Of a DNA stretch of 64,000 nt, positions 1 through 64,000 are shown in pieces. The stretch covers positions 2,480,001 through 2,544,000 of the forward strand of contig NZ_CP039393.1 of assembly GCF_004803695.1 (NCBI RefSeq). The letters are read 5' to 3'. Under the pieces are notes generated by a model. That model did not search any database. It was not told the origin of the DNA and saw nothing but the letters and a program-made list of their open reading frames with translations. The stretch's first letter is position 1. Every line of letters starts with the position of its first letter. This stretch comes from Muribaculum gordoncarteri (lineage in GTDB: Bacteria; Bacteroidota; Bacteroidia; Bacteroidales; Muribaculaceae). The translations under genes and the position numbers were made by a program.

Positions 1-706
1 CGTCACCGGCTTCGGTGACTCCGAGATGAAGCGGAAAATCCATGCCCTCGGCATCCATGGCCTTTACAAGACGACGCACGGTTTCCACCATCACCACCAC
101 GTTGCTTGCCTTGATGGAGATTACGATGTCGAGGAAGTCACGCTTCACGGCTATGCGCAGAAACTCCATCGCGCTCTCCACCATGCCGGCCGGAGTGTCG
201 CCGTAACGGCTCATTATGCGGTCGCTGAGCGAGCCGTGGTTTACACCGATTCTCACTGCGGTGCCGTGAGCCTTGCAAAGTTCAAAGAACGGAGTGACGG
301 CACGATCGATTTTTTCAATCTCGGCGGCATACTCCTCATCGGTATAGCTGAGCTTGCGGAATGTGCGGCCCGGATCCACGAAGTTACCGGGATTAATGCG
401 CACCTTGTCGGTCACCTCGGCGGCGGCAAAGGCAGCCTTGGGATTGAAGTGAATGTCGGCGACAAGGGGCACGTTGCAGCCCTGCTCACGAAGAGCCGAG
501 CGTATCACGCCGATGTTCTCGGCTTCGCGCACTCCCTGGGCCGTAAGCCTCACATAATCGGCTCCGGCATCGGCGATTCGGCGGCACTGCGCAACCGAAG
601 CCTCGGTGTCGACGGTCGATGTGTTGGTCATCGACTGCAGGCGTATGGGGTTGTCGCCTCCTAACGGCACACCGCCTACATTGACCGCCCTTGACCGGCG
701 GCGCAT
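1..706 (-). CDS. ispG: 4-hydroxy-3-methylbut-2-enyl diphosphate synthase (flavodoxin), N-terminal part
   Basis: This is the first 235 codons of IspG (GcpE), the [4Fe-4S] enzyme of the MEP isoprenoid pathway that turns MEcPP into HMBPP; the rest lies outside the window. Near the N-terminus the translation reads VGGVPLGGDNPIRLQSMTNT, the hallmark of this family, followed by the TIM-barrel start (AQCRRIADAGADYVRLTAQ). The Bacteroidales protein is normally the long form of about 600 residues, so most of the protein, including the cluster-binding C-terminal domain, is missing here. The ATG at 704-706 is the only usable start after an in-frame stop upstream. It lies 40 bp downstream of purE on the same strand, which suggests co-transcription. 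Confidence 0.93.
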   Translation of the reverse strand, partial: MRRRSRAVNVGGVPLGGDNPIRLQSMTNTSTVDTEASVAQCRRIADAGADYVRLTAQGVREAENIGVIRSALREQGCNVPLVADIHFNPKAAFAAAEVTDKVRINPGNFVDPGRTFRKLSYTDEEYAAEIEKIDRAVTPFFELCKAHGTAVRIGVNHGSLSDRIMSRYGDTPAGMVESAMEFLRIAVKRDFLDIVISIKASNVVVMVETVRRLVKAMDAEGMDFPLHLGVTEAGD

Positions 707-746
707 ATAATTGAAGCGAAACACAGAAATGGGTGTTAAGTTACAG

Positions 747-1253
747 TTAGTTGGTTTTGAATTTATACTTGATTTCGGCGAGCTCGGCATTGGCCTTCAC
801 GATTTTGTTGGCAAGGCCCTTCTTGAACTCGGCAAAACGTGCTGCGATGCGCTCGTCGCTCAATGCAAGCATCTCGACAGCAAGCAGTGCGGCATTGTAT
901 CCGCCGTTTATGCCTACTGTGGCAACGGGAATGCCCGGAGGCATCTGCACGATTGAGAGCAGAGCGTCGATGCCGTCGAGCGTCGATGCGATAGGCACGC
1001 CTATTACGGGCAACGTAGTGTTGGCGGCAATAACGCCCGGAAGAGCGGCAGCCATTCCGGCAGCGGCGATAATCACCTTCAGCCCGCGTGACGCGGCCTC
1101 GGTTGCAAATCGCTCGACTTCGGCAGGCGTGCGGTGAGCCGACAATGCGTTTATTTCAAACGGAATCTCAAAATCATCAAGCAGCTGTGCGGCCTTGCCC
1201 ATTACAGGCATGTCGGAAGTGCTACCCATGATGATGCTAACGATTGGTTTCAT
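747..1253 (-). CDS. purE: N5-carboxyaminoimidazole ribonucleotide mutase PurE
   Basis: PurE interconverts N5-CAIR and CAIR in purine biosynthesis. The 168-residue length is normal for the class I enzyme. The phosphate-binding GSTSD motif (about residues 10-14) and SAHRTP (with the catalytic His) are present, as is QMPPGIPVATVGI later on. Odd point: the usually conserved second motif AAHLPG reads AAALPG here, so the histidine that normally faces the active site is replaced by alanine. The gene lies between a PAP2-like gene (37 bp upstream) and ispG (40 bp downstream), all on the minus strand. The identification is secure; the effect of the substitution is not known from the sequence. Confidence 0.96.
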   Translation of the reverse strand: MKPIVSIIMGSTSDMPVMGKAAQLLDDFEIPFEINALSAHRTPAEVERFATEAASRGLKVIIAAAGMAAALPGVIAANTTLPVIGVPIASTLDGIDALLSIVQMPPGIPVATVGINGGYNAALLAVEMLALSDERIAARFAEFKKGLANKIVKANAELAEIKYKFKTN

Positions 1254-1289
1254 AATTTTTTATTGTCAAGTGATGAATTACATTCATTG

Positions 1290-1895
1290 TCAAGTGAGCA
1301 GGAACACCCAGAAGAAGCCGTTGGCGACTCCTGCGATTACCTGCCAGAAGGTGTGACAGTTAAGCACTATTCTCGCCGAGCCCAGTATGCCGGTGAGCAG
1401 TATCGTAATCGATATAAGAGGCCAGATGTCGATTACGTTCAATCCGTCGACAAGGATGCGGAACATCAATGCAAGCAATCCGCCCATGGCGGCTCCGTGA
1501 GCACTGATTTTCCACCAGATGTTTATGAAGCATGACACAAACGCGGCTGCAGCACCGCCCACCATGAACATTACAAGCCACATGGGCGCATGAGCGCGAT
1601 ACATATACAATCCGCACCCCAGATAGCAAAGCGCAGTCACCACATAGGGTATGTAACGTTCTTTCTGCTGGTTAAGTCCGGGAGCCGAAATGACCTTGAA
1701 CTTGTAGAGCAGCAGTATGGCCACCACGGGTATGGCACAGGTTATGACCCATGTCATCGCCACCACACCCCACCGGGCATCAACGGGCAGGAAACTCAGC
1801 AGAGTCACCCACAATGCCACAAACACCGCATAAGTGGGAATAAGCACCGGACTTAATATCCAAGAGAAAATATGTGCTATCTTGTTCATAAACAA
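1290..1895 (-). CDS. PAP2-like integral membrane phosphatase
   Basis: A 201-residue protein with about five or six hydrophobic segments. Motifs resemble a degenerate PAP2 / undecaprenyl-pyrophosphate phosphatase core: NQQKERYIPY in place of KX6RP, KISAHGAAMGG in place of PSGH, and ARIVLNCHTFWQVIAG matching the R-X5-H motif. It would act on a lipid phosphate or pyrophosphate at the membrane, but the substrate is unknown. The gene is just upstream of purE, which may be an operon of convenience. The weak first motif leaves open a non-catalytic relative. The start at 1895 gives MFMNKIAH; an internal Met two codons later is also possible. Confidence 0.72.
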   Translation of the reverse strand: MFMNKIAHIFSWILSPVLIPTYAVFVALWVTLLSFLPVDARWGVVAMTWVITCAIPVVAILLLYKFKVISAPGLNQQKERYIPYVVTALCYLGCGLYMYRAHAPMWLVMFMVGGAAAAFVSCFINIWWKISAHGAAMGGLLALMFRILVDGLNVIDIWPLISITILLTGILGSARIVLNCHTFWQVIAGVANGFFWVFLLT

Positions 1896-1935
1896 TATTC
1901 TTTATTAATGTTTAACGCCTCTTAGTTTTAATTGT

Positions 1936-3372
1936 TTAGAGTTCTCTACGCAATCGCGCCACCGGAAGTCCGAGTTTCTCGCGATATTTTGCCACCGTGC
2001 GTCGCGCTATCTCATAGCCCTTCTCGGCAAGCATCGATGTTATGGCCTCGTCGCTCAGCGGATGCCGCTTGTCCTCCTTGTCGATCACCGCCTTCAAGGC
2101 AGCCAGTATCTCATGGGTCGAAGTGTCCTCGTCGTCCTTTGGTCGCTCGTTGAAAAACATCTTCAACGGGTAAACGCCTCGGGCGGTGGCTACATACTTC
2201 GCGGCCGTGGCGCGCGATATTACCGAAAGGTCGTAGCCCGTAATCGAGGCGACATCCTTTAATATCATGGGGCGTATGAGAGTTTCGTCGTCACCGTTCA
2301 GGAAGAAGTCACGCTGAATCTTGACAATGGCGTGCATGACATTGAACAGGGTTTCCTGACGCATCCTGAGTATCTTGATGAACTCCGACGCCTCGTCACG
2401 CTTCTGCTTTATAAACAGCGAGGCCTCGCGTTCACGAGAAGTGGCATCGGGACGCTCCGCATCGTCCTCACGGAATGTTTCCTCGATTTGCAGCTCGGGG
2501 ATGTTGTTGAGCAGCGACAGCGTTATGTCGCGGCCCTCGACATCCACAGCAAAGTCGGGCACGATGTGACGCGTGCGCTCCTCGGCAGGATCACCGCCTA
2601 TGAAACTTCCCGGCTTGGGATTCAGCGAGCGTATCACCGCCATTGCGTCACGCAGGTTCTCCGGCGTTATGTCGAGCGCGGCACACAGCCGGTCGTAATG
2701 CTTCTTGGAGAAGAGGTCGAAATAGTGAGCCACAATCTCGCGTGCGGTCCTCACCGCCACCGAATCATCCTTGCGTTTCAGCTGAATCAGCAGGCAGTCG
2801 CGCAAGTCGACAGCCCCGACTCCGGCCGGGTCGAGAGTGCGCACAAGGTCGAGCATCTCCCTGACCTGACGGGTTGTGACATGACGCCCCGTCTGGGCCT
2901 CTATGTCGTAGCTCATCGACCCCACATCGCGCCGCAGATAGCCGTTGTCGTCAAGATTGCCTATGACATACTGAGCAACGGTGAGCTGCGTATCGTCAAG
3001 ATTATGCTCGGCAAGCTGCGACATCAGGGTTTCAAGCAGCGTCGACGACGAGTCGACAGCCACCGGCTCGTAATAGGTGTCGGATGCACTGTGGTTGCGT
3101 GCTTCAAGGCGATAGGAAGGAATCTCGTCCTCCGAGCCGTAGTCGGCGAGCTGCATGTCCTCGGCCGACTCATTGAAGTCGCTTTCCTCGTGCTCCGGCT
3201 CCTCGGCCACCTCAAGCGCCGGGTTGTCGTCGAGGGCGTGCTTAACCTCATCCTCCACCTCGGGTCCGTTCATTTCAAGCATCCTGACAAAACGCACCTG
3301 AAGCGGAGAAAGCTTCTGCTGCAGTTTCTGTTGCAATGATAGATTAAGCGCTTCCTCCATGTCGCTACACAC
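1936..3372 (-). CDS. rpoN: RNA polymerase sigma-54 factor RpoN
   Basis: Sigma-54 directs RNA polymerase to -24/-12 promoters opened by AAA+ activators. Visible parts are the glutamine- and leucine-rich activator-interaction region at the N-terminus (LSLQQKLQQKLSPLQVRFVRMLEM), an acidic linker, the core-binding domain in the middle, and the C-terminal RpoN box (ARRTVAKYRE, about residues 456-465). The length of 478 residues is typical for the family. The annotated ATG at 3372 lies only about ten bases from a minus-strand -7 box at 3383-3390, so the Met four codons later (3360) may be the true start. It is divergently transcribed from the glsA-like gene. Confidence 0.96.
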   Translation of the reverse strand: MCSDMEEALNLSLQQKLQQKLSPLQVRFVRMLEMNGPEVEDEVKHALDDNPALEVAEEPEHEESDFNESAEDMQLADYGSEDEIPSYRLEARNHSASDTYYEPVAVDSSSTLLETLMSQLAEHNLDDTQLTVAQYVIGNLDDNGYLRRDVGSMSYDIEAQTGRHVTTRQVREMLDLVRTLDPAGVGAVDLRDCLLIQLKRKDDSVAVRTAREIVAHYFDLFSKKHYDRLCAALDITPENLRDAMAVIRSLNPKPGSFIGGDPAEERTRHIVPDFAVDVEGRDITLSLLNNIPELQIEETFREDDAERPDATSREREASLFIKQKRDEASEFIKILRMRQETLFNVMHAIVKIQRDFFLNGDDETLIRPMILKDVASITGYDLSVISRATAAKYVATARGVYPLKMFFNERPKDDEDTSTHEILAALKAVIDKEDKRHPLSDEAITSMLAEKGYEIARRTVAKYREKLGLPVARLRREL

Positions 3373-3382
3373 TTTTAATCTA

Positions 3383-3390
3383 CAAAAGTA
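3383..3390 (-). promoter_or_regulatory. -7 box for rpoN
   Basis: On the minus strand this reads TACTTTTG, a match to the Bacteroidetes -7 consensus TAnnTTTG. No good -33 TTTG is seen at the usual 18-21 bp. Its closeness to the first ATG favours the second Met as start. Confidence 0.5.
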
Positions 3391-3443
3391 ACAATTTACA
3401 TCGTCAAATCACCTCTACAAACGTTTAAATTTAAATAATTGAT

Positions 3444-3451
3444 TAATTTTG
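3444..3451 (+). promoter_or_regulatory. -7 box for the envelope operon (glsA onward)
   Basis: TAATTTTG matches TAnnTTTG and lies 23 bp before the ATG at 3474; a weak -33-like TTTA sits about 16 bp upstream. No other convincing promoter is seen until after the transporter gene, so it may drive the whole 8.4 kb run. Confidence 0.55.
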
Positions 3452-3473
3452 CATCGTAAATCCAAGAAAGTAT

Positions 3474-4307
3474 ATGGCAAAAAATGACAATTTGAGAGTG
3501 GACATATCGGCTACGCTTAACAGCCGCGCGTCAAAGTATGCCAAGTTCATTCCCGGATTTATGGTGAAATGGCTTGAGCACACCATCTGCCAGGACGAGC
3601 TAAACGGAATACTCGAGCGCACAAGCGGGAAGCGGGGAGCCGAATTCTGCCACGCGGTACTCGACGACCTTGACATAAAGTATAATGTAATAGGAGCCGA
3701 CAATATGCCCCCAAACCGCCGTGTAGTAATCGTGTCCAATCATCCGCTCGGCGCACTCGACGGCATTGCCCTCATCGACTGGGTGAGCAAGATCTACGGC
3801 CCCGGGGTGAAATTCATTGTCAATGACCTGCTTATGGCCGTCAAACCGCTCGACAACGTGTTTCTGCCCATCAACAAGCACGGCAAGCAGAGCCGTAAAT
3901 CATCGAGCAACATCGAGGAGGTGTTTGCCGGCAACGACCCCATAATCATTTTCCCGGCAGGACTTGTGTCACGCAAACGCGACGAAGGCATACGTGACCT
4001 CAAATGGCAGAAAATGTTCATAAATAAAGCCGTCCAATACCACCGCGACATAATTCCGGTGTACTTTGATGGCAAAGATTCGCCGTTTTTTTATAATTTT
4101 GCAAAACTTCGGACTCGTGTCGGCCTCAAGTTCAATATCGAAATGATATATCTGCCGCGCGAAATATTCCGAAGCCGTCACGCCCGCTTTACAATAGTGG
4201 CCGGCAAGCCCATTCCCTACAATCGATTCAAGGGAGGGCGCAACGCCGCTATCGAAGCCAAGGCGATGAAGCGCATAGTTTATGATTTAAAATCTAAAAT
4301 CCAATAA
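3474..4307 (+). CDS. glsA: GlsA-like lysophospholipid/O-acyltransferase (glycine lipid synthesis)
   Basis: A PlsC-superfamily acyltransferase of 277 residues. The catalytic histidine motif is SNHPLGALDG (His90, Asp96), an H-X5-D variant of the usual H-X4-D, and IIIFPAGLVSRK replaces the FPEG block. In Bacteroides thetaiotaomicron a protein of this type (GlsA) adds the second, ester-linked fatty acid to N-acyl-glycine, following GlsB. The next gene, 16 bp downstream, is the GlsB-type N-acyltransferase, which supports the pairing. Cytoplasmic face of the inner membrane is expected. The symbol rests on motif and neighbourhood, not on a computed alignment. Confidence 0.8.
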   Translation: MAKNDNLRVDISATLNSRASKYAKFIPGFMVKWLEHTICQDELNGILERTSGKRGAEFCHAVLDDLDIKYNVIGADNMPPNRRVVIVSNHPLGALDGIALIDWVSKIYGPGVKFIVNDLLMAVKPLDNVFLPINKHGKQSRKSSSNIEEVFAGNDPIIIFPAGLVSRKRDEGIRDLKWQKMFINKAVQYHRDIIPVYFDGKDSPFFYNFAKLRTRVGLKFNIEMIYLPREIFRSRHARFTIVAGKPIPYNRFKGGRNAAIEAKAMKRIVYDLKSKIQ

Positions 4308-4323
4308 TAGCATAACCGCATAA

Positions 4324-5274
4324 ATGGACCAGAAGATTATTGAGCCGATACCCGTCGAGGTACTTGAAGCGGAGCTTACGCCCGACAAGTTTCTACGTAC
4401 CGCCAATAAAGGGGGCAACAATGTCTACATCGTTGACGCCCACAACTCACCCAACGTAATGCGCGAAATAGGCCGCTTGCGTGAAATAGCGTTCCGCGCC
4501 GCAGGTGGCGGCACCGGCAAGGAGTGTGACATCGACGAGTTTGACACAATGACTCCGCCCTGCCGACAACTTATCGTGTGGGACCCACGCGAGCGTGAAA
4601 TCATCGGCGGCTACCGATTCATTACCGGCGACGACATACGCATCCAGCCCGACGGACGCCCGAGGCTGGCCACAAGTCACATGTTTAACTTCTCACAGCG
4701 CTTTCTCGACGAATTCCTGCCCTACACGCTTGAGCTGGGACGCTCATTTGTAAGACTCGAATACCAGTCGACACGCGCAGGGGTCAACGCACTCTACGCC
4801 CTCGACAATCTCTGGGACGGTCTGGGCGCCCTCACCGTCATATACCCCAAGGTAAAATATCTCTTCGGCAAGGTGACGATGTATCCGAGCTACAACGCCG
4901 AATGCCGCAACATGATACTCTACTTCCTGTCGAAGCACTTCCCCGACAACGATTCGCTCGTGACACCGATCACGCCGCTCGACACCCACACCGACACCGA
5001 GGCCATGGACCGGCTCTTCACCGGCACCACATTCAAGGAGGACTACAAGATCCTCAACAAGGCCATACGCGAACACGGTTACAACATACCGCCGCTCGTA
5101 AACGCCTACATGAGCCTCTCGCCGTCGATGCGAATGTTTGGCACAGCCATCAACGATGAGTTTGGCAATGTCGAGGAGAGCGGAATATTCTTTGCTGTAT
5201 CGGAAATCTTCGAGGAGAAAAAAGGACGTCACATCGACACCTACCACGCTCCCGAGTCAATGCCATGCGACTAA
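4324..5274 (+). CDS. glsB: GlsB/OlsB-like N-acyltransferase (hemolysin-type GNAT)
   Basis: A 316-residue protein of the OlsB / 'putative hemolysin' acetyltransferase family. Conserved-looking stretches are RLREIAFRAAGGGTGKECDIDEFD, where the GNAT core begins, and IVWDPREREIIGGYRFITG, followed by ELGRSFVRLEYQ. In Bacteroides this enzyme (GlsB) N-acylates glycine with a 3-hydroxy fatty acid from acyl-ACP, the first step in glycine and flavolipin-type lipids. It is coupled to the preceding O-acyltransferase (16 bp gap). Its last codons overlap the start of the Wzi-like gene by 10 bp, pointing to translational coupling. Confidence 0.82.
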   Translation: MDQKIIEPIPVEVLEAELTPDKFLRTANKGGNNVYIVDAHNSPNVMREIGRLREIAFRAAGGGTGKECDIDEFDTMTPPCRQLIVWDPREREIIGGYRFITGDDIRIQPDGRPRLATSHMFNFSQRFLDEFLPYTLELGRSFVRLEYQSTRAGVNALYALDNLWDGLGALTVIYPKVKYLFGKVTMYPSYNAECRNMILYFLSKHFPDNDSLVTPITPLDTHTDTEAMDRLFTGTTFKEDYKILNKAIREHGYNIPPLVNAYMSLSPSMRMFGTAINDEFGNVEESGIFFAVSEIFEEKKGRHIDTYHAPESMPCD

Positions 5275-6785
5275 GCCTGAAATGCGCGGCAGCAGCAATC
5301 GTAGCCGTCACGTGGCCCTTTACAGTGCACTCGGAGGTGACCATAGACTACCGGGGCGAGATAATCGAGAATCTCGGCACCGGTGACTTTGCACCCTACT
5401 ACATGGCGTCAAATGTCTACGGAACGGTGACCCAGCCCTACTCAACACTCCTCAGAGCGTCACTGAGCCACACCATGTCACGCGACAGCCGCTTCAGCTA
5501 CGGCTTCGGAGCCGATGTGATAGGAGGCTACTCGTCGAAAACCAACTACGACGCATTTGTCGACGGCAAGTGGGTGACACGAGGCCAAGGCCCGGCACCG
5601 ATATGGCTTCAACAGCTCTATGCCGAGGTGAAGTTCCGCGGCCTGTTCATGACCGCCGGAATGAAAGAAACAGGGTCGGCAATGCTCGACGACAACCTGT
5701 CGAGCGGCGACATAACGTGGAGCGCCAACTCCCGACCCATGCCGGGAGTCAGGATAGGATTCATCGACTTCCAGGACATACCGCTGACCAACGGCTGGCT
5801 GCAAATAGATGCCGTGCTGTTCTACGGCAAGCCTCACGACAACAACTGGCTGCGCGACCACTTCAACCACTACAACTCATTCATAACCTCGGGACACTGG
5901 AACAACTACAAGCGTCTATATCTGCGCACCAATCCGTCGCAACCGTTTTCGGCGACATTCGGAATGCAGGCTGCGGCCCAATTTGCCGGAACATGCGTCA
6001 CCTACCGCAACGGCGAGATTGTGTCGGAAGTGAAAGCGCCGCTGAAGCTGCGTGACTTCTACCAGATGATAATACCCCGTCACGGCGAATACTTCTACCG
6101 TGGCAACCACCTCGGGAGCTGGGACATAGCCCTGCGTTACCGGCTGCGCAACGGCAATGAGGTGAGAGCCTACCTGCAATCGCCGTGGGAGGACGGCTCG
6201 GGAATAGGCAAGATGAACGGATTTGACGGACTGTGGGGCCTGGAGTTCCGCGCCTCAAAGCCCGGATTCATAACCGGAGCGGTATTGGAGTACCTCGACT
6301 TCACCAATCAGTCGGGACCGCTGCACTGGTCGCCCGGCGACCATCCCGGGACCACCATAACCGACGAGGCCACGGGCTCCGACTCCTACTATAACAACTA
6401 CTTCTATAACGGATATGCCTGTTACGGAATGTCGCAGGGCACCCCGTTCATTCCGTCGCCACTCTATAACCTCGACGGATACATGCGTTACGCCGACACC
6501 CGCGTGCGCGGCTTTCATGCGGCACTGAGGGGCAACATATCGTCGGAGGTCGACTACCGCATGATGATTTCACATCGCACGGGACGCGGCGACTCCTATC
6601 TGCCGCGACTTCACAAGGTGCGCGACACTTCAATAATGCTGGAGGGCATTTACAAGATGCAGAACACGCCTGAAATGGACCTGAAATGCCAGTTGGCATG
6701 GGACCACGGCAGCATGTACGGCAACAACTTCGGCATCCTGGTGACAATATCCTATAAAGGTTCATTCAACATAGGAGGCCGATGA
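5265..6785 (+). CDS. Wzi-like outer-membrane capsule assembly protein
   Basis: A 506-residue protein with a signal peptide (about 1-23) and many alternating beta strands rich in Tyr, Trp and Gly. It resembles the Capsule_assembly_Wzi family: YRGEIIENLGTGDFAPYYMASN, WLQQLYAEVKFRGLFMTAGMKE, and a C-terminal strand ending in GSFNIGGR. Wzi proteins are outer-membrane barrels that attach or organise capsular polysaccharide at the surface. The ATG lies inside the end of glsB (10 bp overlap) and its stop overlaps the next ATG by 4 bp, so it is embedded in the operon. The precise glycan partner cannot be read from the sequence. Confidence 0.75.
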   Translation: MRLSLKCAAAAIVAVTWPFTVHSEVTIDYRGEIIENLGTGDFAPYYMASNVYGTVTQPYSTLLRASLSHTMSRDSRFSYGFGADVIGGYSSKTNYDAFVDGKWVTRGQGPAPIWLQQLYAEVKFRGLFMTAGMKETGSAMLDDNLSSGDITWSANSRPMPGVRIGFIDFQDIPLTNGWLQIDAVLFYGKPHDNNWLRDHFNHYNSFITSGHWNNYKRLYLRTNPSQPFSATFGMQAAAQFAGTCVTYRNGEIVSEVKAPLKLRDFYQMIIPRHGEYFYRGNHLGSWDIALRYRLRNGNEVRAYLQSPWEDGSGIGKMNGFDGLWGLEFRASKPGFITGAVLEYLDFTNQSGPLHWSPGDHPGTTITDEATGSDSYYNNYFYNGYACYGMSQGTPFIPSPLYNLDGYMRYADTRVRGFHAALRGNISSEVDYRMMISHRTGRGDSYLPRLHKVRDTSIMLEGIYKMQNTPEMDLKCQLAWDHGSMYGNNFGILVTISYKGSFNIGGR

Positions 6786-7237
6786 TGAAACGAACGATAA
6801 GCACATTACTGATAGCGATTCTGCTTCCCGTCATTGCCGGCTGCACCCGCAACGACGGCGACATAGGCACGTGGTTTGGAAGCTGGAAGCTCGAGCGCAT
6901 CACCATCGACGGACTGATCGACGAAAAGTACCAAGGCGACATCTTCTGGCAGTTTCAGTCGTCGGTATTCTGCATGCGCAAGATTCTCCCGCATAACGAA
7001 CACGAAGAGCGATGGGGGACATGGAAGGAGCTCGGCGACAACATGCTGCAGCTCGACTTCACCCACACCGACGACAGTCATCCCGACGGGAAAGACTTGT
7101 ACACGCCCTGGCCCGAAACCCACATAACGCGCGGCATAACCGAGCTGAAGGTATTGAAACTCGAAGTCGACGACATGCGACTGCAATATACGGCCGATGA
7201 CGGCACTCTATATATTTACTTCCTAAACAAATGGTAA
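6782..7237 (+). CDS. small lipocalin-like lipoprotein
   Basis: A 151-residue protein with a lipobox (LLPVIAGC, Cys about residue 21), so a predicted lipoprotein. The mature part is short and strand-rich with the pattern GSWKLERITIDGL...WQFQSSVFCMRK, typical of the lipocalin-like families common in Bacteroidales. Function unknown. The start overlaps the Wzi-like stop by 4 bp (ATGA type); the second ATG one codon later is equally possible. The LegB-like gene starts 1 bp after its stop, so it sits between surface-glycan and nonulosonate-type genes and may help the barrel at the outer membrane; that is inference. Confidence 0.7.
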   Translation: MMKRTISTLLIAILLPVIAGCTRNDGDIGTWFGSWKLERITIDGLIDEKYQGDIFWQFQSSVFCMRKILPHNEHEERWGTWKELGDNMLQLDFTHTDDSHPDGKDLYTPWPETHITRGITELKVLKLEVDDMRLQYTADDGTLYIYFLNKW

Positions 7238-7238
7238 C

Positions 7239-8231
7239 ATGGCAAACGAAGGCAACAAGAAAGTACTCGTGACAGGAGCCGACGGATTCATAGGCTCGCA
7301 CCTCACCGAGCTTCTGCTTGAAGAGGGCTACGAAGTGAGGGCGCTAAGCGTCTACAACTCATTCAACTACTGGGGTTGGCTCGATGACATAAAGCATCCG
7401 CGCCTTGAAGTGGTAAGCGGCGATGTGCGCGACGCGGCGTTCTGCCGTCACATAACGCAGGGATGCGACACGGTGTTTCATCTCGCTGCGCTGATAGCCA
7501 TCCCCTACAGCTATGTCGCCCCCGAAAGCTATGTCGACACCAACATAAAGGGCACGCTCAACATGTGTCAGGCGGCGCTCGACCACAATGTGCGCCGACT
7601 CATCGTCACATCCACCAGCGAAGTCTACGGCACGGCACGTTACGTGCCCATCGATGAGAATCATCCTCGCCAGCCGCAGTCGCCCTACTCGGCCACCAAG
7701 ATAGGAGCCGATGCCATAGCCAAAAGCTTCTACAACGCCTTCAACCTGCCGGTGACGATTGCCCGCCCGTTCAACACCTACGGACCCCGCCAAAGCGCAC
7801 GTGCCATAATACCTACAATAATCACTCAGATAGCCAACGGAGTGCGTGAAATAAAGGTGGGTGACCTGTCGCCCACCCGCGACTTCAACTTTGTCAAGGA
7901 CACCTGCCGGGGATTTCTCGCTATAGCACGCGCCGAAGGTGTCGAGGGCGAAGAGATAAACATAGCCACAGGCGCCGAAGTGACCATGAAGCAGACATTG
8001 ATGAAGATTGCCGAAATAATGGACGCCGACATAAACTGGGTGGTCGACCCCAAGCGCATCCGTCCGTCCAAGAGCGAGGTATTCCGCCTGTGCGGCGACA
8101 ACACCAAGATTGAAACGCTCACCGACTGGCGTCCCGAGTGGAGCCTTGAAGAGGGGTTGCGCGCCACTGTCGACTGGTTCAGGAATCCCGACAATCTCGC
8201 CAAGTACAAATACAACGTTTACAACCGATGA
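7239..8231 (+). CDS. legB: LegB-like NAD-dependent UDP-sugar 4,6-dehydratase
   Basis: An extended short-chain dehydrogenase of 330 residues. The NAD-binding motif is GADGFIGSHL (Gly13, Gly16, Gly19), the dehydratase triad TSE is at 126-128, and the catalytic Y150-X3-K154 is in SPYSATKIGAD. The stretches ALSVYNSFNYWGWLD, AALIAIPYSYVAPESYVDTN and ARPFNTYGPRQSARA are characteristic of LegB, which makes the 4-keto-6-deoxy sugar that starts the legionaminic-acid branch of nonulosonate synthesis. It overlaps the ATP-grasp gene by 4 bp. The substrate (GDP- or UDP-GlcNAc) cannot be told apart here. Confidence 0.85.
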   Translation: MANEGNKKVLVTGADGFIGSHLTELLLEEGYEVRALSVYNSFNYWGWLDDIKHPRLEVVSGDVRDAAFCRHITQGCDTVFHLAALIAIPYSYVAPESYVDTNIKGTLNMCQAALDHNVRRLIVTSTSEVYGTARYVPIDENHPRQPQSPYSATKIGADAIAKSFYNAFNLPVTIARPFNTYGPRQSARAIIPTIITQIANGVREIKVGDLSPTRDFNFVKDTCRGFLAIARAEGVEGEEINIATGAEVTMKQTLMKIAEIMDADINWVVDPKRIRPSKSEVFRLCGDNTKIETLTDWRPEWSLEEGLRATVDWFRNPDNLAKYKYNVYNR

Positions 8232-9187
8232 GCCGTAGCGTCAACATACTGTTTCTCGGAGGAGCAAAGCGGGTGTCGATAGGACGCATGTTCATCGACG
8301 CCGGCCGTCGCATGGGGTTTGAGGTCAAGCTATTCAGCTACGAGCTTGAGAGCCATGTGCCGGTGAGCGTCATCGCCGAAATCATAATCGGGCTGCGCTG
8401 GCGCGATCCCAATCTGCTCAAGCACATGCACGACACCGTAACGGCTCATTCGATCGACATCATAATCCCCTTTGTCGACGGAGCAATCGAGCCTGCATCC
8501 CTATATTGCAGCACCTACGGTGACGCATGGGCCCCCTCGGGCGATGCCGACACGATGAAAACGTTATTTGACAAAGCGGCTTCGGCAACACTCTTCGAGC
8601 GCAACAGCCTTCCCATACCGGCCACATCTGACGGCAACCGCACATATCCGCTCATCGCCAAACCGCGTTTCGGCTCGGCGTCACGCGGCATAAGGATAAT
8701 ATCATCCGACAAAGAGTTTGACGAAATAGCCGAACACATCGCCGACTACCTAATCCAGGAGTACATAGCGCAACGCGAGGAGTACACGGTCGACTGTTAC
8801 ATCGACGCCCACGGCACACCGATATGCACCGTGCCGCGAAAGCGGCTCGAAGTAGTGGGCGGAGAGGTGTCACGCACCGTGACGCTGCGTGACGACCGCA
8901 TCATGGAACTGTCACGCAAGGTCATCGAGCGCCTGCATCTACGCGGAGCTGTCACGCTGCAATTTCTGCGTGACATCACCACCGACCGGATGCTTCTCAT
9001 GGAGATCAATCCCCGACTCGGAGGCGGAGCCGTGTGCTCGGTTCACGCCGGTGCCGACCTGCCGTCATTCATCCTGTCGGAATGGGCGGGAATGTCGCTG
9101 ACGCCATGCGACAACTGGCGTGACGGTACCGAAATAAGCCGCTACCAGCAGGAGGTGGTATTCTACAACAATCCGAACGACAAATAA
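8228..9187 (+). CDS. ATP-grasp enzyme of the nonulosonate-type cluster
   Basis: A 319-residue ATP-grasp ligase related to the carbamoyl-phosphate-synthase / PylC group. The N-terminal pre-ATP-grasp domain is followed by YPLIAKPRFGSASRGI (ATP-binding lysine and glycine-rich loop) and the metal-binding MLLMEINPRLGGG. The family joins a carboxylate to an amine or thiol using ATP. It sits between the dehydratase and the NeuB-type synthase (overlap of 4 bp before, 6 bp gap after), so it probably modifies the sugar or its donor. The exact reaction is unknown; homologues recur in nonulosonate and surface-glycan loci. Confidence 0.78.
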   Translation: MSRSVNILFLGGAKRVSIGRMFIDAGRRMGFEVKLFSYELESHVPVSVIAEIIIGLRWRDPNLLKHMHDTVTAHSIDIIIPFVDGAIEPASLYCSTYGDAWAPSGDADTMKTLFDKAASATLFERNSLPIPATSDGNRTYPLIAKPRFGSASRGIRIISSDKEFDEIAEHIADYLIQEYIAQREEYTVDCYIDAHGTPICTVPRKRLEVVGGEVSRTVTLRDDRIMELSRKVIERLHLRGAVTLQFLRDITTDRMLLMEINPRLGGGAVCSVHAGADLPSFILSEWAGMSLTPCDNWRDGTEISRYQQEVVFYNNPNDK

Positions 9188-9193
9188 AGACCA

Positions 9194-10201
9194 ATGAGCA
9201 AAAAAGTCATTATCATAGCCGAAGCCGGAGTAAATCACAACGGCAACCTTCAACTCGCACAACGCATGGTGCATGCCGCCAAGGAGGCGGGTGCCGACTA
9301 CGTAAAGTTTCAGACAGCCGTGCCCGAACTTGTGATATCGTCCATCGCACCCAAAGCCGAATATCAGAAAGAGAACACCGGCAACGATGAGAGCCAGCTT
9401 GAGATGTGTCGCGCCATACACTTGCCGCTCAGCGACTACGAGGGTCTTGCCGAGCTGTGCCGCAAGGAGGGGATAGGATTCATGAGCACCCCGTTTGACC
9501 TCGTGTCAATCGACACACTCGACCGCCTCGACATGGACTACTGGAAGATTCCCTCGGGCGAGATAACCAACCTGCCCTATCTGCGCAAGATAGCAGCCAA
9601 GGGAGGCAAGGTGATAATGTCGACCGGCATGTGTGAGCTCAACGAAATAGAGGCGGCTGTGGAAGTGCTTGAAAAGGGAGGCATACCGCGCCGTGACATA
9701 ACGCTGCTGCACTGCAACACCCAATACCCCACCCCGATGTGTGATGTCAACCTTAAAGCGATGGATGCGTTACGCACCCTGCATTGCGGAGCCGTGGGCT
9801 ACAGCGACCACACCGTTGGCATCGAAGTGCCAGTGGCTGCAGTGGCCATGGGCGCCGAAGTGATCGAGAAGCACTTCACCCTCGACAAGACAATGCCCGG
9901 CCCCGACCACAAGGCGTCGCTCGACCCCCAGGAGCTAAAGGCAATGGTGACAGCCATCCGCAACATCGAGCAGGCAACAGGCTCGGCCGAGAAGCACGTG
10001 TCGCCCTCGGAAGCAGCCAACATCGCCATAGCCCGCAAAAGCATCGTGGCTGCGCGTGACATAAAAGCGGGAGAAACATTCACCGAAGAGAACATAACGG
10101 TAAAGCGTCCGGGCAACGGCATAAGCCCCATGCTGTGGGACTCGGTAATAGGCCAACGCGCCACACGTGACTTCCCCTACGACTCGTTAATCCAACTGTA
10201 A
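9194..10201 (+). CDS. NeuB-family nonulosonate (sialic/legionaminic-type acid) synthase
   Basis: A 335-residue synthase that condenses PEP with an amino-sugar aldehyde to make a nine-carbon 2-keto acid. The NeuB TIM barrel starts with IIAEAGVNHNGNL and includes KFQT, STPFD, KIPSGE, STGMCELNEIE, HCNTQYPTP, GYSDHTVG and EKHFTLDKTMPGPDHKASL. The C-terminal SAF (antifreeze-like) domain contains RPGNGISPMLWDSVIG. All metal and PEP-binding motifs appear intact. NeuB, LegI and PseI cannot be separated with confidence by eye; the LegB neighbour favours a legionaminic-type product. Confidence 0.9.
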   Translation: MSKKVIIIAEAGVNHNGNLQLAQRMVHAAKEAGADYVKFQTAVPELVISSIAPKAEYQKENTGNDESQLEMCRAIHLPLSDYEGLAELCRKEGIGFMSTPFDLVSIDTLDRLDMDYWKIPSGEITNLPYLRKIAAKGGKVIMSTGMCELNEIEAAVEVLEKGGIPRRDITLLHCNTQYPTPMCDVNLKAMDALRTLHCGAVGYSDHTVGIEVPVAAVAMGAEVIEKHFTLDKTMPGPDHKASLDPQELKAMVTAIRNIEQATGSAEKHVSPSEAANIAIARKSIVAARDIKAGETFTEENITVKRPGNGISPMLWDSVIGQRATRDFPYDSLIQL

Positions 10202-10205
10202 CGCA

Positions 10206-11867
10206 ATGGATTGGATAAACCTACTGTTGATAGAGCACTCGTCGCTGCAGGCCATCGTGATAGTGTCGCTTATATGCGCTATAGGCATGGCACTCGGCAA
10301 GGTGAAGATAGCCGGCATCTCGCTCGGCGTGACATTCGTGTTCTTCATCGGAATCATAGCCGGTCACATAGGGTTGTCAATCGACCCGGCGATGCTGAAA
10401 TATGCCGAGAATTTCGGATTGGTGATATTTGTCTATGCGCTGGGCCTGCAAGTGGGTCCCGGATTCTTCAGCTCGCTCGCCCACGGCGGAGTCAAGCTAA
10501 ATGTCCTCGGACTGTCGCTGGCTCTGATCACGCTCATAACAGCCATAGCCCTGACCTATGTCACGCCGGTAAGCATCCCCGACATGATGGGCCTCTTCTG
10601 CGGCGCCACCACCAACACCCCGGCGCTCGGAGCCGTGCAACAGACACTGTCGCAGCTCGGCATCCCGTCGAGCACACCCGCACTTGGATGTGCCGTCACC
10701 TATCCGCTCGGTGTTGTGGGAGTGATAATCGCAGTCATCATAATGCGAAAGCTCTTCATCAAGCCCAATGAGATAAGCGACGCTCCCATAGGCTCGCTTC
10801 CGAAGCCTAAAATCACCGAGTTTGAGGTGTCAAACCCCGGAATCTACGGCAAGACAATCGAGGAAATAGCACGATTGTCCAACTGTCACTTCGTAATATC
10901 GCGACTGTGGCACAACGGCACGGTGTCGATACCCACATCGTCGTCACGCCTTGAAGCCGGCGACCGACTGCTCGTAGTGAGCACTCCCGACGATGTAGAG
11001 GCCCTGCATATAGTATTCGGCGAACAGGACAAGACCGACTGGAACGCAAACGATATCGACTGGAACACCGTCGACCGCCAGCTCGTGTCACAGCCTTTCA
11101 TCGTCACACGCCGACAGATAAACGGCAAGACTCTCGGCTCGCTAAGACTGCGCAACCTCTACGGTGTCAACATAAGCCGCGTGTACCGAAGCGGACTCGC
11201 GCTTCTGGCAACCCCCGACCTGCGACTGCAGCTTGGCGACAAGATAATAGTAGTGGGCGAGCAGAAGGCAATCGACAAGATCGAGCCCATGATAGGCAAC
11301 ACTATCAACGTGCTCAACGAGCCAAACCTCTTTGCCGTGTTCATCGGCATCGTGCTCGGCATCGCATTGGGTTCGATTCCCTTCCACTTCCCCGGCATAG
11401 GAGTTCCCATAAGCATAGGACTTGCAGGAGGCCCCATCATCATGGGAATACTCGTGGGAACATTCGGCCCTCGACTGCACATGGTCACCTACACCACAAC
11501 GAGCGCCAATCTCATGCTCCGCGCAATCGGCCTTGCGCTCTATCTCGCCTGCCTGGGACTTGAATCGGGAGCACACTTCTTTGAAACGGTATTCCGCTCC
11601 GAAGGCCTGTTGTGGATATTGCTTGGAATGTTGCTGACAATAGTGCCGGTGCTGATACTCGGACTATTCACAGTAAAAGTGCTGAAATTTGACTTCGGAA
11701 CCACCACGGGAATGCTTTGCGGCTCAATGGCCAACCCCATGGCACTGGACTACGCCAACTCAATCCTGCCCGGCGACCACCAGTCAATAGCCTACGCCAC
11801 CGTCTATCCCCTAAGCATGTTTGCCCGCGTAATCCTCGTCCAAATAGTGATCCTCGCCCTAATGTAA
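10206..11867 (+). CDS. AspT/YidE-family membrane transporter with two RCK_C domains
   Basis: A 553-residue inner-membrane protein of the aspartate-alanine exchanger (AspT) family. Two hydrophobic halves (about residues 5-180 and 370-553) flank a central soluble part with two TrkA-C/RCK_C-like domains (EVSNPGIYGKTIEEIARLSNCHFVISRLWHNG and FIVTRRQINGKTLGSLRLRNLYGVNISRVYR). The halves carry matching GATTNTPALGA and GSMANPMALDYAN motifs. Substrate unknown. It begins 4 bp after the synthase stop and closes the operon, so a role in moving a metabolite linked to the pathway is possible but unproven. Confidence 0.87.
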   Translation: MDWINLLLIEHSSLQAIVIVSLICAIGMALGKVKIAGISLGVTFVFFIGIIAGHIGLSIDPAMLKYAENFGLVIFVYALGLQVGPGFFSSLAHGGVKLNVLGLSLALITLITAIALTYVTPVSIPDMMGLFCGATTNTPALGAVQQTLSQLGIPSSTPALGCAVTYPLGVVGVIIAVIIMRKLFIKPNEISDAPIGSLPKPKITEFEVSNPGIYGKTIEEIARLSNCHFVISRLWHNGTVSIPTSSSRLEAGDRLLVVSTPDDVEALHIVFGEQDKTDWNANDIDWNTVDRQLVSQPFIVTRRQINGKTLGSLRLRNLYGVNISRVYRSGLALLATPDLRLQLGDKIIVVGEQKAIDKIEPMIGNTINVLNEPNLFAVFIGIVLGIALGSIPFHFPGIGVPISIGLAGGPIIMGILVGTFGPRLHMVTYTTTSANLMLRAIGLALYLACLGLESGAHFFETVFRSEGLLWILLGMLLTIVPVLILGLFTVKVLKFDFGTTTGMLCGSMANPMALDYANSILPGDHQSIAYATVYPLSMFARVILVQIVILALM

Positions 11868-11933
11868 ATCAAAGTAAATAGCCTTGGAGCCGCTTTTTGT
11901 GTTAAAAAGCATAAATAATATATAATTATTTCG

Positions 11934-11941
11934 TATCTTTG
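11934..11941 (+). promoter_or_regulatory. -7 box for the SulP gene
   Basis: TATCTTTG is a full match to TAnnTTTG, 45 bp before the ATG at 11987. No -33 TTTG is found at normal spacing. It rules out the in-frame upstream TTG at 11939 as the start, since that codon is inside the box. Confidence 0.6.
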
Positions 11942-11986
11942 TGGCTTCAAAATCAAAACAGGGTATTTACTTACAATCATTACATT

Positions 11987-13699
11987 ATGAACCTTTCAGG
12001 TACAATTGATTTCAGGCCGAAGCTGATTTCGGCGTTAAGTCACTATTCGCTTAGCCGCTTTAAGGACGACCTTATCGCAGGTATTGTTGTGGGCATCGTG
12101 GCCCTTCCTCTCGCAATCGCATTCGGTATAGCATCAGGCGTAAGCCCTACAATCGGATTGATTACCGCCATAATCGGAGGTTTCCTCGTATCGGCATTTG
12201 GAGGCAACTCAGTCCAGATTGGCGGTCCTACAGGTGCTTTCATCGTAATCGTCTACTCCATTATCCAGAATTACGGACTTCAGGGCCTTGCAATAGCAAC
12301 CCTAATGGCCGGACTGATACTCATACTGCTCGGTATATTCCACCTCGGAACCGTGATCAAGTTCATACCCTATCCTATCGTAGTGGGATTTACCAGCGGT
12401 ATCGCCCTCACAATATTCTCAACCCAGATCAACGACTTCCTCGGACTCGGACTTACCGATGTACCGAGCGACTTCCTGTCAAAATGGGGAGTCTACCTGA
12501 GCAACATAGCCAATATCGACCTTCCCACTCTCGGTGTGGGCGTGGTGTCACTCCTCATCATCATTCTCACCCCCATGATTTCAAAGAAGCTGCCCGGCTC
12601 GCTGATAGCAATAATCATCGTGACGGCGGCCGTGTATCTGCTCAAAGCCACATTCCCCGAAATAGCCGTAGAAACAATCGGCGACCGATTCGGCAACCTT
12701 CCCACCGACATTCCTCAGCCCAAGGGCTTTGAGCTGTCGATGAACACAATCAACATCCTGCTCCCGTCGGCATTTACAATCGCCATCCTCTGCGCCATAG
12801 AGTCACTGCTATCGGCTACGGTGGCCGACGGTGTCACCGGATCGCACACCAACTCCAACACCGAGCTTATCGGCCAGGGAATCGCCAACGTGGTAGTGCC
12901 GTTTTTCGGCGGAATACCCGTAACCGGTGCAATCGCCCGTACAATGACCAACATCACCAACGGCGGACGCACCCCCGTGGCCGGAATAATCCACACAGTG
13001 GTTCTGCTGTTGATATTCCTGTTCCTGATGCCGTTAATCAACATGGTGCCCATGGCCTGCCTCGCCGCAGTGCTGATTGTCGTGTCGTACAACATGAGCG
13101 GCTGGCGCACCGTAGTGGGAATATTCAAATCACCCAAAAGCGACATATCGGTTCTCCTCGTCACATTCCTGCTCACCGTCATCTTCGACCTTACGATAGC
13201 CATCGAAATAGGATTGCTTCTCGCCATAATCCTGTTTTTGCGTCGTGTCATGGAGAATACGCAAATCAAAGTGTACTCCGAGCAACTTGATGTGGCCGAA
13301 GGCACCGATGCCACCACTCATGAAGTGCTTGATGTGTCACGCGGCGTAGAGGTATATGAGATCGACGGCCCGTTCTTTTTCGGTGTCGCCACCAAGTTTG
13401 ATGAAATGATGCGAAGCACACTCGGAACCAAGCCGATAGTGCGTATAATAAGGATGCGCAAGGTGCCCTTCATCGATGCGACAGCCGTGCACAACCTTGA
13501 GATACTCATCAAGTCATCGCAAAGCGACAACATACACATAGTGCTCTCGGGCGTAAACCAGCAGGTGCGTCAGGTGCTTCTCAAAGCCGGCATCGACACC
13601 ATGATCGGCGAGGATCACATCTGCGACAACATATCACGCGCCGTTGTCATGGCCAACCGCATCGCCGACAAGCATCGCGCCCGTCATCACGATGCGTAA
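11987..13699 (+). CDS. SulP-family anion (sulfate/bicarbonate-type) transporter
   Basis: A 570-residue SLC26/SulP transporter. The N-terminal signature DDLIAGIVVGIVALPLAIAFGIASGVSPTIGL is followed by about a dozen membrane segments, including PTGAFIV, FTSGIALTIFSTQ and AIARTMTNITNGGRTPVAGI. A cytoplasmic STAS domain occupies roughly the last 115 residues (YEIDGPFFFGVATKFDEMM ... FIDATAVHNLEIL). The substrate may be sulfate, bicarbonate or another anion; sequence alone does not decide. The start was chosen downstream of the -7 box. It stands alone between two intergenic regions. Confidence 0.92.
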   Translation: MNLSGTIDFRPKLISALSHYSLSRFKDDLIAGIVVGIVALPLAIAFGIASGVSPTIGLITAIIGGFLVSAFGGNSVQIGGPTGAFIVIVYSIIQNYGLQGLAIATLMAGLILILLGIFHLGTVIKFIPYPIVVGFTSGIALTIFSTQINDFLGLGLTDVPSDFLSKWGVYLSNIANIDLPTLGVGVVSLLIIILTPMISKKLPGSLIAIIIVTAAVYLLKATFPEIAVETIGDRFGNLPTDIPQPKGFELSMNTINILLPSAFTIAILCAIESLLSATVADGVTGSHTNSNTELIGQGIANVVVPFFGGIPVTGAIARTMTNITNGGRTPVAGIIHTVVLLLIFLFLMPLINMVPMACLAAVLIVVSYNMSGWRTVVGIFKSPKSDISVLLVTFLLTVIFDLTIAIEIGLLLAIILFLRRVMENTQIKVYSEQLDVAEGTDATTHEVLDVSRGVEVYEIDGPFFFGVATKFDEMMRSTLGTKPIVRIIRMRKVPFIDATAVHNLEILIKSSQSDNIHIVLSGVNQQVRQVLLKAGIDTMIGEDHICDNISRAVVMANRIADKHRARHHDA

Positions 13700-13785
13700 A
13701 TGTTAAAATAAGCGATGTTTAGATACAAAATTTGAGATTTTTTAGAGAAATGCAATTTTACGACGAAAAATATTCTAAAAAATTG

Positions 13786-13815
13786 TTTGCGTATAATATT
13801 TTTATATTAACTTTG
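13786..13815 (+). promoter_or_regulatory. strong Bacteroidetes promoter for the 64-residue lipoprotein
   Basis: A -33 TTTG at 13786-13789 and a -7 TAACTTTG at 13808-13815 are separated by 18 bp, matching the Bacteroidetes consensus well. The predicted leader is about 45 nt. Confidence 0.75.
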
Positions 13816-13864
13816 CATCGTTTTTGAAGCTAAAAAAATTGTTTTATTATTAATTAAAAAGAAA

Positions 13865-14059
13865 ATGAAAAAGTTAGTTTTATTACTTGCTGTTGTATTC
13901 AGCGTATCAATGTTTTCTTGCAAGTCTTCTGACAACGCTGCTGAGGCTGCTGCCGCTGACTCTGTAGTTGCTGTAGAAGAAGTTGTTGAAGAAGTTGTAG
14001 AAGTAGCTGACTCAGTTCCCGCTGACTCTGTAGTTGCTCCCGCTGACTCTGTAAAGTAA
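13865..14059 (+). CDS. tiny repetitive acidic lipoprotein
   Basis: A 64-residue protein with signal peptide and lipobox (SVSMFSCKSS, Cys19). The mature 45 residues are almost only Ala, Asp, Ser, Val, Glu and Pro, with three or four ADSV units and an EEVVEEVVEV stretch. It is placed behind an excellent promoter and ends 34 bp before a strong terminator, so it is a monocistronic, probably abundant transcript. No family is recognised. The composition suggests a short, negatively charged, mostly unstructured or helical outer-membrane-anchored peptide, similar in layout to small Lpp-like lipoproteins, but that comparison is inference. Confidence 0.75.
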   Translation: MKKLVLLLAVVFSVSMFSCKSSDNAAEAAAADSVVAVEEVVEEVVEVADSVPADSVVAPADSVK

Positions 14060-14063
14060 TTTA

Positions 14064-14079
14064 GAGAATTAGAATTCTC
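14064..14079 (+). repeat. short perfect dyad after the small lipoprotein
   Basis: GAGAATT and AATTCTC are separated by two bases. It lies directly after the stop codon and before the terminator; it may stabilise the mRNA end. Confidence 0.45.
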
Positions 14080-14092
14080 CTACAAATGAAAT

Positions 14093-14127
14093 AAGCTGAC
14101 CACTCTAAAGTGGACAGCTTTTTTTTT
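14093..14127 (+). terminator. intrinsic terminator of the small lipoprotein gene
   Basis: Arms AAGCTG-A-CCAC and GTGG-A-CAGCTT form a stem with a six-base loop, followed by a run of T residues. A classic Rho-independent terminator on the plus strand. Confidence 0.88.
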
Positions 14128-14172
14128 GCGCCTTATCGGAGGCTTGACTGACAGCCTCAGCCCCATAACAGA

Positions 14173-14203
14173 ACACCGGCCATCCTCAACGGACGGCCGG
14201 TGT
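14173..14203. terminator. hairpin after the M56 gene
   Basis: Arms ACACCGGCC-A-TCC and GGA-C-GGCCGGTGT enclose five bases. It lies just beyond the minus-strand M56 stop. There is no strong U-run on either side, so termination strength is uncertain. Confidence 0.45.
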
Positions 14204-14233
14204 CAATATATCTAATTAAAATGTAGATTGCAA

Positions 14234-16027
14234 TCAATTGCCCGGGCTATAGGAAACCTCGGTTGTCGACACACCGTCGGTAGTGGTCGTGGTGGTTGTC
14301 GTAGTACCGGGAGCCGTATTGGAGTTGGTGTTTGAATTGGACTGCTTGGTTTCACGGAACGACACCGGAAGAGTGTACCACACATTTACGGGCTTGCCCT
14401 GCATCATGCCGGGAGTGAACTTGAGCATGCGCACTACGCGCTCGGCCTCTGCATCCTGCTCGGGTGAAAGCGGACGCAGAACCTTGACATCGCCTACAGT
14501 GCCATCCTTCTTCACTACAAACTGCATTACGAGCCGGCCGTTCTTGCCCCCGGGAATCCATTTCAGATTGGAAGCCATGAACTTCATCAAGGCCACCTCA
14601 CCGCCCTCATAGCGAGGCATGGTTTCAACAGCGGTATATGCGTCGTCGCCTGATATGCTCTCTCCGGCCGCCGGAGCTTTTTTCGGGGATGCAGGCTTGG
14701 CATCAGCCTTACTGCGGAACGACACGGGAAGAGTGTACCACACATCGACGGGCTTGCCATCCACCATTCCGGGAGTGAACTTGAGCATGCGCACTACGCG
14801 CTCGGCCTCGGCATCCTGCTCGGGTGAAAGAGATCGCACAGCCTTGACATCGCCTACAGTGCCATCCTTCTTCACTACAAACTGCACGATGAGTCGGCCG
14901 TTTTTGCCGCCGGGAATCCACTTCAGATTGGAGGCGATAAACTTCATCAAAGCCGCCTCGCCGCCCTCATATTGCGGCATAGTTTCAGCCGAACGATACA
15001 CTCCATCGTCACCTTCGCCCGACTGTGACGGCAATGCAATAGGCGACTGTTCAGGCTCGGCAACCGCAGCGGCAGCCGGTTCCTCTTGCATAATTGCGAC
15101 ATAATTGGTAACTTTGGCAGTCGACAGCGACTCAAGAGCCTCTGCGACACCGGGATTAAAGAACACAACGGCGGTCAACGCCAAGGCAGGTACGGCGGCT
15201 ATAGCTCGCCAACGCTGCACGGGAGAACTTTTTTTACGTAGCATCATTTTAATACGTTTAGATAAATTAGAATGGTCAAGGCTGTTGGCGATGGACGGGA
15301 ATCTGGAGCCAACGGCCTTTTGTATTAGCAATAGTTGATAGTCACGCACATTTGCGCCACCGGTCACGACACCGTTGTCGGCTTCATATTCGTGAACGGC
15401 CTGCAGCTCGTTGCGCATAAGCCATCCTGCGGGATTGTACCACACGAGAAGAGCCACAGCCTCGGCAAGCAGCAGATCGAGCCAGTGCCTTGCCTTTATG
15501 TGCATCGATTCATGCATGATGACGGTAGAGCCGCCTTCGTCGTAGTCCTTCTGCGACATGACGATGTAACGGTACCAGCTGAACGGTGCGATGCTTTCAT
15601 CGAAGTGGATGCAGAGCACATTGCCGTCGGGCATCGTGACATGGCTGCTGCGTGAGATGACCGAGTGCATCCTGTTCCAGATGAACAGCTCCCTCAAAAG
15701 GAAGAATAGAAGCCCCGTGAAATATAGAGCTATCACACCCGCACACCACCACTTGACCGGGGAAACCGCATCGACTTCACCGTCGGCAACGACAGCCATG
15801 ACCGACGGCAGCCCCACTTCAATGTCGAGCACGGCACCGTCACTGAAGTCAATCGAGTGAATCCAGCCGATGACAAATGGCATAGCCAATGCTATCAGGT
15901 AACCGAACAATATCAGTCCCCGGTTGAAACGCCAGCATGTCAACCCGCTCATGAGCAACCTCACTATAAGGTAGATGGGGATGAGCGTAACGCCGACGAT
16001 AATCGAATATACAAGGAGAGCGCCCAT
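14234..16027 (-). CDS. BlaR1-like M56 metallopeptidase with two TonB C-terminal domains
   Basis: A 597-residue membrane sensor-protease. Membrane segments flank an M56 peptidase with HESMH (172-176) and HEYEAD (212-217). After a further membrane segment (about 278-295) come two TonB C-terminal-like domains at about 344-438 and 464-558, which are near-copies (ETMP-x-YEGGE, NLKWIPGGKNGRL, FVVKKDGTVGDV, SPEQDAEAERVVRMLKFTPGM, VWYTLPVSFR). The tail is Thr- and Asn-rich. Classical BlaR1 has a penicillin-binding sensor here instead. It starts 6 bp after the BlaI-type repressor, so it presumably senses an envelope signal and inactivates that repressor. Signal unknown. Confidence 0.85.
   Translation of the reverse strand: MGALLVYSIIVGVTLIPIYLIVRLLMSGLTCWRFNRGLILFGYLIALAMPFVIGWIHSIDFSDGAVLDIEVGLPSVMAVVADGEVDAVSPVKWWCAGVIALYFTGLLFFLLRELFIWNRMHSVISRSSHVTMPDGNVLCIHFDESIAPFSWYRYIVMSQKDYDEGGSTVIMHESMHIKARHWLDLLLAEAVALLVWYNPAGWLMRNELQAVHEYEADNGVVTGGANVRDYQLLLIQKAVGSRFPSIANSLDHSNLSKRIKMMLRKKSSPVQRWRAIAAVPALALTAVVFFNPGVAEALESLSTAKVTNYVAIMQEEPAAAAVAEPEQSPIALPSQSGEGDDGVYRSAETMPQYEGGEAALMKFIASNLKWIPGGKNGRLIVQFVVKKDGTVGDVKAVRSLSPEQDAEAERVVRMLKFTPGMVDGKPVDVWYTLPVSFRSKADAKPASPKKAPAAGESISGDDAYTAVETMPRYEGGEVALMKFMASNLKWIPGGKNGRLVMQFVVKKDGTVGDVKVLRPLSPEQDAEAERVVRMLKFTPGMMQGKPVNVWYTLPVSFRETKQSNSNTNSNTAPGTTTTTTTTTDGVSTTEVSYSPGN
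14354..14998 (-). repeat. tandem internal duplication encoding two TonB_C domains
   Basis: Two units of about 285 bp (14354-14638 and 14714-14998), with a 360 bp period, are highly alike at the DNA level, with long identical tracts and mostly third-base changes. This indicates a fairly recent in-frame duplication inside the M56 gene. Confidence 0.85.
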
Positions 16028-16033
16028 GATGTG

Positions 16034-16408
16034 TTACTTCTTCTCTTCGTTACGTTCAACTTCGTCGATAAGACGTCGCAACTCATCGGCCGTTATGTCC
16101 TCGTCCTTAACCAGCGATGACACTACGCCGAGATAGGAATTCTTGAAAAAGCGCTCAACAATCGACTTGAGAGTGCGACGACCCATGTCAAACTGCGATA
16201 CCGAGGCATAGTAACGGTAGGTCTTGCCGTGAGCCTCATGAGCCACAAATCCCTTCTCCTCAAGACCGCGCACAATGGTCGACACGGTATTGAAATGAGG
16301 CTTCGGGTCGTCGTAGAATTCAAGGATGTCCTTTACATACAACGGTCCGTGAGCCCAAAAGAAGTTCATAATCTCTTCCTCTTTTCTTGTAAGTTCTTTG
16401 ATTGCCAT
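16034..16408 (-). CDS. BlaI/MecI-family transcriptional repressor
   Basis: A 124-residue winged-helix repressor. The N-terminal LTRKEEEIMNFFWAHGPLYVKDILEFY and HFNTVSTIVRGLEEKGFVAHEAHGKTYRYYASVS form the DNA-binding domain; the C-terminal helix region (FFKNSYLGVVSSLVKDEDITADELRRLIDEVE) should be the dimer interface cut by the partner protease. It is encoded just before the M56 sensor. A promoter with two matching dyads (AACTA-N7-TAGTT) upstream suggests autorepression. Target genes beyond the pair cannot be seen here. Confidence 0.93.
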   Translation of the reverse strand: MAIKELTRKEEEIMNFFWAHGPLYVKDILEFYDDPKPHFNTVSTIVRGLEEKGFVAHEAHGKTYRYYASVSQFDMGRRTLKSIVERFFKNSYLGVVSSLVKDEDITADELRRLIDEVERNEEKK

Positions 16409-16434
16409 AAACTGAGATGATTTATTATCCGTTG

Positions 16435-16466
16435 CAAATATAAACTAATGTCTTTAGTTATGCAAT
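16435..16466 (-). promoter_or_regulatory. promoter of the BlaI-M56 operon
   Basis: On the minus strand a -7 TATATTTG (16435-16442) and a -33 ATTG (16463-16466) are 20 bp apart. The predicted leader is about 20-25 nt. Confidence 0.65.
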
Positions 16467-16500
16467 ACCATGGAGTGTTAATAAACTATAAATAATAGTT
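16443..16500. promoter_or_regulatory. two BlaI-type operator dyads
   Basis: Two inverted repeats share the form AACTA-N7-TAGTT: one at 16443-16459, lying between the -33 and -7 boxes, and one at 16484-16500, just upstream of the -33 box. Identical arms and spacing at a BlaI-family promoter indicate operators for autorepression. Confidence 0.6.
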
Positions 16501-16511
16501 TGCATCGATAC

Positions 16512-16552
16512 ATAAAAAACGACAGTCCGAAGCGCGAAGCTCCGGACTGTCA
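16512..16552 (-). terminator. terminator of the OmpA-like gene
   Basis: Arms GACAGTCCG-A-AGC and GCT-C-CGGACTGTC with a short loop lie just after the minus-strand stop; the A run at 16512-16518 gives a U run on the minus strand. Confidence 0.8.
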
Positions 16553-16573
16553 CAGTCAATATAGCTAAATCAC

Positions 16574-17605
16574 CTAATTAAGAGTCACTTGTGCAAAGCG
16601 GTCACGAGCATTGGTTGCAAATGCGTGAGTCGGGCCCATACCCTGAGTCGATATGTGGTCGGCAGGAACGCCGTGAGCCACGAGATAGTCACTGACGGCC
16701 TTGGCTCGACGCATGCTCAACGCCTTATTGTAGTCGACATTGCCAACCTCATCGGTATAGGCCTTTATCACTACGTTGCGTCCGCTCTTCTTAGCCTCGG
16801 CGGCAAGATTCTCAAGAGTCTTGGTATCCTGTACTTCGGAGCTGTCAAATCCGAAAAGGCAAATAACCGATGCACCGGAAGCGGCAACATTATTGCTTGC
16901 TGAAGCTGCCGGAGCCGTCTTGGCAGCGGTGGCCGAAGTTGTCGGGGCTGTGGCTGCAGTTGCCGAAACCGTGGCGGCATCGGAAGGAGCGGCAGCAGCG
17001 GCGGCAGCGTTATCGCCTTCGTCATACTGTGCTATGACATCGACATCGGGGAGTGTGACCGATGTAGTATTAATTGCGACATCGGCATTTTCATCGCCTA
17101 TCTCCACATTCTTGTCATCGCCCATGACGACGAGGAACAGTGATGTGGGAGCAGGCGAGTCAACGGTCGACGAAGTGCCTGCAGGCGAATTTACCTTAGT
17201 GACGACAGTGTTACGTGCCATCTGCGGTTCCGACGAAGCGAGATTCCAGTGACGGCCACCCAGGAACAATCCGGCCAAAGCGGCCACAACGAGAGCAAGC
17301 ACGCCGATAGCGCCCCACTTCACATATTTTGGAGTATTGTCAACATCGGCTGTTTCAACGTCGGCCGACGGTTTGTTTGCAGCACCTGCGGCGGCAGCTG
17401 TCGCTCCCATTGCCGCAGCGGCGATTCCTGCAGCATCCGCAGCGCCGCTCTTTTCATGAGCGGGAAGCCCCATCGGTTCGGGATGCACTTCCAACTCCTT
17501 TGGTTGTATATGCCCCGGGAGTTCTTTCTGAACCTCTTTGGCATTCAGGCTCTTGGGCTGTGGATGCCCTTGAAGCTTTCGGTGGGTAAAATCCTTGTCA
17601 GCCAT
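16574..17605 (-). CDS. membrane-anchored OmpA-family peptidoglycan-binding protein
   Basis: A 343-residue protein with no N-terminal signal but one membrane segment (about 104-120, WGAIGVLALVVAALAGLFLGG). The cytoplasmic N-terminal half has repeated His-Pro-x-Pro motifs (GHPQPK, GHIQPKE, VHPEPM) and an Ala-rich stretch. Beyond the membrane is a long Ala/Thr/Ser linker, then an OmpA-like domain (CLFGFDSSEVQD, AYTDEVGNVDYNKALSMRRAKAVSDYLV) that should bind peptidoglycan. It would link inner membrane to cell wall. The N-terminal repeats are unusual for the family. It is monocistronic with its own terminator. Confidence 0.82.
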   Translation of the reverse strand: MADKDFTHRKLQGHPQPKSLNAKEVQKELPGHIQPKELEVHPEPMGLPAHEKSGAADAAGIAAAAMGATAAAAGAANKPSADVETADVDNTPKYVKWGAIGVLALVVAALAGLFLGGRHWNLASSEPQMARNTVVTKVNSPAGTSSTVDSPAPTSLFLVVMGDDKNVEIGDENADVAINTTSVTLPDVDVIAQYDEGDNAAAAAAAPSDAATVSATAATAPTTSATAAKTAPAASASNNVAASGASVICLFGFDSSEVQDTKTLENLAAEAKKSGRNVVIKAYTDEVGNVDYNKALSMRRAKAVSDYLVAHGVPADHISTQGMGPTHAFATNARDRFAQVTLN

Positions 17606-17628
17606 AATTTTGTCCGTTTTAATTGATT

Positions 17629-17650
17629 AATGATGTATTTAAAACACATC
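17629..17650. repeat. short dyad between the BNR and OmpA-like genes
   Basis: TGATGT and ACATCA arms enclose an A/T-rich centre (about 22 bp). It lies in the 117 bp gap; its role is unclear, possibly a weak hairpin after the BNR gene. Confidence 0.35.
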
Positions 17651-17722
17651 ATTATCGGCCTTTGACAGACATATATTGTTAAAAATCGGTGGGTTACAAG
17701 CTAAAATGTTCTAAAATTCCGA

Positions 17723-19021
17723 TTATTTCGTCACTTCAAGCACGTAGACAGGCTGATCGGGCGAATCGACCATGCGTTCACCGTCGCCCTGCAACGACGG
17801 CTGCACGAATACGTGCAAACGGCGTGAGCTTTTCCACAACTCGGAGTCGAGCGAGGGCTCCCATGCATCTACGCCAAAGTCGGTGAGGTCGGCAACCTTC
17901 CATTCACCCGACGGGCCGGCATCGGTATAGGCCAGCGACACGCGGCTTCCACGCTCGGCATCACGGAATATATAATATATGGAGTCACCGTGGGCCACCA
18001 TGCGCGGACGCGCTATGGGAATCATCTTGGTGCCTCCGCCCGCGAGCGAGAAAGGCTGTGTGCGCTGCGTCACCTGACGGGCGTTCCACTTGGAGCCGTC
18101 GTTCCACACGATGCGATACTGCGGCACCTCACTGTCGGCGTCACGCCAATATGTGGCTATGTAAGGATGTCCCTCGGCATCGGCGCTCATGCTCGTTTGA
18201 TTTATCAGTTCGGAGTTCTGGGGTATGCGCCAAGCATACTCGGCATTGTCCTGCGTTATGGGCAGAGTGTAAGGGGTGCCGTCGGAGCGCTGCCATGTCA
18301 CGCCGTTATCGAGCGAACGCGCATAGCACAGGTCGTGATTGGTTTCCACAAGCCACGTTTCACGCCACACCCATGAGAGGTGTATTGTGCCCGACGCGTC
18401 GACATAGAGCTGCCAGTAGGCGTTACGTTCATCCTCGCCGTCGATCAGCACATCCTGCACGCGATGCCACTTGCGGCTCTTAAGGTCATAGCGGTTCATG
18501 ACCAGATTGCCACGGCCCGACGAACCCGAGCGGAACGCAAAAAGCAGGTCGCCGCCTTTGAGCGTATAGAATTCGGGATAGGTGACATTGTCCTCGTCGA
18601 TACCGGTCATGGACTCCAGCTCACCAAGCTCAAGCGACCCCGGCTTAACGCTGCGACAATACTTCAGCGGATGGCCGTGGTGGTCAAACGAAACATGAAG
18701 ATAACCGTCGCCGTCGACCATCATGCTTATGACATTATGGGCGTCGGCGGCGTTACCTTTATACTGAGTGCGGTGAATGTTCCACCGGTCGGCGTCGACA
18801 TCACGGCTGCCGAGCGTGAGATAGCCGTCGGCATCATAGTAACTGATGTACTGCACGCCGTCATGAGTGACAAGTGAATTGTTGCGAAACACCGTGGTGT
18901 TGACCGAGGTGCTTCCCCAGCCGTTGTCGGCAGCCTTTACAAGTCGCGGAGTTACGGCCGCGGCCCCCAAGGCGCCGACAATTGCGAATGACAAGATTAC
19001 AAAACGCTTTAACATGTTCAT
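17723..19021 (-). CDS. BNR_4-type beta-propeller carbohydrate-active enzyme, candidate lyase/rhamnosidase
   Basis: A 432-residue secreted protein (signal peptide about 1-25). The repeated strand pattern and the segment DAHNVISMMVDGDGYLHVSFDHHGHPLKY match the BNR_4 seven-bladed propeller group. That group includes ulvan lyases (PL24/PL25), GH145 alpha-L-rhamnosidases and PL42 rhamnose-glucuronate lyases, in which such His residues are catalytic. The neighbouring arabinofuranosidase points to plant arabinogalactan or a similar glycan. The 80 bp gap and same strand suggest co-transcription. The exact reaction cannot be assigned by eye. Confidence 0.7.
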   Translation of the reverse strand: MNMLKRFVILSFAIVGALGAAAVTPRLVKAADNGWGSTSVNTTVFRNNSLVTHDGVQYISYYDADGYLTLGSRDVDADRWNIHRTQYKGNAADAHNVISMMVDGDGYLHVSFDHHGHPLKYCRSVKPGSLELGELESMTGIDEDNVTYPEFYTLKGGDLLFAFRSGSSGRGNLVMNRYDLKSRKWHRVQDVLIDGEDERNAYWQLYVDASGTIHLSWVWRETWLVETNHDLCYARSLDNGVTWQRSDGTPYTLPITQDNAEYAWRIPQNSELINQTSMSADAEGHPYIATYWRDADSEVPQYRIVWNDGSKWNARQVTQRTQPFSLAGGGTKMIPIARPRMVAHGDSIYYIFRDAERGSRVSLAYTDAGPSGEWKVADLTDFGVDAWEPSLDSELWKSSRRLHVFVQPSLQGDGERMVDSPDQPVYVLEVTK

Positions 19022-19101
19022 TGTTGTGTGAAATGGATAATGGATTTATATAATATATGTAAATATTGACAATGTAGCGTGTATTCCGGGGGAAGGTGAA
19101 A

Positions 19102-22100
19102 TTACTTCACCGATTTCAAGCGTAGGATTCCAACCGAATTTTCAGGCATGGTTAATTCAAACTTGCCCTTAACCGTGCCGAGATCGACTGTGTGGGGAAC
19201 CACCGCTTCGTTATATGACACTCTCTTGGCAAAACGCCATGCCATTTCGCGCATACCGGGTCGTTCCTTCATGCCCGGAGGAACATTGTCCATGGGATCC
19301 TTATTGTAGTCGGGATGGCTTGAATAGTAGTTCTGCTCCTTCTGGTTCTTAAGCGAGGTGTCATGTGACGAGATGAATTCCATTTCAGCCTCATAACGTG
19401 TACCCGAACCGGTATTGACGGTGATGCGCTTGTCGACAGCCTCCGAGTTGACAAACTTGATGAAAATCTCGCCTGTGGCGGTGTCGATAGTGGGCGATGT
19501 GTATATAGTGGTGTCAGGAGCACTGCCCTTCATGGCATCGGACATGAAGAAGGCTCTGTCGCCGGCTTCGGAGAACAGTTTCTGATAGTAGTAGTTGCAT
19601 GAGCGCCACATTCCGCGGTTGTCAAACCATATAAGGTTGGAGTTCCACTTGTTGTAGCCCTTCTTGCAGAAGAGAGGCGCATAGGCAGCCATGACGACCA
19701 TATCGGAATTGCGCTCCAGTCCGGTCCAATAGGCGGCCTCGGCCATGGCGGAAGCATAGTCATTGTTGGTCATGTTGTTGGCAAACTCGCCCACAAACAC
19801 TCTCGTAGGACGGTTGCGGTCGTAGGTAAGTCCCTCGGCACCGCGCACCTTGTCGGAGTTGTATCGGTCACGGTGGCTGTAGAACCAGTCGTTGTTTTTA
19901 TAGTAGTGTTCGTCGACTATCGTATTGGCATACTTTGAATCGATCTCCTTCATGTTGGCGTCAAACTCCTTGCCTGCATCAGCGGCACCGGAGGTTGAAA
20001 CGACAACAATCTCAGGATACTTCTCCTTGACAGCATTGTACATGATGTCGAAGCGTTCCCAGAAAGCATCGCCTCTGTTCTCGTTACCTATGCCGAGGTA
20101 TTTGAGGTTGAAGGGTTCGGGATGTCCCATTTCGGCTCTCAGCGCACCCCACTTGCTGTCGACGGGGCCGTTGCAGAACTCTATAAAGTCGAGAGCGTCC
20201 TGGACGAATATGCTGTTGAATCTCGCCCTATCCTCCTCGGTATCGAGGGGTGCTACATACTGATGTCCGGCAAACTGGCACGTAACGCCGTTATTAAGCA
20301 CGGGGAGCGGAGTTGCACCGAGAGCTTCGGCCATAAGGAGATACTCGTAGAAGCCCACATACTGCGAAGTCCAGTAGCCCCAATGGTTACGGAATCCGAT
20401 CCTCTCCTCGGGAGAGCCGATGGAGTTTTTCCAGAACACCTGTCCGAAATAGTTGGGGCCCTCGGAAGCACATCCGCCGGGGAAACGCATGAATGTGGGT
20501 TTGAGGTCGGCGAGCGCCTGCATGAGATCCTTGCGGAAGGGGCCGTTCTTTCCATCGTTCCAGAGCTGTGACGCTTCAGGAAGCAGAGTGACGAAATCGA
20601 GGTAGAAGACACCGGGAGCGTCAGCAACGATGCATAGTCGGCTGTCAGCGCTGTTAAGGGCCTTCAGGGTTCCTTCATATTTCTTCCAATCATCGGGGAT
20701 GCCTGTGAATGTAAGCACATTGGAGTTTACATTACCGTCCTTATCCTCAAGATAGACCTTGAAACCGCCCTTGTAGGCCTCGCCCTGCAGATACATTCCG
20801 AGGTCGTAGCTTACATCCTTTACGGCCGGAATCGACGGGGTCTGGGTATTGTTGGAGTAGTAGAACTCCTTGCCTCTTCCGTATTCGGCGATGCCGAAGC
20901 CGTTGGCTGCGATTCCGAAACCGTCGCCGGGGTTTTCCACCTCAAAGCGCACGCTGTACTGCTTGTAACGCTGTTCATCATCATATTTGTCATTGGGATC
21001 GAAATCGTAGTGACGCTTCAGGTTCTTCACGAGAGGCTTGTCGGCGACAGCCCTTGCGCTACCCTTGGCATCGCCCTTGCTTACGACCGTCCAACCGAAG
21101 AACACGCTGTCGCATGTCGAAAATTCGTTAGCCGGAGCATCGGGCACATTATAGGCCTGGAACGAATTGTTCTGGATGAGCTGCGCACATATACCGCCGT
21201 CAAGCGAGTTGTTTATGTCCTCAAAGAATATTCCCCTGAGTGTCGGGCTAATCTCGATTCCGAGCTTGTCGGGCTTGAGGGTGAGAGTTCTTTTCTCCTC
21301 GGGCTTGAATCCCTGAAGCTGGAGCATCTTGTCGGCGAAACGCTGTCCGAGAAGCCTCATTCCCTCGGTGCTGAAGTGGAACTGGTCGCCCGTGCTCTCG
21401 CAACCGAGAGCCGAAATTATGTGTGCGTTGGGAAGTACCTTCGGAAGGTTGGGCATAATGGTGGTGTTGAACGCCGCGCACACACCGCCCTGCTCGGCAT
21501 ACTTAAGTTCACCGGCAAGAAGAGGAGTCTGCTTGGGGTTGAGCTTAAGATCCTTGCACAGATTGTCGTAGATTCGCTTTACTCGCTCGGGCCATAGGGG
21601 GTCCTGCGAGTTGGACTCGCCCTGGTGCATGAGGATGCCCTTTATGACACCGTCCTTCTGGGCAAGCTTTGCCATCTTCACAAGACGCTCATAAGGATTG
21701 CCGCCATACTGGCTGACGATGTTCTTCATCCAGTCGCGCTCGTTGTCGATATACTCCTTATAATCGTCCTTGTCCCAAAGCTCGATTTTGGCTCCCGCAA
21801 CCGACACGTTGATTACGCCCACGCGATAGTCGGGAGGAAGAACTTCAATCATTTTTCGTCCGAAGAAATCCACCGGACCGAGGTTGTTGCCTTCGCGACA
21901 GATAGGCGGCACGGCAGTGTACCATTTTCCCATCTCACGCCCGAGGTTGGGCATGTCGACGGCTGCCATGAACTGGAAACGCGGATCGTTGAAATCCTTG
22001 TCCTGCTCGGCAGGCGTGGCACCGGCTTCCATGTTGGACTGACCGATACAGAGGTAGATGTAAAATTTAGGGTCGGGCTTACTCTCCGCGGCCGCTGAAA

Positions 22101-22161
22101 CCTTGAAAATTGGCAGTATGGCAAGTAGCGCCATCACAAGAAATGTAATTTTCCTTTTCAT
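19102..22161 (-). CDS. SASA/GDSL-type esterase fused to GH51 alpha-L-arabinofuranosidase
   Basis: A 1019-residue secreted two-domain enzyme. Residues about 30-285 form a SASA-family carbohydrate esterase: GQSNMEA (Ser42), LMHQGESN, and a D259-x-x-H262 motif. Residues about 295-1019 are GH51: SPTLRGIFFEDINNSLDGG, a carbohydrate-binding insertion, RFPGGCASE, the acid/base in GIGNENRG (Glu694) and the nucleophile in FVGEFANN (Glu792). It would remove acetyl (or similar) groups and terminal arabinofuranose from the same substrate. All visible catalytic residues are intact. No SusC/D lies next to it; the BNR enzyme gene follows. Confidence 0.88.
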   Translation of the reverse strand: MKRKITFLVMALLAILPIFKVSAAAESKPDPKFYIYLCIGQSNMEAGATPAEQDKDFNDPRFQFMAAVDMPNLGREMGKWYTAVPPICREGNNLGPVDFFGRKMIEVLPPDYRVGVINVSVAGAKIELWDKDDYKEYIDNERDWMKNIVSQYGGNPYERLVKMAKLAQKDGVIKGILMHQGESNSQDPLWPERVKRIYDNLCKDLKLNPKQTPLLAGELKYAEQGGVCAAFNTTIMPNLPKVLPNAHIISALGCESTGDQFHFSTEGMRLLGQRFADKMLQLQGFKPEEKRTLTLKPDKLGIEISPTLRGIFFEDINNSLDGGICAQLIQNNSFQAYNVPDAPANEFSTCDSVFFGWTVVSKGDAKGSARAVADKPLVKNLKRHYDFDPNDKYDDEQRYKQYSVRFEVENPGDGFGIAANGFGIAEYGRGKEFYYSNNTQTPSIPAVKDVSYDLGMYLQGEAYKGGFKVYLEDKDGNVNSNVLTFTGIPDDWKKYEGTLKALNSADSRLCIVADAPGVFYLDFVTLLPEASQLWNDGKNGPFRKDLMQALADLKPTFMRFPGGCASEGPNYFGQVFWKNSIGSPEERIGFRNHWGYWTSQYVGFYEYLLMAEALGATPLPVLNNGVTCQFAGHQYVAPLDTEEDRARFNSIFVQDALDFIEFCNGPVDSKWGALRAEMGHPEPFNLKYLGIGNENRGDAFWERFDIMYNAVKEKYPEIVVVSTSGAADAGKEFDANMKEIDSKYANTIVDEHYYKNNDWFYSHRDRYNSDKVRGAEGLTYDRNRPTRVFVGEFANNMTNNDYASAMAEAAYWTGLERNSDMVVMAAYAPLFCKKGYNKWNSNLIWFDNRGMWRSCNYYYQKLFSEAGDRAFFMSDAMKGSAPDTTIYTSPTIDTATGEIFIKFVNSEAVDKRITVNTGSGTRYEAEMEFISSHDTSLKNQKEQNYYSSHPDYNKDPMDNVPPGMKERPGMREMAWRFAKRVSYNEAVVPHTVDLGTVKGKFELTMPENSVGILRLKSVK

Positions 22162-22211
22162 GATAGAATCTGTCTTGAAGATGATTGAGCGGATTATGTG
22201 ATAATATAATG

Positions 22212-22219
22212 CAAAACTA
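22212..22219 (-). promoter_or_regulatory. -7 box for the esterase-GH51 gene
   Basis: Minus-strand TAGTTTTG matches TAnnTTTG, 51 bp upstream of the start codon. No -33 box at normal spacing. Confidence 0.45.
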
Positions 22220-22314
22220 TCAAAAAAACGCCAATCGGCAAGAGGAAGCCGTGAAAAATTGGTTTCCGTAACGCGACTTTTTGGGTTAAAATCGCCTGCT
22301 CTTCATGGAGATGC

Positions 22315-22351
22315 AGAAAAAACCACGGGCCGAGGCTTAAAGCCCCGACCC
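22315..22351 (-). terminator. terminator of the M13 peptidase gene
   Basis: An imperfect stem (GGG-CCG-A-GGCTT with AAGCC-C-CG-A-CCC) at 22327-22351 is followed on the minus strand by a U run (A run at 22315-22322). Confidence 0.7.
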
Positions 22352-22384
22352 GCGTTTATAGAGTCGATTTTACGATGTAACGGT

Positions 22385-24427
22385 TTACCAGATAACGACG
22401 AGTTCCTCAGCCGGACGATACATCTTGTCACCCTTCTTGATGCCGAATGCCTCAAAGAAAGGAGTGAGGTTGCGCAACGTTACGTTAACGCGGTTTTCGC
22501 CGAGTGAGTGAACATCACCCGAGGTGAGCGAGCGAATCTCCTCCTCACGGGTGTTCTGTGCCCAAAGGTTGGCATAGTTGAGATAGAACACCTGCATGGG
22601 GTCGTAACCGTCGATCTTGGCCTCGGGGCTCTTGATGTCGACACCTTTCTTCTTCTGTGAGTCGAGGAATGCGGTCATTGCCACGCGAAGTCCGCCCTGG
22701 TCGGCGATGTTCTCACCGAGAGTGTACTGACCGTTGGCATGGAGGCCGGGAAGCACTTCCACTTCGTCAAACTGGGCAACAAGACCCTGTGTGAGCTTGG
22801 CAAATGCCTCGGTGTCCTCGGGAGTCCACCAGTTGACCATGTTGCCCTCGGCATCGAAGTTGCGGCCCTGGTCGTCAAATCCGTGAGTCATCTCATGTCC
22901 TATCACCACACCGATACCGCCGTAGTTCTCGGCATCGCTCGACTCGGGGTCGAAGAAGGGAGCCTGAAGAATGGCAGCGGGGAACACGATTTCATTGGCA
23001 AGAGGATTATAGTAGGCGTTGACTGTTTGAGGAGTCATACCCCACTCTGTCTTGTCGACGGGCTTGCCCCACTTGGCGAGCTCTTCCTTCTGGTGCCACA
23101 TCGATACGTTGTGCATATTCTCGTAGTAGGACAACTTGGGGTCGATTGTCATCGAGCTGTAGTCCTTCCACTTGTCGGGATAACCGATCTTCACGGTGAA
23201 GGCATTGAGCTTCTTGATAGCGTTGAGCTTGGTGTCGTCGCTCATCCAGGGAAGGTTGATGATGTGCTTGCCGAGTGCGGTGCGCAGGTTCTCGACAAGG
23301 CCGAGCATATACTGCTTTGACGACTCGGGGAAGTACTTCTCGACATAGAGCTGTCCGACAGCCTCACCCATCGCACCTTCAGCAGCACCGAGTGCACGCT
23401 TCCAGCGCGGACGCTGCTGCTGCACGCCGCTCACTACCTTGTTGAATTCAAATGCGGCATTGGCAAAGTCGTCGCTGAGCATTCCGGCGGCCTGGCTCAC
23501 ATATTTCCAAAGGTAGTAGTCCTTGATTTCGCGATCGGTGAGCGAGCCCATGAGGTTGTTGGCCTGAGCCACCGAGCTGAGTTCGGTCACGATGACGCTC
23601 TCGGGCGACTTGATACCCATCGTTTCGATGAAGAAGCGGTCCCAGTTGATATTGGGATACATGGCCTTGAGCTGCTCGAATGAACGGGGGTTGTACATGG
23701 CCGGGATGTTACGGCTCTGTTCGCGTGTCCAGGCTGAATCGGCAAGCGCGGTTTCAATCTTCATCACGTTGTTCATAACGCGGTTGGCATCCTTCTTGGA
23801 GTAACCGGCGTTACGCATCTGCGTTACGATGAGTTTCTTGTAAGCCTCGCGCACCTTCTTGTTGCGGGCGTCGTCGAGCAGATAGTAGTCACGGTCGCCA
23901 AGACCCATGCCGCCACCGCTTACATACATGGCATACACCTTGCTGTCGGCGAGGTCCTCCATGGGGCCTGCGCTGAAGAAGGGGCTTGCGTAGTTGGCGT
24001 GCAGCCACAAGAAGAGGTTCTCCATGCTGTCGGCGGGAGTGGTTTCGATTTTCTTGAGGTCGGCAAGGATGGGCTTAGCGCCTTCGGCGTTGCGTCTAAC
24101 CGAGTCCATGGCCTGGCTGTAGATTGTCCACACCTTGAAGGCAACCGATCCGGGCTTGGGATTTGTAGCTCCGAGGTTGAGCACGATGTCCTTCACGCGA
24201 GCCTCGCTTGAGTCGCTGAGGATGTTGAAGTTACCGTAACGTGCATGTTCGGGTGTGAGCGGATGGCTCTCCTGCCAACCCTTGTTGACATGCTTGTAGA
24301 AATCCTCGCCGGCGGGTGTCGACTTGTCAAAGTAAGCCGGATTGAGGCTCTTGAGATGCTCCTCGGCCGATGCGCTCAGCATAAAGCCGAAAGCCACGGC
24401 GAGTGCAAGAAATTTTAATGATTTCAT
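22385..24427 (-). CDS. pepO: M13 (neprilysin/PepO) family zinc endopeptidase
   Basis: A 680-residue exported protease (signal peptide about 1-21, no lipobox). The zinc site is HEMTH (511-515) within VVIGHEMTHGFDDQGRNFD, with the third ligand in GENIADQGG (Glu572); NAYYNPLANEIVFPAAILQ is the conserved substrate-binding stretch. M13 enzymes cut oligopeptides of limited size, here presumably in the periplasm. The C-terminal W at the end (VVIW) is typical of the family. It is a single gene with its own -7 box and terminator. It may work on peptides made by the C10 protease nearby, but that link is only inference. Confidence 0.95.
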   Translation of the reverse strand: MKSLKFLALAVAFGFMLSASAEEHLKSLNPAYFDKSTPAGEDFYKHVNKGWQESHPLTPEHARYGNFNILSDSSEARVKDIVLNLGATNPKPGSVAFKVWTIYSQAMDSVRRNAEGAKPILADLKKIETTPADSMENLFLWLHANYASPFFSAGPMEDLADSKVYAMYVSGGGMGLGDRDYYLLDDARNKKVREAYKKLIVTQMRNAGYSKKDANRVMNNVMKIETALADSAWTREQSRNIPAMYNPRSFEQLKAMYPNINWDRFFIETMGIKSPESVIVTELSSVAQANNLMGSLTDREIKDYYLWKYVSQAAGMLSDDFANAAFEFNKVVSGVQQQRPRWKRALGAAEGAMGEAVGQLYVEKYFPESSKQYMLGLVENLRTALGKHIINLPWMSDDTKLNAIKKLNAFTVKIGYPDKWKDYSSMTIDPKLSYYENMHNVSMWHQKEELAKWGKPVDKTEWGMTPQTVNAYYNPLANEIVFPAAILQAPFFDPESSDAENYGGIGVVIGHEMTHGFDDQGRNFDAEGNMVNWWTPEDTEAFAKLTQGLVAQFDEVEVLPGLHANGQYTLGENIADQGGLRVAMTAFLDSQKKKGVDIKSPEAKIDGYDPMQVFYLNYANLWAQNTREEEIRSLTSGDVHSLGENRVNVTLRNLTPFFEAFGIKKGDKMYRPAEELVVIW

Positions 24428-24481
24428 AATAAATAAGCAATATTGTGATTCTTAGTTGATGCCCATGAATGAAACATCCTG

Positions 24482-24489
24482 CAAAAGTA
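24482..24489 (-). promoter_or_regulatory. -7 box for the M13 peptidase
   Basis: Minus-strand TACTTTTG, 54 bp upstream of the start codon. No clear -33. Confidence 0.5.
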
Positions 24490-24598
24490 GTCAAAAAAAT
24501 CATCATCCGCAGCAATTAAATCAACAGTTGTCGTTAAATTTATCCCGTGAAGTGCAATAAAGTGTAATAAATAGTGCCCCACCAATGACATTTTTCCT

Positions 24599-24606
24599 TA
24601 TCTTTG
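24599..24606 (+). promoter_or_regulatory. -7 box in front of the structured leader
   Basis: TATCTTTG, a full match to TAnnTTTG, immediately precedes the first hairpin of the structured region. No convincing -33 TTTG is visible. Confidence 0.55.
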
Positions 24607-24610
24607 TAAC

Positions 24611-24886
24611 AGATAGCCCGGAGGCCATAGAGCTGGCCTCCTTATCTGCACATATTAATTGAAAGGTGTTATTGAAATTATCTTTTTCAACTCAAATCTC
24701 GCAAATTTGACTGTTCCACAAAGATGATTGACAATGGCACCTGCATCGCGTGCCTATTATTCCTGTCATGAAACATGGCGGGAACAATATACGCATCCGG
24801 TGTGGGGCCGTTGTCTTATCGGTGGAACAAGGCCATGCGAGAGCCTGAGGTGACGATAGGACAATGAAATTCCTCACACCTTTTTT
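24611..24886 (+). ncRNA. candidate structured RNA or regulatory leader
   Basis: At least four well-formed hairpins follow a -7 box: 24611-24647 (AGATA/TATCT closing GGAGGCC/GGCCTCC), 24736-24754 (GGCAC/GTGCC), 24760-24784 (11 pairs with two G-U pairs around an AAA loop) and 24806-24834 (GGCC-G-TTGT/ACAA-GGCC). A weak terminator-like stem follows (GGTG/CACC outer, AGGA/TCCT inner) with six T at 24881-24886. In addition ATGCGAGAG (24835-24843) pairs perfectly with CTCTCGCAT (24921-24929), which spans the terminator and ends just before the start codon at 24934. I do not recognise the family; it does not look like tmRNA, RNase P or SRP RNA. Confidence 0.45.
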
Positions 24887-24933
24887 GTATACTTGCGGGC
24901 CTCGACCGAGGATGAGGGGCCTCTCGCATCGCG

Positions 24934-25365
24934 ATGATTATAAATCGTCTGAAATCATTAGTAGAGCATCTGAAACCGTCGACGGGCATAGTGACCGCGT
25001 GCCGGTTTACAGTAAACAGCGTAAGCGTCGACACGGGCAGTCCCATGCCGCCCGACGACTATTACGCGCTTATCGAAATACACCGCACGGCATCGGGGGC
25101 ACTGTTTCTGATGAGCCCCGACGACAACGGCAATCTGTCGCCTCTCGGAAGGCTCGTAGAGATAAACCGCTCGCGGTCAGATGACGAGATATCGATTACC
25201 GCCCGGTGTGTGGCCGGAGGCACAAGCGCGGCCCTGCTGATAAAGCTGTCGACATCGAGCGACAAGGCCAAAATAATCATGTCGATAATAGGAAACGAAT
25301 GTCTGATACTGAATTGCCGCTACTCGCAGCTCGACAGACGCGCCATGGGAATAGAGCGTCATTGA
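24934..25365 (+). CDS. hypothetical protein, 143 residues
   Basis: A soluble 143-residue protein with no signal peptide or membrane segment and no family that I recognise. The sequence has coding-like third-base use and regular alternation of strands (YYALIEIHRT, GALFLMSP, AALLIKLSTS), suggesting a small alpha/beta or all-beta fold. It lies on the plus strand between two minus-strand genes and behind the structured leader, with its start five bases after the long-range inverted repeat. Function cannot be inferred. It could be a real orphan gene or, less likely, an open frame without function. Confidence 0.6.
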   Translation: MIINRLKSLVEHLKPSTGIVTACRFTVNSVSVDTGSPMPPDDYYALIEIHRTASGALFLMSPDDNGNLSPLGRLVEINRSRSDDEISITARCVAGGTSAALLIKLSTSSDKAKIIMSIIGNECLILNCRYSQLDRRAMGIERH

Positions 25366-25397
25366 ATGTCGGCCGACATGGCATAAGAGCCGGCTCA

Positions 25398-25443
25398 TAA
25401 AAAAGACTCCGCGCCCGTCGAGTGTGACAAGGGGCGCGGAGTC
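25398..25443 (-). terminator. terminator after the fimbrillin-like gene
   Basis: Perfect 12 bp arms GACTCCGCGCCC (25405-25416) and GGGCGCGGAGTC (25432-25443); an A run at 25399-25404 gives the U run on the minus strand. It may also act on the plus strand for the hypothetical gene. Confidence 0.85.
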
Positions 25444-25469
25444 CTTTATTTCAATGGTGACAGATTACA

Positions 25470-26636
25470 TCAATAACCCGAGATGTCGATTGACTCGATA
25501 CCTTCGAGATTGTTCAGTTCAAAGCCTGTCGAATTCCATGTTTCAACTACAATATCCTTGGTGTCGGGAGTAGCGAGATCGAGCGAACCGCCTATTGCGT
25601 AGCTTGCACCCGCACCCGATGCCGGAAGAATAGTGCCAAACACGTTGTCGCCCGTGAAATATGGGAACGTGAATGTGCTGCCGGTGAATCCGAATTTCAA
25701 TATTCCGTAACCCTCCATCGCCTCCATTGCGTCATCGGCCACGTTAAGCGACACGATTTCGGTCATGGACGGGATGAACACGAGTCCGGTGTTGGTGAGC
25801 ACAAGGTGGAACACATACTGGAATCCGGTACGCATCTCCACTTCGGGGAAGTCGATGACATAGCTCTTGCCGTCGATCACGGCAGTGAGAGTGGCGGGCT
25901 TGCCCTTGGTCGAGAATGGAATCACCCACACGCGGGGCAAATCGGAGTTCCATCCGCCGGCCGCAACAGTCTTGCTAACGCCCACATTCAGGGGATCCTT
26001 GCCTTCGACCGTGATTTTTCCGGTGCTTACATTCATCTTACCCGAGGTGTAGACCTCCTCGCCCGAGATGCCGAGCGAAGTCAGCGTGCCGGCACCGGTG
26101 TAGCCCTGCGACGCAATGTTGAAGGCGGCGAGAGCGAGCGCATGCTTCATGTTGAGCTTCACGTTGTGGGTGGTGAACGATGCGGGGACATACTCGCCCG
26201 AGTAGAGCAGGTCGACCTGCTCGGTGATGTTGACGGGAATCGCCGCAGGGTCGGTATAGGCGGCATTGAACGGAGCCACGGCGTAGAGGAATGCATTCTG
26301 ACCCTTCTTGATGCGAATCTCGGGGGCTATCGTCCAGCCCGAGCCACCCATGGTGGCCTTCACGTTCTCAACCATGTTGGGCGCATCGAGGCGTCCGTAG
26401 GTCTTGGGGTATATGTTCATCTCGGCACCCGATGTAAACTCGGTGGTGACATTGGCGCGGGTGATGACCTCGGTAGTGATGCCCACGGCAACGGTCTGGT
26501 CGTCGTCGGGAGTGCCGGTGTTGCCCGTGTCGGGCGAGTCGCCGCCTTTGTCGCTACAAGCTGTCATTAGGGCGACCACAAGGAGAGCGGTGCATCCGTT
26601 GATAAGATTGTATAGTTTCATAATCGGGTGTTTCAT
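25470..26636 (-). CDS. fimbrillin-family (Mfa-like) lipoprotein
   Basis: A surface lipoprotein of up to 388 residues; the second Met (26621, giving MKLYNLINGC) is the likelier start because it puts the lipobox (VALMTAC) at the normal distance. The mature part follows the fimbrillin / Mfa_like_1 layout: acidic linker, TTEVITRANVTTEFTSGAEMNIYP, then VKLNMKHALALAAFNI in the middle. Such proteins are pilus subunits or adhesive lipoproteins. Its start overlaps the C10 protease stop by 4 bp, so the two are translated from one message. It may bind protein substrates or be matured by a protease; both are inference. Confidence 0.72.
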   Translation of the reverse strand: MKHPIMKLYNLINGCTALLVVALMTACSDKGGDSPDTGNTGTPDDDQTVAVGITTEVITRANVTTEFTSGAEMNIYPKTYGRLDAPNMVENVKATMGGSGWTIAPEIRIKKGQNAFLYAVAPFNAAYTDPAAIPVNITEQVDLLYSGEYVPASFTTHNVKLNMKHALALAAFNIASQGYTGAGTLTSLGISGEEVYTSGKMNVSTGKITVEGKDPLNVGVSKTVAAGGWNSDLPRVWVIPFSTKGKPATLTAVIDGKSYVIDFPEVEMRTGFQYVFHLVLTNTGLVFIPSMTEIVSLNVADDAMEAMEGYGILKFGFTGSTFTFPYFTGDNVFGTILPASGAGASYAIGGSLDLATPDTKDIVVETWNSTGFELNNLEGIESIDISGY

Positions 26637-28264
26637 TTGGTGATTTTAATAGTCTTGACTTCAGTGCTGCAGCGAAGCTCGAGCACATTAACTCCATCGG
26701 CAAGCTGCGAGCGGTTGAACTGCAGCTGCGGCAGCGGGTCGAGAGCGCCCGATGCGATTACGGTGCCGGTGGGTGACTTGAGCGTGTAGCTCACGTTGTG
26801 CTTTGTCTTCAGGAGGAATTCGCCTGTCGTGCGGTTAAATGACATCGATGTTGCCTCGGCGATGCTGCGCCACGGCTGAACCTCGATAGAGAATCCCTGA
26901 GTGAGCGATTCGCCCGATGCATTGTCGGTGACCGTTATGTCGACAGCGATCACGCCGTCGGCCGAGCATGAGAGAGTGCGCGTGGTCTTCAACATTCCGT
27001 TCTCGATTACGAAGGGAGCCTCGGCATAGCTGTCGGTGCCGGCGTTATATAGTCCGCGAAGCTCAAATGTCATGCCCGATGTGGGGGCCTCGCCGTTGAC
27101 CGTGACGGTGGCCACGGTAGATCCGGCGGGAAGTCCCTCCTCGATCACCGTACCGCTCAGCCCGATGCTGCGCAGCAGACGGTCGGGAGCGCCGATGCCT
27201 ATCACAATCACGTGATAGTCGTCGAAGTAGTAGGGAGAGTCACGCAGGTTGTCAAGACGGAAGTAACCGTCGCCGTTGCCGCCCCATCCCCAGTTGACAT
27301 GATAGCCCGAATTGCCGTCATAGCCGTCGACATTGAAGCTGTGACCTGCACTGAGCTTGGTGTCGACAGCATTGTATATCACGGCGCGGCCGGCGTTAAG
27401 CTCGTTGAGCACGAGGCGTTCCCAATCGCCCTGATAAGCGTCCTTCCACACATAGGCCACTTCGTCGCCGTAGCCGAAGTTGTCGCGGAGGGCGTTGGTT
27501 ATACGATTGACCTCGTTGGAGGGGATGCCCGAGCCGTCGGGGCCGTAGCCCATTCTCACGCTCATGCCGGCATGCCACATCAGGCGGGCAGCCTCATCAT
27601 AGGTGTTGGCACCCGAAAGAATGTCGTCCCAATTGTAGGCGCGCTCCTCGTCAAAGTTGATGCTGAGCTGTCCGTAGCCTACCGGAGTGTACTTCACCGA
27701 GCCTGTGGGACGCGAAGGATAGGCCTGCACGCTCATGGCCTGTGACATGGCAACGGCCACACAGCCCACGATAGCCTTGTTGTCACCCTCGCCGGGACAA
27801 TATTTGTTGAAAGGCGCGGGCTGGTTCCACTTCACCTTGATAAGAGGCTCTACGGCAGATCCCGATGCACGTGACAAGACCTTGCCAACCGACTCCCACT
27901 GACGGATGCGCGGCGACAACTCCTCGTCTACGCCAAGCTTGACGAGCTTCTTGTAGGAATCGAGCATATAGGCCATATTGTCGGGAATCGCCGACATGGA
28001 CAACGCACCCGTGGCCGAATATCCGATTACAGGGTCGACCTTGTCGTCGGCCGACACCATCACCCATCCTTGGGGAGCAAGATTGACGACATAAAAAGCA
28101 TCGTCCACCGCCTGCACCTGCTTAACCGTGCGGCTCTTTCCTGTCACGCCCTTGATTTGTGCCACGGCGGCGGCCTCGGCACGCTGTCGGTCGACCGGAC
28201 CGGCCCACACGCTCACAACGGTGGCGGCCGTCAACAAGAGAATTGATAGTATTCGCTTTGTCAT
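26633..28264 (-). CDS. C10 family (streptopain-like) cysteine protease
   Basis: A 543-residue secreted protease. A signal peptide (about 1-21) is followed by an inhibitory prodomain (about 22-130, AAAVAQIKGVTGKSRTV ... WVMVSADDKVDPVIGYS). The catalytic domain has Cys168 in AIVGCVAVAMSQ and His308 in LSAGHSFNVDGYDG, then the YHVNWGWGGNGDGYFRL block typical of SpeB/streptopain. About 180 residues at the C-terminus form Ig-like or secretion-type strands. It is the first gene of a two-gene unit with the fimbrillin-like lipoprotein and lies beside RagAB-like genes. Confidence 0.92.
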   Translation of the reverse strand: MTKRILSILLLTAATVVSVWAGPVDRQRAEAAAVAQIKGVTGKSRTVKQVQAVDDAFYVVNLAPQGWVMVSADDKVDPVIGYSATGALSMSAIPDNMAYMLDSYKKLVKLGVDEELSPRIRQWESVGKVLSRASGSAVEPLIKVKWNQPAPFNKYCPGEGDNKAIVGCVAVAMSQAMSVQAYPSRPTGSVKYTPVGYGQLSINFDEERAYNWDDILSGANTYDEAARLMWHAGMSVRMGYGPDGSGIPSNEVNRITNALRDNFGYGDEVAYVWKDAYQGDWERLVLNELNAGRAVIYNAVDTKLSAGHSFNVDGYDGNSGYHVNWGWGGNGDGYFRLDNLRDSPYYFDDYHVIVIGIGAPDRLLRSIGLSGTVIEEGLPAGSTVATVTVNGEAPTSGMTFELRGLYNAGTDSYAEAPFVIENGMLKTTRTLSCSADGVIAVDITVTDNASGESLTQGFSIEVQPWRSIAEATSMSFNRTTGEFLLKTKHNVSYTLKSPTGTVIASGALDPLPQLQFNRSQLADGVNVLELRCSTEVKTIKITK

Positions 28265-28377
28265 GAATTGAAATTTACTTATATCAGATTTTTTAAGTGA
28301 TTGTCAGATTGGTTGTTATCCGAGATTAAAACATAAGTTACGTTGAAACGCGATGACATGACAGTCGGTGCGTATCA

Positions 28378-28405
28378 CAAAGATAGCATTTTATTTATAA
28401 ACAAA
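28378..28405 (-). promoter_or_regulatory. promoter of the C10 protease unit
   Basis: Minus-strand -7 TATCTTTG (28378-28385) with TTTG at 28402-28405, a 16 bp gap that is shorter than usual. The predicted leader is about 105 nt. Confidence 0.55.
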
Positions 28406-28441
28406 CGGGGTCCCCGGCATAATTTCACGATGATTACATAC

Positions 28442-28478
28442 AAAAAAAGAAAGGCGTGCAATGACTCGCACGCCTTTC
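28442..28478 (-). terminator. terminator of the minus-strand SusC/D operon
   Basis: Perfect arms GAAAGGCGTGC (28449-28459) and GCACGCCTTTC (28468-28478) with an eight-base loop; the A run at 28442-28448 makes the U run on the minus strand. Confidence 0.88.
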
Positions 28479-28507
28479 CCTAATATTCAAATTGGGTATG
28501 AGATAAT

Positions 28508-29401
28508 TTATCGTGTCATGTTGACAAGATTCAGCGATTTCCATCCTCCCATGAAGTCACCGGTAGCCTCGTCAAACACTGCGAGGTAGAGCACGGGTGA
28601 ATCCTGGAATGTAATCTCAGTGAACATGTCGTTCCACTCGGCGCGTAATGTTCCGTCGGTAACCACATATCCGTTCTCAACCGTAGCTGCAAGCACTGTG
28701 CCGGTAAAGCTTCCGAAGTCTACACCGTCGGCAACAAGTGTTCCGAGGGGCACTTCGAGATAACCTACATTGGTGGCCTTGTCAAAGAAGTAGCTTACTT
28801 CGAGCTGAGCCCAGCTATAACCCATTATACCGGTTATGTATAGGGTTTCGTTGTAACCGGCCTCAGTTTCTTCATAACCTACCACATTAACATCCCACTT
28901 GTCGGGAGCACCCTTTGAAACGAAGTTGAGAGCCCACTTGCCCATCAGCTTTTCATAGAACTCAGAGTCATTGTCGCGGATTGTAACGGTGGTAGAGCGC
29001 TCGTTACCGATCTTTGCGCCCTTTGCGTCAACGATTGTCACGATAAACTCGCGGTTCTCGTTGATTTCACCGTCATCAACGGTCTTGATTTCAACATTGC
29101 CCACCTTGTCTTCGCTGGCAATGTTGATAGTCTTTGATGTTACGATATAGTGAACATCGTCCATGGCGGGATTGCCTGTAGCCTCCTGAACCTCGACAGT
29201 AACCTGTACATATCCGTTGGCTTCACCCGAAACGACTACGGGAACATTGAAGTAGCCCTTGTTTTCCTTCAATGTGATTGAAGGCTGAGCCATGTCAACG
29301 GTCACGTTGCCGTCGGAGTTGAAATTGAATTCGTCGTCATCGGAGCAGGCAGTCATGGTCAGGACAGCTAACCCGATTGCTAATATTTTGCTTAATTTCA
29401 T
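28508..29401 (-). CDS. Calx-beta-like surface lipoprotein of the first SusC/D unit
   Basis: A 297-residue lipoprotein (lipobox VLTMTAC, Cys19, followed by the acidic SDDDE that often marks surface export in Bacteroidetes). Residues about 35-150 resemble a Calx-beta-type Ig fold (SITLKENKGYFNVPVVVSG ... REFIVTIVDAKGAKIG ... TVTIRDND). The rest is strand-rich, like a ligand-binding module. It is third in the order susC-susD-lipoprotein and mirrors the gene at 39461, so it is probably a surface-exposed binding partner of the transporter. Ligand unknown. Confidence 0.7.
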   Translation of the reverse strand: MKLSKILAIGLAVLTMTACSDDDEFNFNSDGNVTVDMAQPSITLKENKGYFNVPVVVSGEANGYVQVTVEVQEATGNPAMDDVHYIVTSKTINIASEDKVGNVEIKTVDDGEINENREFIVTIVDAKGAKIGNERSTTVTIRDNDSEFYEKLMGKWALNFVSKGAPDKWDVNVVGYEETEAGYNETLYITGIMGYSWAQLEVSYFFDKATNVGYLEVPLGTLVADGVDFGSFTGTVLAATVENGYVVTDGTLRAEWNDMFTEITFQDSPVLYLAVFDEATGDFMGGWKSLNLVNMTR

Positions 29402-29440
29402 GACTAATAATAATGTTTTAGAATGTTACAATTACATTGA

Positions 29441-30961
29441 TTAGTAACCGGGATTCTGCTGACCCTTCAACTGAGGATTAACCTGGATTTCATCAGAAGG
29501 AATGGGCCAAGTGTAACGGTGGTCGTCGGCTGGGTACTGAACCGAAAGTCCGGCAGTTACAAGTATAGGATCAAGACCCCAGGCAGCGGGATAGTCGTAG
29601 CTGCGCTTGAATCCCTGCTTCCAGCGACGGAGGTCGGTGATACGGAATCCTTCGCCGATAAGCTCCTTGGTGCGCTCGTCGCGAACCTGCTGAATAAGAG
29701 CCTGGCCTGAGTAGTTGGCATCCTCCCAATCGATTATACGGTTGGCACGGAGAGTGTTGAGGGCTGCATTGGCCTTGTCGGGCTGATTGTTCATGGCAGC
29801 GGCCTCGGCAAGGATGAGGTACTGCTCGCTCAAGCGGAAGGGCTTGGGCATGTTCATGATGTTGTTGGCAGTCGAAGTCTTAAGCGCGGGGTTGCCGGGG
29901 AACTTGTTGAAGTTGTAGCAAGGATATTCGGCACCGTCGACGGTAAGGCCACGAATGTTGAAGAATGCGTCGAAGCGAACATCACCGTCCTCATACATGG
30001 CAAGAGCCTCGAAGCCGGGGATATAATCGGCACGGTCGTCATAGATTGAAATCCAGGCGCTACCGGTAGAATTCAAGTTGGGCTGCTCGGAGCTTGATGC
30101 GAAGGGACGGAAGATGATTTCCGAGCTTTCGTCATTGACCCACATGTCAATATAGTTATCGGTATTGGCAAGAGTGTAGACCTTGGAGTTGATAACCGAC
30201 TCAGCCTTGCTGATAGCGGTGGCGTAGTCACCGATCATGAGGGCGAAGCGTGCCTGCATTGCCATTACGGTGTAAGAGCAGATGTAGGGCGACATGGGAG
30301 CAACGTGCTTCTTGTCGGAAGCCTCGTAGGTCTGCATTGCAGTGAGAGCGAGGTTAAGCTCGTCGTTGATAAGCTTTACCGACTCGTTCATTGTGCTGCG
30401 GCCGGGGTACTTGCTACGGTCGGCAGTAGGATTGTACTCAAGTGTGATGGGCACACCGAGAGCGGGAGTGTCGCCCTTGTCGGCAGAATATACCTGGCAG
30501 AAGCGATCGAAAAGTGCGATGTAGTAGAATGCACGGGTGAAGTGAGCCTCACCGATGTAACGCTCAATGTCAAGACGGTCGTCGGCATCCTCGGTATTCT
30601 CCAGAAGGGGCTCGGCCTTTGACAGGAAGTAGTTGACCGATGCTATGCGGCTGTAGCAGGTGCTCCACAATGAAAGCACATCGCCGTCGCCGGCAAGCAG
30701 ATTTCCGTTGGCGATTGTTCCGTTACGGTTACCGTTGATGGTGATGCCGTTGAACATATCGGCCTGAAGCTCAGGCTTGGTGATATAAGAGCCCGAGGTC
30801 ATCGAACGGAATCCGCTGTAGAATCCGTTGCGATAGCGTTGTGCGTCGTTTGCGCTTTGGATGGCGTTGTCGTCATCAAGTGCTCCGTAAGGTGCCTCGT
30901 CCATGTTACATGATGAGAGCAAGCCCACAGCGAACAATGCGTATAAAAGATATTTTTTCAT
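29441..30961 (-). CDS. SusD/RagB-family outer-membrane lipoprotein (unit 1)
   Basis: A 506-residue SusD-type lipoprotein (lipobox VGLLSSC, Cys18). Family marks include the TPR-like helices (YIGEAHFTRAFYYIALFDRFCQVY, a characteristic SusD stretch), SEQYLILAEAAAMNNQPDKANAALNTLRANRI and the C-terminal VRDERTKELIGEGFRITDLRRW. SusD proteins form the lid over the SusC barrel and help capture ligand at the cell surface. It follows susC by 20 bp. Because the partner SusC resembles RagA, its ligand is more likely a peptide than a glycan; that is inference. Confidence 0.93.
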   Translation of the reverse strand: MKKYLLYALFAVGLLSSCNMDEAPYGALDDDNAIQSANDAQRYRNGFYSGFRSMTSGSYITKPELQADMFNGITINGNRNGTIANGNLLAGDGDVLSLWSTCYSRIASVNYFLSKAEPLLENTEDADDRLDIERYIGEAHFTRAFYYIALFDRFCQVYSADKGDTPALGVPITLEYNPTADRSKYPGRSTMNESVKLINDELNLALTAMQTYEASDKKHVAPMSPYICSYTVMAMQARFALMIGDYATAISKAESVINSKVYTLANTDNYIDMWVNDESSEIIFRPFASSSEQPNLNSTGSAWISIYDDRADYIPGFEALAMYEDGDVRFDAFFNIRGLTVDGAEYPCYNFNKFPGNPALKTSTANNIMNMPKPFRLSEQYLILAEAAAMNNQPDKANAALNTLRANRIIDWEDANYSGQALIQQVRDERTKELIGEGFRITDLRRWKQGFKRSYDYPAAWGLDPILVTAGLSVQYPADDHRYTWPIPSDEIQVNPQLKGQQNPGY

Positions 30962-30981
30962 ATTACGATTTCAATAATAGA

Positions 30982-33900
30982 TTAGAAACTAACTTCAATA
31001 CCAAACTCGTACTGACGGGTATTGGGATAGTAGAATGCCACAAGGTTGCTTTCGGGCTCGGGGTCGTAACCGGTGAACGAAGTGAAGGTCAACAGGTTGC
31101 GGCCGGTGAAGTGAAGATTTACGCCTGACAGACAAGCTTTATTCACCCATGCCTTGGGAAGTGAGTACTGAAGAGTGAGGTTCTTCAGACGAACGAATGA
31201 AGCGTCCTCAAGCCAGCGGTCGTCAAACTGGAGAGCCTGACCGGGAGCAGGGATGTCGGTGATGTCACCGGGCTTGGTCCACACGTTAAGCATCTCAACG
31301 CGCTGGTTGTAGGATGTAGCAAAGTTATTGTTGGTGATGAAGTAGAGATCGTTGTTGATCATGTACTTCTTGGCTGCCCAGGTGAAGTCCATGCGGAGTG
31401 AAAGACCCTTCCAGCGCAAGTCGGTTCCGAAACCGCCCGACCAGGGTGAATACTGCGACTTGTCAAGAATCTGTGAATCGCGGGTTTCGTTAAACACCTT
31501 GGTGAGGTTGCCGTCCTTGGTGTACCACATCTGCTGACCGTCGCGGGGGTCAACACCTGCGTACTTCACGCAATAGAACGAACCTGCATCGTGACCGACC
31601 TTATAGATAACGTTGGCGTTGAGGAACGGAAGTTCATCAAGACCGTCGTAGAGGTCGGTGATCTCATTCTTGTTGTAGTTGAAGTTGGCGCGAACATTCC
31701 ATGTCCAGTCACGGGTATTGATGATGTTGGCCTTTACATCAACATCGACACCACGGTTGCGCATACCGCCTACGTTACCCCAGCCACCGTCGAAACCGGT
31801 AGTGTAGCTGTAAGGAATCTCAAGAAGCATGTCGCAAGTCTGCTTGTTGTAGAAGTCGACATCGACATCAAGGATGTTGAAGAGGCCGAAGTTCAAGCCG
31901 AGGTCAAATGACTTCACGGTTTCCCAGGTGAGGTCGCTGTTGGCGGCCTGTGAGATGCCGAGTGAGCCTTGTCCGTTATATACGTTTCCGGCACCGATGA
32001 GGCCGTAGTACATATAGTTGTCGATTGAAGAGTTACCTGTAGTACCGTAGCTGATGCGGAACTTAAGGTCGTCGAGCCATGTGTAGGGCTGGAGGAACTT
32101 CTCTGACTTGATGTTCCACATACCGCCTACCGAGAAGAAGTTGGCCCAACGGTGACCGGGAGCAAACTTCGAGCTACCGTCGCGACGATAAGTGAAGTCA
32201 AAGAAATACTTGCTGTCGTAGTCGTAGCTGAGCTGAGCGAATATAGAGTTCATCACAGTGCGAACGAGGCTTTCGCTCAAGTCGCTGATGGCGACGCTTG
32301 TACCCTGAGTGAGGAGCATCTGACGACGGTCGCTCTGACCTTCCGAGAATACTCCGAAGCCTTCGCTCTGAGAGATGATCGACTCTTCACCGACGAGAGC
32401 TCTTACATTGTGAACATCGGCGATGTTGAAGTTATACTCGGCAGTGTTGGTGTAGGTAAACGAGTAGTAGCGTGAGAATGACTGCTGGTTGTAACCGGTT
32501 ACAAGCTCGCCGGCAGTACCACCGTTGGCATATACATCGCCCATCGGGGTGTAGAGGGTTTCGTTCGGGAAACCGAGGTTCTTCAGTCGGGTGTCGTAAG
32601 CGTCGACAGCCTGCTGAGCGCGGAGGGTAAGACCCTTTATGGGAGTGAACGCCTCATAGAGAGCGGCGTTGATAGTAAGACGATTGCGAAGCACGCTACG
32701 GCCGCTACGGATGTAGTCGGGAGTAGGCATACCGGAATAGTGTAGATATTCGGCACGGTCGCCCCACATTATATTACCATTGTCGTCGAATGTATAATAA
32801 TAAGGAGAATCGTAAGGGAGAGCCTTGCGGGCAAACACCATCGGGTTGGTAGGATAGAGACCGTCGCCCGAGTAGGATGCACCTGACTCGTTGTTGGTTT
32901 CATACTTGGTATAACCGAGGTTGGTCTGCAAGCCTACGCGGAACCAGTCGGTAACCTTTGAGTCAACGCTTACGCGCATAGTTTCACGACGCATGCCCGA
33001 CTGAGCGATGATACCTTCCTGATTCAGGTGGTTGAGCGATATATAATAAGATGTACGCTCGGTACCGCCGGTAACAGCTCCTTCAAGTGAATAGGTGGGA
33101 GCGCTGCCGTCGAATATCTCATCACGCCAGTTGGTGGAGATGCCATGCTTGTTTACGAGATCCTTGATGCCTTGAGAAACAGGCTGACCGATTTTGTCGC
33201 GATACTCGATGTACTGGTCAGAGTTCATCATGTCGACCTTGTCGGGAGTAAGCTGCGACCAACCATACTTTGCACGGATGGTAACGCGGGCCTGCTGTCC
33301 GTATTTACCTTTCTTTGAGGTGATAACGATAACACCGTTGGCAGCACGTGAACCGTAGATGGCTACCGATGCGGCATCCTTCAACACGGTGATGCTCTCG
33401 ATGTCGTTAGGGTTAAGGGTCGTGAACACTGTCTGGGTAACGGGGGCACCGTCGAGGATAAACAACGGAGTGGTGCCTGCGTTAAGAGAGTTCAAACCAC
33501 GAAGACGAATCTGGTTGTCAACCGAAGAGGGGTCACCCGATGACGAGAAAATCGAAAGACCGGCCACCTGACCCTGAAGGGCGTCTACGAAAGTAGGAGT
33601 GGTAAGGTTCTCGAAATTCTGCTCACCGATAACAGCCACTGAACCGACGATCGAACCGAGCTTCTTGCCCGAACCGTAACCGGTCACCACTACTTCGTCG
33701 AGGCGAGTGTCCGAGGTTTCAAGACGAATGGTCATGTTGTCCTGTACGGGCACGGTCACCGGCTTCATTCCTATATAGGAAACCGTCAGCTGACTTACTT
33801 TGTTGGATACTGTCAGGTGGAATTTTCCGTCAAGGTCGGTAGCCGTTCCGCTGCCGCCTCCCACCGGGACTACCGTCGCGCCCACGAGAGGCTCGCCGTC

Positions 33901-33996
33901 AGCCGCCGACACGACTGTTCCGCGTATGCTGCGGCTTTGCGCCGAAACCGATACGACGGTCAGGAGTGCAAAAAGTAAAAGAATGAACTTCTTCAT
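30982..33996 (-). CDS. SusC/RagA-family TonB-dependent transporter (unit 1)
   Basis: A 1004-residue outer-membrane transporter. Signal peptide 1-19 (MKKFILLLFALLTVVSVSA), a carboxypeptidase-regulatory-like domain (about 22-95), a TonB box region (LDEVVVTGYGSGKK), the plug (DALQGQVAGLSIFSSSGDPS, LKDAASVAIYGSRAANGVIVITSKKGK) and a 22-strand barrel ending in the terminal Phe. The plug and the C-terminal part (MINNDLYF, ARNLLTFT-like, YPNTRQYEFGIEVSF) recall RagA of Porphyromonas gingivalis, a peptide importer. Its first 14 residues and leader are shared exactly with the divergent susC. Confidence 0.94.
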   Translation of the reverse strand: MKKFILLLFALLTVVSVSAQSRSIRGTVVSAADGEPLVGATVVPVGGGSGTATDLDGKFHLTVSNKVSQLTVSYIGMKPVTVPVQDNMTIRLETSDTRLDEVVVTGYGSGKKLGSIVGSVAVIGEQNFENLTTPTFVDALQGQVAGLSIFSSSGDPSSVDNQIRLRGLNSLNAGTTPLFILDGAPVTQTVFTTLNPNDIESITVLKDAASVAIYGSRAANGVIVITSKKGKYGQQARVTIRAKYGWSQLTPDKVDMMNSDQYIEYRDKIGQPVSQGIKDLVNKHGISTNWRDEIFDGSAPTYSLEGAVTGGTERTSYYISLNHLNQEGIIAQSGMRRETMRVSVDSKVTDWFRVGLQTNLGYTKYETNNESGASYSGDGLYPTNPMVFARKALPYDSPYYYTFDDNGNIMWGDRAEYLHYSGMPTPDYIRSGRSVLRNRLTINAALYEAFTPIKGLTLRAQQAVDAYDTRLKNLGFPNETLYTPMGDVYANGGTAGELVTGYNQQSFSRYYSFTYTNTAEYNFNIADVHNVRALVGEESIISQSEGFGVFSEGQSDRRQMLLTQGTSVAISDLSESLVRTVMNSIFAQLSYDYDSKYFFDFTYRRDGSSKFAPGHRWANFFSVGGMWNIKSEKFLQPYTWLDDLKFRISYGTTGNSSIDNYMYYGLIGAGNVYNGQGSLGISQAANSDLTWETVKSFDLGLNFGLFNILDVDVDFYNKQTCDMLLEIPYSYTTGFDGGWGNVGGMRNRGVDVDVKANIINTRDWTWNVRANFNYNKNEITDLYDGLDELPFLNANVIYKVGHDAGSFYCVKYAGVDPRDGQQMWYTKDGNLTKVFNETRDSQILDKSQYSPWSGGFGTDLRWKGLSLRMDFTWAAKKYMINNDLYFITNNNFATSYNQRVEMLNVWTKPGDITDIPAPGQALQFDDRWLEDASFVRLKNLTLQYSLPKAWVNKACLSGVNLHFTGRNLLTFTSFTGYDPEPESNLVAFYYPNTRQYEFGIEVSF

Positions 33997-34106
33997 ACTA
34001 CAATTTTTAATTAGACATATAAAGTTTTTAAATGTTGTATAGAACTGAGCTTAATGTTAAGCCTTATTTGCACTTACACGTAGTATCTCTTGCCGAGAGA
34101 TACTAA
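33956..34106 (-). repeat. left arm of the large inverted repeat between the two susC genes
   Basis: This 151 bp arm covers the start of the unit 1 susC signal peptide and its leader. It pairs with 34427-34578. The outer 98 bp (33956-34053) are identical between arms; the inner part has a few changes and a 1 bp indel. It contains a leader hairpin AGTATCTC-N7-GAGATACT. Confidence 0.92.
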
Positions 34107-34426
34107 AACACCTTACAAAGTTAGTACAAAAAGCTGTAATATAAACAATTTGTAGCATTTTTTTTCTTTGTTTTAACATTTTGGCACCGTTGAAAACGCA
34201 CTCATTTGCACATTTCACCACCGATATGCTCCTAATAATCACATATTTATACGTATCTAAAATTATTCATGTTCAAAAATCCATTTTGTCATTTTAAATA
34301 AAATAAGCTAACAGGAAAATTTCACATTTTATGGCTCAAATAGCACTATTTTAACACAATTGATGTTGCAAAAGCGGGAAGTAACGCAGTGGGAATCGTT
34401 TGATTAGACGCGCACAGAATCACCGA
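34107..34426. other. A/T-rich spacer between the inverted repeats
   Basis: A 320 bp non-coding, A/T-rich segment. The only full -7 match is on the minus strand at its left edge, facing unit 1. On the plus strand I find no TAnnTTTG box in front of unit 2 susC. No open reading frame of note. Confidence 0.7.
34116..34123 (-). promoter_or_regulatory. -7 box for unit 1 susC, inside the spacer
   Basis: Minus-strand TAACTTTG matches TAnnTTTG and lies just outside the inverted repeat, within the 320 bp spacer. A weak -33-like ATTG is about 22 bp upstream. No equivalent box is seen on the plus side. Confidence 0.6.
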
Positions 34427-34578
34427 TTAGTATCTCTCGGCAAAAGATACTATCCAAATGTGCAAATAAGGCTTAACAACTAAGCTCAGTTCTATACAAC
34501 ATTTAAAAACTTTATATGTCTAATTAAAAATTGTAGTATGAAGAAGTTCATTCTTTTACTTTTTGCACTCCTGACCGT
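34427..34578 (+). repeat. right arm of the large inverted repeat
   Basis: This 152 bp arm covers leader and signal-peptide codons of unit 2 susC and is the inverted copy of 33956-34106. The innermost 17 bp (TTAGTATCTCTCGGCAA) are identical in both arms, as are the outer 98 bp. Similarity stops abruptly after the codons for LLTV. Confidence 0.92.
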
Positions 34579-37500
34579 GACGGCCGTGTCGGCACAGACA
34601 CGCACCGTGACGGGAACAGTCGTGTATGCCGGCGACGGCGAGCCGCTTCCCGGCGCGACCATCCTCCCCGTAGGTGGCGGCCTCGGAACTGCTACCGACA
34701 TCGAAGGCGAATTTTCATTGAAAGTGTCGTCAAGCGTCACTAAACTCCTGGTATCCTACGTGGGAATGCTCACGCAGGAGGTGCCCATCACCGACGGGCA
34801 CATGACCATCCGTCTTACCAACTCGGAGAACAAGCTTGACGAAGTCATGGTAGTAGCTTACGGCACAGCCAAGAAATCGGCCTACACCGGTGCGGCATCA
34901 GTGGTAAGCGCAGCCGACATCGAGGATCGCCTCGTGTCCAACATCACCAACGCCCTCAGCGGTACGGTGGCCGGTGTGCAGACACTCAACAGCAACGGCC
35001 AGCCCGGTACATCGTCGACCGTGCGCATACGCGGTGTGGGCTCAATCAACGCATCCATGGCTCCCCTCTACGTGCTTGACGGAATGCCCTACGACGGCGA
35101 CATCGCAGGACTCAATCCCGCCGACATCGAGTCGATGACAGTGCTCAAGGACGCGGCCGCAGCCGCCCTCTACGGAGCGCGCGGTGCCAACGGTGTAATC
35201 CTCATCACCACAAAGCGAGGCAAGGAAGGCAACGCCAAGGTGACATTTGACGCCCGCTGGGGTTCCAACTCACGCCAAGTGTCAAACTACGATGTCATCA
35301 CAAGCCCCGAGCAATTCATGGAGCTCACCTATGCAGCTCAGCGTAACGCAGCCATATACCACCTCGGCTACAGCGCTGCCGACGCACATGTCTACGCCAA
35401 CCGCAAGCTTCTCGACACTTCCGAGAACGGCCCCATAGGTTATCTGCTCTACACAATCCCCGACGGACAGTCGCTCATCAACCCCGACGGAACATTCAAC
35501 CCCAACGCCACACGAGGCTACAGCGACGGCACCTACTATTACACCCCCGACGACTGGAGCAAGGCCACATTCCGCAACGGACTCCGCCAGGAGTACAACG
35601 TGAGCGTGTCGGGAGGCAATGACCGATTCAACTATTACGTGTCGGCCGCCTACCTCAACGACGAGGGTATCATCGACAACTCGGCATTCGACCGTCTGTC
35701 GACACGTGCAAGCGTCGAGTATCAGGCCAAGAAGTGGCTGAAGATCGGCACCAACATCTCCTACTCGTTCAGCAAGTCAAAGTATCCCGACCTGCAGACC
35801 GAAAGCGGTTCATCGGGCAACGCCTTCCAGGTGGCCAACTACATTGCTCCCGTCTACCCCATCTTCGTGCGCAACGCCGACGGCTCGCTGATGATGAACA
35901 CTACCTACAACCGCCCCGTATATGACTACGGCGACGGACAGAGCACCAACTTCACCCGCGCCTACATGTCGATGGCCAACCCCGCGTCGTCGCTTCTCTA
36001 CGACACCGAGGAGTATCTCACCGACCTGTTCAACGGAAAGTGGTTTGTACAGCTTACCCCCATCGAAGGACTGTCGATTACCGGCAACGTGGGATTGACA
36101 ATCGACAACACCCGCACCCACATCATATCCAATCCCCTCTACGGACAGTCGGCCTCCTACAAAGGCCAAGCTCTTCAGGTGGCCGAGCGCATCAAGGGAC
36201 TCAACCTGCAGGCACTCGCCAACTACCGCAAGACATTCTTCGACAAGCACACCTTTGACTTCCTCCTCGGTTACGAAAGCTACGAGTGGAACAACGAGTA
36301 CACCCAGGCCATCGGCAACAACCTCTACAACCCCGGCAGCTGGGCGGTAAACAACACCCTTAACGACGACCGACGCAAGGGCTACGGCTCCTACGGTGCC
36401 TACTCTACCCGCGGTTACTTCGGCCGCATCAACTACGACTTCGACAGCAAGTACTTCGCAAGCTTCAGCTACCGTCGCGACGGTTCGTCACGCTTCCATC
36501 CCAAGAACCGCTGGGGTAACTTCTACTCCGTGTCGGCAGCCTGGGACATTGCCCACGAATCATTCATGATGTCGACAAGCGAGTGGCTCGACCAGTTGAA
36601 GCTGCGCGCGTCATTCGGTCAGCAGGGTAACGACGGAATCGGCAACAACTACGCCTATCTCGACCAGTTCACCATTTCAGGTGCCACCGAGTGGAGCGAC
36701 GGACTTCTGAGCTACAAGGGAAATCCCGACCTCACATGGGAAACATCCAACGCATTCAACGTAGGCGTCGACTTCAGCCTGTGGAAGGGAATGCTCAGCG
36801 GTAGCGCTGAATTCTTCAACCGCCAGACGAGCGACATGCTCTACAACAAACCCGTGGCTCCGTCACTCGGTTACTCATCGATACCGATGAACATCGGCTC
36901 GATGCGCAACAGCGGTTTTGAAATAGAGCTAAACTACCGTCCCGTAACCACACGCAACATCACATGGGACATCAACTACAATGCTACATTTGTCAACAAC
37001 AAGATCCTGAAACTCGCTCCCGAACTTGAAGGAGAACTCATCTCGGGCTCAAGCATCTACCGCGAAGGCGAGTCGATGTATCAGCTCTACATGGTCAAGT
37101 ATGCAGGCGTGGATCCCGCAACAGGACGCGCACTCTACTGGGGCAAGGACGCTGAAGGCAACGAGTTCCCCACCACCGACTGGTCGGTAGCCTACAACGG
37201 CGACACCGCTTCGGGAGCCCAGGCCAACCGCTGCGCCACCGGCAACCTTCTTCCCGTAGTCTACGGAGGTTTCGGAACTACGCTGAAAGTCTACGGCTTC
37301 GACCTCGCCATAGCATGCTCCTACCAGCTCGGAGGCAAGATATTCGATTCGGGCTATCAGGAAATGATGGGTACCGGCACATCGGGCGAATACGGACGGA
37401 CATTCCACAAGGACATCCTCAACGCATGGACACCCGAGAATCCCTACACCGACGTTCCCCGTCTTGACGCCGAGGAAGCCTACCCCTTCTTCAACTACAC

Positions 37501-37747
37501 GACAACCCGCGGTCTTATAACATCCAACTACCTTGCCATCAACAACATCACGTTGGGTTACACGCTGCCCTCTTCCGTCACCAAGCGCATAGGCATCGAA
37601 AGCATACGCGTATACGGAGCAGCCGACAACCTCGCTCTTTGGAGCGCACGCAAGGGTCTTGACCCGCGCCAGAGCTACACATCATCGACAACATCAACTT
37701 ACACCGCAATGCGTTGCATATCGGGTGGCGTGAAAGTCGTGTTCTGA
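34538..37747 (+). CDS. SusC-family TonB-dependent transporter (unit 2)
   Basis: A 1069-residue SusC homologue. Signal peptide 1-19, carboxypeptidase-like domain (VTGTVVYAGDGEPLPGATILPVGGGLGTATD), TonB box region (LDEVMVVAYGTAKKSAYTGAASVV), plug (ALSGTVAGVQTLNSNGQPGTSSTVRIRGVGS, LKDAAAAALYGARGANGVILITTKRGK) and a full barrel ending in GGVKVVF. The first 14 residues are encoded by DNA identical to the divergent susC, but the rest is clearly different, so ligand specificity should differ. It is followed by its susD (34 bp gap) and a third lipoprotein. Confidence 0.94.
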   Translation: MKKFILLLFALLTVTAVSAQTRTVTGTVVYAGDGEPLPGATILPVGGGLGTATDIEGEFSLKVSSSVTKLLVSYVGMLTQEVPITDGHMTIRLTNSENKLDEVMVVAYGTAKKSAYTGAASVVSAADIEDRLVSNITNALSGTVAGVQTLNSNGQPGTSSTVRIRGVGSINASMAPLYVLDGMPYDGDIAGLNPADIESMTVLKDAAAAALYGARGANGVILITTKRGKEGNAKVTFDARWGSNSRQVSNYDVITSPEQFMELTYAAQRNAAIYHLGYSAADAHVYANRKLLDTSENGPIGYLLYTIPDGQSLINPDGTFNPNATRGYSDGTYYYTPDDWSKATFRNGLRQEYNVSVSGGNDRFNYYVSAAYLNDEGIIDNSAFDRLSTRASVEYQAKKWLKIGTNISYSFSKSKYPDLQTESGSSGNAFQVANYIAPVYPIFVRNADGSLMMNTTYNRPVYDYGDGQSTNFTRAYMSMANPASSLLYDTEEYLTDLFNGKWFVQLTPIEGLSITGNVGLTIDNTRTHIISNPLYGQSASYKGQALQVAERIKGLNLQALANYRKTFFDKHTFDFLLGYESYEWNNEYTQAIGNNLYNPGSWAVNNTLNDDRRKGYGSYGAYSTRGYFGRINYDFDSKYFASFSYRRDGSSRFHPKNRWGNFYSVSAAWDIAHESFMMSTSEWLDQLKLRASFGQQGNDGIGNNYAYLDQFTISGATEWSDGLLSYKGNPDLTWETSNAFNVGVDFSLWKGMLSGSAEFFNRQTSDMLYNKPVAPSLGYSSIPMNIGSMRNSGFEIELNYRPVTTRNITWDINYNATFVNNKILKLAPELEGELISGSSIYREGESMYQLYMVKYAGVDPATGRALYWGKDAEGNEFPTTDWSVAYNGDTASGAQANRCATGNLLPVVYGGFGTTLKVYGFDLAIACSYQLGGKIFDSGYQEMMGTGTSGEYGRTFHKDILNAWTPENPYTDVPRLDAEEAYPFFNYTTTRGLITSNYLAINNITLGYTLPSSVTKRIGIESIRVYGAADNLALWSARKGLDPRQSYTSSTTSTYTAMRCISGGVKVVF

Positions 37748-37781
37748 TAATGATTAACAACCAATTGAATTTTATTGAACA

Positions 37782-39431
37782 ATGAAACTGCTTAACAAGA
37801 TATTTTCCATAGCCGTTGCGGGAATCGCCATGGTCGGATGCAACGACCTCGACACCGCCCCGATGGGAAGCACCATTACCTCCGACCAGCGCGAGGAGGT
37901 GCTTGGAGGAAACCCGGCAATGGCCGAGGCCGGAGTCAACACCATTGCAAGTAACTTCAAACAATTCGGAAAGGTCTACGCCGACGAGCACACCGACTTC
38001 GGATACCCCTCGATAATGCTTGCTCTCGATGTGAGAGGCGCCGACATGGTGAGCGCCTACACCGGCTACAACCGTTATTACGCACAGGTGGCCTACAGCG
38101 ACATCACCGCAGGCTCATCGATTACCAACATTATATGGTACACGATGTACAATCAGATATATGCCTGCAACAGCCTCATCTCATCGCTCGACAAAGAGTC
38201 GACCGACAAGACCAACATGTTCTATCTTGGTCAGGCCTACGCCGTGAGAGCTTTCGACTACCACGTACTCGCACAGCTCTATCAGCACACCTATCTCGGC
38301 AACGAAACCAAGCCCTGTGTGCCCATAATCACCGAGCAGAACGAAGCCGAGGCTGCCGCCAACGGAATGCCCCGCGCATCGGTTGAGGATGTCTACACTC
38401 AGATTCTGGGCGACATCGACACCGCAATCGAACTCCTTGAAAACTCGGGCCGACTCGGCACCACCTCACGCAACGACAAGAAATTTGTCACCGCCTCCAC
38501 CGCTCACGGACTACGTGCACGTGTCTACATGTGCATGGGCCGTTGGGACGAGGCCGCAGCCGACGCTCAATATGCCATCACCAACTCCAAGGCCACTCCC
38601 TACAGCTTTGACGAGCTTTCGGCTCCTGCTTTCAACTCGGGAAGCGAGCACTCATGGATGTGGTCGGTCAACATCGAGCCGTCCGACCGTTGCGTCACCA
38701 CAGGTATATGCAACTTCCCGTCGATGATGGGTTCGCTCTGCTACGGATATGCATCAGTAGGCGGATGGCGCCGCGTCAACCAGAATCTTTACCGCACACT
38801 CTCGAAAACTGATGTGCGCAGCGGATGGTGGATCGACGAGAGCGGAAATGGCAGCTATGCCGGCATAGCGTCACTTCCCGTGTCAAGCTCTCTGTCCAAG
38901 CAGTCATGGTACAAGGGACAGATGCAGTGTGACGAGTATCTCTACTACCTGTCGGGAGGCTCAAGCAGCTACCTCCAGGTAAAGTATGCTCCTTATGAGA
39001 ATCTGATGTACCAGAGCAACAACGCCTGCGATGTGCCGCTGATGCGTGTCGAGGAGATGTATCACATCATCGCCGAGGCACAGGCAATGGGTGGAAATCC
39101 GTCGCTCGGAGCACAGACACTCACCAACTTCGTCCAGACCTATCGCGACCCCGATTATGTGTGCACCGAGGCATCGGCCGAAGGAGTACAGAATGAAGTA
39201 TATCGCCAGCGTCGCATCGAATTCTGGGGCGAGGGACTCGGATGGTACGACATGATGCGCCTCAAGAGAGGTGTTGATCGCCGAGGAGCCGGATTTGCCG
39301 CAGCGCAGACCTACAACATCCCCGCCGGCGACCCGTGTCTGATTTTCCAGATTCCGCAAGGCGAGCAAAACGGCAACCCGCTGCTCGGAGAAATCAATCC
39401 TGCGGCTACACGCCCGAGTGCGGTGAAGTAA
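37782..39431 (+). CDS. SusD-family outer-membrane lipoprotein (unit 2)
   Basis: A 549-residue SusD-like lipoprotein (lipobox VAGIAMVGC, Cys20). Helical repeat features: NMFYLGQAYAVRAFDYHVLAQLYQHTYLG, ASTAHGLRARVYMCMGRWDEAAADAQYAI, VEEMYHIIAEAQAMGG and RRIEFWGEGLGWYDMMRLKRG. It would pair with the preceding SusC as substrate-capturing lid. It differs clearly from the unit 1 SusD. Ligand unknown. Confidence 0.93.
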   Translation: MKLLNKIFSIAVAGIAMVGCNDLDTAPMGSTITSDQREEVLGGNPAMAEAGVNTIASNFKQFGKVYADEHTDFGYPSIMLALDVRGADMVSAYTGYNRYYAQVAYSDITAGSSITNIIWYTMYNQIYACNSLISSLDKESTDKTNMFYLGQAYAVRAFDYHVLAQLYQHTYLGNETKPCVPIITEQNEAEAAANGMPRASVEDVYTQILGDIDTAIELLENSGRLGTTSRNDKKFVTASTAHGLRARVYMCMGRWDEAAADAQYAITNSKATPYSFDELSAPAFNSGSEHSWMWSVNIEPSDRCVTTGICNFPSMMGSLCYGYASVGGWRRVNQNLYRTLSKTDVRSGWWIDESGNGSYAGIASLPVSSSLSKQSWYKGQMQCDEYLYYLSGGSSSYLQVKYAPYENLMYQSNNACDVPLMRVEEMYHIIAEAQAMGGNPSLGAQTLTNFVQTYRDPDYVCTEASAEGVQNEVYRQRRIEFWGEGLGWYDMMRLKRGVDRRGAGFAAAQTYNIPAGDPCLIFQIPQGEQNGNPLLGEINPAATRPSAVK

Positions 39432-39460
39432 CAATCACTCAACTTTAAACATTCAGAATA

Positions 39461-40252
39461 ATGAAATTCTTAAAATCACATATTGTTTTTGCCCTGGCTG
39501 CAATGGCCGCATTGTCGTCGTGCAGCGAGGACGGATACTGGGACCAGTATTCCGAAGCCGACAACAAGTTCAGCTTCCAGCAATCGAGCGTATCCTACAA
39601 GTACAGCAGTCCCGATTTCCCGTCGACCATAACGGTTCAGATAACACGTGACGACTCCAACGGCGAGGCTACACTCCCCGTAACCGCCACAACCGACGCT
39701 GCGGGAATCTCTTGCCCCTCACAGGTCACATTCCCGGCCGGAGTCAACTGCGTGGAATATCCTATAACTGTCGATGCTGCATCCATCCCGTTTGCCGAGG
39801 ACATAACAGTGGAACTGGCAATTACCGATGATGACACTTCGATTTCGGGAATCGGAGAAATCACGGTAAGCCTGTACAAGGACTTCACATGGAACTACAT
39901 AGGCGACGGTGTCTACACTACCAACATATTCGGCGACCAGTGGCCTCAGCCCGTCTATCGCGCACAGGAGAATCCTCAAGCCTTCATGCTTGAGAATCTC
40001 ATCGCGACAGGCTATAACATCTGGTTCATGCTCGATGACACCTACTCGCAGGTACAGTACTACCCGCTTCAGGCCACAGGCTACTACGACCAAGGCGACC
40101 TCACCTACTATCTTCCCAATCTGAGCCAGTCCTATGTCGACGGCGACGATGTAGTGTTCCTTCAGCAGCTCGCCTACTACAGCGGTGCCAATCTCGCACT
40201 GCTCGCCCGCAGCTGGGAGTCAATAACAATGCCTGCCGGTTGGAACAACTGA
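39461..40252 (+). CDS. surface lipoprotein of the second SusC/D unit
   Basis: A 263-residue lipoprotein (lipobox AMAALSSC, Cys21, then SEDGYWD). The first half shows Calx-beta-like strands (FPSTITVQITRDDSNGEATLPVTATTDAAGI ... DITVELAITDDDTSISGIGEITVSLYKD), the second half is Tyr- and Gln-rich strand sequence. It parallels the lipoprotein at 28508 in position and architecture. Probably an accessory binding protein of the transporter. Last gene of the unit. Confidence 0.7.
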   Translation: MKFLKSHIVFALAAMAALSSCSEDGYWDQYSEADNKFSFQQSSVSYKYSSPDFPSTITVQITRDDSNGEATLPVTATTDAAGISCPSQVTFPAGVNCVEYPITVDAASIPFAEDITVELAITDDDTSISGIGEITVSLYKDFTWNYIGDGVYTTNIFGDQWPQPVYRAQENPQAFMLENLIATGYNIWFMLDDTYSQVQYYPLQATGYYDQGDLTYYLPNLSQSYVDGDDVVFLQQLAYYSGANLALLARSWESITMPAGWNN

Positions 40253-40286
40253 TTGAATAAAAGCAACAACAATCCTTAAAGACAGC

Positions 40287-40333
40287 AGAATCGGAGAAGT
40301 CGGTAAAACGGCTCCTCCGATTCTCATTTTTTT
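40287..40333 (+). terminator. terminator of SusC/D unit 2
   Basis: Arms AGAATCGGAG-A-AG and CT-C-CTCCGATTCT, then CA and seven T. A strong plus-strand intrinsic terminator. Confidence 0.88.
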
Positions 40334-40386
40334 ACATCTGTGGATTTATGCTGTCGCGTGACATGCCGCCCGGTGGCAGGCAGTCG

Positions 40387-41277
40387 TCACTCTATGTATC
40401 CGAACGAACGCAGCTTGTTTTCGCGGTTGCGCCAGTCCTTCTCCACCTTGACAAACAGTTCGAGATAAACGTGCTTGCCAAAGAAGGTTTCGATGTCCTT
40501 GCGGGCCTCGGTGCCTATGCGCTTGAGCATTGTGCCGCCCTTGCCTATGATAATGCCCTTCTGTGAGTCACGCTCAACGTAGATCACTGTCATTATGTGG
40601 ATGGAGTCCTCCTTTTCCTCAAATTTCTCCACCACGACCTCAACCGAGTAAGGCACCTCTTTGTCGAGATTCAGCAACAGCTTCTCGCGGATTATCTCGG
40701 TGACGAAGAATCGGGCCGGCTTGTCGGTCAGCGCATCCTTACCGAAATATGGCGGAGCCACGGGAAGCAGCTCGATGATGCGGTTCATCAGCGTGTCGGT
40801 GTTAAACTTCAGCTTGGCCGATGTGGGGAACACCTCGGCGTTGGGAAGCAGATCTTTCCAGCGACCCACTATCGACTCCAGTTCATCGTTGCCCTTCAGC
40901 AAGTCAATCTTGTTGATGACAAGCAGCACGGGCACGGTTTCCTTTGCCACCTTTGCGAGGAAGTCGGCATTCTTGGTGGGATCCTCTACAACATCGGTCA
41001 CATAGAGCAGCACATCGGCGTCGGTCAATGCACCCTCCGAGAACTCACGCATAGCTTCCTGCATCTTATAGTTGGGCTTCAGCACTCCGGGGGTGTCGGA
41101 GAACACTATCTGGTAGTCGTCGGTGTTGACTATGCCCATTATGCGGTGACGCGTAGTCTGCGCCTTTGAGGTTATTATACTTATACGCTCACCCACAAGG
41201 TCGTTCATAAGCGTCGATTTTCCCACATTTGGATTGCCTACGATGTTAACAAAACCCGATTTATGGTTTTCGTTCAT
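40387..41277 (-). CDS. era: GTPase Era
   Basis: A 296-residue ribosome-assembly GTPase that binds the 3' end of 16S rRNA. G motifs: GNPNVGKST (G1), SDTPGVL (G3) and NKIDLL (G4); the C-terminal KH domain has GKGGTMLKRIGTEARKDIE. Length and layout are normal. Next to an unrelated SusC/D unit (convergent) and amtB. Confidence 0.97.
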   Translation of the reverse strand: MNENHKSGFVNIVGNPNVGKSTLMNDLVGERISIITSKAQTTRHRIMGIVNTDDYQIVFSDTPGVLKPNYKMQEAMREFSEGALTDADVLLYVTDVVEDPTKNADFLAKVAKETVPVLLVINKIDLLKGNDELESIVGRWKDLLPNAEVFPTSAKLKFNTDTLMNRIIELLPVAPPYFGKDALTDKPARFFVTEIIREKLLLNLDKEVPYSVEVVVEKFEEKEDSIHIMTVIYVERDSQKGIIIGKGGTMLKRIGTEARKDIETFFGKHVYLELFVKVEKDWRNRENKLRSFGYIE

Positions 41278-41386
41278 AATACTTGAATTTTGTATGTTAA
41301 TATTCTTTTTCTATCCTATATAACAAAAATCGAGCCGAAAGTTATCGTCATGTCATTAAAAAAGAGTGCGTGACATGATTAAAGTA

Positions 41387-41426
41387 CAAAATCCGGCCGC
41401 GACATCATGGCCGCAACCGGATTTTG
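41387..41426. terminator. hairpin between amtB and era
   Basis: Arms CAAAATCCGG and CCGGATTTTG with a GC-rich inner part, directly after the amtB stop. U-runs are short, so terminator function is likely but not certain. Confidence 0.5.
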
Positions 41427-41469
41427 AACCGAAATAATGATAAGGATTAGACTCCCTTCGGTTAGGGGA

Positions 41470-42909
41470 TCAACTCTCCTCCATGCCTTTGAACCACTCA
41501 TCGACTGTAGGGGTATCCTCCGCAAGGCCCGTGACGCCCTCTATGCCGTACTCCTCGTCATGTTGCGAGCGGTCAAGGCCGATTTCCTCGCTGCGGCGTG
41601 AAACTCGCAGCGGAACCAACTTGTTGGTTATCCAATAAAGACCGTAACTCATTAAAAACGTATAGGCAAACACCATCAAAAGCACCAGGATGTGATTCCA
41701 GAAAAATTCGGTGCGCGAAATCATCTCGGCATCGCCGGCTGCAAAAAAGTCGTATGCGAATATTCCTGTCAGCACCGTTCCCAGAATTCCGCCAAGTCCG
41801 TGAGTGGGAAACACATCGAGTGCATCGTCAAGCATCTGTCCGTAACTCTTCCAGCTCACTGCCATGTTGCAGCATATCGTTATCACGAAGGCTATGAACA
41901 CGCTCTGTCCCACAGTGACCCATCCGGCACACGGAGTGATGGCGACCAGCCCCACAACGGCACCGATGGCCGCTCCCATTGCCGACGGCTTGTGGCCGCG
42001 CAGTGCGTCAAACACCACCCATGTAACCATGGCCGTTGCAGCTGCAGTGTTGGTGTTCAAGAATGCCGAAACCGCGATGCCGTCGGCGGCAAGCGAGCTA
42101 CCGCCGTTGAATCCGAACCATCCCAGCCACAGCAACGCAGCTCCAAGCAACACAAACGGCACATTGGCCGGCTTGGCGTCACGCTTCGATGAACGCTTGC
42201 CGAGAAATATCGCTCCGGCAAGAGCCGCAATACCCGATGCGGCATGAACCACGATGCCTCCGGCATAGTCATGCACATGAAGCATGGCAAACAAGCCGTC
42301 GGGGTGCCACGTGCAGTGAGCAAGAGGACAGTAAACAAACACCGTCCACAACACCATAAACAGCAGATAGCCTGCAAAATGCACTCGCTCGGCAAAGGAT
42401 CCGGTGATAAGCGACGGGGTGATGATGGCAAATTTCATCTGAAACAGCGCAAACAACGCAAGCGGAATCGTGGTCGTGGCAATGCCAATCTGACTCATGC
42501 CCTCACGGCTCGGATCGGTGACATTGAGCACTCCCACATTCTCAAACATGAAGAAGTCGGCAGGATTGCCTATGACATGCCACACATCATTTCCGAAAGC
42601 GAGGCTGAACCCAAACACAACCCAGATTACACTTACAAATCCCATGACAATGAAACTTTGAAGCATCGTCGAAATCACATTCTTGACCCTGACCATGCCT
42701 CCGTAGAAAAACGAAAGCCCCGGAGTCATCATCAACACAAAAATAGTAGCGGTTATCATCCATGCCACATTGGCATACAGATGATCGTTAGGCATATCGA
42801 AAATGCCTTCTCCGGGACTAACAAACAAGCCAACAACGCTAATGGCAATCATAAGCACAAATGCCGTGAGCCATCCTAAATCAATCTTTTTAGCAGTAAA
42901 GAAACTCAT
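41470..42909 (-). CDS. amtB: ammonium transporter AmtB
   Basis: A 479-residue Amt/Rh channel with about eleven to twelve membrane segments. Family marks: MMTPGLSFFYGGMVRVKNV, DYAGGIVVHAASGIAALAGAIFLGKR (first pore His) and FPTHGLGGILGTVLTGIFA (second pore His). It imports ammonium. An N-terminal extra segment is present. No PII (glnK) gene is adjacent, unlike in many bacteria. I see no sigma-54 -24/-12 promoter upstream. Confidence 0.96.
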   Translation of the reverse strand: MSFFTAKKIDLGWLTAFVLMIAISVVGLFVSPGEGIFDMPNDHLYANVAWMITATIFVLMMTPGLSFFYGGMVRVKNVISTMLQSFIVMGFVSVIWVVFGFSLAFGNDVWHVIGNPADFFMFENVGVLNVTDPSREGMSQIGIATTTIPLALFALFQMKFAIITPSLITGSFAERVHFAGYLLFMVLWTVFVYCPLAHCTWHPDGLFAMLHVHDYAGGIVVHAASGIAALAGAIFLGKRSSKRDAKPANVPFVLLGAALLWLGWFGFNGGSSLAADGIAVSAFLNTNTAAATAMVTWVVFDALRGHKPSAMGAAIGAVVGLVAITPCAGWVTVGQSVFIAFVITICCNMAVSWKSYGQMLDDALDVFPTHGLGGILGTVLTGIFAYDFFAAGDAEMISRTEFFWNHILVLLMVFAYTFLMSYGLYWITNKLVPLRVSRRSEEIGLDRSQHDEEYGIEGVTGLAEDTPTVDEWFKGMEES

Positions 42910-43179
42910 AACAACAATAAGTTAAAATCATTTGACGCAAAATAAGTCAAAAGATATTAAAATAGCAAATATTTTAGCAATTTTCTTTAAAACAATCTGT
43001 ACTATTTTCATTTTTCCAATATTTAACATACCTGCGCATAAATATGACACTATGCCTAATTACGCCGTACAGCAGTTTAAACCCGCTTAAACGCAAGCTC
43101 CGGCACAAAAACAGCTGTCAAAATCGCCTGTTGTCACAAAATTAGTCGCTCCGATATTGCACAAGAGAAAAATTGTCAT

Positions 43180-43187
43180 TACCTTTG
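43180..43187 (+). promoter_or_regulatory. -7 box of the tRNA-Leu gene
   Basis: TACCTTTG, 13 bp before the tRNA, with an ATTG -33-like box 20 bp upstream (43156-43159). Confidence 0.65.
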
Positions 43188-43199
43188 CACCGCAAAGAA

Positions 43200-43281
43200 G
43201 CCCAGATGGCGGAATCGGTAGACGCGCTGGTCTCAAACACCAGTGGAGCAATCCATCCCGGTTCGATCCCGGGTCTGGGTA
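43200..43281 (+). tRNA. tRNA-Leu (anticodon CAA)
   Basis: An 82-nt class II tRNA. Acceptor GCCCAGA pairs with TCTGGGT (G-U at the first pair), the anticodon stem CTGGT/ACCAG holds the loop CTCAAAC (anticodon CAA), and a short variable arm TGG-N6-CCA precedes the T arm CCCGG-TTCGATC-CCGGG. The discriminator is A; CCA is not encoded. Confidence 0.96.
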
Positions 43282-43290
43282 CGCAAAAAA

Positions 43291-43318
43291 GGGAGCAGAT
43301 TGTTCTGCTCCCTTTTTT
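43291..43318 (+). terminator. terminator of tRNA-Leu
   Basis: Perfect arms GGGAGCAGA and TCTGCTCCC around a four-base loop, then six T. Confidence 0.92.
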
Positions 43319-43449
43319 ATGCTCTTTTGCCACACTACTCGGACTAAGACGGATTAGGTTTAAGGGGGATTAATTGACATTCGTACTTGCAACTCATTGT
43401 CCAGCCCATAGATAAGGTCAAGCATCCTATTGTTGGAAACAGTTATATG

Positions 43450-43481
43450 TTTGTATAATTCAAATATTGTTTCTAACTTTG
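43450..43481 (+). promoter_or_regulatory. promoter of the restriction-modification genes
   Basis: -33 TTTG (43450-43453), 20 bp, -7 TAACTTTG (43474-43481): a near-ideal Bacteroidetes promoter. Transcription should begin at about 43488, after the first ATG (43486), which decides the start of the methylase. Confidence 0.72.
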
Positions 43482-43536
43482 CTTTATGCTAACAAATCAG
43501 TTAATACAGCCTTCTTTATTTGGGGAATATGATTTC

Positions 43537-44565
43537 ATGGACATTAAATTCCCAAAACCTCAGTACCTAGGGGCTAAATATATTCATGGAGAATGGATTA
43601 CTCGGCATATACCAGAGTGTGCTCAGGTTGTATTGGATGCTTTTAGCGGTTCGCAATCAATATCCTTTCTTTGTAAACAATTGGGTAAAAAAGTTATTAC
43701 CAACGATTTTTTAAAATTCAATAGCGAAATTGGCAAGGCTCTGATTGAAAATAAAAACGAAATACTCATGCCCGAGGATATTTCAATCCTTTTTTCTGAT
43801 AATTCTGATCCAAAAGAATACAATCTGATGGAACAGCTTTTTACTAATATATTTTTCGTACGTGAAGAAACTAAATTTTTAGATGCCTTTAGAAGTAATA
43901 TCGATAGACTTAAGAATAAATATAAAAAAGCGTTGGCTTTTACCATTATGAATAGAGCTTTAACTCGCAAAGTGACAATGGGGCATTTTGCTCATACCCA
44001 AGCTTTAGTCTATGCTGCCAACCCCGATAGAATAAAACGAAATCGCAGCCTTATAAGACCAATTAAAGATATATTTTCAGAATTAATATCGGAATATAAC
44101 AACGCTGTGTTTGACAATGGATGCGAGTGCATTTCATGCAATGAAGATATCATTAAATTTCTGCCGACCTTGTCGAATATAGATTTAGCATACTTTGATC
44201 CTCCATATTGCAATAGCCATGCAGATTATCAAGGATTTTATCATCTATTGGAAACATATACAAATTATTGGAAAGATAAGGAGTTTATTAATGGCACAAA
44301 AAGATATAGTCCTAAAAAAGAAAGCGGTTTTGAAACTAAAAAAGAAATAATTGGAAGCTTTAAAAAATTATTTTCTCTTTCCAAAGATATTCCATATTGG
44401 TTAATTAGCTACAACGATAGAAGTTACCCAGACATACAAACTCTTGTTGATTTGATTAGACCTTATAGGAAAGTATCGATAGACAGAAAACTTTACCAAA
44501 CAGGAAGAGGAGGTAAAGGAAGTGTTGCAGGCAGTAATGAAATTTTATTAGTATGTGAACCATAA
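43537..44565 (+). CDS. D12-class DNA adenine methyltransferase
   Basis: An N6-adenine methylase of the D12 (Dam-like) class. Near the N-terminus FPKPQYLGAKY is the SAM-associated block, VVLDAFSGSQSISFL is motif I and LAYFDPPYCNSHADY is the catalytic DPPY motif. The frame is open from an ATG at 43486, but the promoter -7 box ends five bases before it, so the Met at 43537 (MDIKFPKPQ) is preferred; a leaderless message from 43486 cannot be excluded. It is AT-rich compared with the flanks, suggesting transfer. The probable cognate restriction enzyme gene follows after 3 bp. Confidence 0.87.
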   Translation: MDIKFPKPQYLGAKYIHGEWITRHIPECAQVVLDAFSGSQSISFLCKQLGKKVITNDFLKFNSEIGKALIENKNEILMPEDISILFSDNSDPKEYNLMEQLFTNIFFVREETKFLDAFRSNIDRLKNKYKKALAFTIMNRALTRKVTMGHFAHTQALVYAANPDRIKRNRSLIRPIKDIFSELISEYNNAVFDNGCECISCNEDIIKFLPTLSNIDLAYFDPPYCNSHADYQGFYHLLETYTNYWKDKEFINGTKRYSPKKESGFETKKEIIGSFKKLFSLSKDIPYWLISYNDRSYPDIQTLVDLIRPYRKVSIDRKLYQTGRGGKGSVAGSNEILLVCEP

Positions 44566-44568
44566 TAA

Positions 44569-45663
44569 ATGTTATATATGAATGGATTTGAAAAATGGGA
44601 TATTGCATTCAGAGAACAAAAACTGGATGTCTTTAACAATAATATAGAAGGACTTCTATGGCTAAAAGTCCGAGCAATTTGTCGCGGCAGACAATTAAAA
44701 GAATTTTTAGCAGAAAATAATATCACATTAAATTCCACCAAAGTATCAGATCAAAATCGGGAATTGTTTGATATCTTGATAAATCGAGTCGATGCTTCTG
44801 TTATACTTGACAGATTTTTACAATGTATGAATCATGAATGGTATAATGAAATGGGAGTGGATATTCGACAGCTGAAAGAGGATTTATACAAAGTTCAATA
44901 TTATTCTTGGGGTGGCGACCAAAACAACTCACTTGATAAATATTTTATCAGTCGATATGTTAAAATAATCAGTAAGTTTTCAGAATTGCAGAGCAGACAA
45001 TCCGAAATTGGCGCAAATGCATGGAATTACGTACAAAACAGCTGGTATAATAATTGGACTTCTTTTATCATTGAATCATTGTTTAAACAAAATCCAAGAG
45101 TGATATCCGCCGTTGGAGAGATAAAGAGTGTAGATTTTTTCATTGATGAATATCCGATTGATTTAAAAGTTACTTTCTTCCCTAATCAATTTATGGAACA
45201 GAAGCTTAAGAATATTTTAGGAACATCTGAAAAATCATGGTTGAAAAAGAAATGCAAGAATCTTGGAATCTCATGTGATACAAAAGCGTCGGAACCACAA
45301 CAAATATATACGTTAACAGAAAAACTAATGGAAGTTGGCCGAAGCGATATAATCAGAGAATTAGAGGTCGTTCGAGGCCAAATAATCGAAGAATCTCAAA
45401 GAAATCCTATTGAGCTAATAAGGTGGCTGTATGAGAATCAAGGCGAAATGCGCTTTGGCGCTGAAAATCGATTATACCTTGTTCTTGCAGACTCCAATGA
45501 TTTTACGCAAGCTTGGAAAATGAAGAGGGCATTTTCTTTAATCGAGCCTAAGATTAAACAATATATCGAGAGCTTCTCTTCAGCTTCTCTAAAAAAAGTA
45601 CAGTTTGAATTCAAGAAAAGAAAGTATTCAACTCTCGCTGATATTTTATTTATCGTAAAATGA
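44569..45663 (+). CDS. probable type II restriction endonuclease
   Basis: A 364-residue protein encoded 3 bp after the methylase, in the same AT-rich style. I recognise no named family. A PD-(D/E)XK-like site is visible: VDFFIDEYPIDLKVTFF gives Asp189 followed by D198-L-K200, with an acidic helix (FIIESLF, Glu169) before it. This arrangement next to a solitary methylase strongly suggests the cutting partner of a type II system. Recognition sequence unknown. The start may instead be the Met three codons later (44578). Confidence 0.7.
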   Translation: MLYMNGFEKWDIAFREQKLDVFNNNIEGLLWLKVRAICRGRQLKEFLAENNITLNSTKVSDQNRELFDILINRVDASVILDRFLQCMNHEWYNEMGVDIRQLKEDLYKVQYYSWGGDQNNSLDKYFISRYVKIISKFSELQSRQSEIGANAWNYVQNSWYNNWTSFIIESLFKQNPRVISAVGEIKSVDFFIDEYPIDLKVTFFPNQFMEQKLKNILGTSEKSWLKKKCKNLGISCDTKASEPQQIYTLTEKLMEVGRSDIIRELEVVRGQIIEESQRNPIELIRWLYENQGEMRFGAENRLYLVLADSNDFTQAWKMKRAFSLIEPKIKQYIESFSSASLKKVQFEFKKRKYSTLADILFIVK

Positions 45664-45761
45664 TTATATGTGTTTCCCTGGCCCAGATATCTAATGACGC
45701 ATTTCCCATAACCTGTCTAAATCAGCCAAGATTGATTCTAATACGGCACAGTTGGGTACAG

Positions 45762-45797
45762 ATAAGAGCTGACAATCACGTGATTGTCAGCTCTTAT
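45762..45797 (+). terminator. 36 bp perfect palindrome, probable terminator
   Basis: ATAAGAGCTGACAATCAC is followed directly by its exact reverse complement, with no spacer, then TCTTTTA. It lies between the restriction gene and the convergent membrane-protein gene, so a bidirectional terminator is the simplest reading. The absence of a loop and the perfect length are unusual. Confidence 0.6.
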
Positions 45798-45841
45798 TCT
45801 TTTATAGCGTGTACTCAGAGAGTGTACTGACGGCGGAATAT

Positions 45842-46393
45842 TTATTCCTTTATGGAATTAAGGTCGCGGAACAACTTGATGTATTGAGGCCATGTATGGA
45901 CTATGCCGAAAACGACGGCAAACAGTAGAGTAGCAACCATTGCCCAAAAAGCTGTTTGGTTATAGTTCCAAAAAGATTGGGAAAGGAGAGTGAAAAACAC
46001 TGCGAGGCAAACAATGAAAAACACCTCTCCTGAGATCATCATCAATTTTATATTCGCTGTACGGGAAAATAGTTTGGCCGGAGGGAGAGCTGCAATATCG
46101 ATATGGCTTAATTGGGTGTACACGAAGATATACCATACCGCACCCACAGCAAGACAAACAGCCATGCCGATTTTGAGATAGTTGGGAAATGATTGAGATT
46201 CTATGTTGCCAAATGCCATTGCAGCGAAAACAACAGCGATGATGATACATGACACGAATCCTTGACGGATTTTTTTGAGTATCTTGGTTTTAGCCGTTTG
46301 GGAGGCCGATACGTTTATTTTGATGTCAGAGTCTGTCTTTGCGAGCACCTGCTCAAGCGTTGACATACTTTTTTTGAGTTCGTCGAGTTGCAT
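45842..46393 (-). CDS. four-helix membrane protein, putative sigma-factor partner
   Basis: A 183-residue protein: a charged cytoplasmic N-terminus (about 1-45) then four hydrophobic segments in pairs (FVSCIIIAVVFAAMAFG, LKIGMAVCLAVGAVWYIFVY, LMMISGEVFFIVCLAVFF and MVATLLFAVVFGIV). The gene starts one base after the stop of the ECF sigma gene, so the two are coupled. By position it could be an anti-sigma factor or its membrane regulator, although no zinc-binding HxxxCxxC motif is seen. Confidence 0.68.
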   Translation of the reverse strand: MQLDELKKSMSTLEQVLAKTDSDIKINVSASQTAKTKILKKIRQGFVSCIIIAVVFAAMAFGNIESQSFPNYLKIGMAVCLAVGAVWYIFVYTQLSHIDIAALPPAKLFSRTANIKLMMISGEVFFIVCLAVFFTLLSQSFWNYNQTAFWAMVATLLFAVVFGIVHTWPQYIKLFRDLNSIKE

Positions 46394-46394
46394 A

Positions 46395-46946
46395 TTACAT
46401 TTGTTTTGAGAGTTTTTCTTTAATGCGGTGAATTTTTACAGCAACAGTGTTGCGTTTAAGTCCGATGATGTCGGCAATTTCGTCATACGAATGTTCATCA
46501 AGCCAAAGGAGCATGATTGCTTTCTCAATATCTTCAAGTCGGTTGATCAACGATTGAAGTGCTTGAAGATTTTCCCTTTGCGCATCATCGGCTTCTGATG
46601 AAATGTCAAGAAGTCCGAAATTAAGCGACACGGTTTCGATTTTGGGCTTTGATGAGCGCAAGGCCATTAGCGCCGAGTTTACAGCTACACGATAAATCCA
46701 TGTCGACATTTTGCTGTCGCCTCTGAATTGACTTAATCCAAGCCAGATATTGACATAGATTTCCTGCCGGAGGTCGTCAAAGGGCAATTTGTCGGTAGCA
46801 TAAAAATAGCTGACCTTGTTAATGATTCGGGAGTGCTGCTTTATGAGCGAGGCAAAATCCCTTTCGTTTGTTGGAGGATCTGTCATACTTCGTTTGTTTT
46901 GTTTGTTTTGCCTCATTAGGTGCACATTTAGCCCCAAAAGTTTCAT
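46395..46946 (-). CDS. ECF-type RNA polymerase sigma factor
   Basis: A 183-residue sigma-70 family protein. Region 2: FASLIKQHSRIINKVSYFYATDKLPFDDLRQEIYVNIWLGLSQFRG and STWIYRVAVNSALMALR. Region 4: IEKAIMLLWLDEHSYDEIADIIGLKRNTVAVKIHRIKEKL with the helix-turn-helix. The first 20 residues are outside the usual family, so MTDPPTNERD at 46886 may be the real start; however a -7 box at 46976-46983 would allow either. It is coupled to the membrane partner downstream. Confidence 0.9.
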   Translation of the reverse strand: MKLLGLNVHLMRQNKQNKRSMTDPPTNERDFASLIKQHSRIINKVSYFYATDKLPFDDLRQEIYVNIWLGLSQFRGDSKMSTWIYRVAVNSALMALRSSKPKIETVSLNFGLLDISSEADDAQRENLQALQSLINRLEDIEKAIMLLWLDEHSYDEIADIIGLKRNTVAVKIHRIKEKLSKQM

Positions 46947-46975
46947 AAACGCGAATTAATTTTTTTGATTCTCAA

Positions 46976-46983
46976 CAAAGTTA
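46976..46983 (-). promoter_or_regulatory. -7 box for the ECF sigma gene
   Basis: Minus-strand TAACTTTG, 30 bp before the first ATG. No clear -33. Confidence 0.5.
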
Positions 46984-47110
46984 GTAATAATCAAGACTCT
47001 ACACATTCTATAATGCCCCAAAAGTCTATAATGTCTAAAAGTGTACTGCCGGAGAACGGAGCTACCACCGACATGAGGTTATAAATAAACATGCATTGAA
47101 AAATAATAGC

Positions 47111-47118
47111 TAATTTTG
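47111..47118 (+). promoter_or_regulatory. -7 box for the RDD-like gene
   Basis: TAATTTTG, 28 bp before the ATG at 47146. No clear -33. Confidence 0.5.
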
Positions 47119-47145
47119 CATTATCAACCAATCAGACATGCATAA

Positions 47146-47580
47146 ATGAAGCTTAACATATCCTCTAAGTTGTTGATTATTCTGTTAGACGCAGTATTCT
47201 CCTTCTTCCTGTTTCAAATAGTTGCAGGACTATTGGCCTATTTTTACTATATGCCTCCTTTAAACGACTTTTTGGCTACATGGGTATTATATTATATAGT
47301 AAGTTACATAATATGTCGCCGAACTTTGGGACAATATTTCTTCAATGCCGGAATTATAGACTTCGGCAATAAGAATTTATTCGCACTCCGCCTTATATTG
47401 AGAGAATTAACTTCCAGTTTGCCGGCTGTAATACTTCTGCTGTTCGGATGGAACCATTTGTCACCAATCCGATTTTTAGCAACACTTCTCATTTGTAGTA
47501 TTTTCGCTATATTCCGAAAGAAAATATTCAGAATTAGTAGTGGTGCGATAAAAATCTTACCACTGTTATTAAAATATTAA
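47146..47580 (+). pseudogene. RDD-like membrane protein, 3' end replaced by an insertion sequence
   Basis: An open frame of 144 codons encoding a hydrophobic protein with three or four membrane segments; RRTLGQYFFNAGIIDFGNKNLFALRLILRELTSSLPAVIL resembles the RDD-family core. The IS element begins at 47541, so the last 13 codons (IKILPLLLKY and the preceding residues) come from the IS end. Removing the IS and one target repeat restores an in-frame sequence that runs about 33 codons further, past the ATG of the next gene. The original protein was therefore longer or overlapped its neighbour. It may still be made in truncated form. Confidence 0.7.
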
Positions 47581-48863
47581 TATTTAGTCAAATACAAGAG
47601 AACATTGATTTTTTGATTTGAAATTGATTTATTAGTCTTGTTGTTCCCAAACATCAAGATTATGAATCAGGGTAAGTATGTTTTCTCCCAGGTAATTGAA
47701 TTTATACCGCGTTACCAGTTCGATAAGCTTGTAAGGCTGTATAAAGGAGATTGGCATGTAAAGAATCTCAACAGTTACAATCACCTCCTTCATCTGCTCT
47801 TCGGACTGTTGACGGGCTGTGATTCGCTACGAGACATCTGTCTATGTCTGGAGGCCCATTCAAAGATGCTATATCATCTCGGTTTTCGGAAAACAGTCAA
47901 CCACACATCTTTGTCGCGGGCTAACGAAAGTCGGGACTATCGAATTTTTGAGGGACTGGGAATTTATCTAATAGGATTGGTAAGACCCATGTATTCAAAG
48001 GCTAAACTATCCGAGATAACCATAGACAACGTAATCTATGCGTTGGACTCCACAACCATATCAACCAGCATAAAACTTGCGACATGGGCATTGGGCAAAT
48101 ACAGCAAAGGCGCTGTAAAGATGCACACATTGCTTGATTTGCGTGGAAGCATACCGGCAAACATTCATATTACCGATGGAAAATGGCATGACAGCAACGA
48201 ACTTGACATGCTTTCGCCGGAACCATTCGCATTCTATGTGATGGACAAGGCTTATGTTGACTTCAAGGCTTTGTTCAGATTCCATCAGTCACAGGCATTC
48301 TGGGTATCCCGTCCGAAAGAGAACATGAAGTTCATGACAATCGGGCAAATGGAAATCCCCAATGCAAAGTCAGGCATCATAGAAGACTCCCGTATTCGGG
48401 TAACCGGATATAAGTCGAGTAAACTCTATCCTGATGACATGCGGTTTGTACGAGTATATGACCCGGACAATGACACAATTGTGGATTTCATATCCAATAA
48501 CTTTGAAATCAGTGCCTTGGAAATATCCAATCTCTACCGCCATCGCTGGGATATAGAAGTTTTCTTCAAATGGATCAAACAGAATATTGTCGTGAAGACC
48601 CTTTGGGGATTTTCCGAGAACGCGGTAAAAATCCATCTTTGGACTGCTGTCATTGCCTATCTTACGGTAGCTCGAATAAAGGCCGATTATAAAAGCTGCT
48701 ATTCTATAACCGAAGTGGCGACCCTTATCAGAATCTCTGCTTTGGAACGTGTCGAGTTACGACAACTTCTAACCAAGCAAGACTTGTCAACCAATTCAAA
48801 TCAAAATGTCAAAGATATCTCTTTATTTGATGATTTCTAAACCAACGCGATTTTATCGCACCA
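47541..48863 (+). mobile_element. complete IS4-family insertion sequence (about 1.32 kb)
   Basis: The element is bounded by terminal inverted repeats with a perfect 13 bp core (TGGTGCGATAAAA on the left at 47541; its inverse ends at 48863). A possible 4 bp target duplication GTAG lies at 47537-47540 and 48864-48867. It carries one intact transposase gene and looks recent. Longer partly symmetrical flanks (GAATTA-S-TA) make the exact ends uncertain by a few bases. Confidence 0.85.
47662..48840 (+). CDS. IS4-family transposase (DUF4372 plus DDE domain)
   Basis: A 392-residue DDE transposase. The N-terminal DUF4372-type region (GKYVFSQVIEFIPRYQFDKLVRLYKGD ... LFGLLTGCDSLRDICLCLEAH) is followed by the catalytic domain: first Asp in YALDSTTIS, second in YVMDKAYVDF, and the Glu in the YREK-like block YRHRWDIEVFFKWIKQN. 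All three acidic residues are present, so it should be active. The start MNQGKYVF is used; an upstream in-frame TTG exists but is not needed. Confidence 0.93.
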   Translation: MNQGKYVFSQVIEFIPRYQFDKLVRLYKGDWHVKNLNSYNHLLHLLFGLLTGCDSLRDICLCLEAHSKMLYHLGFRKTVNHTSLSRANESRDYRIFEGLGIYLIGLVRPMYSKAKLSEITIDNVIYALDSTTISTSIKLATWALGKYSKGAVKMHTLLDLRGSIPANIHITDGKWHDSNELDMLSPEPFAFYVMDKAYVDFKALFRFHQSQAFWVSRPKENMKFMTIGQMEIPNAKSGIIEDSRIRVTGYKSSKLYPDDMRFVRVYDPDNDTIVDFISNNFEISALEISNLYRHRWDIEVFFKWIKQNIVVKTLWGFSENAVKIHLWTAVIAYLTVARIKADYKSCYSITEVATLIRISALERVELRQLLTKQDLSTNSNQNVKDISLFDDF

Positions 48864-48891
48864 GTAGTAATTCAGAATTAAGGTTGAAAAG

Positions 48892-50187
48892 ATGGCGCAG
48901 TCATATTCATCGGATGAAAAGCGTGTTTTTAAGAATATTGCATATACATTCATTGTGCTGATCATTTCAGCAACTGCGGTCAGAGCCATTAACACACTGG
49001 CGACCAATGACAATCTATTGCTTAAGGAACGACCGATGTGCGCAGTGCCTCGTCCTTCAGGTCATTCGGTTGGGAAATATGTCGACTTTTTACACGAGAA
49101 TAAATCTGATATTAACGATTATATTTTCAGCTTGTTTGATAAATACGATCATGTCATTCTCTGTGAAAGAGCCCATCCGGAAATGACACAATATGATATG
49201 ATTTATAGTATTGTGAGTGACAATCGCTTCGTGGATAGTGTCGGGAATGTGTTTACTGAAATTGGCTGTGTTGATTCGCGTGAAGCATACAAAGCATTTC
49301 TTGATAGGGAATTTAAAAACGAAGAAGAAGTGGACAGCAGTCTGGCATCTTTTATGACTGTCAACCAATCAGTTCACTTGCTATGGCCTAATACCAACTG
49401 GTTCAACTTTCTCAAAAGATTGTACTATCTCAATCACGGGAAATCCACAAAAGTAAATTTACTCTTTGCCGACCGTAATTGGATTGACAGGTCCGAGCTT
49501 GATAGCAGAGATAGTATTATGGCTGAAAATATTGTTTCAACGCTAAAGAACGACAGTCTGAGAAAATCCTTAATCATAATGAATTACAGGCATGCCTATC
49601 TCACCCCCGAAAACTGCGGCTATTATGTTTCACAGGCCTTCCCCGGCAAAGTGGCCAATGTGATGATTAACACAGGAAGTGTCAGCCTAATTGACCTGCT
49701 ATTTGGAAAAGAAACCATGCTCCCTACCTTACACGGTAAATGGGATGCCGCTTTCAAGCAGGTCAAAGATTCGGATTGTGCATTTGACTTTGACGGCTCT
49801 CCTTTCGGGGATGATGAATTTGACCATTTTGTCATGCCTTGGAATCATGTGCGTGCTTTAAAATATAAGGATATGTTCACCGGCTTTATCCATTATAAAG
49901 CACCTGAGGAACAATTTACCAACATCGGCTATAATCATATTTTTGACCCTGACAACGAAAAACAATTAAGAGCCAGGGAGGCTGCACTGAAAGGCTACTC
50001 ATTGGATTACTGGAAAGAGCAGCTAAAAAACGGAATAACTCATCAGGAAGGTATGGATATATATTATAGCTCCGGCAGTATTGAGAATCAAATTTATATC
50101 ATCGTGTGTGCGGTTGCCGCTATTTTAATAGGCCTTATGGGCCTGATCAGCTATTGCCGAATTTCCAAAATGAGGTCTAACATATAG
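48892..50187 (+). CDS. membrane-anchored EreA/ChaN-like protein
   Basis: A 431-residue protein with a membrane segment at each end (about 16-35, and about 401-421). The central part resembles the erythromycin-esterase / ChaN / TraB-like group: DHVILCERAHPEMTQYDMIYSIV with a conserved-type Glu-x-x-His, VFTEIGCVDSREAY, and SRDSIMAENIVSTLKNDSLRKSLIIMNYRHAYL, which matches the 'MA-N-I ... NxxHA' pattern. A hydrolase or binding role is possible; the substrate is unknown. It lies just downstream of the IS insertion; before insertion its start overlapped the RDD-like frame. Confidence 0.6.
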   Translation: MAQSYSSDEKRVFKNIAYTFIVLIISATAVRAINTLATNDNLLLKERPMCAVPRPSGHSVGKYVDFLHENKSDINDYIFSLFDKYDHVILCERAHPEMTQYDMIYSIVSDNRFVDSVGNVFTEIGCVDSREAYKAFLDREFKNEEEVDSSLASFMTVNQSVHLLWPNTNWFNFLKRLYYLNHGKSTKVNLLFADRNWIDRSELDSRDSIMAENIVSTLKNDSLRKSLIIMNYRHAYLTPENCGYYVSQAFPGKVANVMINTGSVSLIDLLFGKETMLPTLHGKWDAAFKQVKDSDCAFDFDGSPFGDDEFDHFVMPWNHVRALKYKDMFTGFIHYKAPEEQFTNIGYNHIFDPDNEKQLRAREAALKGYSLDYWKEQLKNGITHQEGMDIYYSSGSIENQIYIIVCAVAAILIGLMGLISYCRISKMRSNI

Positions 50188-50195
50188 AAAATTTC

Positions 50196-50648
50196 ATGTC
50201 TGATGTCGTGGCATCGAAAAGGCACATTTCCAACTCCCCTTACATCCTGTTTGACGGCCCGTCAAAGCCGACGCCAATTTCCCGATTGGTTGACTCAGTA
50301 GTTGAGCTTCAGGCAGTAACACTACAACCCGAAAGCTCCTCATTCTCGGTAAATTCCGGGGTTGCCGCGTTTACCCTAACCAATGACAGCGAAAGAAATA
50401 TCGAGTTTGGCGTCCGCTACCTCATCGGCTTCAAAGGCTCCGACGGCATTTGGTACAGGCTGCCTCATCCCGGAATATGGGAGGATATGGGAATTGTCAT
50501 TAAGCCCACCGGCAAATACACGATTAAGGCCGCACTAAATCCCAAGCTTAACAGAAACAAGCCCGGAACCTATCGGCTGTACAAACAAATCCAATTCACC
50601 GACGAGGAGGCTCCCGTGTGGTTGATGACCGAGTTCCGATTGGAATAA
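50196..50648 (+). CDS. Ig-like (Big_14-type) domain protein
   Basis: A 150-residue protein dominated by one Ig-like beta domain: SFSVNSGVAAFTLTNDSERNIEFGVRYLIGFKGSDGIWYRLP ... PTGKYTIKAALNPKLNRNKPGTYRLYKQIQF. This is the pattern of small Bacteroidales Big_14-type proteins. No signal peptide or lipobox is seen, so either the start is wrong or the 5' part was lost. It starts 8 bp after the EreA/ChaN-like gene and is probably co-transcribed. Function unknown. Confidence 0.6.
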   Translation: MSDVVASKRHISNSPYILFDGPSKPTPISRLVDSVVELQAVTLQPESSSFSVNSGVAAFTLTNDSERNIEFGVRYLIGFKGSDGIWYRLPHPGIWEDMGIVIKPTGKYTIKAALNPKLNRNKPGTYRLYKQIQFTDEEAPVWLMTEFRLE

Positions 50649-50760
50649 CGGACGATTGTCACAATTCTGCCGGCCAAGTCAGCGACAACCTCAATCAATT
50701 TATATCTTCTTCGGGCCAACAATTTATGCCGGCGCATGATTCAATATTGCAAAAATTGTA

Positions 50761-50768
50761 TAACTTTG
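50761..50768 (+). promoter_or_regulatory. -7 box for the lipoprotein pair
   Basis: TAACTTTG, 58 bp before the ATG at 50827. No -33 at normal spacing. Confidence 0.45.
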
Positions 50769-50826
50769 CCGATGGATCAATCGTCATTAACCCGCTACAT
50801 AAAATCTTATTGGAGGCAATCCCTAA

Positions 50827-51288
50827 ATGAAATCAGCAATCACATCTCTCTTGGTCATCGCCATCACGCTATTAGCATCGTGTGACAATCGCTCGGGCTA
50901 TCTCGACGACGATCAGCAATCGACCGTCTTAATGCTCACCGATGTGGAGTGGCTGCTGTCCTATTCCCGCCCAAGCATCGGTGATGAGCAAAGCTACGAC
51001 AACGAAACGCAGATTTACAAGTTTGACCGCACAGGCAAGGGATGGGTTGCCAACGGATCATTTACCGACGCTTCAATAAAGGAAAACACGAGATACTATC
51101 AGTGGACATTCACCACGGGAAACTTTACTGTCATCTACATGACAGGCAATGCGGTGGATGGTTACTGGCTTATTGAAAAACTAACCGCCAATGAATTATG
51201 GGTGGAATGGGCACAACAGGATCCAGTGATATATCCCAATCAATATAATACCCACTACAAATTTAAAGCCCGGAAATCAACAAAATGA
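50827..51288 (+). CDS. small lipoprotein of unknown function
   Basis: A 153-residue lipoprotein (lipobox ITLLASC, Cys19, followed by DNRSGYLDDD). The mature protein looks like a single lipocalin-like or Ig-like beta sandwich (EWLLSYSRPSIGD ... YYQWTFTTGNFTVIYMTG ... HYKFKARK). Its stop overlaps the start of the next lipoprotein gene by 4 bp. A -7 box (TAACTTTG, 50761-50768) lies upstream. Confidence 0.72.
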   Translation: MKSAITSLLVIAITLLASCDNRSGYLDDDQQSTVLMLTDVEWLLSYSRPSIGDEQSYDNETQIYKFDRTGKGWVANGSFTDASIKENTRYYQWTFTTGNFTVIYMTGNAVDGYWLIEKLTANELWVEWAQQDPVIYPNQYNTHYKFKARKSTK

Positions 51289-52058
51289 AGTCACTTAACA
51301 TTTTCACAATCACCTTGCTCTTCATCATGAGCCTGCTCACAATCGCTTGCAATGACGACGACAAGGAGCCCGAAGTATTCCCTATACGCTTTACGCATCA
51401 AGACTACACCATACTGTTTGGCACAACAGCAAGCATCGATTTTTATGACGGCGGCGGTGTTTATGAGCTTGAGGCAAGCAATCCCGATGTATTGGGCAAA
51501 GTCACCATTGACTTGGAGAACCATCAGCTGAAAGTGTTCCCTGCAAGCGTGGGCGAATCCTCGTTGACAATTACCGATGTGAATGCCCACAGCTCGGTCA
51601 CGCTGCGATTTACCGTAGAGGATTTCTATCTCTCCTTCAGGATTGATGAAATCACCGGTGAAAACACCAACCCCTATTTGACCAAAGGAGGTGAAATCCG
51701 ATTCATTAGAGATAATAACAACACCAAGCAGGTAAAAATCATGCGTCACGACAACCTGACCCATCAAATGGAATATGTGGCAAACGGACATTTTGACATC
51801 ACCCAAAGCTCTACCAACATATTCACGCTCGACATGGCTCTCCATTCAAAACGCGAAGAAGAGTTGGAAGCATTCAACTACACCATAGGCGGCGACTGGG
51901 AATGTCTTAGACTGTTTGAATCATACTTTGGGTATGACTGGGACACAAGCATCGCATCCAAATCGCAGCCTGTAAAACAACTCGAAATGATCCTGACCGA
52001 CACATTCAACGACTGCAAAATAACCTCCACACTCCAACCCTTCAATCCCAACAAATAA
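51285..52058 (+). CDS. lipoprotein with Ig-like domain
   Basis: A 257-residue lipoprotein (lipobox LLTIAC, Cys22, then NDDDKE, a surface-export-type acidic tail). Residues about 30-110 form a Big_2-like Ig domain (QDYTILFGTTASIDFYDGGGVYELEASNPDVLGKV ... SSLTITDVNAHSSVTLRFTV). The C-terminal half is strand-rich with no family I recognise. Coupled to the previous lipoprotein gene by a 4 bp overlap. Function unknown. Confidence 0.7.
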   Translation: MKSLNIFTITLLFIMSLLTIACNDDDKEPEVFPIRFTHQDYTILFGTTASIDFYDGGGVYELEASNPDVLGKVTIDLENHQLKVFPASVGESSLTITDVNAHSSVTLRFTVEDFYLSFRIDEITGENTNPYLTKGGEIRFIRDNNNTKQVKIMRHDNLTHQMEYVANGHFDITQSSTNIFTLDMALHSKREEELEAFNYTIGGDWECLRLFESYFGYDWDTSIASKSQPVKQLEMILTDTFNDCKITSTLQPFNPNK

Positions 52059-52086
52059 ACCCGCCTGTGGCGCAAATCCCCCGCCT

Positions 52087-52218
52087 GTAGGGACGCGATA
52101 TATCGCGTCCGCATCAACGATGGGTAATATTTATGTCCGCATCGAAAAAGGACAATATTTTGCGTCCGTATCAATAATGGTAATGTTTATTTGCGGACGC
52201 GATGTATCGCGTCCCTAC
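52087..52218. repeat. REP-like palindromic element, copy 1
   Basis: A 132 bp element with 27 bp terminal inverted repeats (one mismatch). Each end contains a 20 bp palindrome (GGACGCGATATATCGCGTCC at the left, with one change at the right) preceded by GTAGG. The centre has TGCGTCCGTATC-type partial copies. It lies 28 bp after a lipoprotein gene. Confidence 0.85.
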
Positions 52219-52304
52219 TTCTTTCATCAACAACAAATTCAATAATTATCAGCGCCTTAACAATTATTAACTACAAATTGCCGTTATAACTATAAGCTGT
52301 AGGT

Positions 52305-52312
52305 TATATTTG
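52305..52312 (+). promoter_or_regulatory. -7-like box before the beta-propeller remnant
   Basis: TATATTTG matches TAnnTTTG, about 22-26 bp before possible ATGs at 52334 and 52338. No clear -33. Confidence 0.35.
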
Positions 52313-52337
52313 CAATATCAAACTTTTTGCAATATGG

Positions 52338-52793
52338 ATGCCAAATACAGGGGAGATGGCTTATTCGCACAAGCATCGCCGCTTGGCTTTTGCCTACCGG
52401 CTGCATCCGGCAATCGAGATATTTCGATTGGATGGTTCCGTATTCACAAACGTCGAAGTTGCCAAGCCAACATTCGACCCCGCTACACTTGATGAAGCCG
52501 ACTTCGAGGATATGAATCCATTACACTTCGTTGACATTACCACGACCGATGATTACATCTATGCCCTATATTGGGGACATATCTATCGCCAACACCAAGC
52601 ACAAGTTGCAAAATCGACAATTTACAAAATCGATTGGGACGGCAATATTATCGCCCTATACCAGGTAAACTCAGCGCTGAAAAGCATTGCAGCTTACAAT
52701 GACAACATTTTGATTGGATGGACCGGCAACAATTTCATCAAAATCCCCGCCGGTAGGGACGCGATATATCGCGTCCGCATCGAAAAAGGGTAA
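52338..52793 (+). pseudogene. BF3164/6-bladed beta-propeller lipoprotein remnant
   Basis: A 151-codon open frame corresponding to the C-terminal part of a TolB-like/BF3164-type beta-propeller protein (AYRLHPAIEIFRLDGSVFTNVEV ... YIYALYWGHIYRQHQ ... STIYKIDWDGNIIALYQVN ... LKSIAAYNDNILIGW). Such proteins are usually about 350-400 residues with a lipobox, so the N-terminal half is missing. The last 13 or so residues (AGRDAIYRVRIEKG) are encoded by the REP-like copy 2, not by the original gene. It is best read as a decayed gene. Confidence 0.65.
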
Positions 52794-52880
52794 TGTTTTG
52801 CGGATACATAACCCGCAAGCAATATTTTGCGTCCGTATCGACAATGGTAATGTTTATTTGCGGGCGCGATGTATCGCGTC
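52753..52880. repeat. REP-like palindromic element, copy 2
   Basis: A 128 bp copy of the element at 52087. The left end with its 20 bp palindrome (52757-52776) is intact; the right end is shortened (GCGCGATGTATCGCGTC without the final CCTAC). It forms the 3' ends of two convergent reading frames. Confidence 0.82.
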
Positions 52881-53372
52881 ACGGCGTTTGCGATGCCGGA
52901 GTAGCTTGTCGAGCGTGCTGCGCCCGGGTTGTGTCGGAACATTCGATGACGGGACATTCGATGTCGGGACATTCGATGTCGGAGCATTCGATGACGGAAA
53001 GGGATGCTGCTCGCATGCGGAATCAACAGGCTGCGATGTCGACTGCGTAACCTTCGGCGCTTCAATCTTTGACGGCGATGCCTTCGTCGCGGATTTTGTG
53101 CTGCGTGATGGAGCTGCCTTGCGTTCACGGGCGAGGCGGCGCAATTCACGTGCGCGATAACGGCGGCGGATTGTGGGCATAATAAGCATAAATATTGCGC
53201 GTGGCACTCCCTCCGAAACCTCAATTACTGTCAAATCACGCTGATAGGCCTCTATTGCAGCGCATATCTCGTCACGATAGTGCTTTGGCAAGCGATCGAC
53301 TGCATCCTTCCACTCCTGATCAAACTTTAATCCCTTACCTCTGCGGCCTTGTGTTTTCGTTGTATTTTCCAT
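52854..53372 (-). CDS. hypothetical protein with repeat-derived C-terminus
   Basis: A 172-residue protein from the ATG at 53372 (MENTTKTQGRRG); an upstream in-frame ATG at 53420 lies before the -7 box and is rejected. The N-terminal third (LKFDQEWKDAVDRLPKHYRDEICAAIEAYQRD) is helical and like short DUF6291-type Bacteroidales proteins. Then comes a basic stretch (RRRYRARELRRLARERKAAPSRSTKSATK), a 15 bp minisatellite coding (S/T)(S/N)VP-like units, and a C-terminus (RRDAIHRARK) encoded by the REP-like copy 2. Nucleic-acid binding is possible but unproven. Confidence 0.55.
   Translation of the reverse strand: MENTTKTQGRRGKGLKFDQEWKDAVDRLPKHYRDEICAAIEAYQRDLTVIEVSEGVPRAIFMLIMPTIRRRYRARELRRLARERKAAPSRSTKSATKASPSKIEAPKVTQSTSQPVDSACEQHPFPSSNAPTSNVPTSNVPSSNVPTQPGRSTLDKLLRHRKRRDAIHRARK
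52938..52997 (-). repeat. 15 bp minisatellite within the hypothetical gene
   Basis: About four imperfect tandem copies of a 15 bp unit (ACATTCGATGWCGGR on the plus strand) encode SNVPT/S repeats on the minus strand. Copy number could vary in frame. Confidence 0.7.
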
Positions 53373-53388
53373 AATCTTGTTTTTTTGG

Positions 53389-53396
53389 CAAATATA
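53389..53396 (-). promoter_or_regulatory. -7 box for the hypothetical gene at 52854-53372
   Basis: Minus-strand TATATTTG, 16 bp before the ATG at 53372. Confidence 0.5.
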
Positions 53397-53450
53397 ATAC
53401 TCCGAAATCCCGAATTTCACCCCATAATGTCGCGAAGCGCCAATTTTTTG

Positions 53451-53585
53451 TATCTTTGAATACTTCTTAGATACTTACGCTCGGCAATGCTCAAATTATT
53501 CGTATCTTTGACTGTAGTCTTAGATACTCTCGCTCGGCAATGCTCAAATAATTTTGGCATTGCACTCGACTTATTCGTATCTTTG
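53451..53585 (+). promoter_or_regulatory. tandem repeated promoter region of the GH2 gene
   Basis: Three TATCTTTG -7 boxes (53451-53458, 53503-53510, 53578-53585). Between them are two direct repeats of TTAGATACTNNCGCTCGGCA-ATGCTCAAAT (53468-53496 and 53520-53548). The last box has a -33 TTTG (53553-53556) at 21 bp, and lies 29 bp before the ATG. Confidence 0.65.
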
Positions 53586-53614
53586 CAAAAATCCAATACA
53601 CAAAACCAATCGTT

Positions 53615-56005
53615 ATGCTTAAATCACTTTCAATTTTTATTGTAGCACTGTTTATGGCTATGGCTGTCAGCAGCGCAACTCCTCGTCGTCAGCTAATCGA
53701 CGACAATTGGCAATTCAAACTGCTGTCACCCGACTCAACCGCCGGCAATGCCGATGCCTGGACTAATGTCGACCTGCCTCACGACTGGAGCATCACACGC
53801 GACTTCAAAGCCGATTACCCATCGGGCAACGATGGCGGTTACGTTATCACAGGCCGCGGCCTATATCGCAAAAACCTCAACATTCCCGCAGCCGATGCCG
53901 GCAAGCGTCACTACCTCTATCTTGAAGGCGCCTATATGGATGCCAAAGTAACGGTCAACGGCGACAGCGTGGGCCGACGCCCCTACGGTTACTCATCGGT
54001 AATATATGAAATAACGCCGCAACTTCACCCCGGCGACAATCTCATCGAGGTCGATGTCGACAACTCCCGCCAGAAAAACTGCCGCTGGTTCTCAGGCTCG
54101 GGAATCTACCGTCACGTGTGGCTGTTCACCACCCCCGAAGTCAACATAAAGCCCTGGAGCCTGTATGTCACCACTCCAAAGGTATCGGCAGCTTCGGCCA
54201 ATGCCAATGTCACATTTGACATCGACAACGCATCCGACAAAGCCTGCACAATCACTCCTTCAATCACCATAACCGACTCCGAAGGCAAGGTCGTGGCAAC
54301 CCGCACGGGAAAACCCGTAACCGCATCGGCCCGTCAAGTAACGCCATGCACAATGGAGCTCACAATCGACAATCCGGCACTATGGTCGCCCGACACCCCT
54401 GCGCTCTACAACCTCACGGTGTCACTTGCCGCCGACGGCAATGTAATCGACTCGGTTGACGAGCACTTCGGAGTCCGTACATTTGAATATTCGGCCGATA
54501 AAGGCTTAACCCTCAACGGCAAGCCTATAGTGCTCAACGGCGGATGCGCCCATCATGACAACGGAGTGCTCGGAGCAAACAGCTACGATGCCGCCGAAGC
54601 CCGCAAGGTGTCGCTTATGAAGCAGGCCGGATTCAATGCAGTGCGCACAAGCCACAACCCGCCCTCGCCGGCATTCCTTGACGAGTGCGACCGACAGGGA
54701 TTGATCGTAATTGACGAATCGTTTGACGGATGGCGCGACAGCAAGACACCCTACGACTATTCGCGCGACATAGACCAATGGTGGGACAAGGACATTGAAT
54801 CGATGGTGCTGCGCGACCGCAATCATCCCTCGATATTCTGCTGGAGCATAGGCAATGAGGTCATCGAGCGCAAGCGCATCGAGGTTGTCACCACCGCCCA
54901 TAAGCTTGCTTCGCTGTGTCGCAAGCTCGATCCCACCCGCCCCGTCACCTCGGCTCTCGCAGCATGGGATTCCGACTGGGAAATCTACGACCCGCTTGCT
55001 GCCGAGCATGACATTGTAGGCTACAACTACATGATTCACAAAGCCGAGAGCGACCATCAGCGCGTTCCCGAGCGCGTTATGTGGCAAACCGAAAGCTATC
55101 CGCGTGACGCGTTTGCCAATTGGTGCAAAGTCAACGACAACCCCTACATCATAGGCGACTTCGTGTGGACCGCCATAGACTACCTCGGAGAGTCGGGCAT
55201 AGGCCGATTCTACTACAAGGGAGAAAGCGAAGGCGAGCACTACCACCGCAACCAATGGCCTTGGCACGGAGCCTATTGCGGCGACATTGACCTCACCGGA
55301 TGGCGCAAACCCATATCGCACTACCGCGAAATGCTCTACAATCCCGACAAGAAGCTCTACATGGCCGTGCGCGAGCCCGACGGCTACTATGGCGAAATCA
55401 AGGAAACACAGTGGAGCGCCTATCCCACATGGGAGTCATGGAACTGGCCCGGACACGAAGGCAAGCAGATCGATGTGGAAATCGTGTCACACTATCCCCG
55501 CGTGCGACTTTATCTCGACGACAAGCTTATAGGCGAGCGCAATGTGTCACGCGACACCGGTTTCAAGGCCGTATTCCACATCCCCTACACTCCCGGCAAG
55601 CTGCGTGCAACAGGCATCGATACCAACGGCAACGAGGTTGAAGAGGTGACTCTCGCCACAGCCGGAAAGCCAGCCGCAATACGCCTCACTCCCGACCGCA
55701 CCAATCTGTCGGCCGACAACCAGGATCTCGCCTACATCGTTATTGAAGTCGTCGACAAGGACGGCAACGTAGTTCCCATTGCCGACAACATGATCGAGGT
55801 GAGCGTGACAGGCAACGGATCACTCATAGCCACCGGAAGCGCCGACCTGAAGGATGCGTCAAGCTACAAGTCGCCCAAGCGCAAGGCATGGAAAGGCCGC
55901 GCCATTGCCGTAGCCAAGTCATCGCACAACAAAGGCACAATAAAAGTGAAAGCAACATCGCCCGGATTGAAGTCACACACCGTCACTCTAAAATCGGTCA
56001 AATAA
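53615..56005 (+). CDS. GH2 family beta-galactosidase-like glycoside hydrolase
   Basis: A 796-residue secreted enzyme (signal peptide about 1-21). The GH2 sugar-binding domain (WTNVDLPHDWSITRDF), the Ig-like domain and the TIM barrel are all present; the acid/base is Glu415 in SIGNEV, the nucleophile Glu493 in WQTESYP. The C-terminal part (about 600-796) is like the DUF4982/Ig-like modules of Bacteroidales beta-galactosidases. It probably releases terminal beta-galactose from host or dietary glycans. No SusC/D is adjacent. Transcribed from a repeated promoter. Confidence 0.92.
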   Translation: MLKSLSIFIVALFMAMAVSSATPRRQLIDDNWQFKLLSPDSTAGNADAWTNVDLPHDWSITRDFKADYPSGNDGGYVITGRGLYRKNLNIPAADAGKRHYLYLEGAYMDAKVTVNGDSVGRRPYGYSSVIYEITPQLHPGDNLIEVDVDNSRQKNCRWFSGSGIYRHVWLFTTPEVNIKPWSLYVTTPKVSAASANANVTFDIDNASDKACTITPSITITDSEGKVVATRTGKPVTASARQVTPCTMELTIDNPALWSPDTPALYNLTVSLAADGNVIDSVDEHFGVRTFEYSADKGLTLNGKPIVLNGGCAHHDNGVLGANSYDAAEARKVSLMKQAGFNAVRTSHNPPSPAFLDECDRQGLIVIDESFDGWRDSKTPYDYSRDIDQWWDKDIESMVLRDRNHPSIFCWSIGNEVIERKRIEVVTTAHKLASLCRKLDPTRPVTSALAAWDSDWEIYDPLAAEHDIVGYNYMIHKAESDHQRVPERVMWQTESYPRDAFANWCKVNDNPYIIGDFVWTAIDYLGESGIGRFYYKGESEGEHYHRNQWPWHGAYCGDIDLTGWRKPISHYREMLYNPDKKLYMAVREPDGYYGEIKETQWSAYPTWESWNWPGHEGKQIDVEIVSHYPRVRLYLDDKLIGERNVSRDTGFKAVFHIPYTPGKLRATGIDTNGNEVEEVTLATAGKPAAIRLTPDRTNLSADNQDLAYIVIEVVDKDGNVVPIADNMIEVSVTGNGSLIATGSADLKDASSYKSPKRKAWKGRAIAVAKSSHNKGTIKVKATSPGLKSHTVTLKSVK

Positions 56006-56026
56006 CTCGCCGGTCGGTCACACAAC

Positions 56027-56065
56027 AATCGCCCCCGATGACAGCAACTGTCACCGGGGGCGATT
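56027..56065. terminator. bidirectional hairpin between GH2 and asnA
   Basis: Arms AATCGCCCCCG-A-TGACAG and CTGTCA-C-CGGGGGCGATT around CAA. Convergent genes on both sides end next to it, so it probably serves both. Confidence 0.75.
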
Positions 56066-56094
56066 ACATTTTCTATAACTAACAAATACTCCGT

Positions 56095-57129
56095 TTATAG
56101 CAGATCAATTCCGGCAGCCTTGCATTTGGCAATCTGATCTTCGGGCCAAATCGAAGCCTGAACCTCGCCGATGTGGGCCTTCTGCAACAGGAACATGCAC
56201 AGACGGCTCTGTCCGATACCGCCGCCTATCGACAATGGCAACTCGCCGGCAAGCAACGCCTTATGAAAGTTGAGCGACGCACGCTCGGTGCATCCGCGCT
56301 GCTCAAGCTGACGCATAAGCGACTCCGGGTTGACCCTGATGCCCATCGATGAAAGCTCAAATGGAGCATCGAGCACGGTGTTCCAGAAAATAAGGTCACC
56401 GTTAAGACCCGAATAACCGTCCTCGTTCTCGGTTATCCAATCATCATAGTCAGGGGCACGGCCGTCATGAGGCTCACCGTTGCTGAGCGGATTTCCTATA
56501 CCAATAATGAATATGGCGCCATACTTCTTTGCGGCCTTGGCCTCTCGTTCACGAGGTGACAGATCAGGGTACTCCTTCAGCAGCTCCTCGGAGTGAATGA
56601 ATGTCACCTTCTCGGGCAGCACTGGCGTTATGTGAGGAAATTGCTTGTAAATTCTGCGCTCTATTTCACGCACTACATTGTAAATCTTCTCTACCGTGGC
56701 CTTCAGATAGTCGAGATTGCGGTCGGCTGCGGTAATCGTCTTCTCCCAGTCCCACTGGTCAACATAAAGTGAATGCAGGTTGTCAAGCTCCTCAAATGTA
56801 CGTATTGCGTTCATATCGGTATATAATCCGTAACCGGGAGCAATGTCATAGGCTCCAAGCTTGGCCCTCTTCCACTTGGCAAGCGAGTGCACCACCTCGG
56901 CGCGCTTGTTGTCCATCGCCTCGATATTGAACGACACGGCCTTTTCCACACCGTTAAGGTCGTCGTTAAGACCGGTTCCGGCCAACACAAACAACGGAGC
57001 GGTTACGCGGCGCAGGTTTAAAGCCGCTGCAAGTTCGGTTTGAAACCCCTCCTTTATTGTCTTGATTGCAATCTCGGTGGTTTCAGGAAGCAACTTCTGC
57101 TTGTACTTCTGAGGAATGATAAGTGACAT
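56095..57129 (-). CDS. asnA: aspartate-ammonia ligase AsnA
   Basis: A 344-residue class II synthetase-like enzyme that makes asparagine from aspartate, ammonia and ATP. Typical blocks: PLFVLAGTGLNDDLNGVEKAVSF, VHSLAKWKRAKLGAYDIAPGYGLYTDMNAIR, YVDQWDWEK and LPLSIGGGIGQSRLCMFLLQKAHIGEVQASIW. Length and motifs are normal. It stands alone. Confidence 0.97.
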   Translation of the reverse strand: MSLIIPQKYKQKLLPETTEIAIKTIKEGFQTELAAALNLRRVTAPLFVLAGTGLNDDLNGVEKAVSFNIEAMDNKRAEVVHSLAKWKRAKLGAYDIAPGYGLYTDMNAIRTFEELDNLHSLYVDQWDWEKTITAADRNLDYLKATVEKIYNVVREIERRIYKQFPHITPVLPEKVTFIHSEELLKEYPDLSPREREAKAAKKYGAIFIIGIGNPLSNGEPHDGRAPDYDDWITENEDGYSGLNGDLIFWNTVLDAPFELSSMGIRVNPESLMRQLEQRGCTERASLNFHKALLAGELPLSIGGGIGQSRLCMFLLQKAHIGEVQASIWPEDQIAKCKAAGIDLL

Positions 57130-57354
57130 AATACAAAAATCAAAATGTTATAAATTTTATGCAAAGTAAAACAAATATTTCCAATATCACAAATTTTATT
57201 GGCATTTTGTTCAAAAATATTTAAATAATCTTTTCAATTTGCTCAATTATTCATTAATTTTTCCGCCATTTTGAAAGGAACTTTACACCCTTTATTTGTT
57301 ATAATGATGCGATGAATCAATTGAATCACCGTTTACGTTTCAACTAAAAAGTGT

Positions 57355-58845
57355 ATGGCGCGTGTGCTTAAAATACTGATTGCAAGTCTTATCCTGTTCA
57401 TGACCCATGTGGGAGCATGGGCTCAAATGCCTATAAAATTGCAGGTAGCACCACAGGTCGATCCCGACAGCGTCGACCTCGCCTACTACGGCAAGAAGCA
57501 TTTCTGGCGCGCCGCAGGCACCGTTGCCGGATTCAACATCGGACTTTGGGCATTTGACCGCTACGTGCAGAACGGTGACTTCGCACGCATATCGCTACAC
57601 TCCATCAAGGAGAACTTCAAGCACGGCTTCAAGTGGGACAACGACAAGCTGGGCACCAACATGTTTCTGCACCCCTATAACGGCAACCTCTTCTACAATG
57701 CCGCACGCTCCAACGGTTACAACTACTGGCAGTCGGGGCTATTTGCAATCGGAGGAAGCGCGATGTGGGAAATGTTTATGGAATGTGAATATCCGTCGAC
57801 CAACGACATCATAGCGACCCCCATAGGCGGCATGGCGATAGGCGAAGTGTGCTACCGCGCATCCGATGCCGTGCTCGACGACCGCACGACAGGCGGCGAG
57901 CGAGTGCGCCGTGAGGTTGCGGCATTCCTGATATCGCCCATGCGCGGACTCACACGCATAATCAACGGTGACGCATGGCGCAAACGCTCCACCACAGGAC
58001 GCCAGTTTGGAACACCGAGCGTGGCAATGGAATTTTCGGCAGGTATACGCGGACTGGAATTTGAGAACGAGGTCTACGATTCAAGCCTCGGATTCTCGAT
58101 GCAGTTCAACCTTGAATACGGCGACCGCTTTGAAGTGAAAAGCTCACGTCCCTACGACTATTTTCGCGTGCGCGCCGACATTAACATCGTAAACTCGCAG
58201 CCGCTGCTCGGACAGCTCGACATAACCGGACGACTAATAGCCCGCGAACTGCTCGAGAAAGAGCGCAGCCACATGAGCATAGGACTGTACCAGCACTTCG
58301 ACTACTACGACTCCGACACGATATCGGAAGTTTCGGCAAAGTGCCCCTACAAACTTGGTATTCCGGCAAGCCTCGGGTGCGGAATAATGTTTCGCGACAT
58401 CGAGCGCAACCGATGGGTATTGGACGCCTATCTGCACTCCAATGCCGTAATACTTGGCTCGGTGTTATCGGATTATTACCAGGTCGACGAACGCAACTAC
58501 AACCTTGCAAGCGGATTCTCCATAAAGGGAGGAGCCAACATGGTGTTCAACCGCGACAAGTTCTCGGCTTCACTCTCCCACGCCTATTACCGATTGTTCA
58601 CGTGGAAAGGCTACCACCAATACTCCGACCTCGACAACATCAGCTACAAGGTGCTCGACGCCCAGGGCGACCACTCTGTAGCATCGTTCATCGTCACCGA
58701 GGCCCGATGCGATCTCAAGCTATGGCGCAAGCTCTATCTCACACTGTCGTTTACCCACTACATGAGGTCGACCCACTACCGCGACTTCGGCCACATAAAG
58801 TCGTCGTCAATGGCCACCCGCCTAATGCTGACCTACAAGCTATAA
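57355..58845 (+). CDS. DUF3943 outer-membrane protein
   Basis: A 496-residue exported protein (signal peptide about 1-24) of the DUF3943 type. The N-terminal helical part (FNIGLWAFDRYVQNGDFARISLHSIKENFKHGFKWDNDKLGTNMFLHPYNGNLFYNAARSNGYNYW) is followed by a strand-rich barrel ending in ATRLMLTYKL. Function unknown; such proteins are thought to sit in the outer membrane. It is a single gene. I see no clear -7 box upstream. Confidence 0.8.
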   Translation: MARVLKILIASLILFMTHVGAWAQMPIKLQVAPQVDPDSVDLAYYGKKHFWRAAGTVAGFNIGLWAFDRYVQNGDFARISLHSIKENFKHGFKWDNDKLGTNMFLHPYNGNLFYNAARSNGYNYWQSGLFAIGGSAMWEMFMECEYPSTNDIIATPIGGMAIGEVCYRASDAVLDDRTTGGERVRREVAAFLISPMRGLTRIINGDAWRKRSTTGRQFGTPSVAMEFSAGIRGLEFENEVYDSSLGFSMQFNLEYGDRFEVKSSRPYDYFRVRADINIVNSQPLLGQLDITGRLIARELLEKERSHMSIGLYQHFDYYDSDTISEVSAKCPYKLGIPASLGCGIMFRDIERNRWVLDAYLHSNAVILGSVLSDYYQVDERNYNLASGFSIKGGANMVFNRDKFSASLSHAYYRLFTWKGYHQYSDLDNISYKVLDAQGDHSVASFIVTEARCDLKLWRKLYLTLSFTHYMRSTHYRDFGHIKSSSMATRLMLTYKL

Positions 58846-58943
58846 CCGTCCACGGCGTTAACAAATATCGGGGAACGGTGGCTAAGAGCCGGTTCTTATG
58901 CAATTTTCGATTGTTGCATAAACAAATTTTTAACTATATTCGC

Positions 58944-58951
58944 TATCTTTG
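58944..58951 (+). promoter_or_regulatory. -7 box for the TPR gene
   Basis: TATCTTTG, 20 bp before the ATG at 58972. No clear -33. Confidence 0.6.
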
Positions 58952-58971
58952 CATATCAATATGTGTAAAGA

Positions 58972-61944
58972 ATGAAAAGAATGACAATATTGTCGGCAAT
59001 GGCAGCCACCGTTGTCGGCATGACCGCACAAGTCAATGCGCCCGAAATCGACGGTTATCTGTCGCGCGGCACATTGATGTATCGTGACCAAAACTATCAA
59101 GGGGCAATAGACCAGCTCACACAGCTGAAGCGCATGTCGCCCGACTCGCATCAAGCCGAGGAGGCCGACTTCTACATCGCCCTATCACGCCTCTATCGCG
59201 GAGAATTGAGTGAAGCCCGACAGCTTCTCGAAGCATTTATCGGCGACTACCCGTCGTCGAGCCACATGCTCACCGCGCTCATGTCGATTGCCGACTGCGA
59301 CTTCTACGAAAGCGAATACGAGCAGGCTCTTGCACGTTACAATGAAATCCCCGAATCGGCCCTCGATCTCGCCGCCGCCGAGGATTACCGCTACCGCAAA
59401 GCCTACAGTCTCATGAAGCTCGACGAATGGGATGCCGCAATGAACCAATTCGCCTCACTGCGCTCGACCAAGCGTTATTCCAACGCCGCACGCTTCTACC
59501 AAGGCTACATATACTACGCCCAGGGCGACTACGACAAAGCCAAGGAGCTCCTGTCGAGTGTAAACACCTCAACCGCGCCCGGCAACCGCGCCGACTACTA
59601 CCTCACCCAGATAGCCTTCACCGAGGGCGACTACGACAAAGCCCTATCGATGGCACGCAAGGCGATGAACACCGTCGCCGAGTTCACCCCCGAGATGCAG
59701 CGCATTGCCGGTGAATCGCTCTACAACCTCGGCGATGAGGCCGAAGCCGTGACATATCTTGAAAAATATGTGGCAGCCACCAATGATCCCAAGCCATCGG
59801 CACTCTACATTCTCGGAGTGAGCCAATACAAGAGCGGCGACCTCGACGAGGCAGTGTCGACACTCGGCCCCGTCACCGCATGTGACGACGCTATGGGACA
59901 GTCGGCTTATCTCTACATAGGACAGGCCTACCTCAAGCAGGGCAATGTCAACTCGGCGCTTCTCGCCCTTGAGAAAGCCTACCGCATGGACTACGACAAG
60001 AAGGTGCAGGAAACGGCATTCTACAACTACGCCGTAGCCAAGATGGAAGGCGGACGCACACCATTCGGCAGCTCCGTGACAATGTTTGAGGACTTCCTGC
60101 GCCGCTACCCCGACTCGCGTTATGCACCCTCAGTGCAGGAATACCTTGTAACCGGATACATGACCGACAACAACTATGAGAAAGCGCTTGCATCGATCGA
60201 GCGCATCAAGCGTCCGTCGTCGGCCATACTTACCGCCAAGCAGCGCGTACTCTACATCCTCGGCTCACGCGACCTCGCCGCCGGCAATGTGTCACAGGCG
60301 TTGAAACGCTTCCAGGGAGCTAAGGCGCTCTCAAGCCAGAACAAGGCCATGGCCACCGAGTGTGACCTCTGGATAGGCGACTGCTACTACCGCCAAGGCA
60401 AATACACAGAGGCATCAAAGGCCTACTCCGACTATCTCCGATACTCAGGCGCCAACTCAAGCAACCGAATGCTCGCCACCTACGACCTCGGCTACAGCCG
60501 ATTTGGCGAAAAGCGTTACTCCGAGGCCCGACAGAACTTCGAGAAAGTCGTAAAACAACCCGGCAACCTCGGTCAGGACATCGTGGCCGACTCATATAAC
60601 CGAATCGGCGACTGCCACTACTACGCATCAGCATTCTCCGAAGCGGCCGCCAACTACGACAAAGCCTATTCACTGAATCCCGAAGCCGGCGACTATGCGC
60701 TGTTCCAGAAAGCGATGATGCGCGGCCTGGCACGCGACTACAAGGGCAAGCTCGAGATAATCGACGACATGATGTCGCGCTACCCCACCTCGGGACTTAT
60801 GCCCTCGGCCCTTCTCGAGAAAGCCGAAAGCTACGTAGCACTCAACCGCGCCGACGATGCCGTCAAGGTCTACCGCGACCTCGTTAAGCGTTATCCCACC
60901 ACTTCACAGGGACGCAACGGATACCTGCAGCTCGCCATAACCCTGATGAGCCAGGGCAACCGCCGACAGGCCATCGACACCTACAAGGAAGTAATATCAT
61001 CCTATCCCACAAGCGAGGAGGCCCGCGTGGCATCCGACGACCTCAAGCGCATATATGCCGACGACGGCAACCTCGACGACTACGCCAAGTTCATCGCCTC
61101 GGTACCCAACGCTCCCAAGCTCGAAGCTGCCGAGATGGACGAACTCACATTCCGCGCAGCCGAGAAGGCCTATCTTAACGACAACGCCGCCACCTCCAAG
61201 CTTCGCGACTACGTTTCACGCTATCCCGGAGGCCAGTACGAGCCTCAGGCGCTGAGCTACCTCGCCACCGCAGCCGTCAATGCAGGCAACGAAGCCGACG
61301 CACTGCAGTATGCCACAATGATTACCGAACGCTATCCCGACTCGGAAGCCGCCGAGGATGCACTCGCCATAAAGGGCGAGGCCGAATATGCGGCAGGCAA
61401 CGGCGAGCAGGCGCTCGCGACATTCCGCAAGCTCGAGTCACGCGCTTCAGCGTCACGCAACATCCACGCCGCACGACTCGGCATAATGCGAGTGTCACGC
61501 GACCTCGGAAAATATGACGACGTAGTCGACATGGCCGACCGAATGCTCGCATCGACAGCGATACCCTCGACCCAGAAAAACGAAGTGCGCTACTCACGTG
61601 CCTACGCACTCGCCCAGCTCGGCAAAGGCGATGAGGCAGTCAAGGAGTGGCAGCAGCTCGCCGAGGACATGGACGACCTCTACGGAGCCAAATCGGCCTA
61701 CTATCTCGCCCAATATCACTTCGACAACGGAGCCGAGAAGAAAGCCCGCACCGAAGTCGAGCGACTTGTCGACTCCAACACGCCCCATCAGTACTGGCTC
61801 GCCCGAGGATTCATCCTTCTCAGCGACATATATCGCAAGCAAGGCAATCAGTTTGAGGCCGACGAGTACCTCAAGAGCCTCAAGGAGAACTATCCCGGCG
61901 AAGAGAGCGACATTTTCATGATGATTGACCAACGACTCAAATAA
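58972..61944 (+). CDS. large exported tetratricopeptide-repeat protein
   Basis: A 990-residue protein with a short signal peptide (about 1-20) and then TPR-like helical pairs along nearly its full length (for example AALDQL-type units: GDYDKAKELLSS, GDLDEAVSTLGPV, GNVSQALKRFQGAKA, GKYTEASKAYSDYLRYSG, NRRQAIDTYKEVISSYPTS). Such proteins act as periplasmic or outer-membrane scaffolds. The barrel gene follows 17 bp later, and the two are likely one unit; a conserved TPR-plus-barrel pair is common in Bacteroidetes. Function not established. Confidence 0.85.
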   Translation: MKRMTILSAMAATVVGMTAQVNAPEIDGYLSRGTLMYRDQNYQGAIDQLTQLKRMSPDSHQAEEADFYIALSRLYRGELSEARQLLEAFIGDYPSSSHMLTALMSIADCDFYESEYEQALARYNEIPESALDLAAAEDYRYRKAYSLMKLDEWDAAMNQFASLRSTKRYSNAARFYQGYIYYAQGDYDKAKELLSSVNTSTAPGNRADYYLTQIAFTEGDYDKALSMARKAMNTVAEFTPEMQRIAGESLYNLGDEAEAVTYLEKYVAATNDPKPSALYILGVSQYKSGDLDEAVSTLGPVTACDDAMGQSAYLYIGQAYLKQGNVNSALLALEKAYRMDYDKKVQETAFYNYAVAKMEGGRTPFGSSVTMFEDFLRRYPDSRYAPSVQEYLVTGYMTDNNYEKALASIERIKRPSSAILTAKQRVLYILGSRDLAAGNVSQALKRFQGAKALSSQNKAMATECDLWIGDCYYRQGKYTEASKAYSDYLRYSGANSSNRMLATYDLGYSRFGEKRYSEARQNFEKVVKQPGNLGQDIVADSYNRIGDCHYYASAFSEAAANYDKAYSLNPEAGDYALFQKAMMRGLARDYKGKLEIIDDMMSRYPTSGLMPSALLEKAESYVALNRADDAVKVYRDLVKRYPTTSQGRNGYLQLAITLMSQGNRRQAIDTYKEVISSYPTSEEARVASDDLKRIYADDGNLDDYAKFIASVPNAPKLEAAEMDELTFRAAEKAYLNDNAATSKLRDYVSRYPGGQYEPQALSYLATAAVNAGNEADALQYATMITERYPDSEAAEDALAIKGEAEYAAGNGEQALATFRKLESRASASRNIHAARLGIMRVSRDLGKYDDVVDMADRMLASTAIPSTQKNEVRYSRAYALAQLGKGDEAVKEWQQLAEDMDDLYGAKSAYYLAQYHFDNGAEKKARTEVERLVDSNTPHQYWLARGFILLSDIYRKQGNQFEADEYLKSLKENYPGEESDIFMMIDQRLK

Positions 61945-61961
61945 ACCCATCAACGACTACG

Positions 61962-63698
61962 ATGAAACTAAGATATATAACATCATTGGCCGTGGCACTC
62001 GCAACGGCCGGTATTGCCGGAGCAGCCGACGACCTTACCAAAGAGATTACCGTCGAAAAGGACATCGTGCCGCAGGAGCGCGAGGCTTCGCGCCTCAACC
62101 GCACCCCCTCGCTCTCATTGCCCAAAATCGACATGAAGCGTCTGCGCTGGAGCGACACAGCAGTCCCGGCGCCCGTGACCAACTCCATTTCGCTGCTGCC
62201 CCCCGCATCCTACGCATCAACGATGGCTCGTTCGCCCTATCGCGGCTATCTCGACCTCGGATATTTCCCCTCGATGCAGATTGGGGCATCGGCAGGCTAC
62301 CGGTTCCTCGACACCGAATCGACCATCGTAAACGGATGGCTTCAGTATGACGGCAGTCAGTACAAGCGCGAGAACTCCGAAGCCAACAAGCTCACCTACA
62401 AGGATCACTCAGCCGAGTTGGGCCTGGGTGTATCGCACTATGTGGGCGACATAGGCACCTTTGAGGCCAACATAGGCTACGGATTCTCATCCTACAACTA
62501 CCCCACATTGACAGCCGACGACTTCAACCAGTCGGTCAACCGCTTCAATCTCGGCCTCGGCTGGAGCTCGGCGCTCAGCAACATCGACTACACCATCAAG
62601 GCCGGTTTCGGCTACTTCGGATTCTCCAAGGCCTACAGCACCCTCCTCGACAAGGCAGCCAAGGAGATCAACGGCTCGGTCAACGCCGATGTGCGCTACT
62701 ACTTCTCGCCGAGCAACAGCATCGGCGCCGAACTCGGCGTGACATTTGCAAAGTACTCCGACGGACGCGAAATAGTCCTCACTCCCGCCAATGACGAAAG
62801 CCGCGCCACACCCTCCTATCTCAGCGATTTAGTGTCGCGCACTGCCGGAGTGGCATCAATCAAGCCCTACTACATGTATGTGATGGACGCGTTCAGCGCA
62901 CGCCTCGGTGTCAACGTAAGCCACTCATGGTATGACGGAGGCAAGACCCACGTGTTCCCCGATGTTAAACTGGCCATCACCCCGGCCCGACAGTTCTCCA
63001 TAGGGTTGCATCTCTACGGAGGCGACAGTCAGCTTAATTCGCTCAGCTCCCTTTTCGCCCACAGCCACTATCTTAACCCGTCGCTCATCTATGCCCCCTC
63101 CTGGCAGAAGTGGTTTGGCGATGTCAATGTAGTGATCGGGCCCTTCTCGGGAGCCACCATCGAGCTTTGGGGCGGAATGGGCAAGGCCGGTAACTGGGCG
63201 ATGCCCTCACTCATAGGCACCGACGAGGCATTACGCGGAGCCTATTACGGAATGGACTTCAAGAGCACCCACTACGGCATGGCATTCAGCTACAAGTACC
63301 GCGACATGGCGTCGCTGCGACTGAGCTACGAAGGTGCTCCGCAGGGCATCGACAAAGGCTACACGATGTGGAGCGACCGCGCAAAGAGCGTGTTCAACGC
63401 TCAGCTCACAGTGTCGCCCATAAGCGCACTCGACATCAGCCTCGGCTATGAGCTGCGCAGCGGTCGTGCAATATATGAAGTGGGATTCGACAGCGATGAC
63501 ATATTCCAGGGCACCTACTACACCCTCCACACCATAGGCAACGTAAACTCGCTGAACCTCGGAGCCACCTACCGCATCACGCCTCAGTTTAACGTGTGGG
63601 CCAATGTCGAAAACCTCCTCAACAGCAAGTGGGAGGCAGTCTATGGCATCCCCGCCAAGGGCGTAACCGGCCTCGTCGGCATCGGCTACAAGTTTTGA
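61962..63698 (+). CDS. outer-membrane beta-barrel protein (TonB-dependent-receptor-like barrel)
   Basis: A 578-residue exported protein (signal peptide about 1-21). The N-terminal part is a short periplasmic stretch (about 22-75) without a plug or TonB box; the rest is regular beta-strand sequence (GYLDLGYFPSMQIGASAGYRF, NADVRYYFSPSNSIGAELGVTFAKYS) ending with GVTGLVGIGYKF. The C-terminal region (NSLNLGATYRITPQFNVWANVENLLNSKWEAVYGIPAKG) resembles the last strands of TonB-dependent receptors. It is coupled to the TPR gene and may be its outer-membrane anchor. Confidence 0.8.
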   Translation: MKLRYITSLAVALATAGIAGAADDLTKEITVEKDIVPQEREASRLNRTPSLSLPKIDMKRLRWSDTAVPAPVTNSISLLPPASYASTMARSPYRGYLDLGYFPSMQIGASAGYRFLDTESTIVNGWLQYDGSQYKRENSEANKLTYKDHSAELGLGVSHYVGDIGTFEANIGYGFSSYNYPTLTADDFNQSVNRFNLGLGWSSALSNIDYTIKAGFGYFGFSKAYSTLLDKAAKEINGSVNADVRYYFSPSNSIGAELGVTFAKYSDGREIVLTPANDESRATPSYLSDLVSRTAGVASIKPYYMYVMDAFSARLGVNVSHSWYDGGKTHVFPDVKLAITPARQFSIGLHLYGGDSQLNSLSSLFAHSHYLNPSLIYAPSWQKWFGDVNVVIGPFSGATIELWGGMGKAGNWAMPSLIGTDEALRGAYYGMDFKSTHYGMAFSYKYRDMASLRLSYEGAPQGIDKGYTMWSDRAKSVFNAQLTVSPISALDISLGYELRSGRAIYEVGFDSDDIFQGTYYTLHTIGNVNSLNLGATYRITPQFNVWANVENLLNSKWEAVYGIPAKGVTGLVGIGYKF

Positions 63699-63745
63699 TT
63701 ATCCGATATTGACGCCCTGAGTCGCGATGCGATTTCAGGCATGCG

Positions 63746-63779
63746 AATAGGGAGCATACATCGCGTATGCTCCCTATTT
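63746..63779. terminator. terminator after the barrel gene
   Basis: AATAGGGAGCATAC and GTATGCTCCCTATT around ATCGC, a perfect stem. The T-run is short, so strength is moderate. Confidence 0.7.
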
Positions 63780-63902
63780 GCGTTTACAAATCGGCTGAAA
63801 AAACCGACCGTTTCAGCCATTAACGGATATTCAGGCAGAGGCTTAGAATTAAAAATTCAAAAATATTGTAGCCGTTCTTAGTGTTTTCTTATTGTTTTTT
63901 GT

Positions 63903-63910
63903 TAGATTTG
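63903..63910 (+). promoter_or_regulatory. -7 box for the glgB-like gene
   Basis: TAGATTTG matches TAnnTTTG, 43 bp before the ATG at 63954. Confidence 0.5.
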
Positions 63911-63953
63911 TAATTGAGTAGCAATAACCAAATTCAAATACAAATACCTAACT

Positions 63954-64000
63954 ATGGCAACTCTATCCATAATCAAGAACGACCCTTGGCTTGAGCCCTA
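63954..64000 (+). CDS. glgB: 1,4-alpha-glucan branching enzyme, first codons only
   Basis: The window ends after about 15 codons: MATLSIIKNDPWLEP. This N-terminus is nearly the same as in Bacteroidales glycogen branching enzymes of GH13. The assignment rests on these few residues alone. Confidence 0.65.
   Translation, partial: MATLSIIKNDPWLEP

Follow-up and report, generated by a model that had tools for sequence, protein, structure and literature searches.

The spacer between two head-to-head susC genes of Muribaculum gordoncarteri is very probably a two-way invertible promoter (inverton) that chooses between unit 1 and unit 2. This reading is supported because the anatomy of the locus matches that of a whole family of elements with inverted core-matched sites, an outward-facing promoter at a fixed distance and associated recombinases. 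The locus lies in a stretch of 64,000 nucleotides (contig NZ_CP039393.1, positions 2,480,001 to 2,544,000 of the forward strand), which is called the window in the following. Positions refer to the window unless a contig or another locus is named.

SusC/SusD complexes are abundant surface importers. The two units of the window face away from each other and comprise the following genes and leaders:

25470..26636, minus strand: Mfa-like fimbrillin, possible member of unit 1 (putative operon member)
26633..28264, minus strand: C10 family peptidase with Spi inhibitor domain, possible member of unit 1 as judged by gene order and strand
28508..29401, minus strand: Calx-beta domain protein of unit 1
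29441..30961, minus strand: susD of unit 1 (SusD_RagB, SusD-like_3)
30982..33996, minus strand: susC of unit 1, 1004 aa
33956..34053, minus strand: 98 bp of leader and first signal-peptide codons, identical to 34481-34578
33997..34080, minus strand: 5' leader of susC of unit 1, outside the left site
34453..34537, plus strand: 5' leader of susC of unit 2, mostly identical to the unit 1 leader
34481..34578, plus strand: 98 bp, identical partner of 33956-34053
34538..37747, plus strand: susC of unit 2, 1069 aa
37782..39431, plus strand: susD of unit 2
39461..40252, plus strand: 263-aa protein of unit 2 without Pfam or NCBIfam match

A first-pass annotation of this DNA had described two long inverted arms and proposed that they flank an invertible promoter. 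All of its coordinates were reproduced: the arms extend over 33956-34106 (151 bp) and 34427-34578 (152 bp) and enclose a spacer of 320 bp. As it had claimed, the arms are identical in their outer 98 bp (33956-34053 vs 34481-34578) and in their innermost 17 bp. Past the arms the identity of the coding sequences drops to about 0.75 and becomes lower further in. The assignment of both genes as susC was likewise correct (TIGR04056, 812 and 784 bits).

The leader was found twice in the 3.43-Mb genome. Its partner was retrieved with an E value of 1.7e-61 and the next-best place with 0.08, which excludes chance. A widespread leader family was considered and rejected since the leader occurs only these two times in the genome and Rfam gave no match up to E 0.5. 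The inverted similarity of the flanks amounts to 84% over 255 bp. The first-pass annotation had taken the identity of the leaders as a sign of ongoing recombination. The identity itself was confirmed; the identical stretch lies outside the predicted invertible segment. Leader and signal-peptide identity probably goes back to duplication or gene conversion and is itself no part of the machinery; gene conversion or recent copying would best explain the 98 identical bases. An orthologue of the whole locus was sought in 13 congeners and was not found.

An M13 peptidase gene of 680 aa is located at 22385-24427, past the 3' end of unit 1 and on the same strand as unit 1. Another M13 peptidase gene of 680 aa (L324:5897-7939) has a promoter switch 41 bp from its start.

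The inner end of each arm consists of a 25-bp palindrome, TAGTATCTC-N7-GAGATACTA, which the first-pass annotation had overlooked. Site and promoter features are arranged as follows:

34081..34105, minus strand: left recombination site, TAGTATCTC-N7-GAGATACTA, core TCGGCAA toward unit 1, inverted partner of 34428-34452
34106..34427, no strand: segment of 322 bp between the sites, predicted to be invertible from the site anatomy
34116..34123, minus strand: promoter -7 box TAACTTTG, 10 bp inside the left site and facing unit 1 in the assembly
34428..34452, plus strand: right recombination site with one arm mismatch (AAGATACTA), core TCGGCAA toward unit 2

When inverted, the left and right sites match at 24 of 25 positions and share the core TTGCCGA. 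A whole-genome search with the strict pattern TAGTATCTN{5,12}AGATACTA gave four places, which form two inverted pairs, and no place with the reversed control. A looser scan of the same genome (ATCTCTN5AGAGAT, at most one mismatch) gave 19 places vs two in the reversed control. Sixteen of these 19 places can be grouped into eight inverted pairs. Within each of the eight pairs the two 7-bp cores agree when one is inverted, and no two pairs share a core. Such matching within a pair is predicted by strand exchange between partner sites and not by an operator or an RNA hairpin.

In the other seven pairs of the genome the exact repeat reaches no more than 2 bp past the 25-bp site, and in six of these seven no inverted flank similarity was detectable within 500 bp. 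The exception is a pair at locus L159, whose flanks are 85% alike over 351 bp. Thus, the long arms are no part of the machinery and were rejected in this role. The inverted-repeat switch proposed by the first-pass annotation is supported by the anatomy, but its working repeat is the 25-bp inner site and not the 151-bp arm. Consequently, the arms themselves should contain the crossover points, at about 34090-34096 and 34437-34443. The same observations bear on general homologous recombination between the 98-bp leaders, which could cause occasional inversion or gene conversion without a dedicated recombinase. The 98 bp of identity and their abrupt stop at diverged coding sequence do resemble a recent conversion or copying event, and the flanks of L159 are similarly alike. 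However, the short repeats of all seven other pairs and the dissimilar flanks of six of them, together with the matching cores and the association with recombinases, point to site-specific exchange and make this explanation very unlikely.

The locus fits the anatomy of an inverton, as one TAnnTTTG motif, the predicted promoter, lies between two inverted 25-bp sites. A scan of 33991-34540 revealed the box toward unit 1 as the only TAnnTTTG, exactly as the first-pass annotation had stated, and also bore out its claim that unit 2 lacks a facing one. A different kind of promoter may drive unit 2. In the genome as a whole, seven of the eight pairs carry an outward-facing TAnnTTTG 5-13 bp inside one site; at L157 a second box is present 99 bp in, and the pair at C1:1557979/1558175 has no strict TAnnTTTG match.

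This geometry was compared among 45 site loci, five from the M. gordoncarteri genome and 40 picked from a scan of the whole family. An inverted core-matched partner was present in 39 loci and a direct one in one locus, a pairing rate which is partly selected since the 40 loci were picked for few mismatches, pairing or contig ends. In five of the six loci without inverted partner the contig ends no more than 100 bp from the site. Promoter boxes played no part in the choice of the 45 loci, which include two near copies (L225 and L271). An outward TAnnTTTG was observed at 8-15 bp in 33 of the 39 pairs and an inward one at this distance in none (0/39); the remaining 6 of 39 have no box at 8-15 bp. 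In 200 trials with shuffled spacers an outward box was found in a mean of 0.5 of 39 pairs and in three of 39 at most.

These results also bear on the possibility that the leader was merely duplicated, each susC having its own promoter and the palindromes serving as operator sites or RNA hairpins. The susC genes are indeed paralogous, their leaders are alike and in each of them the site folds into a hairpin, although the stability of the leaders does not clearly exceed that of shuffled sequences (z -0.94 and -1.04). Operators or hairpins, however, need no inverted cores that match within pairs and differ between them, and the reading of the palindromes as operators or hairpins only was rejected on this pairwise core matching. 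Moreover, the same type of inverted site pair also flanks promoters of unrelated genes, and unit 2 has no facing TAnnTTTG of its own. We therefore regard leader duplication alone as highly improbable and retain the invertible promoter.

Among the 297 genomes of the window's family the site was detected in 82 and the reversed control in 14 (at most three mismatches, single sites counted). In the order outside this family it was found in 28 of 291 sampled genomes and the reversed control in 17. An exact form of the site gave no hit in viral contigs. No site pair was found beside 80 relatives of SusC (0/80, with less than 500 bp of upstream sequence in 21 of the 80). Thus, the switch is no general property of the SusC transporter family. 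Sites at contig ends (L266, L267, L268, L269, L270, L280 and L281, several of which were picked for that) could reflect mixed orientations in a population.

In 7 of the 39 pairs (eight when the near copy L271 is counted) the switch is flanked on either side by paralogues, at a distance of up to about 1.2 kb:

Window pair: susC on both sides
L159, same genome, switch at G000:C1:2987293-2987702: DUF3575-type genes on both sides, the left copy by Pfam and the right one by alignment
L274 and L275, two other genera: susC on both sides
L276: Wzz-like kinases on both sides
L225 and L232: UpxY-type genes on both sides, in L232 below the curated cut-off

Similarity between the facing genes of the window pair, and likewise between those of L274, is highest in the first part and decreases inward; the leaders of L274 are unlike each other. 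In L275 the identity of the facing genes is low throughout. Tentatively, one unlinked recombinase, Inv1 (see below), might serve eight switches, and the class with paralogues on both sides (susC/susC and DUF3575/DUF3575, in relatives susC/susC and capsule/capsule) might represent two-position selectors in which one version is on at any time, while gene conversion would keep the leaders of the two sides interchangeable. We consider this proposal possible but somewhat doubtful.

Several further features of the switched loci were recorded. By eye, L274 seems to contain a third site (about 7705, 7863 and 8254), so more than one segment could invert there. At L159 (about 8150 and 8832) the left DUF3575-type gene seems to be one T longer than the right copy in a homopolymer of the signal-peptide region, which shifts the frame; slipped-strand variation or a sequence error are possible causes of this extra T, which was read from an alignment. 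UpxY-type antiterminators that carry about 280 aa more as an additional N-terminal half were observed beside promoter switches; all of them score below the curated cut-off:

L237:8776-10251, L273:10072-11430 and L227:1392-2813: N-terminal half matches integrase SAM-like domains
L228:8723-10180, L263:6248-7636, L226:1455-2861 and L240:8520-9905: N-terminal half matches a profile of the L237, L273 and L227 halves

It seems unusual for such a recombinase-antiterminator fusion to occur at switched loci.

A tyrosine recombinase was encoded within 200 bp of the site pair in 5 of 40 fetched loci, and these five share 50-55% identity with one another. Conversely, among the 30 best-scoring recombinase loci, two of which are near copies, 17 had a site pair no more than 1.5 kb away; when the six query rows are left out, the count is 12 of 24. 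In a comparison set of other PF00589 matches in the M. gordoncarteri genome no locus had a site pair (0/30). Across 297 genomes recombinase and site occurred together in 69, the site only in 13, the recombinase only in 115 and neither in 100 (Fisher p 4e-7, a value that ignores phylogeny). At E 1e-60 the recombinase was detected in 184 of 297 genomes of the family vs 37 of 291 outside it.

The M. gordoncarteri genome has 38 matches to PF00589, none of them within the window. Two belong to the site-associated recombinase family:

G000:C1:984363-985601: Inv1, 412 aa, sharing 54-60% identity with the five site-adjacent recombinases and containing arm-binding, SAM-like and catalytic domains
C1:1122196-1123122: Inv2, a shorter paralogue of Inv1 with 308 aa and without the arm-binding domain

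Their PF00589 scores are 36.7 bits (Inv1) and 27.2 bits (Inv2) at a cut-off of 27.1. The residues R261, K287, R360, H383 and Y392 are invariant in six recombinase sequences, and we take them to be the catalytic set with the arginines and the tyrosine expected of tyrosine recombinases. Y357 presumably occupies the place of the HxxR histidine found in many members. Solved structures gave only distant matches (XerC-like, XerA, IntI4 and integrase). Inv1 or Inv2 is the likely cognate enzyme, as judged by homology and by the association in relatives. No site pair adjoins either gene, so the enzyme would have to act from a distance. Alternatively, a serine enzyme of the resolvase family, as in Mpi-type systems, might act on the sites; two serine recombinase genes (PF00239) are present in the genome, both on contig C3, but the enzymes found next to the sites in relatives are tyrosine recombinases. 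The genome further contains an array of three integrases in two copies with identical scores (G000:C1:1840366-1842864 and 3266731-3269229), probably a duplicated mobile element.

The locus might also be a former switch which is now locked, either by decay of the right site (AAGATACTA) or by loss of the enzyme. The single arm mismatch of this site and the lack of a PF00589 gene in the window would fit such a state. Against it, the core is intact and the site pair matches at 24 of 25 positions, whereas six of the other pairs in the genome reach only 17-23 of 25 (one has 25/25), and the genome encodes two recombinase homologues with open frames. A locked switch is therefore unlikely, and a working invertible promoter remains the preferred reading.

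Inversion was observed among plasmid relatives. Homologues of Inv1 were found in 83 plasmid records, and the eight listed are 49-52% identical and derive from Phocaeicola, Parabacteroides and Bacteroides. In the three plasmid loci examined (L326, L327 and L328) two pairs of palindromic sites come after the recombinase; their cores match, and a promoter box lies 11-14 bp inside one site. In the annotated plasmid loci a UpxY/EPS operon follows the switches. Comparison of NZ_CP072238.1 with NZ_CP072253.1 revealed that the second segment of 216 bp is exactly inverted (100%) and ends within the sites, with one other mismatch in 1001 bases. This inversion was seen in one case; 20 plasmid records matched this stretch. 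Hence DNA that is flanked by such sites and located next to such an enzyme does invert, and the adjacent plasmid recombinase presumably carries out the 216-bp inversion. In one genome of the window's family the paralogous loci L266 and L267 have spacers that are homologous (83% over 69 bp) but point in opposite directions relative to a homologous flank, which weakly suggests two orientations, the flank match being short and itself a terminator-like hairpin. The near-identical loci L225 and L271 have the same orientation and provide no second one. On the pMMCAT plasmid of L334 (NZ_CP072245.1, 108-1437) a transposase and a hypothetical gene separate the recombinase from its switches, and two further plasmid records have the same shortened match.

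For the window the following mechanism is proposed. A tyrosine recombinase, Inv1 or Inv2 acting from a distance on eight switches, would bind the two inverted 25-bp sites. Strand exchange in the identical 7-bp cores (34090-34096 and 34437-34443) would flip the approximately 350 bp between them and thereby move the promoter, now 10 bp from the left site, to the same distance from the right site. There it would drive unit 2 (susC, susD and the 263-aa protein) in place of unit 1, whose output would comprise SusC, SusD, the Calx-beta protein and possibly the C10 peptidase and the fimbrillin. The assembly orientation faces unit 1, and unit 2 is predicted to be off. From the site anatomy and the relatives we infer inversion of this spacer, the acting recombinase and the exclusive expression of one unit. 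If the selector proposal is true, one of two importers always stays on, unlike in a simple on/off switch, and a clonal gut population could hedge between nutrients or antigens while transport is kept. Furthermore, the site consensus, the promoter spacing and the candidate enzyme would allow such switches to be listed across this gut family.

Promoter inversion is a known mechanism in Bacteroidales; what may be new here is the two-way susC/susC toggle. Judged by titles and the beginnings of abstracts, no two-way or divergent invertible promoter was evident in the literature on Bacteroides, and a literature search for Muribaculaceae together with phase variation, invertible DNA or PhaseFinder found nothing. 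According to the descriptions at hand, inverton groups of gut Bacteroidota are classed by repeat motif, contain a Bacteroidota promoter and are in some cases tied to nearby invertase groups (PMC11892184). The window switch resembles them by this description rather than by motif tables, and neither "Muribacul-" nor "SusC" occurs in the main text of that report. For SusC-linked invertible regions an orientation differing between inflammatory bowel disease patients and controls is described, as well as T-cell responses elicited by a SusC epitope (PMC10939037).

In B. fragilis the tyrosine recombinase Tsr19 (BF2766) is described to invert local and distant promoters which govern EPS and outer-membrane-protein genes (PMC4747536; review PMC12632263). 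As described there, this system shares with our proposal the promoters between inverted repeats and the single recombinase with local and distant action. By the same description it differs in being one-sided, IVp-II having no influence on the upstream groES/EL, whereas the window has susC paralogues on both sides. Tsr0667 of B. fragilis is reported to mediate shufflon-type multiple inversion at three SusC/SusD clusters (Nakayama-Imaohji 2009, as described in PMC4747536). From this account, both cases would have in common that SusC/SusD expression is varied through inversion of DNA, carried out by a tyrosine-type recombinase (Tsr). In the window, however, only non-coding DNA and one promoter lie between the sites, so that, unlike the Tsr0667 system in that account, the coding sequence would stay in place; both sites are upstream of the start codons, and no exchange of coding segments is apparent. 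The EPS locus of the Bacteroides plasmid pMMCAT (NZ_CP072253.1 and NZ_CP072238.1) corresponds to the window in its recombinase, 49% identical to Inv1, in its core-matched palindromic sites and in the inner box. It differs in the adjacent position of the recombinase, in site arms of the TTCTC type and in two tandem switches, both of which are located upstream of one UpxY-EPS operon.
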